Shown: positions 1 through 64,000 of the stretch, piece after piece | How positions within the stretch are numbered: position 1 is the first letter of the stretch | Layout: each line of letters opens with the position of its first letter | DNA from: Candidatus Altimarinota bacterium | GTDB taxonomy: Bacteria > Cyanobacteriota > Cyanobacteriia > Cyanobacteriales > Microcystaceae | Direction of reading: 5' to 3' | Assembly: GCA_012031035.1 (NCBI GenBank) | Contig: JAAUUT010000004.1 | Span: 1 to 64,000, forward strand | DNA: 64,000 nt | Made by a program: the position numbers and the translations under genes | Notes under the pieces: model-generated | Databases searched by the model: none | Told to the model about the DNA's origin: nothing | Seen by the model: the letters and a program-made list of their open reading frames with translations, nothing else

Positions 1-1
1 A

Positions 2-151
2 AATAATCTTCGTTTAATCATTCAACCCACTATTTTATTGTGGTTAATTTTTCCTTGGCTAGATGTTTTTCCCTCACGTCGTTTATTGCTGGGATTTCAT
101 CAGCTTATTGAGAGCATGAATCAATTTCAACCCTTTTATTCTTCTGGGTAA
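2..151 (+). CDS. C-terminal fragment of an unidentified protein (cut by window start)
   Basis: An open frame enters from the left edge and stops with TAA at 149-151, giving 49 residues. It has a hydrophobic stretch (ILLWLIFPWL) followed by a basic, then polar tail ending FYSSG. That would suit the last segment of a membrane or secreted protein. The family is not recognisable from so little sequence. Confidence 0.4.
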   Translation, partial: NNLRLIIQPTILLWLIFPWLDVFPSRRLLLGFHQLIESMNQFQPFYSSG

Positions 152-459
152 ACTAACTTATTTATTATGAATTGATTTCGGAGAGTGACAAAAGAGGGTT
201 ATTGATGGATTTGACGCATCAATCGAACGAACAACGCTGTTGGGTTAATGTGCCGGATTTGGATGAGTTTTTATTGATTTAAAAGGTAATAGGCAATAGA
301 TATTATTGAAAATAGAGAGTAGTGCGCTCGTCTCTCTATTTGCACTAATAGTTTATTCATAATCCGATCGACCGGAAAGATATCCACTTGATATCCATTC
401 GATTAAATAAATAAGGATTCTTTCTGGCTATACACACGACCGGAAAGGCTTAAATTCAA
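152..459. other. intergenic stretch with no confident gene
   Basis: About 300 bases without a supportable gene. A 25-codon frame (ATG at 205, TAA at 280-282) exists but has no recognisable family. The decamer GACCGGAAAG occurs twice (369-378 and 438-447). Nothing else stands out. Confidence 0.4.
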
Positions 460-531
460 AGCTGGTGGACAGATTTGAACTGACGACCGCCCGCTTACAA
501 GGCGGGTGCTCTACCACTGAGCTACACCAGC
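460..531 (-). tRNA. tRNA-Thr (anticodon TGT)
   Basis: The reverse complement folds as a complete cloverleaf. The seven-base acceptor arm GCTGGTG pairs with CACCAGC and is followed by a T discriminator. The D arm is GCTC/GAGC. The five-base-pair anticodon arm CCCGC/GCGGG encloses loop CTTGTAA, so the anticodon TGT lies at plus positions 497-499 and reads ACA threonine codons. The T arm carries GTTCAAATC. CCA is not encoded, as is usual in cyanobacteria. Confidence 0.95.
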
Positions 532-591
532 AAAAAAAACACAATTTCCATTATACTTGAGAGTTATTATATTTTCCAAATAATTTAATTT

Positions 592-621
592 TTTATCCCT
601 CTCCTGTAAAAGAGGGATAAA
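592..621. other. perfect 11-bp hairpin between tRNA-Thr and the phytase-like gene
   Basis: TTTATCCCTCT (592-602) is complementary to AGAGGGATAAA (611-621) with an 8-base loop. It lies 80 bases beyond the stop of the minus-strand phytase-like gene. On that strand no T-run follows the stem, so it is not a classic intrinsic terminator. It could be an RNA 3' end or a dispersed repeat. Confidence 0.4.
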
Positions 622-701
622 GGTTGACGGAGTTGTTTCAAAATAGCTTGGCAAGAAATTGAAAGACTGAGACTGGAAAGGAGACTTGTTGGCGATCGCC
701 T

Positions 702-2201
702 TTACATCTTTGAAGAGTAACGGCGCTTGAGAGACAGACTAGCTAATCCTACCAGCAGTAATCCCCCTAAAACAGTTGGTTCTGGAGTCTTTTGAGGTGA
801 AATGAAGTCACCGAGTTCGTCAGCCTTAGCTCTGAACGAATAGAGAAACCCAGGAATTAACTGTTGTCCATCAGGACAAGCACTATCGATCGCAACTTCA
901 GTTGCAGTCGTCCCATTCGTACAGACATCAAATTGTACGTCACTATCGTTTTGAGTAACGCTATAGTCGTTATCTGTTCCCAAAAGAATGCTATGAGAAC
1001 CATCCGCCAGTTTAGGCCCAATTGTCAAGCCTTCTAATTTTTCTGGAAGGACTTGACCTGTTTGAGTTAGAGCGTCGGCAACATCTAAAAAGAGTGATTT
1101 GCTGACGGGGTTGACTCCGCTGGGGAGATTGTTCGTGCCAGCTAAACTGAGATTGCTGACATTAGTTGCTTGGGCTAAATTGATTTTATAGACTCGTTTG
1201 CTGCCAACTGGAGCGCTAGCGGTTGGGTCTTCTACTCCCAGTCCTCGATTGTCGCGTTCTAGTACCAAAAACTCAAGCTCGTTAATGGCTGCGATCGCGC
1301 TGATACCGATGCTGCGACCTTGGTTAGTTGCGCTAAAATCATCTTCAGTGCCAGGGATGCGATCGTTAATTTCTGCAAAACTTTCTAGCTGATAAATATA
1401 TTGAGCGGTGCTTTGACCAGACTTAGTATCGAATTCTACAATTCTTAAATTACGACTGCGCCGTCCGTCATTGTTGGTTCCTTCATTAACTAAAGGATCT
1501 TGCAGCATAGCAAATAGTTTAGAGCCATCTGGACTCATCGCTAAGCCTTCAAAGCCTCGATTGTCTTGACGACCGCTAGTAATGACATCTCGATCCCCTA
1601 CATAATCGAGCGTACCGTCACTTGCCCTAGAAAGTAAATTCGCTGGTGTCTGGAACGATCTCACAAAAGATCCATCGGGACGAAACTCATTCACCGAAGG
1701 CCCATATTCGTCGGATACATAAAAATTGCCGTTAGGTGCAACGACAAATCCTTCGGAATCAAAACTCAAACCTAGCTTACTAGTATCTCCGTTAAGGCGT
1801 TCGGGGTTTAGTCCATTAAAGTTTTCTCCATCTTTGGTAAAGAGAATAGTTTCTAACAAGTTAAAGTTGCTAATTCCCCCAGTTGTGGGATCGACATCGA
1901 GAGAAAACTTTTGCACTCTAGTTTGATAATCGATAACTCCACCGCCAGGGCCGCGATCGCTTAAACCGTAATAAACTTGATTGTGGCGATCGTAATAAAG
2001 GTCGGAAAACATCCCCAAGCGATTGATATTTGCGCCGCCACTACTGCCATTGAGCGGATATAAATCGGGAGTATCTGCGGGAATTGTTACTGAATTGACT
2101 AAAGAGACAGCATGTGCAGGAGCGATGGAGAAAACAATATTTGTTAATGAGAGTGCTAGAGAACATCCTCCCAGAAACAACCAGGATCGCAGTTGGTTCA
2201 T
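702..2201 (-). CDS. phytase-like esterase domain protein with PEP-CTERM anchor
   Basis: 499 residues. A signal peptide (hydrophobic core ending SIAPAHA, about residue 31) precedes a single large domain of the esterase-like activity of phytase family: GMFSDLYYD, YYGLSDRGPGG, EGLAMSPDGSKLFAMLQDPL, ILLGTDNDYSV, a beta-propeller-like pattern. The C-terminus is a PEP-CTERM sorting signal: PEPTVLGG, a hydrophobic helix and the basic tail KRRYSSKM. The protein should be exported and processed or anchored at the envelope by an exosortase. Substrate is unknown; phosphoester hydrolysis is inferred from the family only. It appears to be a single-gene unit with its promoter above 2201. Confidence 0.8.
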   Translation of the reverse strand: MNQLRSWLFLGGCSLALSLTNIVFSIAPAHAVSLVNSVTIPADTPDLYPLNGSSGGANINRLGMFSDLYYDRHNQVYYGLSDRGPGGGVIDYQTRVQKFSLDVDPTTGGISNFNLLETILFTKDGENFNGLNPERLNGDTSKLGLSFDSEGFVVAPNGNFYVSDEYGPSVNEFRPDGSFVRSFQTPANLLSRASDGTLDYVGDRDVITSGRQDNRGFEGLAMSPDGSKLFAMLQDPLVNEGTNNDGRRSRNLRIVEFDTKSGQSTAQYIYQLESFAEINDRIPGTEDDFSATNQGRSIGISAIAAINELEFLVLERDNRGLGVEDPTASAPVGSKRVYKINLAQATNVSNLSLAGTNNLPSGVNPVSKSLFLDVADALTQTGQVLPEKLEGLTIGPKLADGSHSILLGTDNDYSVTQNDSDVQFDVCTNGTTATEVAIDSACPDGQQLIPGFLYSFRAKADELGDFISPQKTPEPTVLGGLLLVGLASLSLKRRYSSKM

Positions 2202-2398
2202 TTCGATACAGACACTGGAAAAGTTTGCATTCTTAGCATTAGCTTTTGAGATTAAGATGATGCTAAGAAATGGTTAATTCAGCCGAAAAAATGATGAATA
2301 TTTAATGAAGTTATCCAATTAATTTTTAATTTGCAAATAAAAGACGAGGATATAAAACAGCAGTGAATTATTATTCATTTCTCACTCACCTGTGTAAT

Positions 2399-4762
2399 TT
2401 ATAAATGTAAGTTTTTACGATCGCTTTGCCAGAGAATATAGATAGTTGTGCCGATTCCCGGAAGAATTAAAGCGATAACCGCAGGAATCAGAGGAACGAT
2501 CGCGCAAGTTTGTAGCAAAATAATAAAACTAATTCCGTAGACGCTAATAATTAAAGCGCTTACTATCCCCAATCCAATCAAAGAAGGAAAGCGCCATAAC
2601 AACGCGATCGCAATCGAAGCACACATAAAAATCCAGATTGCATCTACCCACTGAGGAAAAAATCGTAATAGCGGTCGTCCATCTTCAACTGCACTAAGTA
2701 ACTGAGAAACCATTTGCGTTTGTAAGATTAAACCGCGAATTTCTTGGTTGTAAGGCGTTGCGATCTCATCTTTTGCAAGGGTGGGATCGGTTACGCCAAT
2801 GAGAATGATGCGATCGCGAATTAATTGAGGATCGACTTTTCCTTGTAAAACCTCTGTCGCGGTAACTCGTCTGGCAATTTCGTCGATAGAAGTGTATGAG
2901 CGATAATTGAGTAAGATTTGATGTCCCTGCGTTTGTTCGGGTTGTTGATAAAATCCATTAAAAGAAGTTAAGACGCTAAAGCGATAGGGTTTGCGATCGG
3001 GGTTAGCAAATTCCCAAGTATTCATATTGGGAAAGTTGAGGGAATATCCTTTTGCTTCGAGATAGCGATAGGCAAGTTTGGTACTGAGGGCGTAGAATGC
3101 TAGACACAGAGAGCGATCTGGCGGATCGACGGCGAGTAGATGGCGGCGCACAATGCCATCGGAATCTTTAACGACATCAATAAAACCCGTTTGTGCTGAT
3201 GAGTTTCTCGTTGGCGAGGCGATACCAGGATCGCTATTACTAGGATGAGAACAAGGAGGAAGGATATTTTTTATTTTTGCTTGAGATATTTTACTAACGC
3301 TTGCCATCCTTCTCCTACGGGGCGATCGCGAATGATATCGATGCCGATTCCTAGCGGTTGGTGGCGGTTGAGTTGTTGTAGGAGACGCATTAAGGTGCGA
3401 TCGCTAAGGGGATATTCACCCCCCAAAGCGCTTGTATCTGCTTGGGTGACTTCGACGATTAGTAATCGTTCGTCTCGTCCTTCCGAACTCGATTTGATGG
3501 CGGTTTTGAGTTGTAGGAGGCGATCGAAGCTTTTCAATTCCCATTCTTGATATAAACCTAGCGCCCGTCCTCCCATGACTGCTAAGGTACAAGCTAAACT
3601 AGCTAAGATAACCGCTTGCCAAGAATTTTTAGCTTTAATTTTGGGTGCTGGTTTTTGACACAAGTCTTTCCAAGTAGGCGGAGTATGGGCGGGATTTTGG
3701 AAAATGACGGGCAACCAACTCGCCCCAGGAAATTGCCCTTCGATGCCTTGTAATCGTTCTCGTGCCTTGCGTACAGCAACATCAAAAGGTTGATCGTCAG
3801 AAAATTCGTTTAAGAAATATTTTAAAAATGCTTGTGCTACGCGATCGCTAACGGGTTCGCGCATGACAATAATTTGAGGGATGTTTAAATCTGCTAATTG
3901 TCGCGCCAATCCTAACCCATTGCACGAGTTAAATATTGCTAGTTGCAATCCTCGTTCGATCGCTTCTATTAGAGCATTTTTCAACTGTGGGATCGAGATG
4001 CTTTCTTGAGGATTAATAAAAATTTGTCCGCTATCGCCGCCTTCGTGGGTTAAACTATGTCCGGCAAAAAATAAGATGTCCCATCCTTGTTTGTGCCACA
4101 ATTGTTCGGATACTTCTTGGCGATCGGGTTCGGGCAAAAAAACGGTTGTTGCATCGGGTAAATTTTTTAATAAAGCTCGATCTGTTTCTACATCAATTCC
4201 TGTAGAATCGCCTAAAATTGCTAAAATTCTGACTTTTTGAGCGGGTTTTCTAATCTTTGTTGCAGAATCGAAATTGAGGGGACTAAACGAAACTTCTGCT
4301 AATCGATAATCTCGGAAAAAAACGCCAGGTGTGCCAAGGAATTTTTCTGAGACAATCGTCTTCTGTTTGAATAATAAAACGAATGGCTTGACTCGGCTCT
4401 AATTGTTTTTGGAGTGGGAGATAAATGTCTCTAAATTCTTCTGCATCTAACCAGCGATCGATCCGATTTTGTAATTCTTGGCAAAGGTCTTCAAAATCAG
4501 CATCGGAAACGTGAGTTACATCGGTTTCATCAATACTAATTAAGTTTTTTTCTCCGCGAACATTTAGCGATCGCGCTTGATAAAGTAATTCATATAATAA
4601 TTGCCAACGGCGATAGCAATCGATTAGTTCGGGGTTCTGCGGCAAGCTTCCTGTATATTGTCTGGATTGGGCATTATCTTCGGATTGCAGTTGGGCAGTA
4701 ACAAAAGGAAATCCCTCCTGTAAGTTGCCTCTTCCCAGATTTAATATAACTAGTTTACTCAT
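2399..4762 (-). CDS. CHAT-CHASE2 protein (two homopolymer frameshifts)
   Basis: Three overlapping minus-strand frames (4283-4762, 3271-4137 extended upstream, 2399-3307) form one protein. The N-terminal part leads to PWHTWRFF. A run of seven A at 4316-4322, one too many, then breaks the frame; with six, translation continues RDYRLAEVSFSPLNF. Next comes a CHAT (caspase-like) domain with LFFAGHSLT holding the candidate catalytic His and FNSCNGLG holding the Cys. After one membrane segment follows a CHASE2 sensor region (ELKSFDRLLQL, LSDRTLMRLLQQL, GIGIDIIRD). A second break, one A short near 3285, precedes DPGIASP and the rest of CHASE2, then C-terminal membrane helices. Both breaks are in base runs, so the gene may be intact in the organism. 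It probably senses an extracytoplasmic cue and acts through a cytoplasmic peptidase; the effector role is inferred. It is the last gene of the sigma-DUF1822-CHAT run. Confidence 0.75.
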
Positions 4763-4881
4763 AAAAAATTTCTGGAATTTTATTGCGATCGCCCTTTATC
4801 AGTGACCAGTTACCAGTGACCAGTTAGCAAAGACAATGAGGAAGATTGACTCCTGAACAACCAAACTCCTAAACTCCTGAA

Positions 4882-6105
4882 TTACTGTATCTGGAAATCT
4901 TCTATAATACTAAAATCATCTAAAGCGACTTGAATTTTAAAGTTAATTCCAATCGGACAAGTAAAACGTTTCAGTTGAATCATATTATCTTGAATTCTTG
5001 CTTCAGATTCTTGCAGCATATCTCCCGAAGTGGAAAGTAATGCTAGTTTAATTTTGTGGGGAAGATAAGTTTGTCCGTTTGCGGGATAAAGTTGTACGCG
5101 GATACCAACTTTTTCATCGGTTTCTTGCGTTAAACCAACGAGTAAAGCAACCGATCTATCGCCTAATTGTACGCCCAGATCGATTAATTTAACTCCTTCA
5201 ACTGCGACTTGTCTGACTTCTTTAAGTTTTTGTCCTTGTCGGAAACTATAAGCTAAATTGTCTGAATTATTATTAAGGAATGCCTCTATAGATTGCCAAC
5301 CTGATTCAAAAGACGATCGCAACCATTGCACGGGATTAATTGCAGTTTGATGAGATATTTCCGAAAAATGTATGCGTCGTTGGTACAATTGTTGCCTAAA
5401 AATATCGTTTGCTAATAATGCTGCCCATTGGATAAAAGGAACCTCTAATCTAGGAGAATAAGGGGTATTTTGTTGTAGTTTTTCGATTAAACTTGTTGCT
5501 TCAACCGATGTTAGAGAAGGTAAAGATTTAACCTGTGGTTTTTGACTCGGATACAGTTCACTCGCCACCCACAAGACGCTTAAATCTTCAATTAAATCCT
5601 CTGTATCTATTGAATAAGTTTCGTCAGCGCGATCGCAAGTTCCTCGCTCGCGCAATTGTTCGTAGGTAGTATATCCCCAGATTTGTAGATAACTTTCTTC
5701 TAAATTAACCTCAACTGCCAGATAATAATTACCTGCCCAATGGGGAATTTCTAACCACTCTCGCGGAACGCGAAATTCACTCGAATAACTTTGTTCGCTA
5801 GGAAGTAAAACGAGTCGCGTTTGTCCTAGTTGAATTGCTCCTCCATTAACCATTTCCCAAATACTAGAAAGAGATTCTAAGGAAGGTAAAATAGCAGGTT
5901 TTTCTTGTCTATCTAATTCAGTTTCAAGATAAGACAAAAATAAATTCAAACACAGACAATTGAGATAGGCATTCCAACGAGCAGAAGCATTAGAATAACT
6001 TTGGTTTTGCGTTTGTTGCCAAGCTTTTTCTCGGTCTTCGCTCGTAAATTCTATCAATAATTGCTCTGGATAAATAAATGCTAAATCGTCAATAGTAGCC
6101 ATCAT
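4882..6105 (-). CDS. DUF1822 family protein
   Basis: 407 residues that begin IDDLAFIYPEQLLIEF, the usual opening of cyanobacterial DUF1822 proteins. Further family-like blocks are ARWNAYLNCLCLNLFLSYL near residue 45, LPSEQSYSSEFRVPREWLEIP, NYYLAVEVNLEESYLQIWGYTTYEQL and the C-terminal VGIRVQLYPANGQTYLP. No signal peptide or membrane helix is apparent, so it should be cytoplasmic. The function of the family is unknown. The gene lies between a sigma-like gene (19 bases upstream) and the CHAT-CHASE2 gene (119 bases downstream) on the same strand, so co-transcription is likely. The start could be either of two adjacent Met codons. Confidence 0.85.
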   Translation of the reverse strand: MMATIDDLAFIYPEQLLIEFTSEDREKAWQQTQNQSYSNASARWNAYLNCLCLNLFLSYLETELDRQEKPAILPSLESLSSIWEMVNGGAIQLGQTRLVLLPSEQSYSSEFRVPREWLEIPHWAGNYYLAVEVNLEESYLQIWGYTTYEQLRERGTCDRADETYSIDTEDLIEDLSVLWVASELYPSQKPQVKSLPSLTSVEATSLIEKLQQNTPYSPRLEVPFIQWAALLANDIFRQQLYQRRIHFSEISHQTAINPVQWLRSSFESGWQSIEAFLNNNSDNLAYSFRQGQKLKEVRQVAVEGVKLIDLGVQLGDRSVALLVGLTQETDEKVGIRVQLYPANGQTYLPHKIKLALLSTSGDMLQESEARIQDNMIQLKRFTCPIGINFKIQVALDDFSIIEDFQIQ

Positions 6106-6123
6106 GAAATTATCTCCTGGTAA

Positions 6124-7712
6124 TTAATATAATATTGCTGTATTTTCTTGGAAGCACATTTCGATAAAATTTTCAATGCTTTCGTTAGAAGATTTAAAAA
6201 TAGATAATGAAATCTGTAATTTTTGTTCGATTTTTCCAGCAAATCGAACTTTAATTTTTTGTTTAATTCTATCAGTTTCATCAAGATTAAGTTTCTCTTT
6301 AGGCATTGCTTTCAACTCCTCAAAATGATGTTTTAAAATAGATTTTTCTTGGCGATCAACTTCTTTAGTAATAATCTCCCATAAAATTTCTTCAAAAAAT
6401 TCACGACTATAAAATTTTAAATATTCTTTGATATAGCTTAAGTTATTATCAATGATTTGATTGATATCTTTTTCACTTAATGTTTGCTGTTTATACTTTT
6501 TAAAAGTAAATTGCGATAAATTTTTTAAAATGATTTTTTGATAACCTTGAAATTTGCGAGCAACTTGATATTGTTTGCTTAAATTTAGAATGCCCAAAAA
6601 ATCTTCTTGGTTAATTCCCAAGCCCAACCAAAGGAGTAAAGATTGTTTGGCAAGATTATCTAAAGCTTCTAATTCTTGTAAGATAATCTTTCTAAATTCC
6701 ATTAATTCATTATTTGTTTCTTGCTTGACAACAGACTCTAAGGGATTGGAAGTAAAATCTACAATTGTTCCAGTTCCTGGTTCTTCTATAGAGATCGATT
6801 TTAAATTAGTTTTGTTTCTAACAGCTTGGACGCAAACTGCTAGCATTTTTTGAATATCTTGAGCGCTAGCTATTTACTTTGAATTCCCAATCGTTTAATT
6901 TGTTGATTGTATCGTTTAGCGATCTGGCTGAGTTGGCGATCGTCAAGTGGGGTTGTTTGAGGCTTTTTACTTCGAGTTCCGTCGCTACTTGTTGCAGGAT
7001 AAAGTTCTTCAAATAATTCTTTAAAGGATTGCAATACTAAACTATATAATTCTATTTCATGTCGAGAATATTGATTAACCTTCAGAATATTTTCTAATTC
7101 TTTTTTGTCGAGATTGCGCAATAAACCATTATCAGAGAGCTTAATTGATTTTGATTTTAATTCTTTGGCAATTTGATTTTTTATAACTCGTTTGAGCGTG
7201 TTGAAAGCATAACCTTCAAGGGAAGAACGATCTTGAAAATCAAACCCTTTAAAAATTTTAGTTGGCTGATAGATGGAAATACAGGCAATCGTAAAACAGT
7301 CTTCTATAGAATAATGCAGATCGATATTATTAGACGATCTAAACATTTGATTGATTTTGATAGCAGCGTGCCAACAAACCGATTGTAAATAGTTAAAAAA
7401 TAGTTCCTGACAAATTTTTAAATAAACAAGATAAAGATTAATTAAAAATTCATAAGATACGCTCTTGACCAAAAGACGATAAATTTTATGCGCTCCCAAA
7501 AACGATTTTAGAAAAGAACGGGCCCAATCTTCCGAACTGTTATTTGGAGAGGTTTCGACGAGATATTCCATAATACTTCGCAAAATTCGATTAGATTCTC
7601 GAATAGGGGCAATGTAAGCACTTCCAACTCGATCTTTTAGATAAATGCGTCTAGAAAATCGATCGATCATTTGTTCGGGATCTTGCATTGATATCGTTGC
7701 TTGGTTTGCCAA
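6124..7712 (-). CDS. sigma-70-like regulatory protein (one frameshift)
   Basis: The upstream frame (6870-7712) and downstream frame (6124-6846) read as one protein if one A is added to the AAA run near 6870: LGIQSK then continues IASAQDIQKMLAVCVQAVRN without a stop. The first part has a region-2-like core (FTIACISIYQPTKIFKGFDFQDRSSLEGYAFNTLKRVIKNQIAKEL). The second has a region-4-like segment (LAKQSLLLWLGLGINQEDFLGILNLSKQYQVARKFQ) that suits a helix-turn-helix. The family is a divergent sigma-70 type of cyanobacteria, so -35 and -10 recognition is expected but not shown. It heads the cassette with DUF1822 and CHAT-CHASE2 and may direct its own transcription. Confidence 0.65.
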
Positions 7713-7986
7713 GTTCCTCTAGAGGTGTGCCGATAATTAAGTAGATCGACAGTATATAACATATCTTTTAGGCATTTTTAGTAAGCTTAACGTCTACTAA
7801 AATGTTGGGGAGGCGATCGCGATAATATGCAGAAAAAGTCTTAAATTATCGAAAATTTATTTTGACGAGCGTAAAAATCCAACTTACGGCTCTAGTTGAA
7901 TAAAAGATCGCCAAATAATTACGAATTATGTTGACCCTTTGTTAAAAAAGTAAAGTCTAAACAGCAGAACCGACCTGGAGAAAACT

Positions 7987-9393
7987 ATGCTAGAAGATAG
8001 GCCTCAAGCACCAGAAATCTCAACTAAGCTTCCTCCACGTCCTCAAATGCCTCGATTTCTGCGGACGCTTAAGCTAATTTTTCGTCCCATCGATTATTTA
8101 GATGATTATGGAAAACGCTACGGAGATTTCTTTAGCGTTGGTAATGACGAAAATCCTTTTGTGTACGTCAGTAATCCTCAAGCAATTCAAGAAATTTTTA
8201 CAATTGATGCTTATCAATTCGATACTGCCATGCGGGGAGGAATCTTATACTTGTTGCTAGGGGCAAATTCGCTCCTAGCTCTCGATGGTACAAGACATCA
8301 ACGGGAAAGACGATTGCTGATGCCACCGTTTCACGGCGATCGCATCCGAACTTACAATCAACTTATCTGCGAGATTACCCAACAAGTCACCGCTGCTTGG
8401 CAAGTGGGCAAACCCTTCAAAGTCCGTTCCTTCATGCAAGAGATTACCTTAAGCGTTATCTTAAAAGCGGTATTTGGTTTGCAAGAAGGAGAACGTCTCA
8501 GACAACTGCGACAACTGCTGAGTTCGATGATGGACTCGATTGGTTCTCCTGCAAGTGCCACTATGATTTTCTTTCCCATACTGCAAAAAGATTGGGGCGA
8601 GTGGAGTCCGTGGGGACGTTTTTTACGGCAAAAAGCAGAAGTAGATCGCTTATTATATGAAGAGATACGCGATCGCCGCACGCAAAATCGTTTCGACGGG
8701 GATGATATTCTAACCTTACTCATGTCTGCTCGCGACGAAGACGGTCAACCGATGACAGACCAAGAGTTGCGAGACGAATTGATGACGCTTTTGGTCGCCG
8801 GACACGAAACCACTGCTTCTGCGCTATCTTGGGCATTATATTGGATTCATTCTCTTCCCCAAGTACGGGAAAAATTGCTATTAGAACTAGCCAATCTCCC
8901 CGATAAAACCGATCTTAATGCTATCTCTCGACTGCCTTATCTAACTGCCGTTTGTCAAGAAACCCTGCGCATTTATCCCATTGCAGTATTTGTCGTTCCG
9001 CGCGTTCTCAAAGAACCGCTAACGATAATGGGATACCATTTTAAAGCAGGTACGGTATTAGCTCCCTGCATCTATCTAACCCACCATCGCGAAGATTTAT
9101 ACCCCGAACCCAAGCAATTTAAGCCAGAACGCTTTTTAGAGCGACAATTCTCACCTTACGAATATTTCCCCTTTGGCGGAAGCAATCGCCGTTGCATCGG
9201 CATGGCATTAGCGATGATGGAAATGAAGGTAGTATTGGCAACGATTTTATCTCGTTTTGACTTAGCCTTGACAGATAATCGTCCCCTCAAACCCGTTCGT
9301 CGCGGTTTAACCGTTGCTGCACCCGGTAGTTTGCGAATGGTAGCGATCGCAGAAGTCGAAAGCCTTTTTGAAGGCAGAAGGAATCAATCATGA
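7987..9393 (+). CDS. cytochrome P450 (CYP110-like)
   Basis: 468 residues, full length for a soluble bacterial P450. The I-helix oxygen-activation motif is AGHETTAS (about residue 271), the K-helix ExxR is ETLR (about 325), and the heme-binding loop FPFGGSNRRCIG places the cysteine ligand at residue 403. The N-terminus (PPRPQMPRF, then DYLDDYGKRYGDFFSVG) resembles the CYP110 group, whose members oxidise fatty acids, alkanes or terpenoids; the substrate here is not known. A GGAG ribosome site precedes the ATG. Neither a ferredoxin nor a reductase gene is adjacent, so the redox partner must be encoded elsewhere. Confidence 0.9.
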   Translation: MLEDRPQAPEISTKLPPRPQMPRFLRTLKLIFRPIDYLDDYGKRYGDFFSVGNDENPFVYVSNPQAIQEIFTIDAYQFDTAMRGGILYLLLGANSLLALDGTRHQRERRLLMPPFHGDRIRTYNQLICEITQQVTAAWQVGKPFKVRSFMQEITLSVILKAVFGLQEGERLRQLRQLLSSMMDSIGSPASATMIFFPILQKDWGEWSPWGRFLRQKAEVDRLLYEEIRDRRTQNRFDGDDILTLLMSARDEDGQPMTDQELRDELMTLLVAGHETTASALSWALYWIHSLPQVREKLLLELANLPDKTDLNAISRLPYLTAVCQETLRIYPIAVFVVPRVLKEPLTIMGYHFKAGTVLAPCIYLTHHREDLYPEPKQFKPERFLERQFSPYEYFPFGGSNRRCIGMALAMMEMKVVLATILSRFDLALTDNRPLKPVRRGLTVAAPGSLRMVAIAEVESLFEGRRNQS

Positions 9394-9405
9394 GTTCAAA
9401 ATTTT

Positions 9406-9440
9406 CATAATTCATAATTCATAATTCATAATTCATAATT
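9406..9440. repeat. heptanucleotide tandem repeat, five copies of CATAATT
   Basis: Five exact head-to-tail copies of CATAATT fill the 54-base gap between the convergent P450 and ppk genes. Heptamer arrays of this sort are the STRR class of cyanobacterial repeats. Similar units appear near 42295-42335. Confidence 0.85.
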
Positions 9441-9447
9441 CCACTGA

Positions 9448-11607
9448 TTACATTCCGGCAGATCGCAAGGCTATTTCCATGAGACTAACATGGGAACTCT
9501 GTTCGCGACCATTGTCAGGGGGTTGCAGTTGAATATAGCTGCCATCGGGTTGCAATTCCCAAGCTTGTCGTTTGTCTGAGAGCATAATGCCTAAAATCTC
9601 TTCTAATTCTTTAGCAATCTGCGTATCTTCTATTGGCGTAACCGCTTCTACCCGACGACTTAAGTTGCGAGTCATCCAATCGGCACTACCGATGTAAACT
9701 TCTTCCTCGCCATCGTTGTTGAAATAAAAAATTCGCGAATGTTCCAGAAAACGACCGATGATACTGATGATGCGAATATTTTCGCTGACTCCTTCCACCC
9801 CAGGACGCAGACAGCAAATCCCCCTGACGATCAGATCTATTTTTACACCAGCTTGGGAAGCTTCATAAAGCGTTTCAATAATTTTAGGATCGACCAAGGC
9901 ATTCATTTTAGCGACGATGCGACCGCTTTTACCTTTACGGCAGTGTTCTGCTTCGCGGAGAATGAGAGATACCATGCGATCGCGCATATTAACTGGAGCA
10001 ACCAGTAACTTGCGGTAAGCTTTTTGTCGAGAATAACCCGTCAAAAAATTAAACAAATCGGTTAAATCTGCTCCCAATTCTTCCCGGCAACTCAGCAATC
10101 CCAAATCGGTGTACAGTTTCGCCGTTTTGTAATTATAATTTCCCGTGCCGATGTGGACGTAACGACGAAGTTTGTTACCTTCCTGACGCACGATTAAAAC
10201 GATTTTGGTATGCGTTTTTAATCCTACCAATCCGTAAACGACGTGTACGCCTGCTTGTTCTAATTTCTTTGCCCAGGTAATGTTATTCTCTTCATCAAAA
10301 CGCGCTTTTAATTCTACTAAAGCAGCTACCTGTTTGCCATTTTCCGCCGCTGCGATTAGTGCGTTGACAATCGGCGAATCTCCAGAAGTGCGATACAGCG
10401 TCATTTTAATCGCTAAGACTTTTGGATCTCGTGCTGCTTGCGAGATAAATTCTTCTACCGTCGCGTTAAATGATTGATAGGGATGGTGAAGCAAGCGATC
10501 GCTAGCACGGATGAGTGTAAAAATATCTTCGCCTTCTTGGGAATCTTCATCGCGATCGCGGGGTTCTTGGGCGCGAGATATCCAAGCGGGAATGACGGGA
10601 TTCCAGGGAGGATCTTTGAGTTCGGGGCAAGGTAAGGACATAAAAGACATTAAATCTTTGAGTCCTAGCAATCCTTCTACTTCATATACATCTACGTCTT
10701 CTAGCCTCAAGTCTTGCATGAGCCTATCTTTAACATTTTCAGGCATAGAAGATTGAATTTCTAGGCGCACGGCAGATTTGCCCACTCGTCGCTTGCGCAG
10801 TTCCTGCTCGATTGCCAGCATCAAATCGTCTGCTTCGTCTTCTTCTACTGAAAGATCGGCGTTGCGAGTCACTCTGAAAGGATGGCATTCTTGAACGATG
10901 GTTCCAGGAAAGAGAGATTCGAGGTTATGAGCGATGATCTGTTCTAGGGGAACTCCCGTCCAAATCGATACCTTATCAGAAGATTCCTGTCGCAATTCTT
11001 TTGGTAGGAGAACAAAGCGCGTTAAAATTCCGGCGGGGACTTTAACGCGGGCAAATAATTCCTCGTCGGTGTCGGGATCTCTGACGATAACTGCTAAATT
11101 GAGACTCAGATTGGAGATGTAAGGAAAAGGATGACTCGGATCGATCGCTAGCGGCGTGAGAACGGGGAAAATATGTTCTTCAAAGTATTGATGGAGATAG
11201 TTTCGCTGTTCTTGAGTCAGATCCACGTAATTAAGCAGATGAATGCCTTGGGCATTTAATTCGTTTCTGAGTTCGTACTCAAAATGTTGGTCTTGTCGTG
11301 TCACTAGAGGACGTAGGCGATCGCTGAGAACTTCGAGTTGTTCGGAGGGAGTCAAACCGTCTGGGGTGAGTTTAGTTACGCCTGCTTTGACTTGCTGCTT
11401 TAATCCTGCCACTCGTACCATAAAAAATTCATCTAGGTTAGAGCTAAAAATGGCAGAAAATTTGAGGCGTTCTAATAAAGGAGTACGCGGATCGAGCGCT
11501 TCGTGTAAAACTCGATTGTTGAACTCCAGCCAGCTTAACTCTCGATTGAGATAGTATTGAGGATCTTTAAGATTAATTTCCGCGATCGCGGTCTTGCTTT
11601 TTGGCAT
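9448..11607 (-). CDS. ppk1: polyphosphate kinase 1
   Basis: 719 residues, the usual length for PPK1, which reversibly transfers the ATP gamma-phosphate to polyphosphate. The opening LNRELSWLEFNNRVLHEA is the N-domain signature. Further family blocks are HPFPYISNLSLNLAV, HHPYQSFNATVEEFI and ALVELKARFDEENNI. The autophosphorylated histidine is expected in GLKTHTKIVLIV, and a second conserved histidine is in FLEHSRIFYFNNDG. GSADWMTRNLSRRVE near the C-terminus is typical. The gene is convergent with the P450 gene and no exopolyphosphatase is nearby. No frame disturbance is visible. Confidence 0.95.
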   Translation of the reverse strand: MPKSKTAIAEINLKDPQYYLNRELSWLEFNNRVLHEALDPRTPLLERLKFSAIFSSNLDEFFMVRVAGLKQQVKAGVTKLTPDGLTPSEQLEVLSDRLRPLVTRQDQHFEYELRNELNAQGIHLLNYVDLTQEQRNYLHQYFEEHIFPVLTPLAIDPSHPFPYISNLSLNLAVIVRDPDTDEELFARVKVPAGILTRFVLLPKELRQESSDKVSIWTGVPLEQIIAHNLESLFPGTIVQECHPFRVTRNADLSVEEDEADDLMLAIEQELRKRRVGKSAVRLEIQSSMPENVKDRLMQDLRLEDVDVYEVEGLLGLKDLMSFMSLPCPELKDPPWNPVIPAWISRAQEPRDRDEDSQEGEDIFTLIRASDRLLHHPYQSFNATVEEFISQAARDPKVLAIKMTLYRTSGDSPIVNALIAAAENGKQVAALVELKARFDEENNITWAKKLEQAGVHVVYGLVGLKTHTKIVLIVRQEGNKLRRYVHIGTGNYNYKTAKLYTDLGLLSCREELGADLTDLFNFLTGYSRQKAYRKLLVAPVNMRDRMVSLILREAEHCRKGKSGRIVAKMNALVDPKIIETLYEASQAGVKIDLIVRGICCLRPGVEGVSENIRIISIIGRFLEHSRIFYFNNDGEEEVYIGSADWMTRNLSRRVEAVTPIEDTQIAKELEEILGIMLSDKRQAWELQPDGSYIQLQPPDNGREQSSHVSLMEIALRSAGM

Positions 11608-11834
11608 AAATAAGTTATTTATCTTTCGGCTATTGTGCCAATGACGACTCCAAGCTAATCGTTATAAGGACTGCTATTTTACTTAATCCTAGCTTGACTA
11701 GCTTTAGGTTCTCATTATTGAAAGGTTAAGAAATTAGGCAAGTCAACTAAAGTCCATAACCGTTCTGCTGGTTGTAACTCCGGTGAATGAGATGGCAAAA
11801 AAATTAGATGATTACCCATTCCCTATCGCTTAAA

Positions 11835-13858
11835 CTACATCTTTCTCAGAAGACTCAGACCAGATTGTAAACTCAGCAATCGCAACCACAAAGCCGGATA
11901 TTGTTTTTCTAGCCAAGGTTGCGACTGCTTCAGCCAATTGGAAAGCCATCCACCGAAAAACCAATTTTTAAGCGCATCGAAAGTAAATTCCCAATAAGCA
12001 CCAAGCCAGCGCAATAAATCTTTATTTCCTGCCATTTGCCAAATCCACCATAGTAAAGCCGGATTCTTCCTGGCTGCTTTGAGAGCAAGTCGAGTAAACA
12101 TCAACCAAGTGGTTCGATCTTTAATAAAGGTTTCTGCGACTTCTGGGGGTTCGTCAGCCAGCAAACCAAAAAGGTATTCAGCATGGCATTAATGCGTTCG
12201 GGAGGTAGAGATTTCCCTGTTGGAACCATCATTCCTTTAGAAAACAGCCAGGTAACGGCAACATTACTTTGATAAGCGCGAATCTGGTTTAAATCTTCTG
12301 TGCTTAGTAGGTCGTGTTTTAAGGCAATATCGAGCAATGCAGTCAAGCGGCTTAAATTTCTGACCAGAGAGCCAAAACCGGTAAAAATTAAAGGAGATTG
12401 CAGCGAGGCAGCATCGCCGATCGCCAGCAAACGGTCAAAGGCTACGGTGCGATCGCGACTTCCCACGCTAAAATGTCCTGGAATATACCCGAAAGTCGGC
12501 TTTTTCCAGACTAATTTTTCCATGTCGCAGCGTCGGTATTCTGGCAAAATTGTAAAGAAATCTTCATACATTTCTAATAAAGAGCCAGGATTTTCAGGAT
12601 GTACCTGATGGTAATGGAAGAGATAAATTGTCAGTTCCTCTCCTGCTGCCGGAAATAACTCCCAAATCAGTTGTCGTCCGCGCGAAATATCCCCGTGGGA
12701 GTTGAGAACGTCGCCATAGTTCGCATCCCAAACTTCTGGCTCAAATCCTTCCACAACAGCCCCTACGGTGGGACAGACGCTATCAAAAGTACGCTTGCCA
12801 TTAAGTTGCCATGCTATCGGCGATGCCGTTCCCATCGCATCGATTAGCAAGCGTCCGCTTACCTGTTTGAGTTCTCCTGTGGGCAAGTGTCCTAGTTGAA
12901 TTTCGACTTGTTTTGAGTCGATATCTGCACGAATAAACTCGGTTTCGTCCCAAATTTCCCCGCCTGCTTGACGCAGTTTTTCGCCGCATAAGTCGAGTAA
13001 TTTATCCGATGCGATCGCGATATTCAAGACCGTTGGAGTATGTAAAACGGCAGCTTTTAAATGGGGTGGCAAATTGCCATCAAAAAATTTATTGAATCCA
13101 TCGACATATTCTCTGGCGATAAGACTTTCAAATTCTTGGGCCGTAAATAATCCCAAATCGATGAGGTTTTGAAACTCAGAACGAGAAATATTCCACTCGC
13201 GATTCATTCGTCCAAACGGCAAGCGTTCGATGATTAAGACTTTATATCCTAACTTCGCCATCACCGCCGCATGAATCGCCCCTAATGCCCCTCCAATATA
13301 AATTAGGTCATATTCAGGAGATGGGGAACGACCGTTCGCCCCTACTTCCGACTTCTTAAACACTACTTGCTTTGGTTGTTGGGGATTGTTAACGCTTTCG
13401 CGCCAGCGTTGTTCCCACCAGTAAGCCCGTTGAAGATCGTATTCTCCTTTCGGCATCTTTTGAAAGAAATGAACTGTTTTTGGATAGTAGGGGTCTAAAG
13501 CCTCAAATATAGATTGTTTTTTTAGATTTATCTCTGGAGGTTTAGGGTATCGTTGAGGAAAGCGATCGCTCAAATCGGCTATCAATTGTTGTACAATTCG
13601 ATTTTGCTCTCGAATATCTTGTTCTCCCCAGCGAAAGACTTTTAGATAAGTCGTTCTCTGCACAGACCAAACAAAAATGGAGAGTTCGCTTTCAGGAATT
13701 GTTTGAGATCGCTTTGAAGTATCTTGAGAAAATTGTAAGCGAATGCCATCGGGAGTAATAACTTTTTTGCCAATTGTCGGTTGCCACTCTAAGTGTAGCC
13801 AAGCAAGTACGCTAGCTGTATCTTGTGCTGTAACTTCTCTATAGAGGATTTCACGCAT
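11835..13858 (-). CDS. cruA: lycopene cyclase CruA/CruP-type FAD enzyme (one frameshift)
   Basis: Two frames join into one protein of about 670 residues. The N-terminal part has a dinucleotide-binding Rossmann motif (DLIYIGGALGAIHAAVMAKLG, about residue 183) and family blocks LIIERLPFGRMNREWNIS, LIDAMGTASPIA, AIGDAASLQSPLIFTGFGS. The break is at the A-run 12168-12172: with one more base MLNTFF leads into GLLADEPPEVAETFIKDRT and the C-terminal frame (11835-12164). CruA-type enzymes cyclise lycopene to carotene; CruP is a close relative, so the exact member is not certain. Residues about 168-180 look like a repeat-derived insertion. The enzyme should work at membranes with FAD/NADPH. It is divergent from the small gene at 14019. 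Confidence 0.7.
13320..13352. repeat. interspersed repeat inserted in frame inside the cruA-type gene
   Basis: On the coding strand GTAGGGGCGAACGG is followed by TCGTTCCCC, an imperfect inverted repeat of the kind dispersed in cyanobacterial genomes. It encodes the odd linker SEVGANGRSPSPE just before the Rossmann motif and leaves the frame open. Confidence 0.5.
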
Positions 13859-14018
13859 TTTTATTTTTTCTATATCTAAATAAATACTAAAAAATACAGA
13901 CTCAATTAGTGGTGAAAATAAGATAGACTCTCTTATACTAAATCCTTAAAACGACTTTAAAAAAGTTTACAATCTTACAACTAATCGTCAAACTACCAGA
14001 GGTTCTTGTAAAGCCGTT

Positions 14019-14252
14019 ATGAATCATGCCATTCCAGTCAATCCCGAACAAATAGTCGCCCTTCGTCAAAAACCCGTTGATGAAGAGATAATTGCTGTGG
14101 CGATCGCAGGTTTAGTTAAAATGGCACGTTCTCAGGGACAATCGCTGGAAGATTTAACGGCTGAGGTATTGGAAAACGACCCAATTCTCGATCGCGTACA
14201 AAGACTCTGGCTTAGTGAGATTGTAACTCAAGCCTGGAAAACTTTGACTTGA
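14019..14252 (+). CDS. small conserved cyanobacterial protein
   Basis: 77 residues, soluble, acidic and predicted helical: NPEQIVALRQKPVDEEIIAVAIAGLVKMARSQGQSLEDLTAEVLENDPILD. There are no cysteines, no signal peptide and no membrane helix. I do not recognise a named domain. The composition, the HIP1 site within the coding region and a clear ATG after an AT-rich leader support a real gene. It is divergent from the cruA-type gene with a 160-base shared upstream region. Confidence 0.65.
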   Translation: MNHAIPVNPEQIVALRQKPVDEEIIAVAIAGLVKMARSQGQSLEDLTAEVLENDPILDRVQRLWLSEIVTQAWKTLT

Positions 14253-14455
14253 GTATTTAAGCCTGGCTAAAAATTGAATTACCTAATTTTAGGAAGCATA
14301 TTGGGGTTGAGCCTCGAATCGGATACTGTTGGCTAATTCAAAAAACACTTTTAGGCGATCGCACAAGTAAAAAACAATTCAATAATTTTGTTTTAATATC
14401 AATAATCTAAAATAAACTCATCGGGTCAAGGTGAGCTTATGTGTTTACCAAAAAT

Positions 14456-14545
14456 GTCGGGAGAATGCCCCCACTACAAACGAGGCGGTTAGCTCGAGGC
14501 AGAGCCGAGTCCCGCCAATGTTTTAGTGGCGGGATGAATCCCGAC
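14456..14545 (+). mobile_element. structured left-end region upstream of tnpB
   Basis: A closing stem GTCGGGA (14456-14462) pairs with TCCCGAC (14539-14545). Inside are hairpins CTCG/CGAG (14493-14509) and CCCGCCA/TGGCGGG (14511-14533). The whole 90-base block can fold as a branched RNA or single-stranded DNA structure. Subterminal hairpins are expected at IS200/IS605 ends, and the inner hairpin resembles the right-end hairpin near 15850-15885. The precise left boundary is not visible. Confidence 0.55.
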
Positions 14546-14616
14546 AAACAAACGCGAAGCACGACTTTTTTTCTTAGATATCTGTGATAATCTTATCGTA
14601 AGCAATAACGATAAAA

Positions 14617-15837
14617 GTGATTATCTACGAAAGCAAACTAGAAGGAACACAAAATCAGTACGAACGGCTCGACGAAGCTATTCGCACTGGTCGTTTTGTG
14701 CGTAATTCTATTATCCGCTCTTGGATGGATGGTCAAATTAAAAATCGCAATGATGCCTACGCCTATTGCAAAGTACTTTCGGATAATCCTGAGTTTCCTT
14801 GGGCTAACCAATTAAACTCAATGGCTAGACAAGCTCATGCTGAGAGAGCTTGGGCATCAATCGAGCGTTTTTATCGTAATTGCAAAGCTAAAATCCCTGG
14901 GAAAAAGGGTTTCCCAAAGTTTAAAAAATATCAAGTTAGAGACTCGATAGAGTATAAGACTAGCGGATGGAAACTTTCAGAAGACAGACGTTATCTAATT
15001 TTCACCGATGGGTTTTCTGCTGGTAGTTTTAAGCTTTGGGGTAGCCGAGACTTGCACTTCTACCTACTCAACCAAATCAAGAGGGTTCGGGTAGTTAGAA
15101 GACACGACGGTTATTCTGCTCAATTTTTAATCGACCATCAACGGGAGGAAAACAAAGAACTAACAGGCAGACAAATAGGATTAGACTTAGGTTTAAACCA
15201 TTTCTATACCGATAACTTTGGCGAGAAGGTAGACAATCCTAGATTCTTGAGAAAAGACGAGCGTAAAATTAAACGGCTACAACGTCGTCTATCTAAAACA
15301 GAAAAGAGAAGCAAGAATCGAACCAAAGCCAGAAATAAATTAGGTAGAGCGCATCTTAAGGGATCACGCAGACGTAACGACTGGGTATGTAAATTAGCCC
15401 AGCGCGTCATACAGTCTAACGATTTGGTAGCGATTGAGAACCTACGAGTGCGTAACATGGTAAAAAATCATTGTCTAGCCAAATCAATATCTGATGCTGC
15501 ATGGTATCGTTTTCGAGAATGGCTTGAATATTTTGGCGTGGTTTATGGCGTTCCCGTTATAGCAGTTAATCCAAGATATACCAGCCAGAATTGCTCTAAT
15601 TGCGGACAAAAAGTAGTTAAAACCTTAAGTACCAGAACTCACAGGTGTCCGCACTGTGGCTACATCGCAGATAGAGACGAAAACGCAGCGATTAATATTC
15701 TTAAAGAAGCCCTCAAACAATGGGCAAATACGATGGGGCGCATCGAATTTCAAGTCTCTGGAGAGATTCCCCTCTGCTTATCTTTGGAAACAAAGGCAAG
15801 TAAGGGAACTCAACGAAAGAGAAAACCTAAGAAGTGA
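14617..15837 (+). CDS. tnpB: IS605-family TnpB, RNA-guided nuclease
   Basis: 406 residues, normal length. The RuvC-like active site appears complete: Asp190 in GLDLGLNHFYTD, Glu274 in VAIENLRV and Asp354 in ADRDENAAINIL. The zinc finger lies between the last two: CSNCGQ and CPHCGY. The N-terminal helical part contains the usual RTGRFVRNSIIRSWMDG. GTG at 14617 is the best start, since it gives the family opening IIYESKLEGT; no good ribosome site is visible. No tnpA is nearby, so the element needs a transposase in trans. TnpB enzymes cut DNA next to a short TAM, guided by an RNA from the element 3' end. Confidence 0.9.
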   Translation: MIIYESKLEGTQNQYERLDEAIRTGRFVRNSIIRSWMDGQIKNRNDAYAYCKVLSDNPEFPWANQLNSMARQAHAERAWASIERFYRNCKAKIPGKKGFPKFKKYQVRDSIEYKTSGWKLSEDRRYLIFTDGFSAGSFKLWGSRDLHFYLLNQIKRVRVVRRHDGYSAQFLIDHQREENKELTGRQIGLDLGLNHFYTDNFGEKVDNPRFLRKDERKIKRLQRRLSKTEKRSKNRTKARNKLGRAHLKGSRRRNDWVCKLAQRVIQSNDLVAIENLRVRNMVKNHCLAKSISDAAWYRFREWLEYFGVVYGVPVIAVNPRYTSQNCSNCGQKVVKTLSTRTHRCPHCGYIADRDENAAINILKEALKQWANTMGRIEFQVSGEIPLCLSLETKASKGTQRKRKPKK

Positions 15838-15893
15838 TTCTTAGAATCCCCCACTATAGCGACGCTAGGAGCTTAGTGGCGGGAGTACGTCAA
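15838..15893 (+). ncRNA. tnpB right end and probable omegaRNA 3' scaffold
   Basis: Directly after the tnpB stop, CCCCCACTA and TAGTGGCGGG frame an inner stem TAGCG/CGCTA, followed by GAGTACGTCAAA. A terminal hairpin followed by GAGTA-GTCAA is a typical IS605-type right end in cyanobacteria. The guide RNA scaffold of TnpB proteins is known to come from the end of tnpB and this right end, with the guide being the flanking DNA. The guide here would start near 15891-15894. The scaffold 5' end inside tnpB cannot be set from sequence. Confidence 0.5.
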
Positions 15894-15898
15894 ACCCT

Positions 15899-16078
15899 CA
15901 ATCTATACCTCCGGTTCCAGAAGCAACAGTAAGAGTGGCTAGGGCAGCATTCCCCAAAGGCAATAGATATATTCCGTTTGAGAGATGAACTGGGAGTGTT
16001 CTATAACGACGAAGAGTTGACCAAACTATTTTAACTCCTGATTGGTATGAACGTTATGGTCAAAAAGTAGAACATTAA
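15899..16078 (+). pseudogene. remnant of an IS1182-like transposase
   Basis: The frame from 15899 encodes QSIPPVPEATVRVARAAFPKGN, the conserved N-terminus of IS1182-type transposases. A one-base shift near 15972 then gives LRDELGVFYNDEELTKLF. After a stop, TPDWYERYGQKVEH resembles a segment from much further inside such proteins. So the gene has lost most of its length, has a frameshift and is inactive. It abuts the right end of the tnpB element, which may have inserted into it. Confidence 0.6.
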
Positions 16079-16280
16079 AAGAAAACCAAAACTGCTGCTG
16101 AATGGGGACAGGAAAGCGACGTGCTATTTCTTCTAATCTTACTGTGTGCAAATTTTGAAGTAAATTAATCAGAATTAACAAGATTAGATACTGAGGATAC
16201 AGCAATTCTCACTTAGATGAGATACATTAATTTTTTCCTCTATTCCCTGTTCTAAAACTGTACCTCATCGCTATAAAAAA
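16079..16280. other. intergenic, no gene seen
   Basis: AT-rich sequence between the transposase remnant and the petE terminator. It may hold further degraded transposase sequence just after 16079 (reading KTAAEWGQESDV), but nothing that can be annotated. Confidence 0.4.
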
Positions 16281-16307
16281 TACCCCACAAAGTTATTTTG
16301 CAGGGTA
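16281..16307 (-). terminator. intrinsic terminator of petE
   Basis: On the minus strand TACCCTGCAAA pairs, with G-U tolerance, with TTTGTGGGGTA around a five-base loop. The stem is followed at once by six T (plus 16275-16280). It lies 30 bases after the petE stop, as expected for a terminator of a highly expressed monocistronic gene. Confidence 0.75.
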
Positions 16308-16337
16308 CTTTTTTGTAGTTATAGAAATCGCGATTGA

Positions 16338-16718
16338 CTATTGCACGATAACTTTGCCGACCATTCCTGCACCTCGATGAGGTTCGCAATAGTAGGAGTA
16401 TTCGCCAGGTTCGCTAAAGGTTGTTTCAAAGGATTCGCCAGGCGAGAAAACCAGATTTTTGTGAGATATCTTGGTTGCTACTGCTGAATCCATTTTGCTA
16501 CCATCAAACATTACGTTGTGAGGAGCAAGTTTGTTGTTTACCCATTTTACGGTGTCGCCTGCTTTGATGGTGACAGTAGGGGGATCGAATTGTAGCATTC
16601 CACTATCAGCACCCATTTTAACTGTATAGGTTTCTGCGGCAGCGGGAGCAACAGAAAGAACAAAGCTAGCAATGACTAGCAAAATGGTGGAAAGTAATAA
16701 ACCTAACTTCTTTGACAT
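16338..16718 (-). CDS. petE: plastocyanin precursor
   Basis: 126 residues. A Sec signal peptide with core [19 protein letters not shown] ends at APAAAE. The mature cupredoxin starts [16 protein letters not shown]. Copper ligands are the His in LAPHNVMFD and the Cys, His and Met in [11 protein letters not shown]. Plastocyanin carries electrons from cytochrome b6f to photosystem I in the thylakoid lumen. It is divergent from petJ, the iron-containing substitute, with only 190 bases between them, which holds the twin repeats annotated separately. That arrangement suggests reciprocal copper control. Confidence 0.97.
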
Positions 16719-16761
16719 TTTGATTAGCTCTGTAAAATTATTCGACTAAAAAAGTTTTACG

Positions 16762-16776
16762 GGTTGTCTTTTGACA
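16762..16776. promoter_or_regulatory. operator-like repeat, petE-proximal copy
   Basis: GGTTGTCTTTTGACA, with inverted arms TGTC/GACA around TTTT. It lies 44 bases upstream of the petE ATG. The identical 15-mer recurs at 16833-16847 near petJ. Two exact copies in one 190-base divergent promoter region point to a shared regulator; which one is not shown here. Confidence 0.65.
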
Positions 16777-16832
16777 GGAGTCCTTAAATTTGCTTCTAGT
16801 CCCTTAAATAATTTTACTACAGAAGTTCTACA

Positions 16833-16847
16833 GGTTGTCTTTTGACA
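16833..16847. promoter_or_regulatory. operator-like repeat, petJ-proximal copy
   Basis: Second exact copy of GGTTGTCTTTTGACA, here as a better palindrome, TTGTC-TTTT-GACAA. Its TTGACA also fits a -35 element for petJ, 62 bases ahead of the ATG. A protein bound here would therefore cover the petJ promoter. Confidence 0.65.
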
Positions 16848-16908
16848 AAATTTTTCCCGTTGCGCACGATAATTTACGGCTTTAATATACAACCGAGAGG
16901 AGAACTGA

Positions 16909-17241
16909 ATGAAACGTTTTTTGTCTTTAATCATTGTGGTGCTAGCTGTCGCGACTTTAACCTTTGCTCGTCCTGTACTAGCTGGAGATATAGCAAATGG
17001 TGCTAAAGTTTTTTCTGCTAACTGTGCTGCTTGTCATGCAGGTGGAAAAAATGTGGTCAATGCTACCAAAACACTACAAAAGGGAGATTTGGAGAAATAT
17101 AGCATGAATTCTCTAGATGCGATCAAAACCCAAGTCACTAAAGGAAAAAATGCTATGCCGGCTTTTGGCGGACGCTTAAAAGAAGAAGAGATCGATGATG
17201 TTGCTTCCTACGTTCTATCACAATCAGAAAAAGGTTGGTAA
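16909..17241 (+). CDS. petJ: cytochrome c6 precursor
   Basis: 110 residues. The signal peptide ([17 protein letters not shown]) ends near ARPVLAG. The mature protein starts [18 protein letters not shown]; the CxxCH motif CAACH binds heme covalently. The Met ligand lies in [11 protein letters not shown]. Cytochrome c6 replaces plastocyanin between cytochrome b6f and photosystem I when copper is scarce. A GAGG-type ribosome site precedes the ATG. The divergent petE partner and the shared repeats are the likely control point. Confidence 0.97.
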
Positions 17242-17419
17242 CTTAATCAGCGACCAGTGACCAGTGACCAAGACTAGTTACCTGGTTGTTATAGGGTGGA
17301 GAATGCTTGCCATAACCTACAAATAAGGATTGGTGGGGGCATTTTCCACTATTTTATTAGAATTACGTTCGCGTAGCTTAAACTTAAATCTTTGAGCGTC
17401 AAGCAATTTTTCCAAATTT

Positions 17420-18181
17420 TTATCGCAATAATTTTTTCTTGTGCCGCTCTATATTTTTTTGTAAGAGATCTAAAACTTCTGTGGCGATTTCGATAACTTG
17501 ATTGGCCCCAAAACCTGCTTGAGTCAATTCTCGATAAAAAGATTTGGCAACAATTTTAGCTAATTTAGTAGGATTGGGAGCGATCGCGATCGCTTCTTCT
17601 AAAGGGATTTCTTCAGTTAATTCACGAATAACTGCAAGTTCTACGAATTTAGAGCGCAATATTTTCTGCATTTGAGCAATATGAATCGACTTACCGACAA
17701 ATAAAGCAAAAATCTTCGTGGTTTCTAAATCTTGCTCGTCAAAACTCTTTTTAGCAATCGGATTACTTGTATTAATTACGCCAATGATTTTACCAGCGAA
17801 CAGAATTGGTACGGAAATTAAACTTTTATTTGATTCATCTAAATAACGAGCAGCTTCTACAAATTGCGATCGCGTGATATCTTCAATTAATAAAGGTTTT
17901 CCCGTGGCGGCAACATAACCCGCGATTCCTTCATTGAGTGGCGTGATTTGTTCGTAAGCAGATGCAGGCAAATTGCCATAATGGGTAAAAACTCGCAAAT
18001 ATCCACAGCCATTGCCTTGTGTTTCTGGCTCGCTCAGCAGCATAATAGAGCAACGTTGGGTTTTAAGAATTTGAGCGCTCAGACAGACCACCTCTCGCAA
18101 GCCTTGTTCTAAGTCTGGTTGCACTTCTAATAAATTAGAAAGGTCGAGGAGTTGAAAAATAAATTCGTTAGAGTATTTCAT
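17420..18181 (-). CDS. GAF domain protein
   Basis: 253 residues. One GAF domain spans about residues 20-170: LREVVCLSAQILKTQRCSIMLL, then NEGIAGYVAATGKPLLIEDITRS, KSLISVPILFAGKIIGVINTSN and FDEQDLETTKIFALFVG. No kinase, cyclase or DNA-binding domain follows; the last 80 residues are predicted helical. GAF domains bind cyclic nucleotides, bilins or other small ligands, or dimerise. The canonical bilin-binding Cys context is not evident. It should be a cytoplasmic sensor or adaptor. No partner gene is adjacent. Confidence 0.8.
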   Translation of the reverse strand: MKYSNEFIFQLLDLSNLLEVQPDLEQGLREVVCLSAQILKTQRCSIMLLSEPETQGNGCGYLRVFTHYGNLPASAYEQITPLNEGIAGYVAATGKPLLIEDITRSQFVEAARYLDESNKSLISVPILFAGKIIGVINTSNPIAKKSFDEQDLETTKIFALFVGKSIHIAQMQKILRSKFVELAVIRELTEEIPLEEAIAIAPNPTKLAKIVAKSFYRELTQAGFGANQVIEIATEVLDLLQKNIERHKKKLLR

Positions 18182-18283
18182 TAACTAGCTGTATTCTAGA
18201 CAAGCTTTTACAACTATTTAAAATGTAATCTATTTATTCGTAACGTAGAATTTAAATTATTTTTCTCAGTATAAATGACTCTC

Positions 18284-18850
18284 TCAAAATCGTCTTGATG
18301 CTATAAAGGTTTGAGGAACAGATATTCCTTGTGGTAAATTGGCGACCGTTAACAATCCTCCCAGCATAGCAGGCACAATGCCCCCCATCATCATCAAGTC
18401 TACTCCTGTTAGATATAATCCAGGTATGGGTGTTTTGGGATCTCTCCAAGCTAAATTTTTTGCCTCAAAACGTTCGGGTGCGATCGCTAATCCATAAATT
18501 CCCCCTTGATAATGTCCTGTAAAATGTTCGTTAGTTAGAGGTGTTGAAAGTTCTTGGTAATCAATAATTTCTGCAAATCCTGGATAATGTTGCTCTACTA
18601 AGTCAATTAATGCTTTACTCAATCTCTGCTTGAGTGCTTTATACTCTTCATCTCGCTTCAACCAAGATTGTTCTCGCCAGCGAGCAAAGGTTTCATAATC
18701 TGCCCAAGCAATAATTTCTGCCGTATGTGCTTTTGCTTGGGGATCTTTTAGTGATGGAAACGATACGTATGCGTGTGTTGCTTTGCCTTCCTTAATCCAT
18801 TTACCTCGGCGATGATAAATGAGGTATTCATAATTATTTCTTCGTAAATG
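18284..18850 (-). pseudogene. C-terminal remnant of an FAD oxidoreductase (retinol saturase / carotenoid isomerase type)
   Basis: The frame is open from 18850 (just after TAA at 18851-18853) to the stop at 18284, 188 residues. It reads RRGKWIKEGKATHAYVSFPSLKDP, AEIIAWADYETFARW, then the family C-terminus HYQGGIYGLAIAPERF and PGLYLTGVDLMMMGGIVPAMLGG. That fits all-trans-retinol 13,14-reductase or CrtH-like enzymes, which are about 500 residues. The first 300 or so residues, including the FAD-binding motif, are missing, and no upstream frame supplies them. It is therefore a remnant. Confidence 0.65.
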
Positions 18851-18884
18851 TTATTGTGTTTAATGCGATCGCCTCTTCAAAACG

Positions 18885-19268
18885 TCAAGACAATTTAACT
18901 TCTTTGCGGTAAATACACGCACCATGCAGCGTCACTCCCAAACCCCAGCCAAGAATGGGGTAGATACTCCAAAAACAGCGAGGTGTCGTTGTTAGGTTTA
19001 GCAGCACCATGAATACACTCGTCGCTAAGTAAGGAATGAGATGTAATTGAAATCCGAGACGACGATGCGATCGCGCTTTGGCTTGTTTCTGTGCCGATTC
19101 CCGTTGGCGCAACCACTTTTGCTCGGCTTTTTCTATGGTTTCTGCTGATATGCCAACCTCGGCTGCAATTTCTATCAGTTGCTCCCGCGAGATATTATTT
19201 TCTTCTTGGAGAATCGTCGCCTGTCTCAGGAGTTCTTGAAGATCTTCGTTACTGTATTTTTGTGACAT
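18885..19268 (-). CDS. 2TM domain protein
   Basis: 127 residues from the ATG at 19268, which gives MSQKYSNEDLQELL; an upstream in-frame start exists, but lies inside the operator region. The N-terminal half is predicted helical (SREQLIEIAAEVGISAETIEKAEQKW), like a small regulatory or SHOCT-like segment. The C-terminal half has two membrane helices (LIPYLATSVFMVLLNL and YPILGWGLGVTLHG), the 2TM domain layout. It is divergent from a TetR gene, and two matching operator-like palindromes lie between them. It probably is a target of that regulator. Confidence 0.75.
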   Translation of the reverse strand: MSQKYSNEDLQELLRQATILQEENNISREQLIEIAAEVGISAETIEKAEQKWLRQRESAQKQAKARSHRRLGFQLHLIPYLATSVFMVLLNLTTTPRCFWSIYPILGWGLGVTLHGACIYRKEVKLS

Positions 19269-19291
19269 GGTAAAGACTCCGTATTGATTAG

Positions 19292-19310
19292 ATGTTTTCA
19301 CTGTCAACAT
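19292..19310. promoter_or_regulatory. TetR-type operator candidate 1
   Basis: ATGTT-N9-AACAT palindrome, with the right half extended as TGTCAACAT. It is 24 bases upstream of the 2TM ATG. Confidence 0.65.
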
Positions 19311-19326
19311 TTAGTTTAATCTTTAT

Positions 19327-19345
19327 ATGTTTACGTTGTCAACAT
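19327..19345. promoter_or_regulatory. TetR-type operator candidate 2
   Basis: A second 19-base palindrome with the same ATGTT-N9-AACAT layout and the same TGTCAACAT right half, exactly 35 bases from the first and 40 bases before the tetR ATG. Confidence 0.65.
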
Positions 19346-19385
19346 CTATCGACGAGAGTGGAGTTAAGAAAAGTTAAGAAGTCTT

Positions 19386-20003
19386 ATGAGTTCAAAGAAA
19401 ACTTATCACCACGGGGATTTACGTCAGGCTTTAATCGAAGAAGCGATCGCCTTAGTTACCGAACAAGGCATAAGTAATTGGTCGCTTAGAGAAGTAGCAA
19501 GACGAATTGGCGTATCGCATACCGCACCCTATCGACATTTTGCCGATCGCGACGCGCTACTTGCAGCCGTTGCCGAAAAAGGGTTTCAAAAGATGAGTCA
19601 ATTTTTGCTCGCCTCGCTAGAAAACATTCCTAACCAGCATTCTCAAAAATTACAAGCAATTGGAATTGCATACGTGAAATACGCGATCGCCCATCCCTCC
19701 GAATATGAAGTAATGTTCCGCTACTCTCAAAATAACGATCGACAGTATCCTGCTTTGACGGAAGTCTCTACCAAAGCATTTACAATTTTGGTAAATGTCA
19801 TCGAAGAAGGACAAAAAGCCGGAGAATTTCGCCAGGAAAATCCCACCCAATTAGCTTATGTTGCCTGGTCGATGGTACATGGCTTATCGATGCTACTAAT
19901 TGACGGTCAGATCGAAGTTCCAGAAAACTCCACCCTAGAAAAAATAGCAAGCTTTACCACACAAATCGCGATCGAAGGGTTAATGAAAGTGACTCTTAAC
20001 TAA
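19386..20003 (+). CDS. TetR/AcrR family repressor
   Basis: 205 residues. The N-terminal helix-turn-helix is clear: YHHGDLRQALIEEAIALV, then WSLREVARRIGVSHTAPYRHFADRDALLAAVAEKGF. The C-terminal ligand and dimer domain ends with a TetR_C-like part (QLAYVAWSMVHGLSMLLIDGQI). The two ATGTT-N9-AACAT sites just upstream are probable binding sites. It therefore likely controls itself, the divergent 2TM gene, and perhaps the SDR and LysE genes that follow on the same strand. The inducing ligand is unknown. Confidence 0.9.
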   Translation: MSSKKTYHHGDLRQALIEEAIALVTEQGISNWSLREVARRIGVSHTAPYRHFADRDALLAAVAEKGFQKMSQFLLASLENIPNQHSQKLQAIGIAYVKYAIAHPSEYEVMFRYSQNNDRQYPALTEVSTKAFTILVNVIEEGQKAGEFRQENPTQLAYVAWSMVHGLSMLLIDGQIEVPENSTLEKIASFTTQIAIEGLMKVTLN

Positions 20004-20071
20004 AGAAAAATCTTTATAAAGTAAATCGCGATCGCTTATTTTATAAAGAGAAATATTTATAAAGTAGACAA

Positions 20072-20785
20072 ATGAATGGCAAAAAAGTTGCGATCGTTAC
20101 AGCAGCTAGTCGCGGAATCGGAGCGGGTTGCGCTAGAGAACTAGCCAAACGAGGTTATACAGTATCATTGATGGCACGAAGCGAAAGCGTTGTCGATTTA
20201 GCTAAAGAATTAGGTGGGATAGCGACGGTAGGTTCGATCGCGAATCCTCAAGATTTACAGCAATTAATCGAGACAACATTGGCGCGATTGGGCCGTATAG
20301 ATGCAGTAGTTAATAGTTTTGGCGACCCGCCTCGACCCGATTTACTTGACATTTCTGATAAAATGTGGGTAGAAAATTTTGAAATGCTCTTTCTGAGCGT
20401 TGTTCGCATAGCAAAATTGGTGACAGAACCGATGCAACGACAGGGAGGAGGTGCTATTGTGAATATTTCAGCCTGTGACTCCCAAGAACCATCTTTAGTA
20501 ACGCCTTTTAGCGGTACGATTCGAGCAGCGATGGAAGGATTCACGAAACTCTATGCCAAGCGTTATAGAACCAATAGGATTCGCATGAACTCGGTGGCTC
20601 CCTTTTTTGTCGCAGATAGTATGGAAGAACTAGAAGGATGGAATGTACCTTCAGATTTGATGTTCGGTCGTCCGACTACTTACGCCGAACTTGCAAAAAC
20701 AGTCGCTTTTCTGATTTCCGATGAAGCGAATTATATTACTGGAACGACGATTAAGGTTGATGAAGCGCGATCGGCTGCTGTATAG
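20072..20785 (+). CDS. short-chain dehydrogenase/reductase family protein with atypical active site
   Basis: 237 residues, an SDR fold: NAD(P) motif TAASRGIGAG at residues 10-19, then NSFGDPP where NNAG is usual, and Ser133 in NIS. The usual YxxxK is not seen: Phe146 and Ile150 stand there in TPFSGTIRAAMEGF. The C-terminal YITGTTIKVDEARS is normal for the family. So the fold and cofactor site are intact, but classical catalysis is doubtful. It lies 68 bases after tetR and 31 before a LysE exporter, so an operon is likely. Confidence 0.85.
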   Translation: MNGKKVAIVTAASRGIGAGCARELAKRGYTVSLMARSESVVDLAKELGGIATVGSIANPQDLQQLIETTLARLGRIDAVVNSFGDPPRPDLLDISDKMWVENFEMLFLSVVRIAKLVTEPMQRQGGGAIVNISACDSQEPSLVTPFSGTIRAAMEGFTKLYAKRYRTNRIRMNSVAPFFVADSMEELEGWNVPSDLMFGRPTTYAELAKTVAFLISDEANYITGTTIKVDEARSAAV

Positions 20786-20816
20786 TTCTGAGCTAGAATA
20801 GCAGTTAAAACGAAAA

Positions 20817-21446
20817 ATGTTCGATCTCTCTAATTTGACATTATTTCTTGTTGCTGCGATAGTTTTAGTGGTCACTCCCGGCCCCGATACATTGTATGTG
20901 ATTGCTCGTAGCATCGGTCAGGGAAGAAAAGCGGGAATCATCTCTGCGTTGGGGATTTCTGTTGGTCTTGTCGCTCATATCAGTGCAGCCGCGATCGGAT
21001 TATCTGCACTTTTAATGACTTCTGCTCTAGCATACAGCATTGTTAAGTACGTTGGTGCAGCTTATCTAGTCTATCTGGGTCTTCGTACAATCTTAAGTCG
21101 CAATGCCCATAACTTAGTCAATGCGCTCAGAAAAACAAATCTAAAAACGGTTTTTTGGCAAGGAATTCTTTCTAGTACCCTCAATCCCAAGTTAGCCTTA
21201 TTTTTTCTTGCTTTCCTGCCACAATTCGTTAATCCCGATCGCGGTGCGATCGCCTTACAAATTATCGCGCTTGGAATTATGTTTATCATAATGGCGATTC
21301 TATGGTTGCTGTTCGTGGCATTACTAACGAGTTCAGCAGGTGAATGGCTGCGAAAAAACGCCAGTTTTGCTAAATTTCAACGTTGGTTTACTGGTACGAT
21401 TTTTATTGGTTTAGGCGTTCGTTTAGCTTTGAGCGATCAAAAATAG
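20817..21446 (+). CDS. LysE/RhtB family exporter
   Basis: 209 residues with about six membrane helices. The family signature VTPGPDTLYVIARSIGQGRKAG is near residue 18. GAAYLVYLGLRTI and NPKLALFFLAFLPQFVNPDRG are also typical. The family exports amino acids or related metabolites such as homoserine lactones across the inner membrane. The substrate cannot be told from the sequence. It follows the SDR gene by 31 bases. Another LysE-family remnant lies at 61713-61927. Confidence 0.9.
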   Translation: MFDLSNLTLFLVAAIVLVVTPGPDTLYVIARSIGQGRKAGIISALGISVGLVAHISAAAIGLSALLMTSALAYSIVKYVGAAYLVYLGLRTILSRNAHNLVNALRKTNLKTVFWQGILSSTLNPKLALFFLAFLPQFVNPDRGAIALQIIALGIMFIIMAILWLLFVALLTSSAGEWLRKNASFAKFQRWFTGTIFIGLGVRLALSDQK

Positions 21447-21457
21447 GCAATTTGAGT

Positions 21458-22303
21458 TTATCTTTCAACAGTCACTCTCTCATAACCCGAATAGATATTA
21501 AATCTTTGTCCGCGCAAAAATCCAATTAAAGTAATTCCAAATTCTTTAGCTAAAGAAACAGCTAAACTACTCGGTGCAGAAACCGCACAAACCATAGAAA
21601 CGCCGGCCACAATACATTTTTGCAAAATTTCAAAACTGGATCGCCCGCTTACCATAACAATACAGTCATTTAGGGGTAATTCGTCGGCTAAAAAAGCCGA
21701 ACCAATCAATTTATCGAGTGCATTGTGTCTTCCTACGTCTTCTCGCAGCTTTAGGAGTCGTCCCTGAAAATCGAACGCCGCAGCAGCGTGCAAACCTCCT
21801 GTAGCCGTAAAAATGCCTTGAGCAGAACGCAATTTATCGGGTAAGCTATAGAGAATTTCGGGAGCGATCGCTTGCTGATTTCCAATAACCGGATAACCGC
21901 GAATTTTGAGCGATTCGATACTCGCTTTCCCACACACGCCGCAAGCACTCGTTGTAAAAAAGTGACGTTCTAGAGATGGTAAATTAAGCTGCAATCCATC
22001 TTTGAGGGTAACATTTATAAGGTTGTAGCGTTGTTCTTTATCGAGATCGCGATCGACACAATAACTAATTTTTTCGAGATCTTCTCTTTTTTGAATAACT
22101 CCTTCACCATAGAGAAATCCCGCCGCCAGTTCAAAATCTGCTCCTGGGGTTCGCATGGTAATTGCGAGAGTTTGTTGGGGGTTAATTAGACGAATTTCTA
22201 GGGGTTCTTCTGTGGCGAGATAATCGGTACGAGAATGGATTTTGCTATTTTCTACCACCCAAACTTGCGATTTAATTTTACTAGCGGGAGCATCTTTCAT
22301 CAC
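21458..22303 (-). CDS. fdhD: formate dehydrogenase accessory sulfurtransferase FdhD
   Basis: 281 residues. FdhD moves sulfur from a cysteine desulfurase to the molybdenum cofactor of formate dehydrogenase-type enzymes. The redox-active cysteines are in FFTTSACGVCGKASI. Other family blocks are RTPGADFELAAGFLYGEGVI, GGLHAAAAFD, REDVGRHNALDKLIG and SGRSSFEILQKC. No formate dehydrogenase gene is nearby; the target molybdoenzyme must be elsewhere. The gene is convergent with the LysE gene, with an 11-base gap. Both ends look complete. Confidence 0.93.
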   Translation of the reverse strand: MMKDAPASKIKSQVWVVENSKIHSRTDYLATEEPLEIRLINPQQTLAITMRTPGADFELAAGFLYGEGVIQKREDLEKISYCVDRDLDKEQRYNLINVTLKDGLQLNLPSLERHFFTTSACGVCGKASIESLKIRGYPVIGNQQAIAPEILYSLPDKLRSAQGIFTATGGLHAAAAFDFQGRLLKLREDVGRHNALDKLIGSAFLADELPLNDCIVMVSGRSSFEILQKCIVAGVSMVCAVSAPSSLAVSLAKEFGITLIGFLRGQRFNIYSGYERVTVER

Positions 22304-22341
22304 TCAAGTTTGCATATCTGAACCCCATTTCCCCATCCCTT

Positions 22342-23966
22342 TTAACTCTCTGGTTGCATTCCCGAACCCACAGGCGCTATCTTATTCAACTGTAATTGTG
22401 GATGGTCTTCGTTGACTTGCTGTAAATTCCACTCATTTTTAAATAGCAAAACGGGACGATTCCAATTATCTTTAACAGTAAGCGTATTAAAAATTCGTCC
22501 TGCTTTTCGATCGCCTCCCAACCGCCAGCCACCCAACGAGCTAAATTATAGGGTAAGGCTTCTAAAGTCGTTTCTACTCCATATTCGCTCAGCATCCGAA
22601 ACTGAACGACTTCAAACTGTAACTGTCCTACCGCTGCTAAGATCGGATCGCGCTTAAAATCGTCTACCGAATACATAATCTGAACCGCACCTTCTTCGCG
22701 CAATTCCTGAATTCCTTTTTGAAATTGCTTGAACTTAGAAGGATTGGGATTTTTTAGGTACGCAAATAGTTCGGGAGAGAAGCAGGGTATCCCTTCGTAT
22801 TCTAGTTTTTTGCCGTTGTAAATCGTATCGCCGATCGCAAAAACGCCTGGATTATTCAACCCAATTACGTCTCCAGGATACGCCACTTCAATAGACTCGC
22901 GGTCTTGTGCGAAGAGTTTCTGCGGACGCGACAGGCGAACAACTTTACCCGTCCGCGCGTGATTTACCGTCATATCTTTCTCAAACTTTCCGGTACAGAC
23001 ACGAACAAACGCTACTCTATCTCGGTGTTTGGGGTCCATATTTGCTTGCAGCTTAAATACAAACCCCGTAAAGTCTGGATAAGTAGGGTCGATATGACCG
23101 ATAGAAGAATTTCGTCCTTCGGGTTTAAGCGCATAATCTAAAAACGCTTCCAAAAATAATTGCACCCCAAAATTAGTCATGGCGCTACCGAAGAAGACGG
23201 GAGTCATCAATCCTGCATGAACTTCTTCTAAATCTAACTCGCCTCCAAGTTCCGAAATCAGTTCTAACTCTTCTTTAAGCTGGTAATAAAGCTCTGTTTC
23301 GAGATATTCTTCAATTTGGGGGTCTCCGAGGGTTATGACCCGTTCTTGGGCTTGCTGGCTGCCGTGGGCGCGACGTTCAAACAGGTGTATAGCCTGCGCT
23401 CGGCGATCGAATACGCCTTTAAAGCGATCGCCGATGCCAATCGGCCAGTTAACAGCATAGGTTTTTAAGCCTAATTCCTGTTCGATTTCGTCGAGTAATT
23501 CTAAGGGTTCGCGTCCGGGGCGATCCATTTTGTTAACAAAGGTAAAAATAGGAAGCGATCGCAGTTTACAAACCTCAAACAGTTTGCGCGTCTGAGGTTC
23601 TAACCCTTTCGCCGCATCGATTAACATAACGGCATTGTCCGCCGCCGCCAGCGTGCGATAGGTATCTTCGCTAAAATCTTGGTGTCCTGGGGTATCTAAG
23701 AGATTAATTTGATAATCTTGATACTCAAATTGCAAGACGGTTGACGTAATCGAAATTCCCCGTTGCTGTTCCATCTCCATCCAGTCAGAGGTGGCTTTGC
23801 GTTGCGCGCGTCTCGCTTTCACTGCACCTGCTTGATGAATCGCACCGCCGTAAAGCAGAAGTTTTTCAGTGAGGGTAGTTTTCCCCGCGTCTGGGTGAGA
23901 GATGATCGCAAAATTTCGTCTTTGTGTAACAGCTTGTTCTAAGTCGGTTTGAATCTCGGTTGTCAT
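22342..23966 (-). CDS. prfC: peptide chain release factor 3 (one frameshift near the end)
   Basis: RF3 is the GTPase that recycles RF1/RF2 from the ribosome. The frame from 23966 has P-loop [15 protein letters not shown], switch [18 protein letters not shown] and [12 protein letters not shown], followed by RF3-type blocks ([29 protein letters not shown]). At 22504-22507 a T-run (A-run on the coding strand) is one base short: EAIEK then should read [20 protein letters not shown], which is the second frame ending at 22342. Restored, the protein has about 541 residues, normal for RF3. The break is probably a sequence error. Confidence 0.9.
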
Positions 23967-24046
23967 ACTATCTCGAACGCCACCCTATCATTGTAATGAA
24001 TTTTCGTCCCCGTCAGTTATTGGAAAGTCAGAAGCCATGATTGAAG

Positions 24047-24080
24047 TCGGTACAGACGCGATATATCGCGTCTGTACCGA
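24047..24080. repeat. 34-bp perfect palindrome
   Basis: Arm TCGGTACAGACGCGATA followed directly by its reverse complement. The core, 28 of these bases, recurs with one mismatch at 29264-29291. It lies between the prfC start and the desaturase stop. It could act as a hairpin terminator for the desaturase, but its recurrence marks it as a dispersed palindromic repeat. Confidence 0.85.
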
Positions 24081-24121
24081 AGTCGGAAGTGTTTTTGAAC
24101 GTCGAAGACGTACTTTGAACT

Positions 24122-24946
24122 TTATACAACAATCTTTTTGGCTAAACCGAGGGTTTTTAAGACTTGAATTGCCCACCAAGTCGGATCGATTTCCCACCAA
24201 TGATATCCGGCCTTAGCAATGCGAGGACGAGCGTGATGGTTGTTGTGCCAACCTTCTCCGTAAGTTAAAATGGCTGCCCACCAAAGATTGCGAGAACCAT
24301 CATCGACAGAGAAATTACGATAGCCCCGTGCATGAGAAGCGGAGTTAATTAACCAAGTGCTATGCCACAGTAAAACGGCTCTCAAAAACAGCCCATAGAT
24401 GACAAAAGACCATCCCCCCAAACCATACAGCAGCAATCCTAAAGGAATCTGAAGCAACAGAAAATTCTGATTTAACCAACGATAATAGGGATGTCGATCT
24501 AAATTCGGTGCAGATTTTTTGTAGGTTTCGTAGTTGAAAAAACCTTTTTGGGGGTACAACAACCAAAGCATATGACTCCACCAGAAACCCCGCTTTGCTG
24601 AATAGGGATCTTTTTCTTCATCTTCGGTATGCGCGTGATGCAAGCGATGGGTCGCTACCCAAAAAATTGGTCCTCCTTGCAAGGCCATTGCTCCTATGGT
24701 TGCCAAGATGTATTCTAACCATTGCGGTACTTGAAGGCTGCGATGGGTTAAAAGGCGATGATATCCCAAACAGATCCCAATGCTACCAAACAGCCAGTGA
24801 AGCGCGATCGCAACGCCTAAAGCCGACCAAGAAAAGAACCAAGGTGCTAACAGCGCTACACCATGAACGGCAGCGAAAAAAGCCACATTTGTCCGCGAGA
24901 GCGCAAGCGTTTGCTTGCCCTCTGGGGCGATCGTTTGTTGGATCAC
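24122..24946 (-). CDS. desC: acyl-lipid/acyl-CoA delta-9 desaturase
   Basis: 274 residues. The three histidine boxes that hold the di-iron centre are GYHRLLTHRS, ATHRLHHAHTE and GEGWHNNHHARPR. There are four predicted membrane helices (WFFSWSALGVAIALHWLFG and others). This is the stearoyl delta-9 type that introduces the first double bond into membrane fatty acids. The reading frame is intact. Upstream, 24947-25142 holds an 8-bp hairpin and two palindromes shared with a divergent TetR-type gene, so transcription is probably controlled by that protein. Confidence 0.9.
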   Translation of the reverse strand: MIQQTIAPEGKQTLALSRTNVAFFAAVHGVALLAPWFFSWSALGVAIALHWLFGSIGICLGYHRLLTHRSLQVPQWLEYILATIGAMALQGGPIFWVATHRLHHAHTEDEEKDPYSAKRGFWWSHMLWLLYPQKGFFNYETYKKSAPNLDRHPYYRWLNQNFLLLQIPLGLLLYGLGGWSFVIYGLFLRAVLLWHSTWLINSASHARGYRNFSVDDGSRNLWWAAILTYGEGWHNNHHARPRIAKAGYHWWEIDPTWWAIQVLKTLGLAKKIVV

Positions 24947-24977
24947 AATTTTGTCCTCAAAAATACTTTAATTAGCT

Positions 24978-24999
24978 TTTCTCTCGTGAAAGAGAGAAA
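24978..24999. promoter_or_regulatory. hairpin in the desaturase upstream region
   Basis: TTTCTCTC and GAGAGAAA form a perfect 8-bp stem with a six-base loop, 31 bases upstream of the desaturase ATG. If transcribed, it lies in the leader. A role is only a guess. Confidence 0.35.
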
Positions 25000-25065
25000 G
25001 TAAAAACAGTTGCAATGCGCCTCTCAATCCGTTACAGCTTTATCGTTATAATGATGGACAGAAGA

Positions 25066-25082
25066 TGCAAGTGCTACTTACA
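25066..25082. promoter_or_regulatory. palindromic operator candidate, distal copy
   Basis: TGCAAGT-GCT-ACTTACA, one mismatch from the perfect copy at 25113-25129. The centres are 47 bases apart. It lies between the desaturase and the TetR-type gene. Confidence 0.65.
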
Positions 25083-25112
25083 TTTAGTAGTCTAACAAGC
25101 TTTTTTATTTTT

Positions 25113-25129
25113 TGCAAGTGCTACTTGCA
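25113..25129. promoter_or_regulatory. palindromic operator candidate, proximal copy
   Basis: Perfect palindrome TGCAAGT-GCT-ACTTGCA, 13 bases before the ATG at 25143, as expected for an autorepressed TetR-family gene. Confidence 0.7.
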
Positions 25130-25142
25130 TTTTTGCGATCTT

Positions 25143-26363
25143 ATGTCGGAGCCAAGAAAATCAACGCGAACACGTCTAATTGATGCCGCATTGGAGTTAT
25201 TTGCTGCTAACGGAGTGACGGAGACGACAACGAAAGCCGTTGCCGAACTCGCACAAGTTAATGAAGTTACCTTATTCCGTCATTTTGGCAGCAAACACGG
25301 ATTATTGTTAGCCGCGATCGAAGATTCTGTGAGTTTTACTCAGTTGGGAAAAACCTTAGCCGAACAAGCTATCTCTAAAGAAAGTGTTTCCGAGGCGTTA
25401 AAAGCTTATGCTAAAGTGACTTTGCAGGCACTCGATCGCGTTCCCGAACTCGTCCGCTCCCTCATCGGCGATGCGAGTCAATATCCCGTTGAAACTCGTT
25501 TAGCAATCAGTCGGGGATTGAGTCAAGCTAATTGCTATGTAGCTGAGTGTTTGGCAAAGATATTTGAGGAGAATGGTTGGCAAAGTCATTTGAGCGCCGA
25601 AAAATTAGCGAGTTTGCTTAATGGGTTGTTATTAGGATACTTTGCGATCGCGTTGACCAGCGAAGAACATCCACTTTGGGAAGACCGAGAAGATTTTTTA
25701 GCGAGTTTGGTAGAATTGTTTTTACAAGGCGCGCTCGAACGGGAAATCGCACCACAAACAACGCCATCTTCCTCAGTAAAAACGAATTTAGTCGCCGATT
25801 TACCGGGAAATTTAGTTCATTCAATTCTCCAAAGAGCAAAGAAACTCGGACGACAGCATTATGCTTTAGCCTATGTTTTGTTTGGAGCGGGTTTATCTGC
25901 CACTGAAATCATTTATTTAGAGCGATCGCACTCTCTGAGCGAACCGCACCAACATATTTTGCAGATTAATTATGGTACAGTGCGACAAGTTCCCCTCAAT
26001 CAATGGATTATGGGAAAACGCTATGGTTCTTCTACCAACAATCCTTTAACTCAATGGTTGAAAAGTCGTAAAGACGATCGACCTGCTTTGTTTCTCAACT
26101 CAGCAGGAAACTCCTTGTCTGAAGGGGAATTACAGGCTTTATGGCGCATTTTGACCGAAGGGTTTTTAACGCTTCAAGGGAAACCCCCCGCGATCGAACA
26201 AGCACGACAGACTTGGTGTGTAGAAATGTCGAGTAAGGGACTTGAGTTAGCGGATTTGAGTCTGTTGAGCGGTTTAGAAATCGAGCAATTGCAGCCGTTT
26301 GTCCGAAGAGCAAGAGAAAAAGCTGTCCTAGAACAAGCTTTGCGTCTCGACCGACCAAACTAA
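25143..26363 (+). CDS. TetR family regulator with a recombinase-like C-terminal domain
   Basis: 406 residues from the ATG at 25143; a start 78 bases upstream would lie within the operators. Residues 1-60 form a TetR helix-turn-helix (TRTRLIDAALELFAANGV, then TKAVAELAQVNEVTLFRHFGSKHGLL), and a TetR-type C domain runs to about residue 200. A further 190 residues follow. HYALAYVLFGAGLSATEIIYLERS, then ILQINYGTVRQVPLNQWIMGKRYG looks like the fold of a tyrosine recombinase catalytic core, but the usual Arg of the GLR motif is replaced by Ser. So it is probably a repurposed fold for DNA or protein contact. It is divergent from the desaturase and likely represses it. The recombinase similarity is my reading, not proven. 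Confidence 0.75.
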   Translation: MSEPRKSTRTRLIDAALELFAANGVTETTTKAVAELAQVNEVTLFRHFGSKHGLLLAAIEDSVSFTQLGKTLAEQAISKESVSEALKAYAKVTLQALDRVPELVRSLIGDASQYPVETRLAISRGLSQANCYVAECLAKIFEENGWQSHLSAEKLASLLNGLLLGYFAIALTSEEHPLWEDREDFLASLVELFLQGALEREIAPQTTPSSSVKTNLVADLPGNLVHSILQRAKKLGRQHYALAYVLFGAGLSATEIIYLERSHSLSEPHQHILQINYGTVRQVPLNQWIMGKRYGSSTNNPLTQWLKSRKDDRPALFLNSAGNSLSEGELQALWRILTEGFLTLQGKPPAIEQARQTWCVEMSSKGLELADLSLLSGLEIEQLQPFVRRAREKAVLEQALRLDRPN

Positions 26364-26385
26364 ATTAAGCTCATCCTTAGCGTGG

Positions 26386-29244
26386 TTATAAAATCATCGA
26401 CGGATGTTGCTTTAATACCTGCTTTAAATACTGACCCGTATAAGAATTAGAATTCTGGGCAATTTCTTCAGGCGTTCCAATAGCGATAATTTCTCCACCG
26501 CGATCGCCCCCTTCTGGCCCTAAATCGATAACCCAATCTGCACAACGAATTACATCTAAATTGTGTTCGATTACTAATATTGAATTGCCTTTATCTACTA
26601 AGCGTTGCAAGACGTTTAATAAATGATGGACATCGTAAAACGATAATCCCGTTGTCGGTTCGTCGATTAAATAAAGCGTTTTTCCAGTAGCGCGACGAGA
26701 CAATTCTGAGGCTAATTTGACTCGCTGTGCTTCTCCTCCCGATAAAGTTGGCGCAGGTTGTCCTAATTTAATATAACCCAATCCGACATCGACTAAAGTT
26801 TGCAAGCGGTTGAAGGCACGAGGAATATTTTGAAAGACATCTAATGCTTCTTCTACTGTCATATCTAAAACATCCGCAATCGATTTATCTTTATATTTAA
26901 CTTGTAATGTTTCGCGATTGTATCTCGCACCTTTACACACTTCGCATTGCACGTAAACATCGGGGAGAAAATTCATTTCGATAACATTGACTCCCTGTCC
27001 GCTACACGCTTCGCAGCGTCCTCCTTTGACGTTAAATGAAAATTGTCCGGGTTTATAACCCCTCGCTTTTGCTTCAATGGTTTCGGCAAAAATATCGCGA
27101 ATACTATCAAAAATTCCCGTATAAGTGGCAGGATTTGAACGAGGCGTTCTACCGATGGGAGATTGATCGATGACAATTACTTTATCTATAGCATCGAGTC
27201 CTTTAATTGCGCCTAATTGTTTGGGAAGCGGAACTTGACGAGTGAGGTAATGTTGCAAGCTAGGATACAACAATTCATTGACTAAAGTGGATTTTCCCGA
27301 CCCAGAAACTCCCGTAATACTGACTAATTTCCCCAAGGGAATTTCGACATCGATATGTTTCAAATTATTGAGATAGCAATCTTTTAAAAATAAAAAACAT
27401 CCATTACCTTCTCTTCTGGTTGCTGGTGTTTCTATAACCTCTCTTCCCGATAAATATGCTCCCGTTAAGGATGCTTCGGTTTTGAGTAACGTTTCTAAAT
27501 TTCCTTGACAGACAATTTCTCCGCCATGTACGCCTGCTTTTGGTCCGATATCGACGAGATAATCTGCACTGCGAATGGTTTCTTCATCGTGTTCGACAAC
27601 GATCAAGGTATTGCCTAAATCTCGCAATCTTTTTAGCGTATTTAATAAGCGTCCGTTGTCTCGCTGATGCAATCCGATGCTGGGTTCATCCAACACATAC
27701 AATACACCCGTCAATCCCGAACCAATTTGAGTCGCTAAACGAATTCTTTGTGCTTCCCCCCCAGAAAGCGTCATGGCGGTTCGATTTAGGGTTAAATAAT
27801 CTAACCCAACATCAATTAAAAACTGCAATCTTGCTTTAATTTCTCTTAATGCTAAGTCGCCAATAACTGCTTGTCTTGAAGTTAATTTTAAGTGTTGAAT
27901 TTTATCCAAACATTCCCGAATGGGAGCATTCGTTAAATCGGTTATGCGATATTGTCCTAACCTAACCGAAAGTGCTTCTGGTTTGAGTCGTTTACCTTGG
28001 CATATTTCGCAAGTTTGATTGACGATATATTTCTCTAATTTTTGCTTGATAAGATCGGAACTGGTTTCTTGATAATTGCGATCCAGCATAGCAATAATTC
28101 CAGCAAATTTGCGATGATATCCTTGTCCTTTTCCAAAGCGAGAATCGTCTTCAAAATAGATAGGTTCTTCGCTTCCATAAAGAAGAATGTGTTGCTGTTC
28201 GGGTGTGAGATTTTTCCAAGACGTTTGCAGTTCAAATCCACAAGCTTTTCCGATACTGTAGAGTAGGGAAAGGTAATAGGAATTATCTTTATCCGACCAA
28301 GGTGCGATCGCGGCGTAAACCGCTTGTGAAGGGTCGGGAATGACTAATTCTGGCGAAAAAGTTCGCAAAGTTCCCAATCCATGACAGTGGGGACAAGCGC
28401 CATAGGGAGAATTAAACGAAAATAATCTAGGCGATAATTCTTCCATGACTGCGCCATGTTCGGGACAGGCAAAGTTTTCTGAAAAAACAATTTCTTGGGT
28501 TTTTTTGCCGTTATTTGATTCTTCAGTTGCTTCATTTAATAACTCAATAACAGCAACGCCATTAGAGTTCTTTAAACACGTTGCTAAAGAGTCTGCTAAA
28601 CGTTCTTGGATTCCTTCTTTTTTGATTAATCTATCGACGACAATTTCAATGTCGTGTTTATAATTTTTATCTAATTCGATCGCATCGGAAAGTTCTCTAA
28701 CCTCTCCATCTACTCTAACGCGCACGAATCCTTGAGACGCTAAACCTGATAGCAATTGTTTGTGAGTTCCCTTTTTCCCGCGCACCACAGGCGCTAGAAT
28801 TTGAAAACGGGTACGATCTGGAAGTTCTAAGACGCGATCGCACATTTCATCGATAGTCTGGGGAGCAATATTGCGATCGCAAATCGGACAATGAGGTTCT
28901 CCCGCACGACCGAATAATAACCGCAAATAGTCATAAATTTCTGTCACCGTCCCGACAGTCGAACGCGGGTTATGAGAAGTCGATTTTTGATCGATGGAAA
29001 TCGCAGGACTCAACCCTTCAATCGCATCTACGTCCGGTTTATCTAATTGTCCGAGAAACTGACGCGCATAGGAACTAAGCGATTCAACGTAGCGTCGCTG
29101 TCCCTCAGCAAAAATCGTATCAAACGCCAGCGATGATTTGCCAGAACCAGAAACCCCCGTGAAAACAATCAATTTATCGCGGGGAATCTCTAAATCGATA
29201 TTTTTGAGATTGTGTTGTCTTGCACCACGGATACGGATAGTCAT
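26386..29244 (-). CDS. uvrA: excinuclease ABC subunit A
   Basis: 952 residues, complete. UvrA scans DNA for damage with UvrB in nucleotide excision repair. Two ABC modules are visible: Walker [22 protein letters not shown] (residue 30) and [20 protein letters not shown] (about 640), with signature motifs [12 protein letters not shown] and [12 protein letters not shown]. Zinc fingers are [11 protein letters not shown] with CPEHG/CPHCHG, and CEACSGQG with CEVCKG. The start [18 protein letters not shown] is standard. It is convergent with the TetR-type gene, 22 bases apart. No frame problem is seen. Confidence 0.97.
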
Positions 29245-29263
29245 CTTCAGTTATCAGTTATTG

Positions 29264-29291
29264 GTAGAGACGCGATATATCGCGTCTGTAC
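29264..29291. repeat. second copy of the GAGACGCGATA palindrome
   Basis: GTAGAGACGCGATA followed by TATCGCGTCTGTAC, one mismatch between the arms. It is the same palindrome as at 24047-24080, here upstream of uvrA and flanked by CAGTTATCAGTTA repeats. Confidence 0.8.
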
Positions 29292-29559
29292 ATCAGTTAT
29301 CAGTTACAACATCACAACTAATAACTAAATTCAGCGATCGCAAAAGTTAGCATATACCATTGTGCAAAATTTCTGGTACAAATTTATCTATCCGGTTTGA
29401 GATCCGCGATCTTTATTTACTGTGGAACATTTGCGATCGCGTACTTCTAAAATTTTAGTAGATTTCTGGACAGCGGGGTATTTGCTTTTCCTCTTACCTC
29501 ATCTCTTGCACTTCTTTGCAACAACCGCCGCTTAATTAATTCCCCGTCTTAATATATAA
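29292..29559. other. intergenic, no gene seen
   Basis: Sequence between the uvrA-side palindrome and the hairpin cluster. It contains short CAGTTATCAGTTA and CAACTAATAACTAA repeats and two HIP1 sites. No coding frame is supported. Confidence 0.4.
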
Positions 29560-29638
29560 AGTCCATTAAAATGGACTGAAATACTTATCCAGTCGTATGA
29601 AGACGACTTGGTCTAGGAGGCAGCGATTTAAATCGCTG
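29560..29638. repeat. three-hairpin interspersed repeat
   Basis: Three adjacent hairpins: AGTCCATT/AATGGACT (29560-29577), AGTCGT/ACGACT (29591-29608) and CAGCGATTT/AAATCGCTG (29621-29638). Strings of such hairpins with TCCAGTCGT...ACGACT are a familiar kind of dispersed repeat in cyanobacteria. The last hairpin overlaps the 3' end of the HTH gene, whose last codons it supplies. Confidence 0.6.
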
Positions 29639-29942
29639 ATGGTTTATTGAGAATGGTGCAAGATTTCAGCTTACCCTTTCCCCTTTTCCCTACAACTGCT
29701 GCAAAGTCTACTGTTACCGATTTTGGATAATATATCTGCTGCATCCCGCTTTCGCTGAGTTTGACGTGAACCTGTTTGGAAACGATGAGAGACTTGAGAC
29801 AGATGTTGACCATCGAAACGGGACGATTCAAGCGATCGCTCAATTCTTTGGTCGCGATCCCTTGAGGATGAGCTAAGATAAGCTCAAGAATTCTTTCGGT
29901 TGTTTTTGGGCCAGGAGTGGCACTGATGATTTGTATTGACAA
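29628..29942 (-). CDS. small winged-helix-like DNA-binding protein
   Basis: 104 residues. A helix-turn-helix shape is visible at TTERILELILAHPQGIATKELSDRLNRPVSMVNICLKSLIVSKQVHV, followed by a beta-wing-like stretch (SESGMQQIYYPK). This fits MarR/winged-helix DNA-binding proteins. The tail CTILNKPSAI comes from the hairpin repeat, so the native C-terminus may have been altered. The target and family are not identified. Confidence 0.55.
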   Translation of the reverse strand: MSIQIISATPGPKTTERILELILAHPQGIATKELSDRLNRPVSMVNICLKSLIVSKQVHVKLSESGMQQIYYPKSVTVDFAAVVGKRGKGKLKSCTILNKPSAI

Positions 29943-30131
29943 AATGGCTCTTGATTAGTGCATTTGTCTTACATGACTGATTAATACACGACTTTTGTTC
30001 CGCTTCAGAATTCTGGTAATCGGGATTTTTATCTTTATTTTCTATCTTGACTCTAGTTTCAATGGTTGAATTTGCTTTTTTGGTAAATCAACAAAACGCG
30101 ATCCACTGTTCTGTTTTTTGAAAGAATTGAT

Positions 30132-31221
30132 ATGTCATTAGATTTTTTACAATTAGAATTCTTAAATAATCGAGTGATAGATTATTCTATTGCCCTTCTT
30201 ATTTTGATAATAGGAATTATCATAACTAATATTATCCAAAGACTTGTCTTAACTCGTTTGAGAAAATGGGCAAAAAACGATTAATCGGTTCGATGACGCG
30301 CTCATTCAACTCATTGAAAATACTTTGGTTCCACTATTGTATTTAGGGACATTTTATGTCGCGATCGGCAATCTGATTTTACATCCAATCTTGAGACAGG
30401 CGACTGATGTTTTAGCGGTTGGAATTGCTACCGTTTTAGGGATCCGTTTTTGTAATTTAGTAATTGAGAAAGGCTTGCGTCTTTATTGGCTCAATACGCC
30501 TTCAGATAATCTCACTATAGAACAAAGTTTCAAAGCGTTTATCCCTGCTATTCGAGCCATCATTTGGGGAATCGGATTAATCTTTTTATTAGATAATTTA
30601 GGATTTAATATTTCTGCGGTCGTTGCTAGTTTGGGCATTGGAGGCGTTGCGATCGCGCTTGCTTCTCAAGGTGTTTTACAAGATTTATTTAGCTATTTTG
30701 CGATTTTATTAGATCGTCCTTTTGAAATAGGAGATTTCATTGTTATTGGTGAGTTTGCCGGATCTGTCGAACACGTCGGCATCAAAACTACTCGAATGAA
30801 AAGTATCAGTGGGGAAGAATTAATTCTAGCAAATACTGACTTAACGGGTTCGCGCATTCGTAACTTTAAAAGAATGCAACGGCGACGAGTTGAATTTCAA
30901 ATTAGCGTTGATTACGATACGCCTCTCGAAGTTCTTAAAGAAATTCCCGATCTTATTAAAAAGATTGTAGAAGAAAGAAAGAATATTACCTTCGATCGCG
31001 CTCACTTTTCTACTTATGGCGATTTTAGCTTAGATTTTCAAGTTGTTTATTTCGTCAATACCAGCGACTATAACGAGTATATGGATGCCCAACAACATAT
31101 CAATTTACGGATTAAGCAAGAATTTGAAAAGCGATTGGTTGAATTTGCCTATCCAACCCAAGTTACTTACTTAAAAAATCCGCCCTCAACTTCCCATCGA
31201 ACCCTACTCAAAGAAAGTTGA
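30132..31221 (+). CDS. MscS-family mechanosensitive channel (one frameshift)
   Basis: The ATG at 30132 opens a frame with a membrane helix (YSIALLILIIGIIITNII) that stops at KWAKND. The A-run at 30272-30277 is one base short: adding it gives KTINRFDDALIQLIENTLVP and continues to 31221. The MscS core follows: NISAVVASLGIGGVAIALASQGVLQDLFSYF (pore helix TM3), then FEIGDFIVIGEFAGSVEHVGIKTTRM and the beta domain. Total about 363 residues. Such channels release solutes under hypo-osmotic shock in the inner membrane. The ATG-to-stop length and the missing base suggest the gene is really intact. Confidence 0.85.
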
Positions 31222-31226
31222 AACCT

Positions 31227-31637
31227 ATGGATGTTATCGAAATTCTCAAAGACGATTATCAACGATTTCCAGTGGATCAGACTTATAATATCTACGCTGA
31301 AAATGTCTATTTCAAAGATCCACTTAATGAATTTCGAGGCATCAATCGCTACAAAGCGATGATTGGTTTTATGAATAGTTGGTTTCAAAATGTCAAAATG
31401 GATCTCCACGACATTCGACGCGAAGAAGATACGATTCATACAGAATGGACGCTCAATTGGACGACTCCTCTACCTTGGCAACCTCGCATCGCTATTCCTG
31501 GCAGAAGCGAACTCAAACTTAACGAACAAGCGTTAATTATCTCTCACATCGATTACTGGCACTGTTCTCGCTTGGACGTAGTGAAACAACATTTCTTTCC
31601 CAAGGAGCAAACTGCGCGTGATAAAATTAAGAATTGA
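31227..31637 (+). CDS. DUF2358 protein (NTF2-like)
   Basis: 136 residues from the ATG at 31227, six bases after the mscS stop, so likely co-transcribed. The sequence EILKDDYQRFPVDQTYNIYAENVYFKDPLNEFRGINRYKAMIGFM is the DUF2358 pattern, an NTF2-like fold seen in cyanobacteria and plastids. Its role is unknown. It ends with the typical DYWHCSRLDVVKQHFFP. No membrane helix or signal peptide. Confidence 0.85.
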   Translation: MDVIEILKDDYQRFPVDQTYNIYAENVYFKDPLNEFRGINRYKAMIGFMNSWFQNVKMDLHDIRREEDTIHTEWTLNWTTPLPWQPRIAIPGRSELKLNEQALIISHIDYWHCSRLDVVKQHFFPKEQTARDKIKN

Positions 31638-31672
31638 AATAAGCTAGGATCGATTTATTCGAGCGATCGGTT

Positions 31673-31885
31673 ATGGGTGACTCTAAGCGTCGTAAAGCTG
31701 CATTAGGCGATAAATACGGTCAAGAAGAAAAAATTCTGCCTTGGTTGCCAATTACTAAGAACCAAGCAGACCAATTCTACAAAGTAACAACTAGAGGCGC
31801 TTGGGTAGGTATGGGCGTTATAGCGGCTGTTTGGGTGGTGATACGCTTTGTCGGGCCAGCTTTTGGATGGTGGGACGTTCAGTAA
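31673..31885 (+). CDS. DUF2839 family protein
   Basis: 70 residues. Begins GDSKRRKAALGDKYGQEEKILPWLPITKNQADQFY and ends with one membrane helix (WVGMGVIAAVWVVIRFVG), which matches DUF2839, a small membrane protein family of cyanobacteria. Function unknown. Its ATG follows a HIP1-like GCGATCGG 3 bases before, with no obvious strong ribosome site. It is the last of the mscS-DUF2358-DUF2839 run. Confidence 0.85.
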   Translation: MGDSKRRKAALGDKYGQEEKILPWLPITKNQADQFYKVTTRGAWVGMGVIAAVWVVIRFVGPAFGWWDVQ

Positions 31886-31959
31886 TTTAGGGTATGTTGC
31901 CGTTTCGTCCAACTAGACTTCATAGGTTGGGCTAAACGATAGTGAAACCCGACCTTGTA

Positions 31960-32043
31960 GCGATCGACTATTTAAAGCTTTCATTACCTAAATAACGTTA
32001 AAGTTCGCAAAATCAGGCTAACCTAGAACCGTATAGCGACCTT
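31960..32043. repeat. 84-bp interspersed repeat, copy 1
   Basis: Begins GCGATCGACTATTTAAAGC and ends near CCGTATAGCGACC. A second copy at 35153-35234 shares most positions, including TTTAAAGCTTTCATTACCTA, AATAACGTTA, CAGGCTAA and GTATAGCGA. It directly precedes the truncated GNAT frame. Confidence 0.75.
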
Positions 32044-32351
32044 ATCGCTTTTTAGCTTATTTAGACGATCGCGCAGTGGGAACGATTAGAATGAGATATT
32101 TAAATCCGAACCTTGCCAAAATCGAACGATTAGCCGTTTTAGCATCTGCTAGGGGACAAGGAATTGGTAAAAAGTTAATGGAAGAAGCGATCGCAATTTT
32201 AGAACAGAATCGCGATTGCAACGAAATTATTATTCACGCTCAAGAATATATCAAAGATATGTATCAAAAATTAGGCTTTGAAATAGTGGGCGCTCATTTT
32301 TATGAAGGGGGAATTTCTCACGTTAAAATGGTTAAAAAATTAAAGGTATAA
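32037..32351 (+). pseudogene. N-terminally truncated GNAT acetyltransferase
   Basis: The frame opens right after TAG at 32034-32036 with RPYRFLAYLDDRAVGTIRMRYL, then RLAVLASARGQGIGKKLMEEAIAILEQN, which holds the acetyl-CoA motif (RGQGIGKKL), and ends IIIHAQEYIKDMYQKLGFEIVG. The C-terminal two thirds of a GNAT fold is present, but the N-terminal 30-40 residues are missing and replaced by the repeat at 31960-32043. A start at GTG 32076 would give an N-truncated 91-residue protein. It is probably inactive. Confidence 0.7.
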
Positions 32352-32403
32352 TTGCGTTTTTTAAAGACTCTCGCGTTCTAATTCAATACGCTAAATGCGA
32401 GCT

Positions 32404-32424
32404 ACTGTTTAAAGCTTTCATTAC
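32404..32424. repeat. partial copy of the 84-bp repeat
   Basis: ACTGTTTAAAGCTTTCATTAC matches the internal part of both long copies (31967 onward and 35160-35180). It lies just after the truncated GNAT stop, so this gene fragment is bracketed by repeat sequence. Confidence 0.6.
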
Positions 32425-32808
32425 TTAATTTTTTAATAGGTATTCTTCAGCTATTAATTTAAGTTTATCTCCTTCTAGAATCAGGCGATCGATGAATTCC
32501 TTGAGTTCTAAATAAGGTTGTCGAGCTTCTTTTTTATCTCTTTCAATTTCTCGTCTTGTTTCTGCTCTAACTCTTCCTGCCCATTTATGTTTACCAAAAA
32601 TATCTAAGCCAACTGATACAAGGCTATCAGAATAAGCTTGACTAGCTTGCTGATTAATATTACGTATATTAGCGTTGATTTCTTTTTTGAGTGCGCGTAA
32701 TTGTTTTTGAGCCAGCGTAATTTGCTTTACCTGAAGCTTTACCGATTGAGGGGTATCTATTGTTAAAACAATTTTGGCAGCAATTTGTTGAATTTCTGAT
32801 ATGTTCAT
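32425..32808 (-). CDS. coiled-coil hypothetical protein
   Basis: 127 residues, strongly charged and helical (QVKQITLAQKQLRALKKEINANIRNIN, then RVRAETRREIERDKKEARQPYLELKEFIDRLI). A short apolar stretch, SLVSVGLDIFG, separates two helical parts. It is the last gene of the TPR/J-domain run on the minus strand and probably works with those proteins. No named domain is recognised. Confidence 0.65.
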   Translation of the reverse strand: MNISEIQQIAAKIVLTIDTPQSVKLQVKQITLAQKQLRALKKEINANIRNINQQASQAYSDSLVSVGLDIFGKHKWAGRVRAETRREIERDKKEARQPYLELKEFIDRLILEGDKLKLIAEEYLLKN

Positions 32809-32875
32809 AGTGTCGATTGAGTAAAAAAAAATTTAGTAAAAATCAAAATTTATTGTCCAGAAAGTCAAGGGACAA

Positions 32876-34309
32876 TTAATCAATACTCATGGCTCTTTGT
32901 AAATCTGCCATTGCCTCTGCTAGATATCCTAAAGCTGAATAAGATAAACTTCTGGCTCGATAAACCTCCGAAATATAAGGATTAATTGATATAACTTGGT
33001 CGTAAGACTCAATTGCTTCATAATAATCGCCTGAATCATGCCTTGATTTTCCTTGAAGCAATAAACCTTGAATACAGTGAATGAGCAATGCTTGACTAGT
33101 TTGCTTATCCGATTGCCTTAAAAGATAATGAATATTTTGTGAATATTCTTCAAAAAATTGGTGGCAGCATTCAGGATCTAATCTTAAAGCTTTTTCAATA
33201 TCTTCTATAGACTCCAAATATTCACCCAAACACATAAGAGCGCGGCTTCGATTTAAATAAGCCATTGTATAATCAGGCTTGATTTGTAGAGCTTGATTAA
33301 AATCATAGAGAGCATCTTTATAATATCCCAAACAAAAGTAATTTAATCCTCGATTATTATAAGAATAAATATTTTTAGGATTAATTTGCAAAGCTAGAGT
33401 ATATGCTTCTATAGCTCCTCGAAAATCTCCTAATTCATTGCAATCGCAACCTTTGTCAAACAACTCTTGAGAGAATTTTTTATTCAATTCATTTAAGAAT
33501 TCTTCCCAGTTTTGATATCCTAATGCTCCTCCTAGTTGTTGCTCTATATGTTTAAAATATTGCTTGCTAGATTGAGGATCGAGTTTAAACGCTTTATTAA
33601 AATCTGCTATCCCTTCAAGGTATTGCTCTAAACGAATATAAGTATAACCTCGATTAAGATAAGCATTAATATGATTAGGAGCAAATTTTAGAGCTTGATT
33701 GAAATTAGCAAGAGCAATTTTATAATTACCCAAATTACAATAACTTAATCCTCGATTATTGTACGCATCAGCATTTCGAGGATTAATCTGTAAAGCTTGA
33801 GTAAAATCCACGATAGCTTTCTCATAGTTTTGTAAAGCGACATGAGAAAGTCCACAATTAATATATGTTTGAACGCAATGGGGATCTAGTTTTAAAGCTC
33901 GATCGTAATCTCGTAATGCTTCTAAATAATTTCCCAATGAGGCATAAGCGTATCCACGATTAGTGTAAGCTTCTGCATTCTTAGGATTAAGTCGTAATAC
34001 TTGATTATAATCGTTAATTACTGCTGCATATTTTCCCAAAGGAGTATAAATTAAAAAACTACGAAGAATATAAACCTCATAGTAATTGGGATTAATCTTG
34101 AGAGCTTGTTCAAAACCTATAAGTGCGCCCTGATAATCACCTCCTTGTGCCCTTTCTACTGCCAATCGCAAGAAGAGTTCAGCTTTTGCTAAATCAGGAG
34201 ATTGAATTTTATTAGCTAGATTTAATCCTTTTTTAATTAATTCAGAAGGATATTTCATTAGTTGTTGTTGATTTGATGAGATCGTGTTTTGATTATTGTC
34301 GTTAGTCAT
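32876..34309 (-). CDS. TPR repeat protein
   Basis: 477 residues, roughly twelve tetratricopeptide repeats: AQGGDYQGALIGFEQALKIN, then repeats of GNYLEALRDYDRALKLDP, YEKAIVDFTQALQINPRNADAYNNRG type. Two variant stretches near the middle (KHIEQQLGGALGYQNWEEFLNEL) and near 350-400 interrupt the array. No signal peptide is seen, so it is cytoplasmic. TPR arrays serve as scaffolds for protein complexes. The gene follows the J-domain gene by 2 bases and precedes the coiled-coil gene, so a co-chaperone-like group is a reasonable inference. Confidence 0.9.
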   Translation of the reverse strand: MTNDNNQNTISSNQQQLMKYPSELIKKGLNLANKIQSPDLAKAELFLRLAVERAQGGDYQGALIGFEQALKINPNYYEVYILRSFLIYTPLGKYAAVINDYNQVLRLNPKNAEAYTNRGYAYASLGNYLEALRDYDRALKLDPHCVQTYINCGLSHVALQNYEKAIVDFTQALQINPRNADAYNNRGLSYCNLGNYKIALANFNQALKFAPNHINAYLNRGYTYIRLEQYLEGIADFNKAFKLDPQSSKQYFKHIEQQLGGALGYQNWEEFLNELNKKFSQELFDKGCDCNELGDFRGAIEAYTLALQINPKNIYSYNNRGLNYFCLGYYKDALYDFNQALQIKPDYTMAYLNRSRALMCLGEYLESIEDIEKALRLDPECCHQFFEEYSQNIHYLLRQSDKQTSQALLIHCIQGLLLQGKSRHDSGDYYEAIESYDQVISINPYISEVYRARSLSYSALGYLAEAMADLQRAMSID

Positions 34310-34311
34310 GG

Positions 34312-35006
34312 TTATATTCCTAATTTTTCTTTTAACTCGGCTAATTGTTGTTGTGATTCTGCAATTTGCTTGTCAAGATGCTGCGCCATTTCTGCTAGTA
34401 AATCTTGTCCGATTTCTTTAGCTGTGAAAACTTGATTTCTCAATTGATAAAGTTCGGTTTGTTCTAAAGAGTCAATCTCTTTCTCAATTGTTTTTAAACG
34501 ATCGCGACATTGAGCAATTTTACGAATTACCCGAATTAATTTAGCCGCAACTCCTTCTCCTTTAATCGATTCGGGACTGCTTTCCCAATCGTGCAAGATA
34601 GCTTTCAATTGTTCTTCATTTCCTTCCTCATAAGCTTGATTCGCTTCTACCATGAGTTGCTGTCTGCGGATTTTCTCTGCTTCGTCCGTTGTTAAATCTG
34701 GATGAATGCGTTTAGCAACTTCCCGATAGAGTTTTTGAGATCGTCAGAGGGGTTAAAATCTCTTGAAGATTCTAGATACGCCATGTACTCAGTGATTTGA
34801 GCCTCTATGCGTTCTAATTCGATATAGCGACTGCCAACAATTTGCAGATATTCTCGTTCAAAGCTATGTAATTCTGCATGAACCGTTGTTAAATTTAACT
34901 CGCGTTGTATTAATTCTGTCTCTAGATCGGCTAATTCCGCTAGTTTCTTCTCTAAATCTTCATTTTCAGGCGTTTGTCTCAAGACTAAACTATTGCTCAT
35001 TCCCAT
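34312..35006 (-). CDS. coiled-coil J-domain protein (one frameshift)
   Basis: The frame starting at 35006 (MGMSNSLVLRQTPENEDLEKKL) has a coiled coil (LADLETELIQRELNL) then DLK. At 34732-34736 the T-run (A-run on the coding strand) is one base short. With it, translation goes on KLYREVAKRIHPDLTTDEAEKI, a J-domain helix II-III with the HPD motif, followed by the frame to 34312 (MVEANQAYEEGNEEQL, then a long coiled coil). HPD stimulates DnaK ATPase. The protein would have about 231 residues. It is the first gene of the TPR/coiled-coil run. Confidence 0.8.
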
Positions 35007-35152
35007 ATCTCAGTCACTTGTTTTTTCTAAAATCCCGTTGAGAGGTCTGAGATTAGTATTCCCAAGTTTTAGTTAAAAACAATTGTCAGTGTCCAACAAA
35101 ATTTTCTATTTTTGTAGTACAAAATAATTACAATACTACTCGCCGATTGAGT

Positions 35153-35234
35153 GCGATCGACTGTTTAAAGCTTTCATTACCTAATAACGTTACAATTCCC
35201 AGAAGCAGGCTAATCTAGAAGCGTATAGCGATCG
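35153..35234. repeat. interspersed repeat, copy 2
   Basis: Begins GCGATCGACTGTTTAAAGC and ends GTATAGCGATC, the partner of 31960-32043. It lies just upstream of the ClC gene ATG, so it probably carries part of that promoter region. Confidence 0.75.
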
Positions 35235-35253
35235 CAGCCTCAAACTTATCTCA

Positions 35254-37899
35254 ATGGAACTCAATCCCATTCCTAAGCGCCTTCGCCTTTGGATTAAGTC
35301 TTTACACTTCGGACGCAGATCTGTCGATACTCGCTATGCAATGCTAGAAGCTTGTATCATCGGAATTTTGTCCTCTTTCGCCGCTTTATTGCTCAAAAAA
35401 GGCGTTGGTTGGTTGGGAGGATGGCGCATTCAAGTAGCGCATCAGTATCCCGCCTGGTTAGTTTTACCTGCAATTGGTTTAACCTTTGGATTGCTGGCAG
35501 GTTGGCTATTGCAGACCTATTCCCCAGCGTCGTCGGGTGGCGGAATTCCGCAAGTGAAAGCAGCTTTAGCACGCTATCCCATTCCCTTATCGCTCAAGGT
35601 TGCTATCTTTAAAATAATCGGCACGACGCTGATTTTGGGAGCGGGTTTTACCCTCGGTCGTCGCGCGCCTACCGTTCACATTGGCGCAGCATTAGCAGCA
35701 CAATTAAGCAGTTGGATTCCGACAACTCCCGAACATCGCCGTCAGATGATTGCAGCAGGTGCGGCGGCAGGGTTAGCGGCAGGGTTTAATACGCCAATTG
35801 CGGGGGTTCTTTTCGTTGTCGAAGAGTTGATGCGCGATGTCTCGGATGTAACCCTAGAAACAGCAATTGTGGCTTCTTTTACCGGTGCGGTCGTTTCTAG
35901 ACTCTTAGATTCTGCCGATCTTAACCTTCCTGCTAGTTTGCTGAGCGATCGCGCTAGCAGTTTTTCCGCTCCAGAAATTCCATTTTATCTTTTTTTAGGT
36001 GCGATCGCGGGGATTTTAGGCGCTCTGTTTAACCAGGGAATGATGTTTAGCTTTTGGGTTAATCGTCGCGTTGGATTGCCTTCAGCTTGGCGAATTGGAG
36101 CAGTTGGCTTAGTTTCTGGAACAATTATCGCTTTTTTGCCGCCTTTTTTTCAAGATAATTCGGGATTGCGCGAGTTTTTAGTTTATGGTGGGTTATCTTG
36201 GCGAGAGATCGCGATCGCATTTGTCGCACATTTCGTCCTAACTATCTTAGCTTACAGTACGGGCGCGCCTGGAGGACTCTTTGCACCTGCACTGGTCATG
36301 GGTTCTGCGTTAGGATACTTAGTCGGCGACATGGCTAACTGGGTATCGGGAATTAGCGCCGAATCGACCTATGCTTTAGCAGGGATGGGAGCCTTTTTTA
36401 CCGCAGTCGGGAGAATTCCTGTAACGGCGATCGTGATCGTTTTTGAACTGACGACCGATTTTAATATCGTACTGCCTTTGATGGTGACTTGTGCGATGTC
36501 CTATCTCGTGGCAGAGAGTATTTCGCGCGGTTCGATTTACGAACATTTACTCAAAACCAGCGGTATCAAAGTCAACAAACAACCAGAATCCCCGCGCAAC
36601 GATTTTCTCAACAAATTAACGGCGGTGGATGTCATGCAGTCGCAGGTAGAGACGTTAGAGAGCGAGTTAACCTTAGATGAAGTCATGCTAGCCATTTCTC
36701 GCTCTCATCATCGCGGTTTTCCAGTGGTAGCACAAGGAAAATTAATCGGGATTATCACTCAAAGCGATTTGGCTGACTCAAACGAGCGATCGCCCACAAC
36801 GCTCTTAAAACAAATTATGACACCGAATCCCATAACGGTGCAGCCAGATACTTCTTTAAGCAACGTACTATACTTACTCAATCGCTATCAATTGTCTCGC
36901 TTGCCTGTAACCCAAGCAAACAAACTGGTTGGGATTATTACTCGCACCGATATTATTCGCAGCGAAGTCAAACAACTCAACGAAGGAACCGAACGCGCCT
37001 CAAAACCTTCTCCTTCTTATATCGTCTATCAAACCCGTTCCCCCACGTTAGGAAAAGGAAGAATCTTGCTTCCTTTGGCTAATCCTCAGACAGCACCCGC
37101 CTTGATGAAAGTAGCTGCCGCGATCGCGCGTTACCATCAATACGAGTTAGAATGCTTGCAAATTATTAAAGTCCCCAAGCATACCTTCCCTTCAGAAGCT
37201 TACGTGAATACCCAAGAAAGCCGCAAACTGCTTTATCGCGTTGAAAGGTTGGGTCGTCAGTTAAAAGTTCCCGTTCATACCCAAATCAGAGTCGCACAAG
37301 ATAGAGTAGAGGCAATTTTAGAAACGATCGCCGAACGAGAAATTAAACTTCTTTTGATGGGATGGAAAGGAAGTACCTCAACTCCTGGCGCAATTTTTGG
37401 CAACTTGGTAGATAGACTCGTTCATAAAGCGCCTTGCGAGTTGATGTTAATTAAATTAGGCACTAATCCCTATTCTTATCCTAAGTCACTCGATCTCGAA
37501 GCAAATTGGTTGATTCCCATGGCAGGCGGGCCCAACGCCAAACGCGCGATCGAATTGTTACCAGGACTGACTAGCTTGTATTCTCGTCCCAATTCTCCTA
37601 AGTTGTTGCTATGTCAGGTTTATTCTCCCGAAACACCCAATCTAGACTGTTCTTTAATCGAACAATCGACTGATTATCTAAGGCAGAACCTGTCACTTCC
37701 CGTCAGACCGATTGCCGTGCGTTCTCGTTCAGTGTCTGAAGCTATCATTGGTTTAGCTAACGAGGAAAGATGTAATACAGTGGTGTTGGGGGCTAGCCGC
37801 GAAGGATTATTGCAACACGCTCTTCATGGTAACATTCCCGAAGCGATCGCCAATGGGATTGAAGGAACCGCTATTTTAGTTAGAGGCGCGATCGAGTAA
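35254..37899 (+). CDS. ClC chloride channel/transporter with CBS pair and universal stress domains
   Basis: 881 residues. An N-terminal ClC core has membrane helices from residue 30 to 430, with GGGIPQ and GAPGGLFAPALVMGSALG motifs and the proton-site region VLFVVEELMRDVS. The gating motif GREGP is replaced by GRRAP (residues 135-139), so the gating glutamate is missing. A CBS pair follows (DVMQSQVETLESELTLDE and QIMTPNPITVQPDTSL). Then two universal stress protein-like parts end at 881. ClC proteins move Cl- (or other anions); without the gating Glu, the protein might be a channel or uncoupled. Soluble domains should sense nucleotides and stress. Confidence 0.9.
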   Translation: MELNPIPKRLRLWIKSLHFGRRSVDTRYAMLEACIIGILSSFAALLLKKGVGWLGGWRIQVAHQYPAWLVLPAIGLTFGLLAGWLLQTYSPASSGGGIPQVKAALARYPIPLSLKVAIFKIIGTTLILGAGFTLGRRAPTVHIGAALAAQLSSWIPTTPEHRRQMIAAGAAAGLAAGFNTPIAGVLFVVEELMRDVSDVTLETAIVASFTGAVVSRLLDSADLNLPASLLSDRASSFSAPEIPFYLFLGAIAGILGALFNQGMMFSFWVNRRVGLPSAWRIGAVGLVSGTIIAFLPPFFQDNSGLREFLVYGGLSWREIAIAFVAHFVLTILAYSTGAPGGLFAPALVMGSALGYLVGDMANWVSGISAESTYALAGMGAFFTAVGRIPVTAIVIVFELTTDFNIVLPLMVTCAMSYLVAESISRGSIYEHLLKTSGIKVNKQPESPRNDFLNKLTAVDVMQSQVETLESELTLDEVMLAISRSHHRGFPVVAQGKLIGIITQSDLADSNERSPTTLLKQIMTPNPITVQPDTSLSNVLYLLNRYQLSRLPVTQANKLVGIITRTDIIRSEVKQLNEGTERASKPSPSYIVYQTRSPTLGKGRILLPLANPQTAPALMKVAAAIARYHQYELECLQIIKVPKHTFPSEAYVNTQESRKLLYRVERLGRQLKVPVHTQIRVAQDRVEAILETIAEREIKLLLMGWKGSTSTPGAIFGNLVDRLVHKAPCELMLIKLGTNPYSYPKSLDLEANWLIPMAGGPNAKRAIELLPGLTSLYSRPNSPKLLLCQVYSPETPNLDCSLIEQSTDYLRQNLSLPVRPIAVRSRSVSEAIIGLANEERCNTVVLGASREGLLQHALHGNIPEAIANGIEGTAILVRGAIE

Positions 37900-38188
37900 T
37901 CAGTGACCAGCGATCGGGTTGCTCATCAATTGAAGGCAAAACCATAATTCAACACAAAGCCTTTTTGCTTGTAGTATAATGTATTATAAGTTGGTCGATT
38001 TAACCAATCGCAACACTCAAGCAGAAGCGATCGCGTGGTGAGACAATTTAACTAGTACGGGAGATATCGTCAACCCGTTAGAATTTGTCCACCATGGTTG
38101 ACAAAATTTGATGGAATCTCCAACCCAATTGCCAATCCCCGATCGCCAATCCCCCATTTCCAATCACAAAATTGATTAGTATATAAGG

Positions 38189-39492
38189 GTGAGCCATCTG
38201 TACTACCCATTGCATTCTCTTAAGGAAGGAAACTGGTTTAAGCTGATCTGTGGAGCAAGCTTTCAAGACCTTCCTGCCATTCGCAGCCTTGCTTTGGCAT
38301 ACACCTTAGCAGGAGCCGATTGCATCGACGTGGGAGCCGACAGGGCCGTTATTACTGCGGCAAAAGAAGGAATTGCAGCAGCAAGAATATTAGAGCGAGA
38401 AGCGAAGGCAAAAGGCTTTACATACAAAGGTTCGCCCTGGTTGATGGTCAGCTTAAACGATGGGGAAGATCCGCATTTTCGCAAAGCAGAATTCGATTCA
38501 ACTCAGTGTCCTTCTGACTGTCCTCGTCCTTGCGAAACGATTTGTCCTGCCGATGCGATCGCTTTTTGGGAGATGGATAAATTGGGAGTCCTAGATTCGC
38601 GCTGCTATGGCTGCGGTCGCTGTCTGCCTGTTTGTCCGAGTCAACTTATTGTAACTCGTTCTTACGTTTCAACGCCCAACGCGATCGCGTCATTACTCCA
38701 GGATCTAGAAATCGATGCTATTGAAATTCATACCAAAGTCGAACATCGAGAAGATTTCCCCAGATTGTGGAAGGCGATTGCACCTTGGTGCGATCGATTA
38801 AAACTTCTGGCGATTAGCTGTCCAGACCACCCAGAATTAATCGATTATTTACATTACCTCTATGAACTAATTTCACCCCTACCCTGTCCCTTGATTTGGC
38901 AAACTGACGGTCGTCCCATGAGTGGCGATATTGGCAAAGGAACCACCAAAGCAGCGATAGGACTGGCACAAAAAGTTTTAGATGCCCGTTTGCCCGGTTA
39001 CGTTCAACTTGCAGGCGGGACTAATTTTCATACCGTATCCAAACTGCGATCGATGGGATTGTTGGGAACGTTTGGAGTTCAAAATCCTTCCCCATCCCAA
39101 AACGTAGACCTCTTGCAAAAATCAAAAAATCTAATCCCAATAAAGGGAAAACCTTCGCTAGAGAAAAGGGTTCGTGTTAAAGGGGAAAAGATAGATGAAA
39201 ATTTTTCCCATTCCCCCTACCCCTTTCCCCTTTACCCCCCTCGTTCCCCCCTTACCAAGGGGGGATGAAAGGGGGGTCGAAATCCCCTTCCCCGACTTCT
39301 GCAAGAAGCCAAGTATCCGGCGTTGCCTACGGAAGTTATGCCAGAACTCTGCTTGCGCCAATTCTAGATCGATTAGAAACCTCACGGTTAGAAGATTCGC
39401 CAGAATTACTTTGGCAAGCAGTCACTCAAGCTGACTCGTTAGTCTCCCAACTCAAACCCACCGCCAAAGAATTTTTGCAATCCTCATCCTAA
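38189..39492 (+). CDS. ldpA: LdpA, circadian input protein (repeat insertion and one frameshift)
   Basis: GTG at 38189 starts the usual HLYYPLHSLKEGNWFKLICGASFQDLPAIRSLALAYTLAGADCIDV. Iron-sulfur cysteines are in CPSDCPRPCETICPADAI and CYGCGRCLPVCPSQ. LdpA binds two 4Fe-4S clusters and adjusts the circadian period in Synechococcus according to redox. After residue 290 (LRSMGLLGTFG) comes a 70-residue low-complexity insertion encoded by repeat DNA. The run of six G at 39259-39264 is one short; restored, the frame continues to VSGVAYGSYARTLLAPIL and the stop at 39492, the known C-terminus. So it may be a full gene with an inserted linker. Confidence 0.8.
39202..39290. repeat. C/G-rich interspersed repeat inside ldpA
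   Basis: Runs such as CCCCTTTACCCCCC and CCAAGGGGGGATGAAAGGGGGG form a GC-skewed, hairpin-capable block unlike its surroundings. It is read through in frame if the run 39259-39264 had one more G. Similar blocks are common in cyanobacterial intergenic DNA. Confidence 0.55.
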
Positions 39493-39518
39493 TTAGCCTT
39501 GACTAAGGCTAAGTTGTT

Positions 39519-41336
39519 ATGTTAGACCCCAAAGCAAGCAACTTTTTAACACAACCGAATTTATCAGTACCATCCTTGTCATTGATGCCAGAAAACTTTC
39601 CTTCCCATCGGATGCAAATAACAGACGATTTAAATAAATTGTTGGAAATACTACCGCAAAAAATTCGTACTACAATCGAGCAGCATCCACAGCAAGATAG
39701 ATTAGTTGAAGTGGTCATGGATTTGGGAAGGCTTCCAGAGGCTCGTTTTCCAAATGAAGCCGTTTATTTAGGCGATACTCCTATTTCCAAGGAAGATTTG
39801 CTCTATTCTATCGATCGCGTGGGAGCATTTAGCGGTGACAATCGCGCGGGTATCGAACGCACGTTACATCGGATCAGTGCCATTCGCAACCGCACCGGAG
39901 AAATTATCGGTTTGACCTGCCGCGTCGGTCGTGCGGTTTTTGGGACGATTAAAACCATTCGCGACCTGGTAGAAACCGGAAAATCGATTCTTCTCTTAGG
40001 TCGTCCCGGCGTTGGCAAAACAACCGCTTTGCGGGAAATTGCTAGAGTTTTAGCTGACGAACTCAACAAGCGAGTAGTTATTATCGACACTTCCAACGAA
40101 ATTGCTGGCGATGGCGATATCCCTCACCCCGCAATTGGTCGTGCGAGGAGAATGCAAGTTGCTCGTCCAGAATTGCAACACCAAGTCATGATCGAGGCAG
40201 TGGAAAACCATATGCCAGAAGTCATCGTAATCGATGAGATCGGAACCGAACTTGAAGCTTTAGCCGCTAGAACCATTGCCGAGAGAGGAGTACAATTAGT
40301 GGGAACCGCTCACGGCAACCGATTGGAGAATTTAATCAAAAACCCAACGCTTTCGGATTTGGTGGGAGGAATTCAAGCGGTTACGCTAGGGGATGACGAG
40401 GCGAGACGGCGAGGTTCTCAAAAAACCGTCCTAGAACGCAAAGCGCCGCCAACTTTTGAAATAGGCGTGGAAATGCTCGAACGTCAGCGATGGGTGGTTC
40501 ATGAAGACGTAGCTGAAACGATTGACGAGTTGTTGCGGGGAAGAGAACCCATACTACAAATCAGAACGATCGACGAAAATGGTGAAGTAACTATTACTCA
40601 AGAAATGCCCGAACTGTCAAACGTAACGTCTTTGATAAAAAATACGGCTCCTGTGACTGCTCCGCCGCGTCCTGGCGGTTGGCGAGCGTCGGGTAAGATG
40701 GTTCCCGTATCGCCGTTCGCTGCGCCTGGAAATGGCGCTAAGAGCGATTTCGATCGGATGTTAGAGGAGTCTTGGTATCAAAAAGAAAAGTCCTCGGAAA
40801 AGGTTCGCATTCCCGGCCCTAATGGGGAAGATTGGCCGGTCTACGTCTATCCCTATGGTGTCGGACGCTCTCAAATCGAGCAAGCGATCGACGTACTCAA
40901 TTTACCTGTAGTCATTACGAAGGATATGGAAAGTGCCGATGTGGTTTTGGCTTTGCGATCGCACGTTAAAAGCCAATCTAAGCTGCGACAAATTGCCAGG
41001 GCGCGTCAGATTCCCATTCATGGCATAAAATCTAATACGATTCCGCAAATTACCCGCGCTTTGCGACGAATTTTAGGAATGGACGACCCCAATATTCCAG
41101 AAGCAACCGATTTACGTTTATTTACTCGCAACGGTAGCGATGACGAAATCGAGGCACTTGAGGAAGCGAGACTAGCGGTAGAACAGATTGTCATTCCTAC
41201 CGGACAACCTGTAGAATTACTACCGCGATCGCCTAAAATTCGTAAAATGCAACACGAACTCGTAGAACACTATCGCCTTCAATCTGATAGTTTCGGCGAA
41301 GAACCCAATCGCAGATTGCGGATTTATCCAGCTTAA
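39519..41336 (+). CDS. Ycf45-like R3H AAA ATPase
   Basis: 605 residues. The ATPase core has Walker A GRPGVGKTTALREIAR (about residue 162), Walker B VIVIDEIGTELEALAAR and a downstream motif VQLVGTAHGNRLENLIKNPTLSDLVGG. An R3H domain is at the C-terminus: RKMQHELVEHYRLQSDSFGEEPNRRLRIYP, with Arg-x3-His. The family is Ycf45, encoded in some plastid genomes; a role with single-stranded nucleic acid is inferred from R3H. The gene lies 26 bases after ldpA and ends in a strong terminator. Confidence 0.9.
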   Translation: MLDPKASNFLTQPNLSVPSLSLMPENFPSHRMQITDDLNKLLEILPQKIRTTIEQHPQQDRLVEVVMDLGRLPEARFPNEAVYLGDTPISKEDLLYSIDRVGAFSGDNRAGIERTLHRISAIRNRTGEIIGLTCRVGRAVFGTIKTIRDLVETGKSILLLGRPGVGKTTALREIARVLADELNKRVVIIDTSNEIAGDGDIPHPAIGRARRMQVARPELQHQVMIEAVENHMPEVIVIDEIGTELEALAARTIAERGVQLVGTAHGNRLENLIKNPTLSDLVGGIQAVTLGDDEARRRGSQKTVLERKAPPTFEIGVEMLERQRWVVHEDVAETIDELLRGREPILQIRTIDENGEVTITQEMPELSNVTSLIKNTAPVTAPPRPGGWRASGKMVPVSPFAAPGNGAKSDFDRMLEESWYQKEKSSEKVRIPGPNGEDWPVYVYPYGVGRSQIEQAIDVLNLPVVITKDMESADVVLALRSHVKSQSKLRQIARARQIPIHGIKSNTIPQITRALRRILGMDDPNIPEATDLRLFTRNGSDDEIEALEEARLAVEQIVIPTGQPVELLPRSPKIRKMQHELVEHYRLQSDSFGEEPNRRLRIYPA

Positions 41337-41347
41337 TAATTAGTAGG

Positions 41348-41381
41348 TGGGGAGCGACTTTTCAAGAAAAGTCGCTCCCCA
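41348..41381 (+). terminator. intrinsic terminator after the Ycf45-like gene
   Basis: TGGGGAGCGACTTTTC and GAAAAGTCGCTCCCCA form a perfect 16-bp stem with two loop bases. It starts 12 bases after the stop and is followed by a weak T-rich stretch (TTTTTCTATTTTT at 41388 onward). It may also serve the convergent plsC side. Confidence 0.8.
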
Positions 41382-41427
41382 TCAGAATTTTTCTATTTTT
41401 AAAAAAATATTTGACAAAATTTATTAT

Positions 41428-42162
41428 TTATGCGGTTGCCACTGGAAGAACTTGACTCGGTTCTTCGTGAAGGTCTGTGAGTGCGGTTTCTAAAACATGA
41501 GTAAGTTTTTCGGAGCTTTTTCTTAGGGAAGCGCTACTATAAGATGAAACATTAATAGGTTCGCCAATTTTGACAGTGACGCGATCGCCCCAACCGGGAT
41601 AAAGAGAATCGTATTTAAGACTAACTGGTAAAATTTTAATACCGCATCCTGGATTTGCTGCTTCAACATCCAGCGCAATGCGAGCAACACCGCGTTTGAG
41701 TGGATGAACTTTTGTATCTCGAACAATATCTCCTTCAGGAAAAATGGCTAACATCTCGTCTTGAGATAACAACTCGATGCTATGAATGAGACTACTGCGT
41801 TCGGGACGATGAACATTGACCGGAAATCCTCCCATCCGTCGGATAAACCAGCCTTGAATTGGTCGATTGTACTCGTCAGCCGTCACCATAAATCGTAAAT
41901 CTCGTCCGCTAGCCAAACGACCGATCGCATAAGGTAAAATAAGAGCATCCCAACGAGAACGATGAGTCGGTGCGACTAAAACTGGCCCAGTTAGCGGAAC
42001 ATTCTCTCGACCGATGATGTCTATTTGTCTAAAGAAGAGTGGTAGGACAAAATAGCACCCCAAAGGATACGCTAGACGAATCAAGCAAGGGTTGATACGA
42101 GAACTAATTTTCTCTACATTTTTATTGGCTGAGTTTTCGTCAGAGGAAGGAACGAGATTCAT
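41428..42162 (-). CDS. plsC: 1-acylglycerol-3-phosphate acyltransferase family protein
   Basis: 244 residues. The acyltransferase HX4D motif is HRSRWD in APTHRSRWDALILP, and the second motif FPEGDIVRD replaces the usual FPEGTR. Further family signs are VPLTGPVLVAPT, GGFPVNVHRPERSS and GVARIALDVEA. It should acylate lysophosphatidic acid, or a related acceptor, at the membrane; a hydrophobic N-terminal stretch (LAYPLGCYFVLPLFF) suits membrane contact. It is convergent with the Ycf45-like gene. The motif change means substrate could differ. Confidence 0.85.
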   Translation of the reverse strand: MNLVPSSDENSANKNVEKISSRINPCLIRLAYPLGCYFVLPLFFRQIDIIGRENVPLTGPVLVAPTHRSRWDALILPYAIGRLASGRDLRFMVTADEYNRPIQGWFIRRMGGFPVNVHRPERSSLIHSIELLSQDEMLAIFPEGDIVRDTKVHPLKRGVARIALDVEAANPGCGIKILPVSLKYDSLYPGWGDRVTVKIGEPINVSSYSSASLRKSSEKLTHVLETALTDLHEEPSQVLPVATA

Positions 42163-42322
42163 CTATAACTTGGCATGGCTTGACTATTTCTACCTTAGTT
42201 TTTTTATCGATAAATGTCCTAAATCTTAAGGACACTTATTAAGGTGTCAAGTTAACCGTGGCAATTATGAATAATGAATTAAAAAAATCTCATGAAAACT
42301 TTCATAATTCATCATTTATAAT

Positions 42323-43668
42323 TCATAATTCGATATAAATCTCTCCTGTCAAACTAAAGGCGCGAACTTCGGTAATTTTGACATTGACTAACTTGCCTTT
42401 CAATTCCTCTATTTGACCGGGGAAAAAAGCTAGATGATTGCCTCTCGTCCGTCCCACCACTTGAGTGAGATCTTTGGGATTTTGTTCTTCTATAAGGACT
42501 TCTTCGATACGTCCAAGGTAACGTTGCGATTTTTCGGCAGCTTGAGTGGCGACTAGATGATTGAGACGTTGTAGGCGATCGCTTTTCACTTCTTCACTAA
42601 CTTGATTGTCCCACAAAGCGGCAGGCGTATTGGGACGAGGAGAATAAGCAGCCGTATTTAAGCGATCGAAACCAATCTCTTCGACTAATTTTAAAGTATT
42701 CTCGAATTGTTCGTCGGTTTCCCTGGAAATCCGACAATTGCATCGGCACTCATCGACGCATCTGGCATATATTCGCGAATTTTATCGATAATCTGACGAT
42801 ATTTCTCTCTTGTGTAGCCTCGCTTCATCGCTTTGAGAATTTCGTTATCTCCAGATTGAAAGGGAATATGAAAATGTTCGCAGACTTTGGGTAACTCTTT
42901 ACAAGCGCGAATCAATCGTTCGGTAAAATAACGAGGATGGCTAGTGGCAAAACGAATGCGATCGATTCCAGGAATATCATGGATATAATATAGTAAATCG
43001 GTTAAGGTATGCAGGTGTCTTCCCGTTTCGGTGACTCCCGGCAAATCGCGTCCGTATGCGTCGATATTTTGACCTAGCAAAGTAACTTCTTTGTACCCCT
43101 GTCTTCCCAATTCTTCCATTTCAGCGCGAATCGATTCTGGGGTGCGAGACTGTTCTACGCCTCGAACGTTGGGAACTACACAATAGCTACAGCGTTCGTT
43201 GCATCCATAAATAACGTTTACCCAAGCGGTAACGCAGCTTTCTCGACGCGGTTTAGTAATATCTTCCATGATATGGATGGGTTCAGTAGCAACTACTTGA
43301 TTGCCAGCAAAAACCTCTTCTAGCAAATCTTGCAAGCGATTTGCGTGTTGAGGCCCCATCACTAAATCTAATTCTGGAACGCGCCGCAATAACTGTTCGC
43401 CTTCTTGTTGAGCAACGCAACCTGCAACAATTAAAGTTAAATCGGCTTTTTCATGCTTGCGTTTTGCCTGTCTGCCTAAGTAAGAATAAACTTTTTGTTC
43501 GGCATTATCCCGAATAGTACAAGTATTGTAGAGAACTAAATCCGCTTCGTTGGGATCTTCTGAGTACGCGAACCCCATATCCTCTAAAATGCCAGCCATG
43601 CGTTCGGAGTCAGCTTTATTCATCTGACAGCCAAAAGTAGTGATGTGGTAGTAACGAGAAGCGGTCAT
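42323..43668 (-). CDS. miaB: tRNA methylthiotransferase MiaB (one frameshift)
   Basis: The frame from 43668 has the N-terminal UPF0004 cysteines ([25 protein letters not shown]) and the radical-SAM cluster motif [11 protein letters not shown]. It reads to VGFPG, where a G (C on the plus strand, 42721-42723) is missing; with one more base, [21 protein letters not shown] follows and joins the frame ending at 42323 with the TRAM domain ([15 protein letters not shown] to FSLTGEIYI). Total length is about 448. MiaB adds the methylthio group to N6-isopentenyladenosine-37 of tRNAs. Probably intact. Confidence 0.93.
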
Positions 43669-43915
43669 GTTGTAAAAGGATTAACAGAGTTCGATCCTTT
43701 ATTATAGATTTTTAATCTTTAACTTGGCGGAATTTTGTCTCTCGATGCTGATGGAGGCACTGAATCGAATTTTGAGTTGGTATTAGTAAATTTTAGAAAA
43801 TATTAGGCTCTGTTTCCATACCGAGGAAACCACTCAAAAAAACCTAAAAAAAGCGATCGCATAAATCCATTTGCGATCGCCTTACAATTAAAATTACCGA
43901 CTGAACGAGAGAAGA

Positions 43916-44140
43916 TTATGGAGTGGATGGAGGAGCAGCAGGATCGGTGCTTTCAGGAGCCGCAGGAGTTTCTGTTGCGCCAGGTGCTGCTGGGTCTGCA
44001 GGGGTAGCTGGCTCGGTAGTGGTAGTACCACTAGGAGCAGTTGAATCTGCTGGGGGTGCGCTTTGGTCGCTTGCCGTACAGGCTCCTAAAAATGCTGCAC
44101 CGCTAATAACTAAAGATAGTGCGACAATCTTAAATTTCAT
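43916..44140 (-). CDS. small Pro/Ala/Thr-rich lipoprotein
   Basis: 74 residues. Signal peptide MKFKIVALSLVISGAAFLGAC with the lipobox LGAC, so the mature protein is anchored by Cys21. The rest is a low-complexity tail of Ala, Pro, Thr and Ser (PADPAAPGATETPAAPES) with no fold. It is likely a cell-envelope lipoprotein with unknown role. It lies 35 bases downstream of the DUF4168 gene on the same strand. Confidence 0.75.
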   Translation of the reverse strand: MKFKIVALSLVISGAAFLGACTASDQSAPPADSTAPSGTTTTEPATPADPAAPGATETPAAPESTDPAAPPSTP

Positions 44141-44175
44141 AGTAAAACCTCCTAAAATTACTTGTCTGTTAAATG

Positions 44176-44709
44176 TTATTTACGAAGCATTTGCTGAACT
44201 TGTTGTTGTAGGGATTGGTCTTGCTGAATCGCTACAAAAATTTCGTTAAAACGCTCGATGTTTAAGCCCTCAGTTTGGAGTGCTTGTTGCATTGCTGTTT
44301 CAGCTTCTTGCTGTAACTTCGATACTTGAGCGTTAGCTTGCTCGTAATTTTTCATTTCTTCTTCAGAAACTTGGCTGTTCGGTTGAGCGCTAGGATTCTT
44401 TTGAGATTGATGGATTTCCATAAACCTCTCTTGGCTGAGTCCTACGCCTTGGACGGCTTGAGCCATCCGACCTTCATAGCTTTGCTGAATGGTTTGTACT
44501 TGTTTGACAACATTCACAAACTTTTGAAGTTCTCCCGATGAGACTTCAGTTGCAGGCGCTTGTTGCGTCTGGGGTGCAGGCGCAGACGAGGGGGGTGGTG
44601 CAGGCGCAGTTTCAGTGGTATCTGGTGCTTGCGCTCTGGCAGGCAATCCCGCACCTAGCAGAAGGGTAACTAAAAAGCTACCCACTAAAAGTGGCTTGTA
44701 CGCAATCAT
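44176..44709 (-). CDS. DUF4168 secreted protein
   Basis: 177 residues from the ATG at 44709, where a signal peptide begins (IAYKPLLVGSFLVTLLLGAGLPARA); an upstream start at 44763 adds a basic stretch and seems less likely. After a Pro/Ala-rich spacer, DUF4168 blocks follow: GELQKFVNVVKQVQTIQQSY, SQERFMEIHQSQ and AMQQALQTEGLNIERFNEIFVAIQQD. The family is periplasmic and of unknown function, partly induced by stress in cyanobacteria. It is co-directional with the lipoprotein gene. Confidence 0.85.
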   Translation of the reverse strand: MIAYKPLLVGSFLVTLLLGAGLPARAQAPDTTETAPAPPPSSAPAPQTQQAPATEVSSGELQKFVNVVKQVQTIQQSYEGRMAQAVQGVGLSQERFMEIHQSQKNPSAQPNSQVSEEEMKNYEQANAQVSKLQQEAETAMQQALQTEGLNIERFNEIFVAIQQDQSLQQQVQQMLRK

Positions 44710-45055
44710 GTTCTTTGCTCTTGACGACTGCCGTCTACAGTTACGAATAACTAAGCTATTCATAGCAAAACAGGCTTGGTTAGCTTTAGGGACGTAACCA
44801 TCTTTCCTAATTTAAAAGTAAAAAGTAAAGATTTCGATAGTTCTTTAATTTTAATTTGAGATTTCAACATTTAAATTTTAAGTTTATTTTTTTATCCCAC
44901 TTAAGATAGATGTATGAACAATTGGCTACGAATCTAACTTTCTTATTAATTTTTTATTGGCGAGGGTAAATTTTTTAATAAATTGATGTCGTAAAAACTA
45001 TTATGTGCTAATCTACCCAAGCAATAATTAAATCGCTAAAATTATCTAATTACTG
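44710..45055. other. intergenic, no gene seen
   Basis: AT-rich stretch (TTTTTTATCCC, long A/T runs) upstream of DUF4168 and downstream of murT. It probably holds the DUF4168 promoter. No RNA or repeat is recognised. Confidence 0.4.
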
Positions 45056-46390
45056 TTATAAAATTTTCCGTCCTGTCAATATTTGTCTAACTTCTAACAT
45101 GGCAGAATAAGTAGGAAGAATATGTAAGGTTTCATCGGAGGGAGTGCATTCGAGAGCAGAAGCGATCGCTTCTTCTAAATCTTCTGTAACGATTAAGCGA
45201 TCGCCATCGATCTGCGTTTGGCTATATTGCAAGCGCAATGCCATATCATAAACGCGATCGCCGCTTACGATTAACGTCCCGCCGGATTCGACTAGCTTTT
45301 CTGTATCTACGTCCCAAATCCAGGAAACATCAGTCCCGTCGGGAATGCGATCGTTTAACACCATTAGTGTAGTAGAAGCCATTCCCCTAGCCTTTATTTC
45401 ATTGACCGTCCGAATAGTTTCGTTCATGCCGACTGGATTTTTAGATAATAAAATTCTGACGTGTTTGCCGTTAACCGTTAATTCTTCAGCCCTACCAAAT
45501 GCCGCTTTGAAGTCTTTAATCGTCTCAAAAATATCGTTTGTCTCGATGCCAATTTCTTGAGCGACTAAGCCAGCCGCCAGGGTATTGTATTTGTTATAAA
45601 CGCCGATGAGAATTTGCGGCCAATCCTGGCTGTTAGTTGCCTGTTGACTCTTGCGAAAACTGCATTCAGGACAGTGATAATCGCCCAAATGAGACAAATA
45701 AACGCCTTTGTATTGCAAAGGATGCCCGCAGCTAGGACAGTAAATCGAGTCTACAGCGTGGGGAATGGCATCGAGATAAAGGGAAGATTCGCTTAAGCCA
45801 AAAAATCGGACTTTTTGGGGTAGCTGTTGTCCTAAATAAGAAAGCGTGGGATCGTCTGCATTGAGGATGACAAAAGTATCTTGAGGAAGGGGCGCGATCG
45901 CATCTTGCCAGCGTCTGCTAATCGTATCGACTTCTCCATAGCGATCGAGTTGGTCGCGAAACAGGTTTAAGCCTAAGATAAAGCGGGGCTGACATTCTCG
46001 CAGTACAAGAGGTAAGACGTTTTCATCGACTTCTAGGATGGCGAAATCGGCTTGCAATTGACCGATGAGATTGCTATTGCCCAAGAGGGCGGTAATGAGT
46101 CCGTTGAGTAAATTTGCACCCGTTTCGTTATGGGCGACTTTCCAACCTCGATCTTCAAGAATCGATCGCAACAACAACGAGGTTGTGGTTTTGCCATTCG
46201 TTCCAACTACTAAAATAACGCCTTGTTTGACCTGTTCGCACAACAGCGAGAGTAACTGAGGATGCAGGCGACGGGCGATTTCTCCTGGTAGGACGCTTGC
46301 TGCGCCGAGACGCAACCAACGAACGACCGCAGTGACGGTTTTGGCGACTCCAACGGCTAGGGCTAAACGCAATCTATCTAAAAATTTCAT
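45056..46390 (-). CDS. murT: MurT-like Mur ligase (lipid II isoglutaminyl synthase subunit)
   Basis: 444 residues. Mur ligase P-loop VVGTNGKTTTSLLLRSIL at about residue 62, DRYGEVDTISRRW, and the MurT zinc-ribbon CPSCGHPLQYKGVYLSHLGDYHCPEC near 220. The C-terminal DUF1727 domain is recognisable (LLSKNPVGMNETIRTV, VLNDRIPDGTDVSWIWDVD). MurT acts with the amidase GatD to amidate D-glutamate of lipid II. GatD is not encoded next to it here. The gene is divergent from the AGCS symporter with 57 bases between. Confidence 0.9.
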   Translation of the reverse strand: MKFLDRLRLALAVGVAKTVTAVVRWLRLGAASVLPGEIARRLHPQLLSLLCEQVKQGVILVVGTNGKTTTSLLLRSILEDRGWKVAHNETGANLLNGLITALLGNSNLIGQLQADFAILEVDENVLPLVLRECQPRFILGLNLFRDQLDRYGEVDTISRRWQDAIAPLPQDTFVILNADDPTLSYLGQQLPQKVRFFGLSESSLYLDAIPHAVDSIYCPSCGHPLQYKGVYLSHLGDYHCPECSFRKSQQATNSQDWPQILIGVYNKYNTLAAGLVAQEIGIETNDIFETIKDFKAAFGRAEELTVNGKHVRILLSKNPVGMNETIRTVNEIKARGMASTTLMVLNDRIPDGTDVSWIWDVDTEKLVESGGTLIVSGDRVYDMALRLQYSQTQIDGDRLIVTEDLEEAIASALECTPSDETLHILPTYSAMLEVRQILTGRKIL

Positions 46391-46447
46391 AAAATTAACA
46401 GCAACCCCTGAATTTAACCTAACTTTACAATACGGGAAGTAGTTTTA

Positions 46448-47944
46448 GTGGCAATCTCTTTGGAATCTATTGATGCAGTCTTTTCGGGAATGGTTGCCGC
46501 AACAGAAAAAATCCTTTTCTTTTCTGTAGGTAATATTCCTCTAATTATCCTCTGGATGTTGGCAGGAGGCATTTTTTTTACCTTCCGTACAGGTTTTATT
46601 AGTATTCGAGGTTTTACTCATGCAGTGCAAATAATCTGTGGCAAGGATGATGCTAGCCATCACGAAGGCGATTTATCTTCCTACCAAGCGCTAGCAACAG
46701 CGCTATCGGGAAGCGTAGGGTTAGGTAATATTGCGGGAGTTGCGATCGCAATTCAAATGGGAGGGCCGGGTGCTGTTTTTTGGATGACGGTTGCAGCTTT
46801 GTTGGGGATGTCGAGTAAGTTTGTCGAATGCACCTTGGGGATGAAATACCGGACTGTTAATCCCGATGGTAGCTTGGCTGGCGGCCCGATGTATTATCTT
46901 GCTGGGGGGTTATCGGATCTGGGATTGCCGAAATTAGGCAAGATTCTGGCGCTTTTCTTTGCTTTTTTTGGTATTGGGGCTGCTTTGGGCGGCGGTAATA
47001 TGTTTCAATCCAATCAGGCATTTGCTGCTTTAGCGAATGCGATGCCATTGGCGAGAGATTATGATTGGTTATTTGGGATTTGTGCGGCTTTTTTAGTTGG
47101 ATTGGTAATTTTGGGCGGTATAAATCGCATCAGTGCGGTTGCTAGTCGATTAATTCCAACGATGGTGACAATTTATATCGTCGCTTGTTTGTGGGTGTTG
47201 GGAATGAAATTTACCGAGATTCCTAGTGCAATAATGCTTATCCTCGAACGAGGAATGTCTCCTGAAGCATTAACAGGCGGTTTAGTCGGTGCATTAGTTC
47301 AAGGGATTCGCCGCAGTGCCTTTTCTAATAATGCTGGATTGGGATTTGCCGCGATCGCCCATGCAACTGCCAAAATGAAAGAACCCGTTAGAGAGGGCAT
47401 TGTGGCTATTCTCGAACCGTTTGTCGATACGGTGGTTATTTGTAATTTAACGGCTTTGGTGGTTATTATTAGCGGGATGTACGGTTCTCAAACCCTAGAA
47501 GTTGGTTCGGGTTCGGAAATTGTTGCTTTAGCGTTTGGAACGGTTATCGATTGGTTTGGATTGTTGTTAACCGTTATTATCTTTCTATTTGCCTTCTCGA
47601 CGACGATCGCCTGGAGTTATTATGGAGAACGTTGCTGGGCGTATTTATTCGGCGAATCTAGCGTTGGTATTTTTAAGCTTCTGTTTCTGTTGTGCATCTT
47701 TGGGGGTGCGGTAGTAAATTTAGGCGCGATCGTTGATTTTAGCGATATGATGTTGCTAGCAACAGCAATTCCTAATCTTATCGGTTGCATTCTTTTATCA
47801 GGAAAAGTTGTTGTTGATTTACGGAATTATTGGAAATTTGAGCGATTGACTTTGCCGCTTCCCTTAGAACGATCGCAAAGGGAATTTCAAAACTTTGCAA
47901 CAACTTCACAAGCGACTATCGACAAAACAATAACCCCTGAATAA
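46448..47944 (+). CDS. alanine/glycine:cation symporter (AGCS) family
   Basis: 498 residues with about ten membrane helices. GTG at 46448 is the start. AGCS signatures are SGSVGLGNIAGVAIAIQMGGPGAVFWM, GMSSKFVECTLGMKYR, GGPMYYLAGGL and the late QGIRRSAFSNNAGLGFAAIAHA. It should couple Na+ (or H+) to uptake of alanine or glycine. The C-terminal 25 residues are polar. It appears to be intact. The upstream gap with murT is short, so the promoters may overlap. Confidence 0.93.
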   Translation: MAISLESIDAVFSGMVAATEKILFFSVGNIPLIILWMLAGGIFFTFRTGFISIRGFTHAVQIICGKDDASHHEGDLSSYQALATALSGSVGLGNIAGVAIAIQMGGPGAVFWMTVAALLGMSSKFVECTLGMKYRTVNPDGSLAGGPMYYLAGGLSDLGLPKLGKILALFFAFFGIGAALGGGNMFQSNQAFAALANAMPLARDYDWLFGICAAFLVGLVILGGINRISAVASRLIPTMVTIYIVACLWVLGMKFTEIPSAIMLILERGMSPEALTGGLVGALVQGIRRSAFSNNAGLGFAAIAHATAKMKEPVREGIVAILEPFVDTVVICNLTALVVIISGMYGSQTLEVGSGSEIVALAFGTVIDWFGLLLTVIIFLFAFSTTIAWSYYGERCWAYLFGESSVGIFKLLFLLCIFGGAVVNLGAIVDFSDMMLLATAIPNLIGCILLSGKVVVDLRNYWKFERLTLPLPLERSQREFQNFATTSQATIDKTITPE

Positions 47945-47996
47945 GATGGAAACAAAATGCTGATAATTTCCTAAGAAAAGTGCATTCAATTCTCTT

Positions 47997-48954
47997 ATGG
48001 CAACCTTGGCAGCAAAATTGCCTAAATATTCTCTAATTATTCCAATTTATAACGAGCAAGAAACGATTTCAGAAATGTATCGGCGAGTGAGTGCCGTAAT
48101 GGATCGTTTAGATGGTGAAACAGAATTAGTTTTAATTAATGATGGCAGTCGCGATAAGTCGCTATCAATGCTGCGAGAGTTACACCAACGAGACAAACGT
48201 GTCTGTTATCTAAGCTTTGCGCGAAACTTCGGACATCAAATTGCCGTAACTGCGGGACTAAATTTTGTCAGAGGGCAAGTCATTATTATTTTAGATGCCG
48301 ATCTTCAAGATCCGCCAGAATTAATCCCCGATATACTTGAAAAATGGCGACAAGGTTATCAAGTAGTTTACGCGCAAAGAACCAAGCGTCGCAAGGAAAG
48401 TTGGTTTAAACGTTTTATGGCGTTTTCCTTTTATCGTCTGCTAAAATCTCTTGCCGATGTCGATATTCCTACCGATACGGGGGGATTTTTGCTTGATGGA
48501 TCGTTCGGTCGTTGATTTGCTCAATCAGATGCCAGAACGCAACCGCTACATTCGAGGATTGAGATCTTGGGTAGGTTTCCAACAAACCGCAATTCAATTC
48601 GAGCGCGATCCTCGCTTTGCTGGAGAGGTAAAATATACTTTTCGTAAATCATTATCTTTAGCTATTAACAGCCTTGTTTCCTTTTCTAGAGTACCTCTAC
48701 GTATCGCTAGTTATATGGGTCTAATTTCGGCAGCTTTTTCGATTGTAATGGCGTGTTTGGTACTGTATTGGCGATTAGTCGAACCAAATTCTCCCGTGAC
48801 TGGATTTGCTACGATCGCGATCGCGGTGTTTTTTATCGGATCTGTTCAGCTTATTTGTATTGGGATCTTAGGCGAATATATCGGTCGCATTTATGAAGAA
48901 GTCAAAGGTAGACCGCTTTATACTTTAGCGGAAGTGGGAGGCTTCGATCGATAA
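47997..48954 (+). CDS. family 2 glycosyltransferase, polyprenyl-phosphate type (one frameshift)
   Basis: Frame 1 (47997-48515) has the GT-A core: [33 protein letters not shown] and [14 protein letters not shown]. It runs to DIPTDTG, where the G run 48479-48484 has one base too many. With five Gs, [32 protein letters not shown] follows, and frame 2 continues to 48954 with two membrane helices near the C-terminus ([19 protein letters not shown]). This is the DPM1/GtrB type: it transfers a sugar to a polyprenyl phosphate at the inner membrane. It precedes a large membrane protein, a possible user of the lipid-linked sugar. Confidence 0.85.
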
Positions 48955-49066
48955 GCTAATAAGCGTTTCAATTTCCTATTTTTCAACTAGCTAAATTTAT
49001 CTCAATCTCTTTGCTGTTCCCTATTCCTTCTCAATAGGTTAATTATTATTAAGGACGATAAGAAGT

Positions 49067-51169
49067 TTGGTAGAGCAAAAATTATTCCGACAAAAAATCG
49101 TTATCGATCTTTTTTTACTGACAGGATTAATTCTAGTCACTGCTGCGATCGCGACTCTTTATATATCAAATGAAAAGTTTTTTTACTTTTGGGATTTTGC
49201 ACATTATTCTAGCAAGACTAGTGAAGTTGTTGAAAATTTTCGCCAGTCACCGCCTCAAGCAATTAAAATATTTTTCAAGTCTCTTTCAGATGACTACAGT
49301 CAATTATTTTGTCTGCTTTTAGTTCCCTTTATTTTTGTCTTTGGGGATTCACGAATTGTTTATATTGTTAGTAGCGCTCTCGTCTATATAGTACCATTTA
49401 GTCTAGTCATGGGAATGCTAGCTACTAAAATTATTCCCGCGCATCCTCGTATTGTTTTTTGGTCAACTGCTTTTTTAACACTATTAATCCCCCCGACTTG
49501 GCTCTCAACGCTACAGGGATACCCCGATATTGGTGCAGCCGTTCTTATTGGTTTGGCAATTCTTGTTTATCTAAAAGATATAAAACTTAAATTTTGGTGG
49601 CAAACACCGTTGATTGGAGTTTTGTTAGCATTAGCTATTTTATTTCGTCGTCATTTTGCTTATGGTGCAAGAGCTTTTTTGATAGCCATGATTTTGCAAG
49701 GCTTAATAATCTTTGTAATTGAACGACGAAAGTTTTCCAGAAAAGCTTTTAAAAATTTTTGCAGGTATAATATTCTTGTCAGTTTAATTGTTATAACTAG
49801 CGTAATTATTTTAACAATAGTAGCTCCAAAATTTATAGAAAGAATTATTACTACTGACTATCGTATACTTTATGCTTCATACGAAAGATCGTTAATGGTT
49901 AGTTTTCAGTTTTACGGAAAAGCTTATGGTTTGCTGACTTGGATTTTAACAATTTTAGGATTCTTTGTAGGAATCTTAACTCATGTACTTGTTCGACCAG
50001 CTAGTTCTTTTATTATTATCTTTGGCGGATTTTCACTAATTCAATGGAGTCTTTTTTCAAGACAACTGGGAGTGCATTATACAAACCATTTTACGTTTTT
50101 TGTTGTTTTAGGGATAGTTTCATTATTTTGGACGATTTGGCTAACGATTCAAGAAAATAAACGCTTATTGATTTTAGTTTTTGGAATTTTACTACTTTTT
50201 ATTAATGTTGTAATTGCACTTACTCCTATCCCAATTTCTAATAATTTATCTTCTTTTTTATTCGCAAAAAACAATCCTCCGCTTGTGCGAAAAAATTATG
50301 ATAAGTTTGTGGATTTTATTAAATATCTTCGAGAAATATCAGTTGAAGAAAAAGCTATTTATATTGCTTCTTCTTCAAAAATTTTAAATGACAGCTTAGT
50401 TAGAAAAGCCGAAGAACAATTATATGGAAAAAATAACCGGCAATTAAAAGTTTTAAAAACTCCACATATTGATTCTAGAGACTTTTATCCACTCAAGGAA
50501 ATTTTACAATCTCAATATGCGATCGTTGTCAATCCATTTCAACATTTTTTACCAGCTAAAGAACAGGATGTTGTAAAAGTAATTGTAGATGCTTTCGCCG
50601 AAAACTGGAAAATTGCACAAGATTTTAAGCGCTTGCCCCAGCAATTTAAATTAGATAAAAATGTTGTTGCTACTATCTATCAGCGAACTCGTCCAACCTC
50701 TATACCTACTATCTTAAATACTATCAATCTCATGCAGGAGCGAATTCAACCTCTACCAGGAAAAGAGTCAAATTGGCTAGTTATTGACCAACAAAATAAA
50801 AGCGAATTTTTATTAAGCAAAAACAAAACAATTAATTTAAAAACGTCATTTGGAAAAAATACAGTGACTTTGCTCTACTTTGGTTTTCTGCCAAAAGTTA
50901 TTACTATTAATGGAAACAATCAATATTCAAAGTGTATAGAATTTGAAGAGTTTTCTTTAAAATTAAAAGTTTTAAATAAGGTAGGAAATGTTATTAATGC
51001 TAAAGAATTGACTTATTCTGCTCGAAACTCTATTGATTTTCCTTTGGAAATTTCGAGTAAAGAAGCAGCTTATTTAATCCTTGAATTTCAAGGTCATAAT
51101 AAGAGTAATAATAAAAGTTATTGTTCTGTACATATCAGAAATCTAGCAGTAGCAAATTCAAAAGAGTAA
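49067..51169 (+). CDS. large multi-span membrane protein, probable GT-C glycosyltransferase
   Basis: 700 residues starting at TTG 49067. About eleven membrane helices occupy residues 10-400 (IDLFLLTGLILVTAAIATLY at the start, ILILVFGILLLFINVVIAL late). FWDFAHYSS near residue 45 lies where GT-C enzymes have their acidic catalytic loop. A 300-residue soluble C-terminal part follows. The sequence is rich in Lys, Ile and Phe and lower in GC than neighbouring genes, which may indicate transfer. It follows the GT2 gene, a common pairing, so a role in moving a lipid-linked sugar onto an acceptor is inferred. Confidence 0.6.
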   Translation: MVEQKLFRQKIVIDLFLLTGLILVTAAIATLYISNEKFFYFWDFAHYSSKTSEVVENFRQSPPQAIKIFFKSLSDDYSQLFCLLLVPFIFVFGDSRIVYIVSSALVYIVPFSLVMGMLATKIIPAHPRIVFWSTAFLTLLIPPTWLSTLQGYPDIGAAVLIGLAILVYLKDIKLKFWWQTPLIGVLLALAILFRRHFAYGARAFLIAMILQGLIIFVIERRKFSRKAFKNFCRYNILVSLIVITSVIILTIVAPKFIERIITTDYRILYASYERSLMVSFQFYGKAYGLLTWILTILGFFVGILTHVLVRPASSFIIIFGGFSLIQWSLFSRQLGVHYTNHFTFFVVLGIVSLFWTIWLTIQENKRLLILVFGILLLFINVVIALTPIPISNNLSSFLFAKNNPPLVRKNYDKFVDFIKYLREISVEEKAIYIASSSKILNDSLVRKAEEQLYGKNNRQLKVLKTPHIDSRDFYPLKEILQSQYAIVVNPFQHFLPAKEQDVVKVIVDAFAENWKIAQDFKRLPQQFKLDKNVVATIYQRTRPTSIPTILNTINLMQERIQPLPGKESNWLVIDQQNKSEFLLSKNKTINLKTSFGKNTVTLLYFGFLPKVITINGNNQYSKCIEFEEFSLKLKVLNKVGNVINAKELTYSARNSIDFPLEISSKEAAYLILEFQGHNKSNNKSYCSVHIRNLAVANSKE

Positions 51170-51271
51170 ATGTCAATACAGTTAACTAAACTGCGATAGC
51201 GCTACACTTTACTATCGATGTCGTTCGGCATACAGTAAAAATATTGCCGTTTCAGAAAGAGCTACTCATCA

Positions 51272-53362
51272 ATGCGACTGCCAAATCAGCGATGGCGTAT
51301 TTCAGATACTAACCCCGAACGTGTCAGTGGACTGGTGGAAAATACCGGACTCTCGCCGCTTTTAGCACAGGTGTTGATTAATCGACAGATTGAAACGCCA
51401 GAACTAGCGCAAGTATATATCAACCCAGAATCTCAACCCCTGCCATCCCCGCTAGAAGAATTTCGAGATTTGGCAATTAGCGTGACGCTACTCGAAGAAG
51501 CGATCGCAACTAACGATAAAATTGCTATCTGCGGCGATTATGATGCCGATGGCATGACCAGTACAGCCTTATTATTACGCGCGCTGCGATACTTGGGAGC
51601 GGATGTAGATTATGCTATTCCCAGTCGCATGAAAGATGGTTATGGCATCAACGTGCGAATTGTTGAAGAATTTGCCAATGCAGGCATAGGAATTATTCTA
51701 ACCGTCGATAACGGAATTTCTGCCTACGAACCTGTTGCTAGAGCAGTTGAGTTAGGAATGGGAGTTATTATAACCGATCACCACGATCTCCCAGAAAAAC
51801 TACCTCCCGCTCATGCCATTCTCAATCCCAAACTCATCCCAGAATCTTCTCCCTATCGAGGACTCGCAGGAGTCGGCGTTGCCTATATTTTAGCAATGAC
51901 TCTGGCTCAAAATATGGGAGGCTCCCAAGAATTAAGCGATTTATTACTCGAACTCTTTACGCTAGGAACAATTGCAGATCTCGCGCCTTTGGTGGGAGTT
52001 AACCGCCGTTGGTTAAAACGGGGGTTAGGTAAATTACCCAAATCCCAATTGACGGGAGTACAAGAACTCATCAAAGTAGCAGGAGTCCGCGACACGCAAA
52101 AACAGTTAAAACCAGACGATATTGGTTTTAAATTAGGGCCTCGGATCAATGCTGTCGGACGTATTGGCGACCCGCAAATCGTTATCGAATTGCTAACGAC
52201 TGACAATCCCGGACTCGCCTACGGACGCGCGATGCAATGCGAACAACTTAACAGTCAACGTCAAAGATTTTGCGAACAAATTGAAGGAGATGCGATCGCA
52301 TTAATTGAAAAAACGCCGATTCCTTGGAAGCGCGATCGCGTTTTAGTAGTCGTTAAAAAAGATTGGCATCATGGCGTTATTGGAATTGTTGCTTCTCGTT
52401 TAGTCGAACGCTACGGCGTTCCAGTTTTTATTGCTACGTATGAAGAAGAAAATCCTTCTGCAATAAGAGGTTCAGCTAGAGGAATCGAAGAATTTAATGT
52501 TTTTGAAGCTTTAGATTATTGCCGCGATTTATTAGGAAAATTCGGGGGTCATAAAGCGGCGGGTGGCTTTAGTTTACTCGCACAAAACTTAGAAAGTTTC
52601 ATTCAAAGATTGAGTGATTTCGCTCATCAATGTCTCAACCCAGAACAACTTAAACCCCTCGTTAAAATTGATACTGAGGCGAATTTCGATCTCTTAACTC
52701 CCTATCTCTATCAACAAATCGATAGCTTACAACCTTGGGGAATCGGCAATGATTTTCCGATCTTTTGGACTCCTAATATCCGAGTAAAAGAACAGCAAAT
52801 TATTGGAAAAAATCATCTCAAACTGACCCTGGCGCAAGATGATAACGATACAGAAATAAAAGCGATCGCGTGGCGTTGGGGAGATTATTATCCATTACCG
52901 CATCGTGTAGATATTGCTTATAAATTGCAAGAAAATATATGGAATGGAAACAAAAATATTGAATTAGAGTTAGTAGGCATAAGACTATCAAATTCCGATG
53001 TTGCTGTTAATAGACGCATGAAGGATGAATGTCAGGTTTCAACGTCGGACTTTCGTAAGGGCGTTGGCGTAGCCCTCCCGACGGGAGTACGACTGAAACC
53101 CCCTACTTTTGACTTCAAAACGCCATACGACGATACAAAAGAAACGATTTTTGAATATCAAGGACGCACCTATGCTTGCAGTTGGCAAGAATCGTCAAAC
53201 GAATTGCAAATTAAAAACGATCGCGGCTATATATTAGCCGTAAATAGCCAGAAAAATACAGCTTTATTGGTCAATAACCACGCTTCTTCCCAAGAAATCG
53301 ATATGAGTCAACCTCATTACGCCAAACTCATCGATACTGCATTTGCCGTACTTAATCAGTAG
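51272..53362 (+). CDS. recJ: single-stranded-DNA-specific exonuclease RecJ
   Basis: 696 residues. The DHH phosphoesterase motifs are ICGDYDADGMTSTALLLRAL, VDNGISA and IITDHHDLPEKLP, with the DHHA1 part around GFKLGPRINAVGRIGDP and GKFGGHKAAGGFSL. RecJ digests single-stranded DNA 5' to 3' in recombination and repair. Around residue 590 the repeat-derived linker VSTSDFRKGVGVALPTGVRLK is inserted between RMKDECQ and PPTFDFK without breaking the frame. Downstream is a convergent NurA-domain gene. Confidence 0.95.
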   Translation: MRLPNQRWRISDTNPERVSGLVENTGLSPLLAQVLINRQIETPELAQVYINPESQPLPSPLEEFRDLAISVTLLEEAIATNDKIAICGDYDADGMTSTALLLRALRYLGADVDYAIPSRMKDGYGINVRIVEEFANAGIGIILTVDNGISAYEPVARAVELGMGVIITDHHDLPEKLPPAHAILNPKLIPESSPYRGLAGVGVAYILAMTLAQNMGGSQELSDLLLELFTLGTIADLAPLVGVNRRWLKRGLGKLPKSQLTGVQELIKVAGVRDTQKQLKPDDIGFKLGPRINAVGRIGDPQIVIELLTTDNPGLAYGRAMQCEQLNSQRQRFCEQIEGDAIALIEKTPIPWKRDRVLVVVKKDWHHGVIGIVASRLVERYGVPVFIATYEEENPSAIRGSARGIEEFNVFEALDYCRDLLGKFGGHKAAGGFSLLAQNLESFIQRLSDFAHQCLNPEQLKPLVKIDTEANFDLLTPYLYQQIDSLQPWGIGNDFPIFWTPNIRVKEQQIIGKNHLKLTLAQDDNDTEIKAIAWRWGDYYPLPHRVDIAYKLQENIWNGNKNIELELVGIRLSNSDVAVNRRMKDECQVSTSDFRKGVGVALPTGVRLKPPTFDFKTPYDDTKETIFEYQGRTYACSWQESSNELQIKNDRGYILAVNSQKNTALLVNNHASSQEIDMSQPHYAKLIDTAFAVLNQ
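53040..53100. repeat. interspersed repeat inserted in frame in recJ
   Basis: Contains GGGCGTTGGCGTAGCCC and the hairpin CTCCCG/CGGGAG, a known style of cyanobacterial repeat. Its translation is a Gly/Val-rich linker unlike the RecJ family. The frame remains open on both sides. Confidence 0.5.
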
Positions 53363-53487
53363 ATCGAGTACGTGGGCAAAAATTAAAGTTAGAATCTTCG
53401 TAGAGATCGCCTGCTCCAATCGAACATTTAGCTCGATAAATTGAAGATAATCGCTGCAAATATTTTAACTGGTCACTGGTCACTAAT

Positions 53488-54684
53488 TTAGGCAATACTG
53501 CCACGCTTGCGGGTTTCCTTATAAGAAACGCCCACATTTCTCATTCCCGCCCGAATCATCTGTTGTTCTAGTAAAGCAAAAAAACGAGCGCGATCGCCAC
53601 CTCTGACAACAGCTTGATTGTGCGCTTCTGCAAGGGCGATAGGATAGCCATATCCTTTATGTACTTGCGCTAAGACAATACTAAGAGATCGATCTAATAA
53701 CTCAACATCTTCTGCAACCCAGGCGGGAATTTCTACGCGAGCAATTTCTGTCCCCACATTAACATGACAAAAATAGACCCTCTGTGCGTCGCCATACAAA
53801 TCGAGAATGCGCGAGGAACTCCGCCATAAAGGGCCTCGCTGTCCTGGTTCTAAAATATATGCCCACAGCGTCGCATCTCTTAAAGGATCGATAACTTGAC
53901 AAGGCATCCGCTCCTCTTCAAGATTAGTACAGTTAGCAAGACAATTAGGACTATCGTGAGGACAAGCTTGCAAGCGCATAAAGTTCACTGCTTCCATACT
54001 ACGGGAAGCGCTAAGATATCCCAACAGGGGAATTTTGGCTTCTCTTAACTGCTTCAACGCTTCAAGAATGGGTAGTAAAATGCGATCGCGTGCTTCTAAG
54101 GGCAATCCATCTAAAAACCAATAAATCAAAGACCCATCCACTAAAGCAATATTGGGGTCGTAATGTGGCCCTGGCGGTTTAACCCAACGACAAGCCATTT
54201 CTGTAAGCATTTGCATTTCCAAACCGGTACGCCGATGTCCCATCCATTCTTCTGTACGAATCCCCCATTGTTTTGAGACAAACAAATCTTCTGGCTTGTA
54301 ATATACTTCGGGCAAACTGTCAAGGAGCGGATGCAAATTTTGTCCGTAATGTAACATCACGCGACCGACATTGATTAAATAACAATAAGCAATTTCGTGA
54401 TGAGAAGGAGCAATTTGCGAACCATCAGTTGCAAAAACGCTGTGGCGGTCGGGAGGAGAAGAAATAGTAATGCGAGTATCGAGGGGTTCGACGGGAACAG
54501 CAACGGAAAAAATCAAGCGATCGCGCCATTTTTGCTGTATTTCTATTAATTCTTCTTGTTTTGCTTGAGTTTCCATTAATAAGACTTGGGCGCGTTCTAA
54601 GCGTTGACGACTTGAAGCAACTTCTTTTTTAAAGTGTTGACTAATTCCAGGAATTTGTCCGGCAAGTTTGGCAAGATCGAGCAT
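53488..54684 (-). CDS. NurA domain protein
   Basis: 398 residues. The NurA nuclease signature is SVFATDGSQIAPSHHEIAYCYLINVG (about residue 80), and the domain spans to VDGSLIYWFLDGLP and IVLAQVHKGYGYPIALAEAHNQAVV. NurA nucleases resect DNA ends with the HerA helicase in archaea; in cyanobacteria only the fold is known. A coiled coil (SRQRLERAQVLLMETQAKQEELIEIQQKW) is N-terminal. It is convergent with recJ, two end-resection-type enzymes side by side. No HerA homologue is in the window. Confidence 0.85.
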   Translation of the reverse strand: MLDLAKLAGQIPGISQHFKKEVASSRQRLERAQVLLMETQAKQEELIEIQQKWRDRLIFSVAVPVEPLDTRITISSPPDRHSVFATDGSQIAPSHHEIAYCYLINVGRVMLHYGQNLHPLLDSLPEVYYKPEDLFVSKQWGIRTEEWMGHRRTGLEMQMLTEMACRWVKPPGPHYDPNIALVDGSLIYWFLDGLPLEARDRILLPILEALKQLREAKIPLLGYLSASRSMEAVNFMRLQACPHDSPNCLANCTNLEEERMPCQVIDPLRDATLWAYILEPGQRGPLWRSSSRILDLYGDAQRVYFCHVNVGTEIARVEIPAWVAEDVELLDRSLSIVLAQVHKGYGYPIALAEAHNQAVVRGGDRARFFALLEQQMIRAGMRNVGVSYKETRKRGSIA

Positions 54685-54894
54685 CGGACGTACGGCGATA
54701 AATACATTTATTATTCCTTATAGCACTTTTGAGAAAAAACACTTATCTTTATTCTTGAATGTAAATAGCGATCGCGAAGTAGATTAAGCAAGTGCATCAA
54801 ATTAATTTAGGAAAAATTGCTTACAGTGTAAATAAGACAAAATGGGGCATAATTATTATTTCGCTATGATATGGACTCATATTTTTAAATATAG

Positions 54895-55164
54895 ATGAGT
54901 AACGAAACCTATCTAAATCATCCAACATTCGGACTGCTTTATAGAGTATGCCTGCTCGATGAAAATCAAGAAATTTTTACAACGCTTTATGCTCAACGCC
55001 TCTTTTTCTTGGTAAAAACCACTCCAGAAGGAACTTCTTTTGAAATCATCAGCCGTGCCGATTCGCGTTTATTGGTAGAAAATCGTTTGCGCAAACTGCG
55101 GCGTACCGAATCTTCTCAAGAATATAAGCAGCTTTATGATATTTATCAGCAAACTTTTCAGTAA
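54895..55164 (+). CDS. pipX: PipX, PII-interacting coactivator of NtcA
   Basis: 89 residues, the family length. The Tudor-like N-terminal part is NHPTFGLLYRVCLLDENQEIFTTLYAQRLFFLV and the C-terminal helices are RLLVENRLRKLRR and SQEYKQLYDIYQQTF. PipX bridges nitrogen signalling: bound to NtcA it boosts nitrogen-starvation transcription; bound to PII it is held inactive. It is followed 165 bases on by pipY, as is usual in cyanobacteria. The upstream region is AT-rich. Confidence 0.95.
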   Translation: MSNETYLNHPTFGLLYRVCLLDENQEIFTTLYAQRLFFLVKTTPEGTSFEIISRADSRLLVENRLRKLRRTESSQEYKQLYDIYQQTFQ

Positions 55165-55172
55165 GGAATGGG

Positions 55173-55200
55173 GATTGGTGATTGGCGATTGGTGATTGGG
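55173..55200. repeat. heptanucleotide tandem repeat, four GATTGGN copies
   Basis: GATTGGT, GATTGGC, GATTGGT, GATTGGG, head to tail, right after the pipX stop. This is an STRR-type array. Confidence 0.85.
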
Positions 55201-55293
55201 GAATAGGTAAGGTGGCAGTAGGGGAGAATAAAAAGAATATTTACTTTTAACTTCCATTACTGATAACTGATAACTGGTTACTGAAAAAGTCCC

Positions 55294-55320
55294 CCTTGTC
55301 TACCTTGTCCTCCTTGTCTC
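55294..55320. repeat. 9-base tandem repeat, three CCTTGTCNN copies
   Basis: CCTTGTCTA, CCTTGTCCT and CCTTGTCTC in tandem, ending nine bases before the pipY ATG. It lies where a ribosome site would be and there is no obvious Shine-Dalgarno. Confidence 0.75.
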
Positions 55321-55329
55321 TCCAATCCC

Positions 55330-55989
55330 ATGACTGTTACTCAACGTATTAACCAAATTCGCCAACAAATCCCGTCTCACGTCCGTTTAGTTGCCATCAC
55401 CAAACAAGTATCGGTGGAGGCGATGAGAGAAGCTTATGCAGCAGGAATACGCGATTTTGGCGAAAATCGCTTGCAAGAAGCTTTATTAAAACAAGAGCAA
55501 TTACAAGACTTGCCGGATATTTGCTGGCATTTTATCGGTCATCTACAGGCAAATAAAGCCAAAAAGATTTTAGAGCATTTTCAATGGATACATTCGGTTG
55601 ACGATCGCGCGATCGCTCAACGTCTCAATCGATTAGCTGCCGAGTTATCCCATCCTCCTCAAGTCTTATTACAAGTTAAAATTTTGCCCGACCCTAATAA
55701 ATATGGTTGGCAAACTCCCGAACTTCTAGAATCATTACCCGAATTAGAACAATACCATCATCTCCAAATTCAAGGTTTGATGACAATTCTGCCCCTAGGA
55801 TTATCTGACGAACAAATCCTAGCAGCTTTTAAGTCAACCCGCGAATTGGCGCAAAAAATTAAACAGAAATCTAATTTACCGATAGAACAGCTATCCATGG
55901 GAATGTCAAATGATTATTTACTTGCGATCGAAGCATGCGCTACTATAATCCGCTTGGGGCGGATTATTTTCGGAGAGAGAATAAGTTAA
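55330..55989 (+). CDS. pipY: PipY/YggS, PLP homeostasis protein
   Basis: 219 residues, normal length. The PLP-lysine region is VRLVAITKQVSVEAMREAYAAG, and DFGENRLQEALLKQ, WHFIGHLQANKAKK, IHSVDD and LSMGMSNDYLLAIEACATIIRLGRIIFG are family signatures. The fold is a TIM barrel without known enzymatic activity; it keeps pyridoxal phosphate balanced and cells healthy with respect to amino and keto acids. The pipX-pipY pair is a known functional link. Confidence 0.95.
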   Translation: MTVTQRINQIRQQIPSHVRLVAITKQVSVEAMREAYAAGIRDFGENRLQEALLKQEQLQDLPDICWHFIGHLQANKAKKILEHFQWIHSVDDRAIAQRLNRLAAELSHPPQVLLQVKILPDPNKYGWQTPELLESLPELEQYHHLQIQGLMTILPLGLSDEQILAAFKSTRELAQKIKQKSNLPIEQLSMGMSNDYLLAIEACATIIRLGRIIFGERIS

Positions 55990-56417
55990 GATAAATTTGG
56001 AATTTTTTGTTAAAAACATTTGACAAATATGTATTTTAATTTTACTTTTTGTTTATGATTTTTTTTTCTAGACTAAAATCTAAGTAGATTTTTATACAAT
56101 CTATTATTGGTTAAGCATAGAGCTAGAGTTATCGAAATCATTTTGTTTTATGAGGGAACCAACTGTAAGCTCTATACGACTAGGGATAAGAAATAATCAA
56201 GCTGTATCTTTTAAAAGCTTGTCTTAATTCAAGTCGAGTAATTTCTTAGTTTATTTGTACTGCTTAAACCTATGAAGCTAAACAGTGCAAAAAATCGATG
56301 GTTGCTCAAATCAATCGTCGATAACTAATGAGTTTATAGTTTTCTCTCAACAGAAAAACCTTTAAACCGTCATAAAGGTTACTGACCAACAGCTAAAATC
56401 GTAAAGGAAGCGAAACT
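55990..56417 (+). promoter_or_regulatory. long intergenic leader upstream of sepF, with a candidate promoter
   Basis: 428 bases without a gene. A TTGACA box at 56020-56025 is followed after 17 bases by TACTTT (56043-56048), a fair promoter. The rest has scattered inverted repeats such as TTAAAAGCTTGTC and AATCGATGGTTGC/ATCGTCGATA-like halves but no known RNA. A long leader before sepF may be regulated, but that is not demonstrated. Confidence 0.4.
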
Positions 56418-56990
56418 GTGAATACGATTCTGACAAAACTAAAAGACTTTGTAGGCATCTCGGAACCAGATGAGTATGACTATGAAGAATGGGAACAAGA
56501 CCCCAACAACGATCCCGAACGGGACAATCGCGCAGTTGAAGAAGAACCGCAATCTCGCCGACCAAATCGAGAACCATTGAATTTAACAGCAGAAACAGGA
56601 TTAGGCCCTACTACGAGAAATAACGTGATTGGTATGCCAGGAATAGCTAACGGTGTAGCTGAAGTTGTCGTGATCGAACCACATTCGTTTGAAGAAATGC
56701 CCCAAGTGATTCAAACGTTACGGGAGCGCAAATCTGTAGTGTTAAATTTAAACACGATGAATCCAGCAGAAGCGCAACGAGCAGTAGATTTCGTCGCTGG
56801 CGGAACCTATGCCATTGACGGACACCAAGAACGAATTGGAGAAAGCATTTTTCTGTTTACGCCCAATAGCGTGAAAGTCAGTACGCTTTCAGGTGTCGTT
56901 CACGATGTCCCTGAAGTTGCCAAAGCAGCGCCTCGTTCGGTTCCACCAACACCGACTTGGGGAGCAGATCTCAACCGTATGGCTCAATAA
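56418..56990 (+). CDS. sepF: cell division protein SepF (Cdv2)
   Basis: 190 residues from GTG 56418. The membrane-binding amphipathic N-terminus is [14 protein letters not shown], followed by an acidic, disordered stretch ([19 protein letters not shown]), then the SepF core ([67 protein letters not shown]). SepF bundles and tethers FtsZ at midcell. It sits between pipY and proC, a typical cyanobacterial order. Confidence 0.96.
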
Positions 56991-57064
56991 TAACCAAGCG
57001 AGTTCAGCTATCGGTTAAACTAAATAAGCAATCGCAAATAGGTTAGGGAATAGACGATAACCAA

Positions 57065-57868
57065 GTGTCTATAAAATTAGGAATTCTCGGTGGCGGGGTA
57101 ATGGCAGAAGCAATTTTATCCCGCCTAATTACTGCCAATATTTACGCGACCGATGAGATTTTAGTCAGCGATCCTGATTCGCAGCGACGAGATTTTTTAC
57201 AGCAAAAATATGGTGTCCGAGCAATTGTTGAGAATCGCTCGGTTGTAGGGTCAGATATTTTACTGCTAGCAATAAAACCGCAAGTCTTAGATCTTGTCAT
57301 AGCAGAAATGAAAAATGACTCTGCACAAAAGCCGTCGTTAGTCATTTCAATTCTGGCAGGCGTACCGCTAGCTCGTCTAGAAGCCGCCTTTCCCCAAATT
57401 CCAGTCGTTCGGGCGATGCCCAATACCCCCGCGACAGTGGGGGCAGGAATTACCGCGATCGCACCTGGGAAAACAGTAGAAGCATCCCATCTCGATTTAG
57501 CAAAATCAATTTTTGCAGCCGTTGGGGAAGTGGTAGAAGTACCAGAATCTTTAATGGATGCGGTGACGGGTTTATCGGGTTCGGGCCCTGCTTATGTAGC
57601 GATCGCGATCGAAGCTTTAGCAGATGGCGGAGTCGCCGCAGGATTATCGAGGACAGTCGCTATGCAATTAGCGCTGCAAACAGTATTTGGAACGGCAAAA
57701 TTATTGCAATCGGGACTACATCCCGCCGAATTAAAAGATCGGGTCAGCAGTCCGGGCGGTACTACAATTACAGGAGTCACTGAGTTAGAACGGGCGGGGT
57801 TTCGTTCGGCGTTGATAGAAGCCGTCCTCGCAGCAACTCGGCGATCGCGAGAATTGGGCAAGTCTTGA
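57065..57868 (+). CDS. proC: pyrroline-5-carboxylate reductase
   Basis: 267 residues from GTG 57065. NAD(P) motif IKLGILGGGVMAEAILSRL; signature RAMPNTPATVGAGITAI and the C-terminal VTGLSGSGPAYVAIAIEALADGGVAAGL plus LKDRVSSPGGTTITGVTELE. It reduces pyrroline-5-carboxylate to proline. It follows sepF by 74 bases on the same strand, as in other cyanobacteria. There is no sign of damage. Confidence 0.96.
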   Translation: MSIKLGILGGGVMAEAILSRLITANIYATDEILVSDPDSQRRDFLQQKYGVRAIVENRSVVGSDILLLAIKPQVLDLVIAEMKNDSAQKPSLVISILAGVPLARLEAAFPQIPVVRAMPNTPATVGAGITAIAPGKTVEASHLDLAKSIFAAVGEVVEVPESLMDAVTGLSGSGPAYVAIAIEALADGGVAAGLSRTVAMQLALQTVFGTAKLLQSGLHPAELKDRVSSPGGTTITGVTELERAGFRSALIEAVLAATRRSRELGKS

Positions 57869-58011
57869 ATCAGCGATCGGTTGACTGTTCGCTATTTATT
57901 GATAAATGTTAAAGAGGGCAGAAGCCCAATAAAAATACAATAAATCGCTCAACATTATATAGTATTCAATAGAACTTCAAATCGATAAGCCTATCGACCG
58001 ACCCTAGCCTA

Positions 58012-58473
58012 ATGGATATCAATGTAAGCGATCGCACTTATGTACTTTTAGAACTGCCCTCGAAAGTAGAATATGCTTTACTGGCACTATTAGAATTAAC
58101 CAGTCATTTCGATAAAAGCAATCCTCTAACGATTAGCGAAATTGCCGCCAAACAGAACATCCCCGATCGCTATTTAGAACACATCTTTACTAACTTGCGA
58201 CGAGGTGGAATGGTACAAAGTTTGCGCGGTTCTAAAGGAGGCTACATTCTTTCGCGCGATCCCAGTCAGATTGTCGTACTAGAAGTCGTTTCTTTAGTCG
58301 AAGGCGATCGCAAAGATAAGGAATCTGGCGATACGGTAGAGCGTCAGTTAGTTCGTGAAATCTGGCACAAAGCTAACCATGCCTCGCTCGGTATTTTAGA
58401 ACGTTACACCCTACAAGATCTGTGCCAGCGTCGAGATTCTCTCAAACAAGAAGGGTTAATGTACTATATCTAA
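58012..58473 (+). CDS. Rrf2 family transcriptional regulator
   Basis: 153 residues. An Rrf2 winged helix is clear: PSKVEYALLALLELTSHF, TISEIAAKQNIPDRYLEHIFTNLRRGGMVQSLRGSKGGYILSRDPSQIVVLEVVSLVEGD. The three cysteines that bind Fe-S in IscR or NsrR are absent; only one Cys is near the C-terminus (LQDLCQRRDSL). So it is of the CymR-like, cluster-free type. The target is not known. It overlaps the padR stop by four bases, tail to tail. Confidence 0.9.
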   Translation: MDINVSDRTYVLLELPSKVEYALLALLELTSHFDKSNPLTISEIAAKQNIPDRYLEHIFTNLRRGGMVQSLRGSKGGYILSRDPSQIVVLEVVSLVEGDRKDKESGDTVERQLVREIWHKANHASLGILERYTLQDLCQRRDSLKQEGLMYYI

Positions 58474-59009
58474 AAGATATGGGCTTTGTTTGTGGATTCG
58501 TGTAACGTAAGTTTCTCCCAATCAAGCCGATCGCATAGCCATTTAATTTCATGTTCGACCATTTCTCGATGTCTTTCCCAAGCTGTGGCTTGATAAATGT
58601 CATCGGGCAAAAATTGTAGATTTTGATTTTCCAAACGCAGCCGACAAACCATCAACCGATGCTCTAGTAACTGAACTCTATCTTGGGGTACTAGATGGCT
58701 GAAGAAGAAAAACTTTATCATAAAACGCGATCGCGCATACACCCAGCTTTCTTGGGGATGTTCGAGCATCTGCTGTTTCCATAAGGCTTTTCCTTTTTGG
58801 GTAATGCTGTAAATTTTGCGCGTAGAACCCCCTGTATCGTCTTCAACAACCTGAATGACTTCTTGTTCTTCCAATCGCTTCAAGAGGGGATAAATTGCGC
58901 CGTAATTAGCGCTAATACACCCACTCATAAAAACTTCAAGCTGTTGTTTTAAACGATAGCCGTGTAGGGGTTCCTTTTGCAGTAAACCTAGAACCGCAAG
59001 TTCTAACAT
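58470..59009 (-). CDS. PadR family transcriptional repressor
   Basis: 179 residues. N-terminal PadR winged helix: MLELAVLGLLQKEPLHGYRLKQQLEVFM, GAIYPLLKRLEEQEVIQVVEDD and KIYSITQKGKALW; the C-terminal helical part resembles the PadR C domain (QLLEHRLMVCRLRLENQNL). It is divergent from the efflux locus. A perfect 9-base inverted repeat lies between the two starts and is the likely operator, so the protein probably represses itself and the pump genes until a drug or metabolite is sensed. Confidence 0.92.
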   Translation of the reverse strand: MLELAVLGLLQKEPLHGYRLKQQLEVFMSGCISANYGAIYPLLKRLEEQEVIQVVEDDTGGSTRKIYSITQKGKALWKQQMLEHPQESWVYARSRFMIKFFFFSHLVPQDRVQLLEHRLMVCRLRLENQNLQFLPDDIYQATAWERHREMVEHEIKWLCDRLDWEKLTLHESTNKAHIF

Positions 59010-59014
59010 AAGAC

Positions 59015-59046
59015 GTATATCAATTCAATATATCAAATTGATATAC
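59015..59046. promoter_or_regulatory. PadR operator candidate
   Basis: GTATATCAA (59015-59023) and TTGATATAC (59038-59046) are perfect inverted repeats, 14 bases apart, between the padR start (59009) and the efflux start (59074). The spacer is AT-rich. Confidence 0.75.
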
Positions 59047-59073
59047 TCTATCAAAGAATTCAAGCAAAACGAA

Positions 59074-61699
59074 ATGTCGAATCTTGAACCCATTCGAGCG
59101 TCTAGAGAAAACGAACAGACTGCCCAAGCGAATACGGAATCTTTTCCCCAACCGCCACGCTCCCTAATTTGGGGACTTGCTCTGTTGCTTCTCGGCGTTG
59201 GGGCGGGATGGGGAGCTAATTGGTGGTTGAGTAGCCGTAGCGAACAAGCCCCCCCTGCAATGGGAGCAATGACAGGTCAACCGCAAGCCGTACCAGTCAG
59301 ATTAGCCGCCGTACAAAGAGCCAGCGTAGAAGACAACATCACCATTACCTTTGACTCAGCACGAGATGAAGATATAGCCGCCGTTGACGTACAAAACCGC
59401 GTTGCGATCGCCCAACCTCAACTCCCTGATATCGTACAGCGCACAGGCGTAAGAGTCACGAAGCAATCCAATAGCATTCTAATGGCATTTGGCTTGTTTA
59501 GCGAAGATAACCGCTACGATCCCATCTTTTTAAGCAACTATGCCGATCGCTATTTAGTAGACGCGCTAAGACGAATTGACGGTATTGGAGACGTGCGCGT
59601 GTTTGGAGAGAGACGCTATGCCATGCGTTTGTGGTTAGATCCCAATCGCCTTGCTAGTCGGGGATTGACGACGCAAGATGTCGTCAATGCTCTCAACGAA
59701 CAAAACATTCAAGTTGGGGCAGGACAAATCGGACAGGAACCCGCACCCGAAGGACAGCAATTTCAAACGGATTTACGCGCCATCAGCCAACTGGCAGACC
59801 CTAGAGAATTTGAGAATGTTATCCTCAAAACCGATGAAAATGGTGCATTAATCCGGTTAAAAGATGTCGGTCGTGCAGAATTAGGAGCGCAAAACTATAA
59901 TTCTTTCCTGCGATTTCGCGGACAAGAAGCGGTGGGATTGGGGATTTATCAGCTTCCTAACAGTAATGCCCTCGATGTCGCTAGAGCAGCTAAAGCAGAA
60001 ATGGCAAGACTGTCTGAGACATTTCCGCCAGGAATCTCTTATCAGCTATCCTTTGATACCACTTTATTTGTAGAGCAGTCTTTACAAGAAGTGGTCATCA
60101 CCTTATTGATGGCGGTGGGACTCGTAATTCTTATCATCTTCGTCTTTTTACAAGACTGGCGAACTACCCTAATTCCTGCTTTGACGATTCCTCTGGCATT
60201 GATTGGAACGTTTGCTTTTATCAGAGTTTTTAACTTTTCGATCAATAGTTTAACCCTATTTGGTTTGACTCTTGCCTCTGGGATGGTGGTAGACGACGCG
60301 ATCGTCGTTGTAGAGCAAATTAGTCGCTACATTCAAGATAGAGAAATGAGTCCTCGGCGCGCCGCTAGCTTGGCAATGTCCGAGTTATTCGGGGCGGTAA
60401 TTGCGACTTCTTTAGTCTTAATGGCGGTGTTCGTTCCCGTGGCATTTTTTCCGGGAACGACGGGGACGACCCGTACAATCGATTCTCGGCGACCTACAAC
60501 CGAGACTTTTATCCATTCCAGAAGCGCAAATCATCCCCACTAATCCACCTGCTATACGCGGTTTAGGAAGTTTTGGCGGCTTTACCTTCCAACTGCAAGA
60601 CCGTCGAGGGAATAGCGATATCAATTCTTTGGTGCAAATTTTGGGGCAGCTTTTAGGACGTGCCAATCAAACTCCAGGATTGCAAGCAGTCTTTAGTACC
60701 TTCAGGGCCAACTCACCACAACTGCTGATCGATGTCAATCGCGAGCAGGCAAAAGCCCTACAAGTTGACATCAATGATATTTTTAGTACCTTGCAAACCG
60801 CTTTGGGTTCGCAATACGTCAACGATTTTACCTTACAACAGCGTACCTATCGGGTATACGTACAAGCAGACGAGCAATTTCGTTCTTCTCCAGAGGATAT
60901 CGGCAGACTCTATGTTCGTTCGAGTGAAGGAACGATGATTCCTCTGTCTAACTTAGTCACCGTTACGCCGACCGTAGGAGCGCCCACTATCAATCACTAT
61001 AATCTTTTCCGCGCGATCGAGATTAACGGTTCTGCTGCGTCTGGTCGCAGTTCTGGCGAAGCCATTAGAGCAATGGAACAAGCAGCACAACAAGTGCTTC
61101 CGGCAGGGTTTGGTTATGAATGGTCGGGAATCTCCCTCGAAGAACAAGAATCTGGAGGATTAGCGCCGGTTATCTTCGGATTGGGTTTAGTTTTCGTGTT
61201 TTTAGTGCTAGCGGCTCAATACGAAAACTTTATCGACCCGTTGATTATCATGCTTGCCGTACCTTTAGCAATTTTGGGAGCGCTTGTCGCTCAATCGTTG
61301 CGGGGATTGCCTAACGATATTTACTGTCAGATTGGATTGGTAATGTTGATCGGTTTGGCAAGTAAAAATGCTATTTTAATCGTTGAATTTGCCAACCAAT
61401 TGCGAGAGCAAGGACTTTCCATTGTTAAAGCCGCAGTAGAAGCCGCGCAAGAGCGTTTGCGACCAATTCTTATGACGGCAATTTCGACTTTAGTAGGGAT
61501 TTTTCCTTTAGTAATTGCCACGGGTGCAGGTGCTGGAAGTCGTCAATCTTTGGGAACGGCTGTTTTTGGCGGAATGTTAATTGCTACCTTTCTTAGTTTA
61601 TTTGTCGTTCCCATTTTGTATATAGCGATTAAGATGTTGAGCGATCGCGTTTTTACCAAAAAGACGCGAACAAGAAAGTTAGATTATTACACGGCATAG
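59074..61699 (+). pseudogene. collapsed RND efflux locus: adaptor N-terminus fused to AcrB-like pump with internal deletion
   Basis: From the ATG at 59074 about 90 residues are a periplasmic adaptor N-terminus: a signal-anchor (LIWGLALLLLGVGAGW) and QAVPVRLAAVQRASVED. At NITITFDSARDEDIAAVDVQNRVAIAQPQLP the frame becomes an HAE1-type RND pump near its residue 85, so the rest of the adaptor and the pump start are missing. The pump runs to AFFPGTTGT, where a second deletion of about 150 residues and a shift (fresh frame from 60470: RPVQSILGDLQPRLLSIPEAQ) leads on to 61699. TM blocks such as FGLTLASGMVVDDAIVVVEQI and VPLAILGALVAQSLRG remain. So the pump cannot be functional as written; a misassembly is possible. 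Confidence 0.75.
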
Positions 61700-61712
61700 C
61701 TATGCTGTTATT

Positions 61713-61927
61713 TCATTTGCGCTCTGGTATAGCCATTCGTAATCCTAGCCCAATCAAAACACTGCCTGAAAACCATTTCATCAAGACAGCCGCAAGTTGC
61801 TGACTTGATAATCGCTCGCCTAACCCACCTGCAAAATATCCAATCATTCCATAGCCTCTTTACTAAGCAAAGTACAGATCATTACTACAGCAGTTGTAAA
61901 GAACAAAATTATATTTGAGAGTGGCAT
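61713..61927 (-). pseudogene. LysE-family exporter with its middle deleted
   Basis: From ATG 61927 MPLSNIILFFTTAVVMICT matches the start of LysE exporters, but the frame then shifts to a stop. The other end, GYFAGGLGERLSSQQLAAVLMKWFSGSVLIGLGLRMAIPERK with TGA at 61713-61715, matches their C-terminus. Only about 65 of 210 residues are left, and about 145 are missing. It cannot function. Confidence 0.65.
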
Positions 61928-62228
61928 AAAATTACTCTTCTCCTGAAAGAGAATTGGATTAGATGCAGGTATATCAATATGATAGCGACTGGTCACTTTC
62001 CTGTAATTTGACTGGAATTTGGATAGTTTTTGGCAACAATAACACGAGTATTTATACTTTAAATAAACTACGCGACGATTGAAGCGCGATCGCATAAGTG
62101 CTTTATCTACCTAATAAAGCTGACGCAATTCGATAGAATATAGTCTACAAACACTTATCGAGTTCAACTCTCGAACAGACCGTAACGGCCCAAAAGCGAA
62201 TCGCAAGAACAGGAGAGAGAAATACGTA
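61928..62228. other. dnaK leader region, no gene seen
   Basis: 300 bases between the LysE remnant and dnaK. It contains CGAGTTCAACTCTCGAAC near 62158-62176, a weak hairpin, and one HIP1 site. I see no CIRCE element. Confidence 0.4.
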
Positions 62229-64000
62229 TGGGAAGAGTAGTCGGCATTGACCTGGGGACAACAAACTCCGTGGTAGCCGTCATGGAAGGCGGGAAGCCTC
62301 TTGTCATACCAAATTCAGAAGGAATGCGAACGACTCCTTCTGTGGTTGGCTTTACCAAAGATGAAGAATTAGTCGTGGGACAAATGGCACGACGACAAAC
62401 CGTGTTAAATCCCCAAAACACCTTTTTTGCCATTAAGCGCTTTATGGGTCGTAAATATGCGGAATTGCAGCCAGAATCAAAGCAAGTTCCCTATACTATT
62501 CGACGCGATGACATTGGCAATATTAAAATTCGCTGTCCCCGCCTAAAAAAAGAATTTGCCCCCGAAGAAATCTCAGCCATGATTCTGCGCAAACTTGCAG
62601 AAGAAGCCAGCCGCTTCTTAGGCGAAGAAGTAACGGGTGCAGTCATTACCGTTCCCGCTTACTTCAACGATTCCCAACGACAAGCGACCAGAGACGCAGG
62701 ACGCATTGCTGGATTAGAAGTTTTGCGCATCATTAACGAACCGACCGCAGCATCTTTGGCATATGGATTAGACCAAGAGCGAAGTCAGAAAATTCTCGTC
62801 TTCGACCTCGGCGGTGGGACGTTTGACGTTTCCATCCTCGAAGTAGGCGATGGCGTATTTGAAGTTAAAGCAACAAGTGGCGATACGCAGCTTGGGGGCG
62901 TAGATTTTGATAAGCGAATTGTCGATTGGCTGGCAGAACAGTTTTTAGAGACAGAAAAAATCGATTTGCGACGGCACGATCGCCAAGCCCTACAACGCTT
63001 GATGGAAGCTGCGGAAAAAGCCAAAATCGAACTCTCTGGCGTAAGCGTCACCGATATTAATTTACCTTTTATTGCCGTCGGCGAAGACGGGCCCAAACAT
63101 ATTGAAACTCGGCTGACTCGTCCGAAGTTTGAAGAACTTTGCGGCGATTTAATCACTCGCTTGCGCCGTCCGCTCAAACGCGCCCTCTCCGATGCGGGGA
63201 TGAGTCCAGTACAAATTGACGAAGTAGTATTGGTTGGCGGGGCAAGCCGAATGCCGATGGTGCAAGATCTCGTCCGCAGTTTTATTGACAAAGACCCCAA
63301 TCAAACGGTTAACCCCGATGAGGTCGTTGCGGTAGGCGCGGCAATTCAAGCAGGAATTCTGCAAGGCGAAGTGAAAGATATCCTTCTGCTCGATGTAACT
63401 CCCCTTTCGATAGGACTAGAAACTATCGGCGGAGTGATGAAAAAGCTGCTTCCTCGCAATACGACGATTCCCGTGCGCCGTTCCGATATTTTCTCGACTT
63501 CGGAAAATAATCAAACCCAGGTAGAAATTCACATTCTCCAGGGGGAAAGAGAAATGGTCGCGGGAAACAAATCATTAGGTCGCTTTAAGCTGACTGGAAT
63601 TCCTCCGGCTCCCAGAGGCGTGCCCCAAGTACAAGTGGCTTTTGATATCGATGCTAACGGGATATTACAAGTTACCGCTCGCGATAAAATGACGGGTCGA
63701 GAACAAAGTATTACCGTACAAGGCGCTTCAACCCTCAGCGAGTCGGAAATCAATCGCATGATGCGAGATGCGACAGAGTTTGCCCAGGAAGACCGAGAAC
63801 GCAGAGAAAGAGTAGAAAAACGCAATCGCGGGAGAGCGTTAGTCGATCGCGCTCAACGACAAGTCAAAGAAGCGACTCTCGATTTTGGCACTCAATTTAC
63901 CAGTTCCTATCGCCGTCAAATTGAATCCCTCAGTACAGAAATTCTCGACAGTCTCGAAAAAGATGACGAACGCAGACTCGATCGCGCCCAAGCAGATCTC
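62229..64000 (+). CDS. dnaK: DnaK-type Hsp70 chaperone (cut by window end)
   Basis: The ATG at 62229 follows a GGAGAG ribosome site. The frame is open to the edge, 590 codons. The nucleotide-binding domain has [65 protein letters not shown] and [11 protein letters not shown]. The substrate domain follows [23 protein letters not shown] to [23 protein letters not shown]. The sequence looks closer to the cyanobacterial DnaK1/DnaK3 type than to DnaK2, with [20 protein letters not shown]. The C-terminus, which would decide between them, is beyond the window. Confidence 0.93.

Follow-up and report, generated by a model that had tools for sequence, protein, structure and literature searches.

A polar 25-bp box, present twice between divergent petE and petJ genes, as the likely operator of a PetR-type copper switch in cyanobacteria

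The genes for plastocyanin (petE) and cytochrome c6 (petJ) lie head to head in the stretch of cyanobacterial DNA analyzed here (64,000 nucleotides, called the window), and two identical copies of a 15-bp sequence, GGTTGTCTTTTGACA, are located between them. This raises the question of what the repeats are, and whether a single regulator could switch the two genes against each other from these sites. The plastocyanin/cytochrome c6 switch of Synechocystis sp. PCC 6803, PetRP, was reportedly described by Garcia-Canas et al. in 2021. In the accessible part of a commentary (PMC7896320), this switch is ascribed to the BlaI-type PetR and the BlaR1-type protease PetP, and how PetR activates petJ yet represses petE is called unknown. 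In our view, each repeat is likely to be a copy of a 25-bp polar operator at which PetR, the switch's BlaI-type regulator, binds.

An earlier note on this DNA placed the copies 44 bases before petE and 62 bases before petJ, and both distances hold by subtraction of the coordinates (Table 1). The inverted TGTC and GACA halves it described are confirmed in both copies as TGTC-N4-GACA, and in the petJ copy the symmetry continues to a perfect TTGTC-N4-GACAA. The exact GGTTGTCTTTTGACA is not spread over the genome: a search of the whole 6.05-Mb source assembly gave two copies, both in the petE–petJ intergenic region. One further match with one mismatch and 17 with two bring the total to 20. The reversed pattern gave 17 matches at up to two mismatches, so that at 15 bp the exact pair alone stands out. 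With three mismatches, searched in the window only, 4 matches were found against 2.26 expected, which is not unusual. At two to three mismatches the 15-mer alone showed no clear excess over the control, and a longer box was needed. An OrfB/IS605-type transposase gene (PF01385; window positions 14617-15837, plus strand) has its end 500 bases away from that of petE.

Table 1. Positions of genes, repeats, boxes and presumed promoter elements in the window
Feature	Position	Strand	Basis
petE, plastocyanin, 126 aa	16338..16718	-	PF00127, E 1.1e-30
42-nt imperfect direct repeat, petE-proximal copy	16735..16776	+	83% identical to petJ-proximal copy
O2, petE-proximal 25-bp box, AAGTTTTACGGGTTGTCTTTTGACA, orientation as O1, 71 bp from O1	16752..16776	+
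15-mer GGTTGTCTTTTGACA, petE copy	16762..16776	+	exact sequence match
42-nt imperfect direct repeat, petJ-proximal copy (box and presumed petE -10 region)	16806..16847	+
Presumed petE -10, TAAAAT, 6 nt after O1 in petE direction	16811..16816	-	TAnnnT at 5-6 nt in 28/46 petE promoters
O1, petJ-proximal 25-bp box, AAGTTCTACAGGTTGTCTTTTGACA, pointing toward petJ	16823..16847	+
15-mer GGTTGTCTTTTGACA, petJ copy	16833..16847	+	exact sequence match
Presumed petJ -35, TTGACA, last six bases of O1	16842..16847	+	sequence; spacing to -10 conserved in 56/64 petJ promoters
Presumed petJ -10, CACGAT, 17 nt after O1	16865..16870	+	sequence; -10 spacing in other petJ promoters
petJ, cytochrome c6, 110 aa	16909..17241	+	PF13442 (cytochrome c domain), E 3.6e-17

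The symmetric 15-mer, which had been taken for the element itself, lies at the core of a polar box of 25 bp, AAGTTTGACAGCTTGTCTTTTGACA. This longer conserved element emerged from the petE, petJ and petR upstream regions of other genomes of the order. It contains three alternating half-sites, GACA-N3-TGTC-N4-GACA, and carries AAGTT on one side only, which gives the box a direction. The pattern AAGTTTGACAGNTTGTCTTTTGACA with up to three mismatches is found in 120 of the 195 genomes of the order, and its reversed control in none (0/195). Across a sample of the phylum, the box occurs in 51 of 63 genomes of the order, in 4 of the 26 other genomes of the class and in 2 of the remaining 105 (reversed control 0/194). 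A matrix built from 72 distinct sites assigns at most 0.28 bits to every flanking position, which indicates that the element ends where the search pattern ends; as these sites were chosen by the three-mismatch pattern, part of the conservation inside the box is built in.

The source assembly contains one gene of the BlaI family (PF03965, E 7.5e-30), encoding a protein of 140 aa. The BlaI-type petR gene foreseen by the earlier note thus exists in this genome, and is located outside the window, on contig C55. Relatives of petR are present in 151 of the 195 genomes of the order at a cut-off of E 1e-15; when 12 of the genomes with no petR match were searched again, a weak BlaI-domain match appeared in one (G031). 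The box was found in 115 of the 151 genomes with petR versus 5 of the 44 that lack it (Fisher 5.7e-15, uncorrected for shared ancestry). Among the 36 petR-containing genomes that are box-less at up to three mismatches, the matrix reveals a weaker box upstream of petJ in at least 12. The five exceptions with a box and no petR are three genomes of one genus, a draft that is 71% complete and one genome (G033) with a single three-mismatch match. The petR gene adjoins boxed petJ or petE in several genomes. Near the petR of the source genome, no box was found at up to one core mismatch or by the matrix.

Matches to petJ were obtained in 186 and to petE in 128 of the 195 genomes. The 89 petJ and 73 petE upstream regions compared were taken from the listed matches, partly picked for a nearby petR or petE, and are not a random sample. 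Within the 89 petJ regions, a box precedes petJ in 65 of the 70 from genomes with both petR and petE, in none of the 9 with petR and no petE, in none of the 8 with neither gene and in one of the 2 with petE and no petR. In this set, petJ is thus boxed where the copper alternative exists. The box is absent at the examined petJ copy in five genomes that have both petR and petE. Two genomes (G182 and G192; loci L171, L030, L134 and L135) gave no petJ match; they have kept petR, a petE preceded by a reversed box, and a box before the gene of a small repeat protein. On the comparative evidence as a whole, the box appears to be a real, conserved operator, very probably that of the known PetR switch.

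After petR, the source genome has a petP-like gene, recognized by its position and its HExxH motif. The gene is split by a frameshift (L009:1884-2739, G000 contig C55), and a Pfam search of both pieces gave no match. In a check for the HExxH motif, the frame after petR was uninterrupted in 29 of 30 loci, the split source genome being the thirtieth; it is likewise intact in Hydrococcus sp. Prado102, a close relative. The copper input of the switch may be broken in the source genome by this frameshift, or the sequence may be misassembled. If petP has really been lost, the switch should be locked as in copper starvation; it is equally likely that the assembly is in error.

The direction of the box differs between the two genes. 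Before petJ, it points toward the gene in all 65 boxed regions from genomes with petR and petE, and its median distance from the start codon is 73.5 nt (66 boxed petJ genes). A weak -10-like sequence, NANNAT, is located 17–18 nt after the TTGACA that ends the box in 56 of 64 petJ promoters. This conserved spacing supports the claim that the petJ copy of the repeat overlaps a -35-like element. The same motif at the same distance was also seen in 24 of 44 hand-listed boxed promoters other than those of petJ, which had not been used in finding the rule; the -10 rules themselves are post hoc, having been read off petJ and petE promoters. Full petE boxes occur in 22 of 72 genomes with petR, and all of them point away from petE; 16 of the 22 share their region with petJ, so that geometry alone would give this orientation. 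Upstream of the 56 petE genes that are not divergent with petJ, the half-box GACAAGCTGTCAAACTT with up to two mismatches points away from the gene in 25 cases and toward it in 4, with 5 ties and 22 regions that have no recognizable half-box (reversed control 0/56). The end of the half-box is followed after 5–6 nt by TAnnnT in 28 of 46 petE promoters. These spacings imply that the box ends in the -35 element at petJ and fills the space before the -10 element at petE. Polarity and offset, as read from the promoter sequences, could account for the opposite effects of PetR, activation at petJ and repression at petE.

We propose that in the absence of copper PetR would persist and occupy the box. 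On the petJ side, where the box ends in the -35 element of a promoter with a poor -10 element, PetR would activate transcription from a site that covers -35 and the bases just upstream. On the petE side, this box immediately precedes the -10 element, and PetR would block the polymerase. In the presence of copper, the protease PetP would destroy PetR and both effects would reverse, as is known for Synechocystis from the literature. In the source genome, O1 would serve both promoters; O2, 71 bp away in the presumed petE leader, would be an auxiliary operator for petE only.

The unequal roles assigned to O1 and O2 come from a comparison with related loci. Judged by PetE, Hydrococcus sp. Prado102 (94%) and H. 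rivularis (83%) are the closest named relatives, the source genome itself perhaps being left out. All four divergent petE–petJ regions of the source family (G000, G095, G112 and G129) contain two boxes in the same orientation. All 13 such regions from other families contain one full intergenic box, and in some single-box regions a second half-box overlaps the first. Of 23 named loci in which a CxxCH frame lies opposite petE, 15 have two boxes and 8 have one; 33 of 80 named loci were scanned, and 20 of the 33 were compared in detail together with the window. Twelve named twin regions were picked for having two boxes, hence only the -10 and spacing results are tests. In the 13 twin regions, O1 and O2 are spaced by 71, 71, 74, 72, 60, 73, 73, 72, 73, 80, 73, 72 and 72 bp. 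A -10 element for petJ follows O1 in 13 of 13 twin regions and O2 in none, and it follows the box in all eight single-box loci. The idea of a petJ promoter at O2 was dropped, as no -10 element is present downstream of O2 in the petJ direction. In the petE direction, TAnnnT is located 4–6 nt after O1 in the window and seven other twin regions, which places O2 inside the presumed petE leader. At 4–7 nt after O2 this motif was found in none of the 13 regions (Chlorogloea has one at 3 nt). Between the window and H. rivularis, O1 is identical at 23 of 25 positions and O2 at 21 of 25, and the surrounding stretches at 25/33, 27/34, 11/17 and 30/38; conservation favors O1, and O2 only mildly.

We conclude that O1 probably serves both promoters in the window and O2 petE alone, O2 being a candidate auxiliary petE operator. 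The earlier suggestion of one regulator for petE and petJ is supported by genome comparison, PetR being very likely that regulator. The two copies are not equivalent: the petJ -10 element follows the petJ-proximal box only, and this box alone may control both promoters.

The two copies might instead act separately, the petE-proximal box on petE only and the petJ-proximal box on petJ only, which we regard as possible though rather unlikely. Five Crocosphaera/Cyanothece-type regions have TATAAT on the petE side of O2, 12 nt from it, and four of them have no such element after O1, the fifth (SU3) having one 7 nt after it; in the window, AATAAT (16737-16742, minus strand) could be a weak petE -10 element by O2. 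The TAnnnT motifs behind O1 and their lack behind O2 argue for O1 as the petE operator, and divergent regions with a single box suggest that both promoters can be served from one site. It is a good deal less probable that the 42-nt repeat is a recent duplication with a functionless second copy, as its identity beyond the 25-bp box and the only mild excess in conservation of O2 over its surroundings would allow. A pair in the same orientation recurs in every divergent region of the source family and in most of the named loci, and the spacing is held at 71–74 bp in 11 of the 13 twin regions (60 and 80 bp in the others) although the flanks differ, which argues against this reading.

Our reading of the repeats as PetR operators also has to be weighed against the box being read by another regulator, or by PetR together with a second factor, which seems improbable. 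The three boxed genomes of one genus (G127, G167 and G180; loci L357, L358 and L359), in which the box precedes a gene that resembles the DsbD_2 class by eye, have no detectable BlaI-family gene despite the box, and G019 likewise has a degenerate box between petE and petJ and no detectable BlaI gene. The co-occurrence of box and petR, the position of petR beside boxed petJ or petE in several genomes and the agreement of box targets in Synechocystis-type genomes with the printed PetRP regulon point to PetR. It is highly improbable that the repeat is no operator at all and just a promoter -35 element or a product of chance: TTGACA is the consensus -35 sequence and is probably used as such, but the reversed control of the 25-bp pattern is silent in all 195 genomes and none of the 17 petJ regions from petE-less genomes carries a box.

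Beyond the petE–petJ region, the box is tied to further genes related to copper and electron transfer, as the search of the genome and its relatives that the earlier note had proposed has shown. The source genome contains four boxes: O1, O2, one 46 nt before a DsrE-like gene (L130:2921-2945) and one 74 nt before a gene for a TonB-dependent receptor (L131:2763-2787). This receptor has AMIN domains, and divergent from it lies a gene for a 292-aa protein with no family above the cut-off; its assignment as MbnP was rejected, since Pfam gave only a sub-threshold match to DUF4382. All box matches were fetched in 18 genomes that were chosen and not sampled, and this gave 51 boxes. Seventeen of them, among which are the O2 boxes of three genomes (G000, G112 and G129), point toward petJ. 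Eight precede a small GLTT-repeat protein and seven TonB receptors; receptors outside the source genome were named by blastp cluster, and that of G065 was assigned separately (the ORF was hidden or the stretch ended). Three boxes each precede DsrE-like genes and DsbD_2/ferric-reductase-like genes, two TPR-like genes, two the gene of a 160-aa protein with no family above the cut-off, and one each an MbnP and an ExbB-like gene; Pfam was run on one representative of most boxed classes, and the names TPR, ExbB and, in G186, TonB are what we take these genes to be from their sequence. Three boxes lie, reversed, before petE only, as assigned from the upstream scan, and four have no class, one of them being reversed before cydA. 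Three of the 51 assignments were made by eye or from coordinates (G036 twice, G174 once), again because the ORF was hidden or the stretch ended. PepSY_TM genes are also among the box-associated classes. In G174, the box (L149:2078-2102) points away from the gene of cytochrome bd oxidase subunit I, 165 nt off, and cydA as an activated target was therefore dropped. By the polarity rule, cydA would be repressed if this box is in use; alternatively, the box may serve something else.

In two Synechocystis-type genomes, boxes precede petJ and a two-gene small-protein unit, and petE has a half-box. The unit starts with a small GLTT-repeat protein and may correspond to slr0601–slr0602. As far as the accessible text of PMC12382314 goes, the published PetRP regulon consists of petE, petJ and slr0601–slr0602, and the predicted box targets are in line with it. 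The boxes before TonB-receptor, MbnP, DsbD_2 and DsrE genes suggest a copper-starvation regulon. Whether the following picture as a whole is right we consider evenly balanced: PetR would read the polar box as an activator at -35 where it points toward a gene and as a block before -10 where it is reversed; it would run an entire copper-starvation regulon (TonB receptor, ExbB-like, MbnP, DsbD_2/ferric-reductase-like, PepSY_TM, DsrE and small repeat proteins); and the repression of petE would be tightened, possibly by looping, through a second box some seven helical turns away in genomes of the Hydrococcus and Microcystis types.

The operators of BlaI/MecI and CopY have the form TACA-N2-TGTA, and BlaI and CopY are known as repressors. 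The box resembles these operators in having inverted half-sites, presumably for a BlaI-family protein, its GACA-N3-TGTC being similar to their half-site pair. It differs from them in its three alternating half-sites and the one-sided AAGTT, which make it polar. With PetRP of Synechocystis, the system described here shares the target genes as an opposite pair, the regulator family and a petR gene beside the gene of a HExxH protein. In contrast to Synechocystis, the source genome has divergent petE and petJ genes that share two tandem boxes, its petR lies on another contig, and in its relatives the box also precedes copper-uptake-type genes. A copper-starvation operon of Bordetella pertussis, as presented in the accessible part of PMC13038864, encodes the TonB-dependent importer CrtA and the PepSY_TM protein CrpH. 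Genes for a TonB receptor and a PepSY_TM protein are raised there by copper starvation, and both classes follow the box here; the organism is unrelated.

The letters of the box gave no literature match on cyanobacteria, as judged by title. The logic of polarity and offset and the wider target set were not found in the literature searched, whose coverage did not extend to the operator description of Garcia-Canas et al. 2021. A link of PetR to TonB or copper uptake was likewise not found in that literature, judged mainly from the listed matches, and the available passages on PetR in PMC13421787 list no targets beyond petE and petJ. According to the accessible parts of PMC10278186 and PMC13183708, cyanobacterial engineering makes use of the petE and petJ promoters as parts controlled by copper. 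The box is very probably part of a known switch and not a new kind of system. A polar box placed at two promoter offsets would give a concrete, testable answer to the question of how one regulator activates petJ and represses petE.
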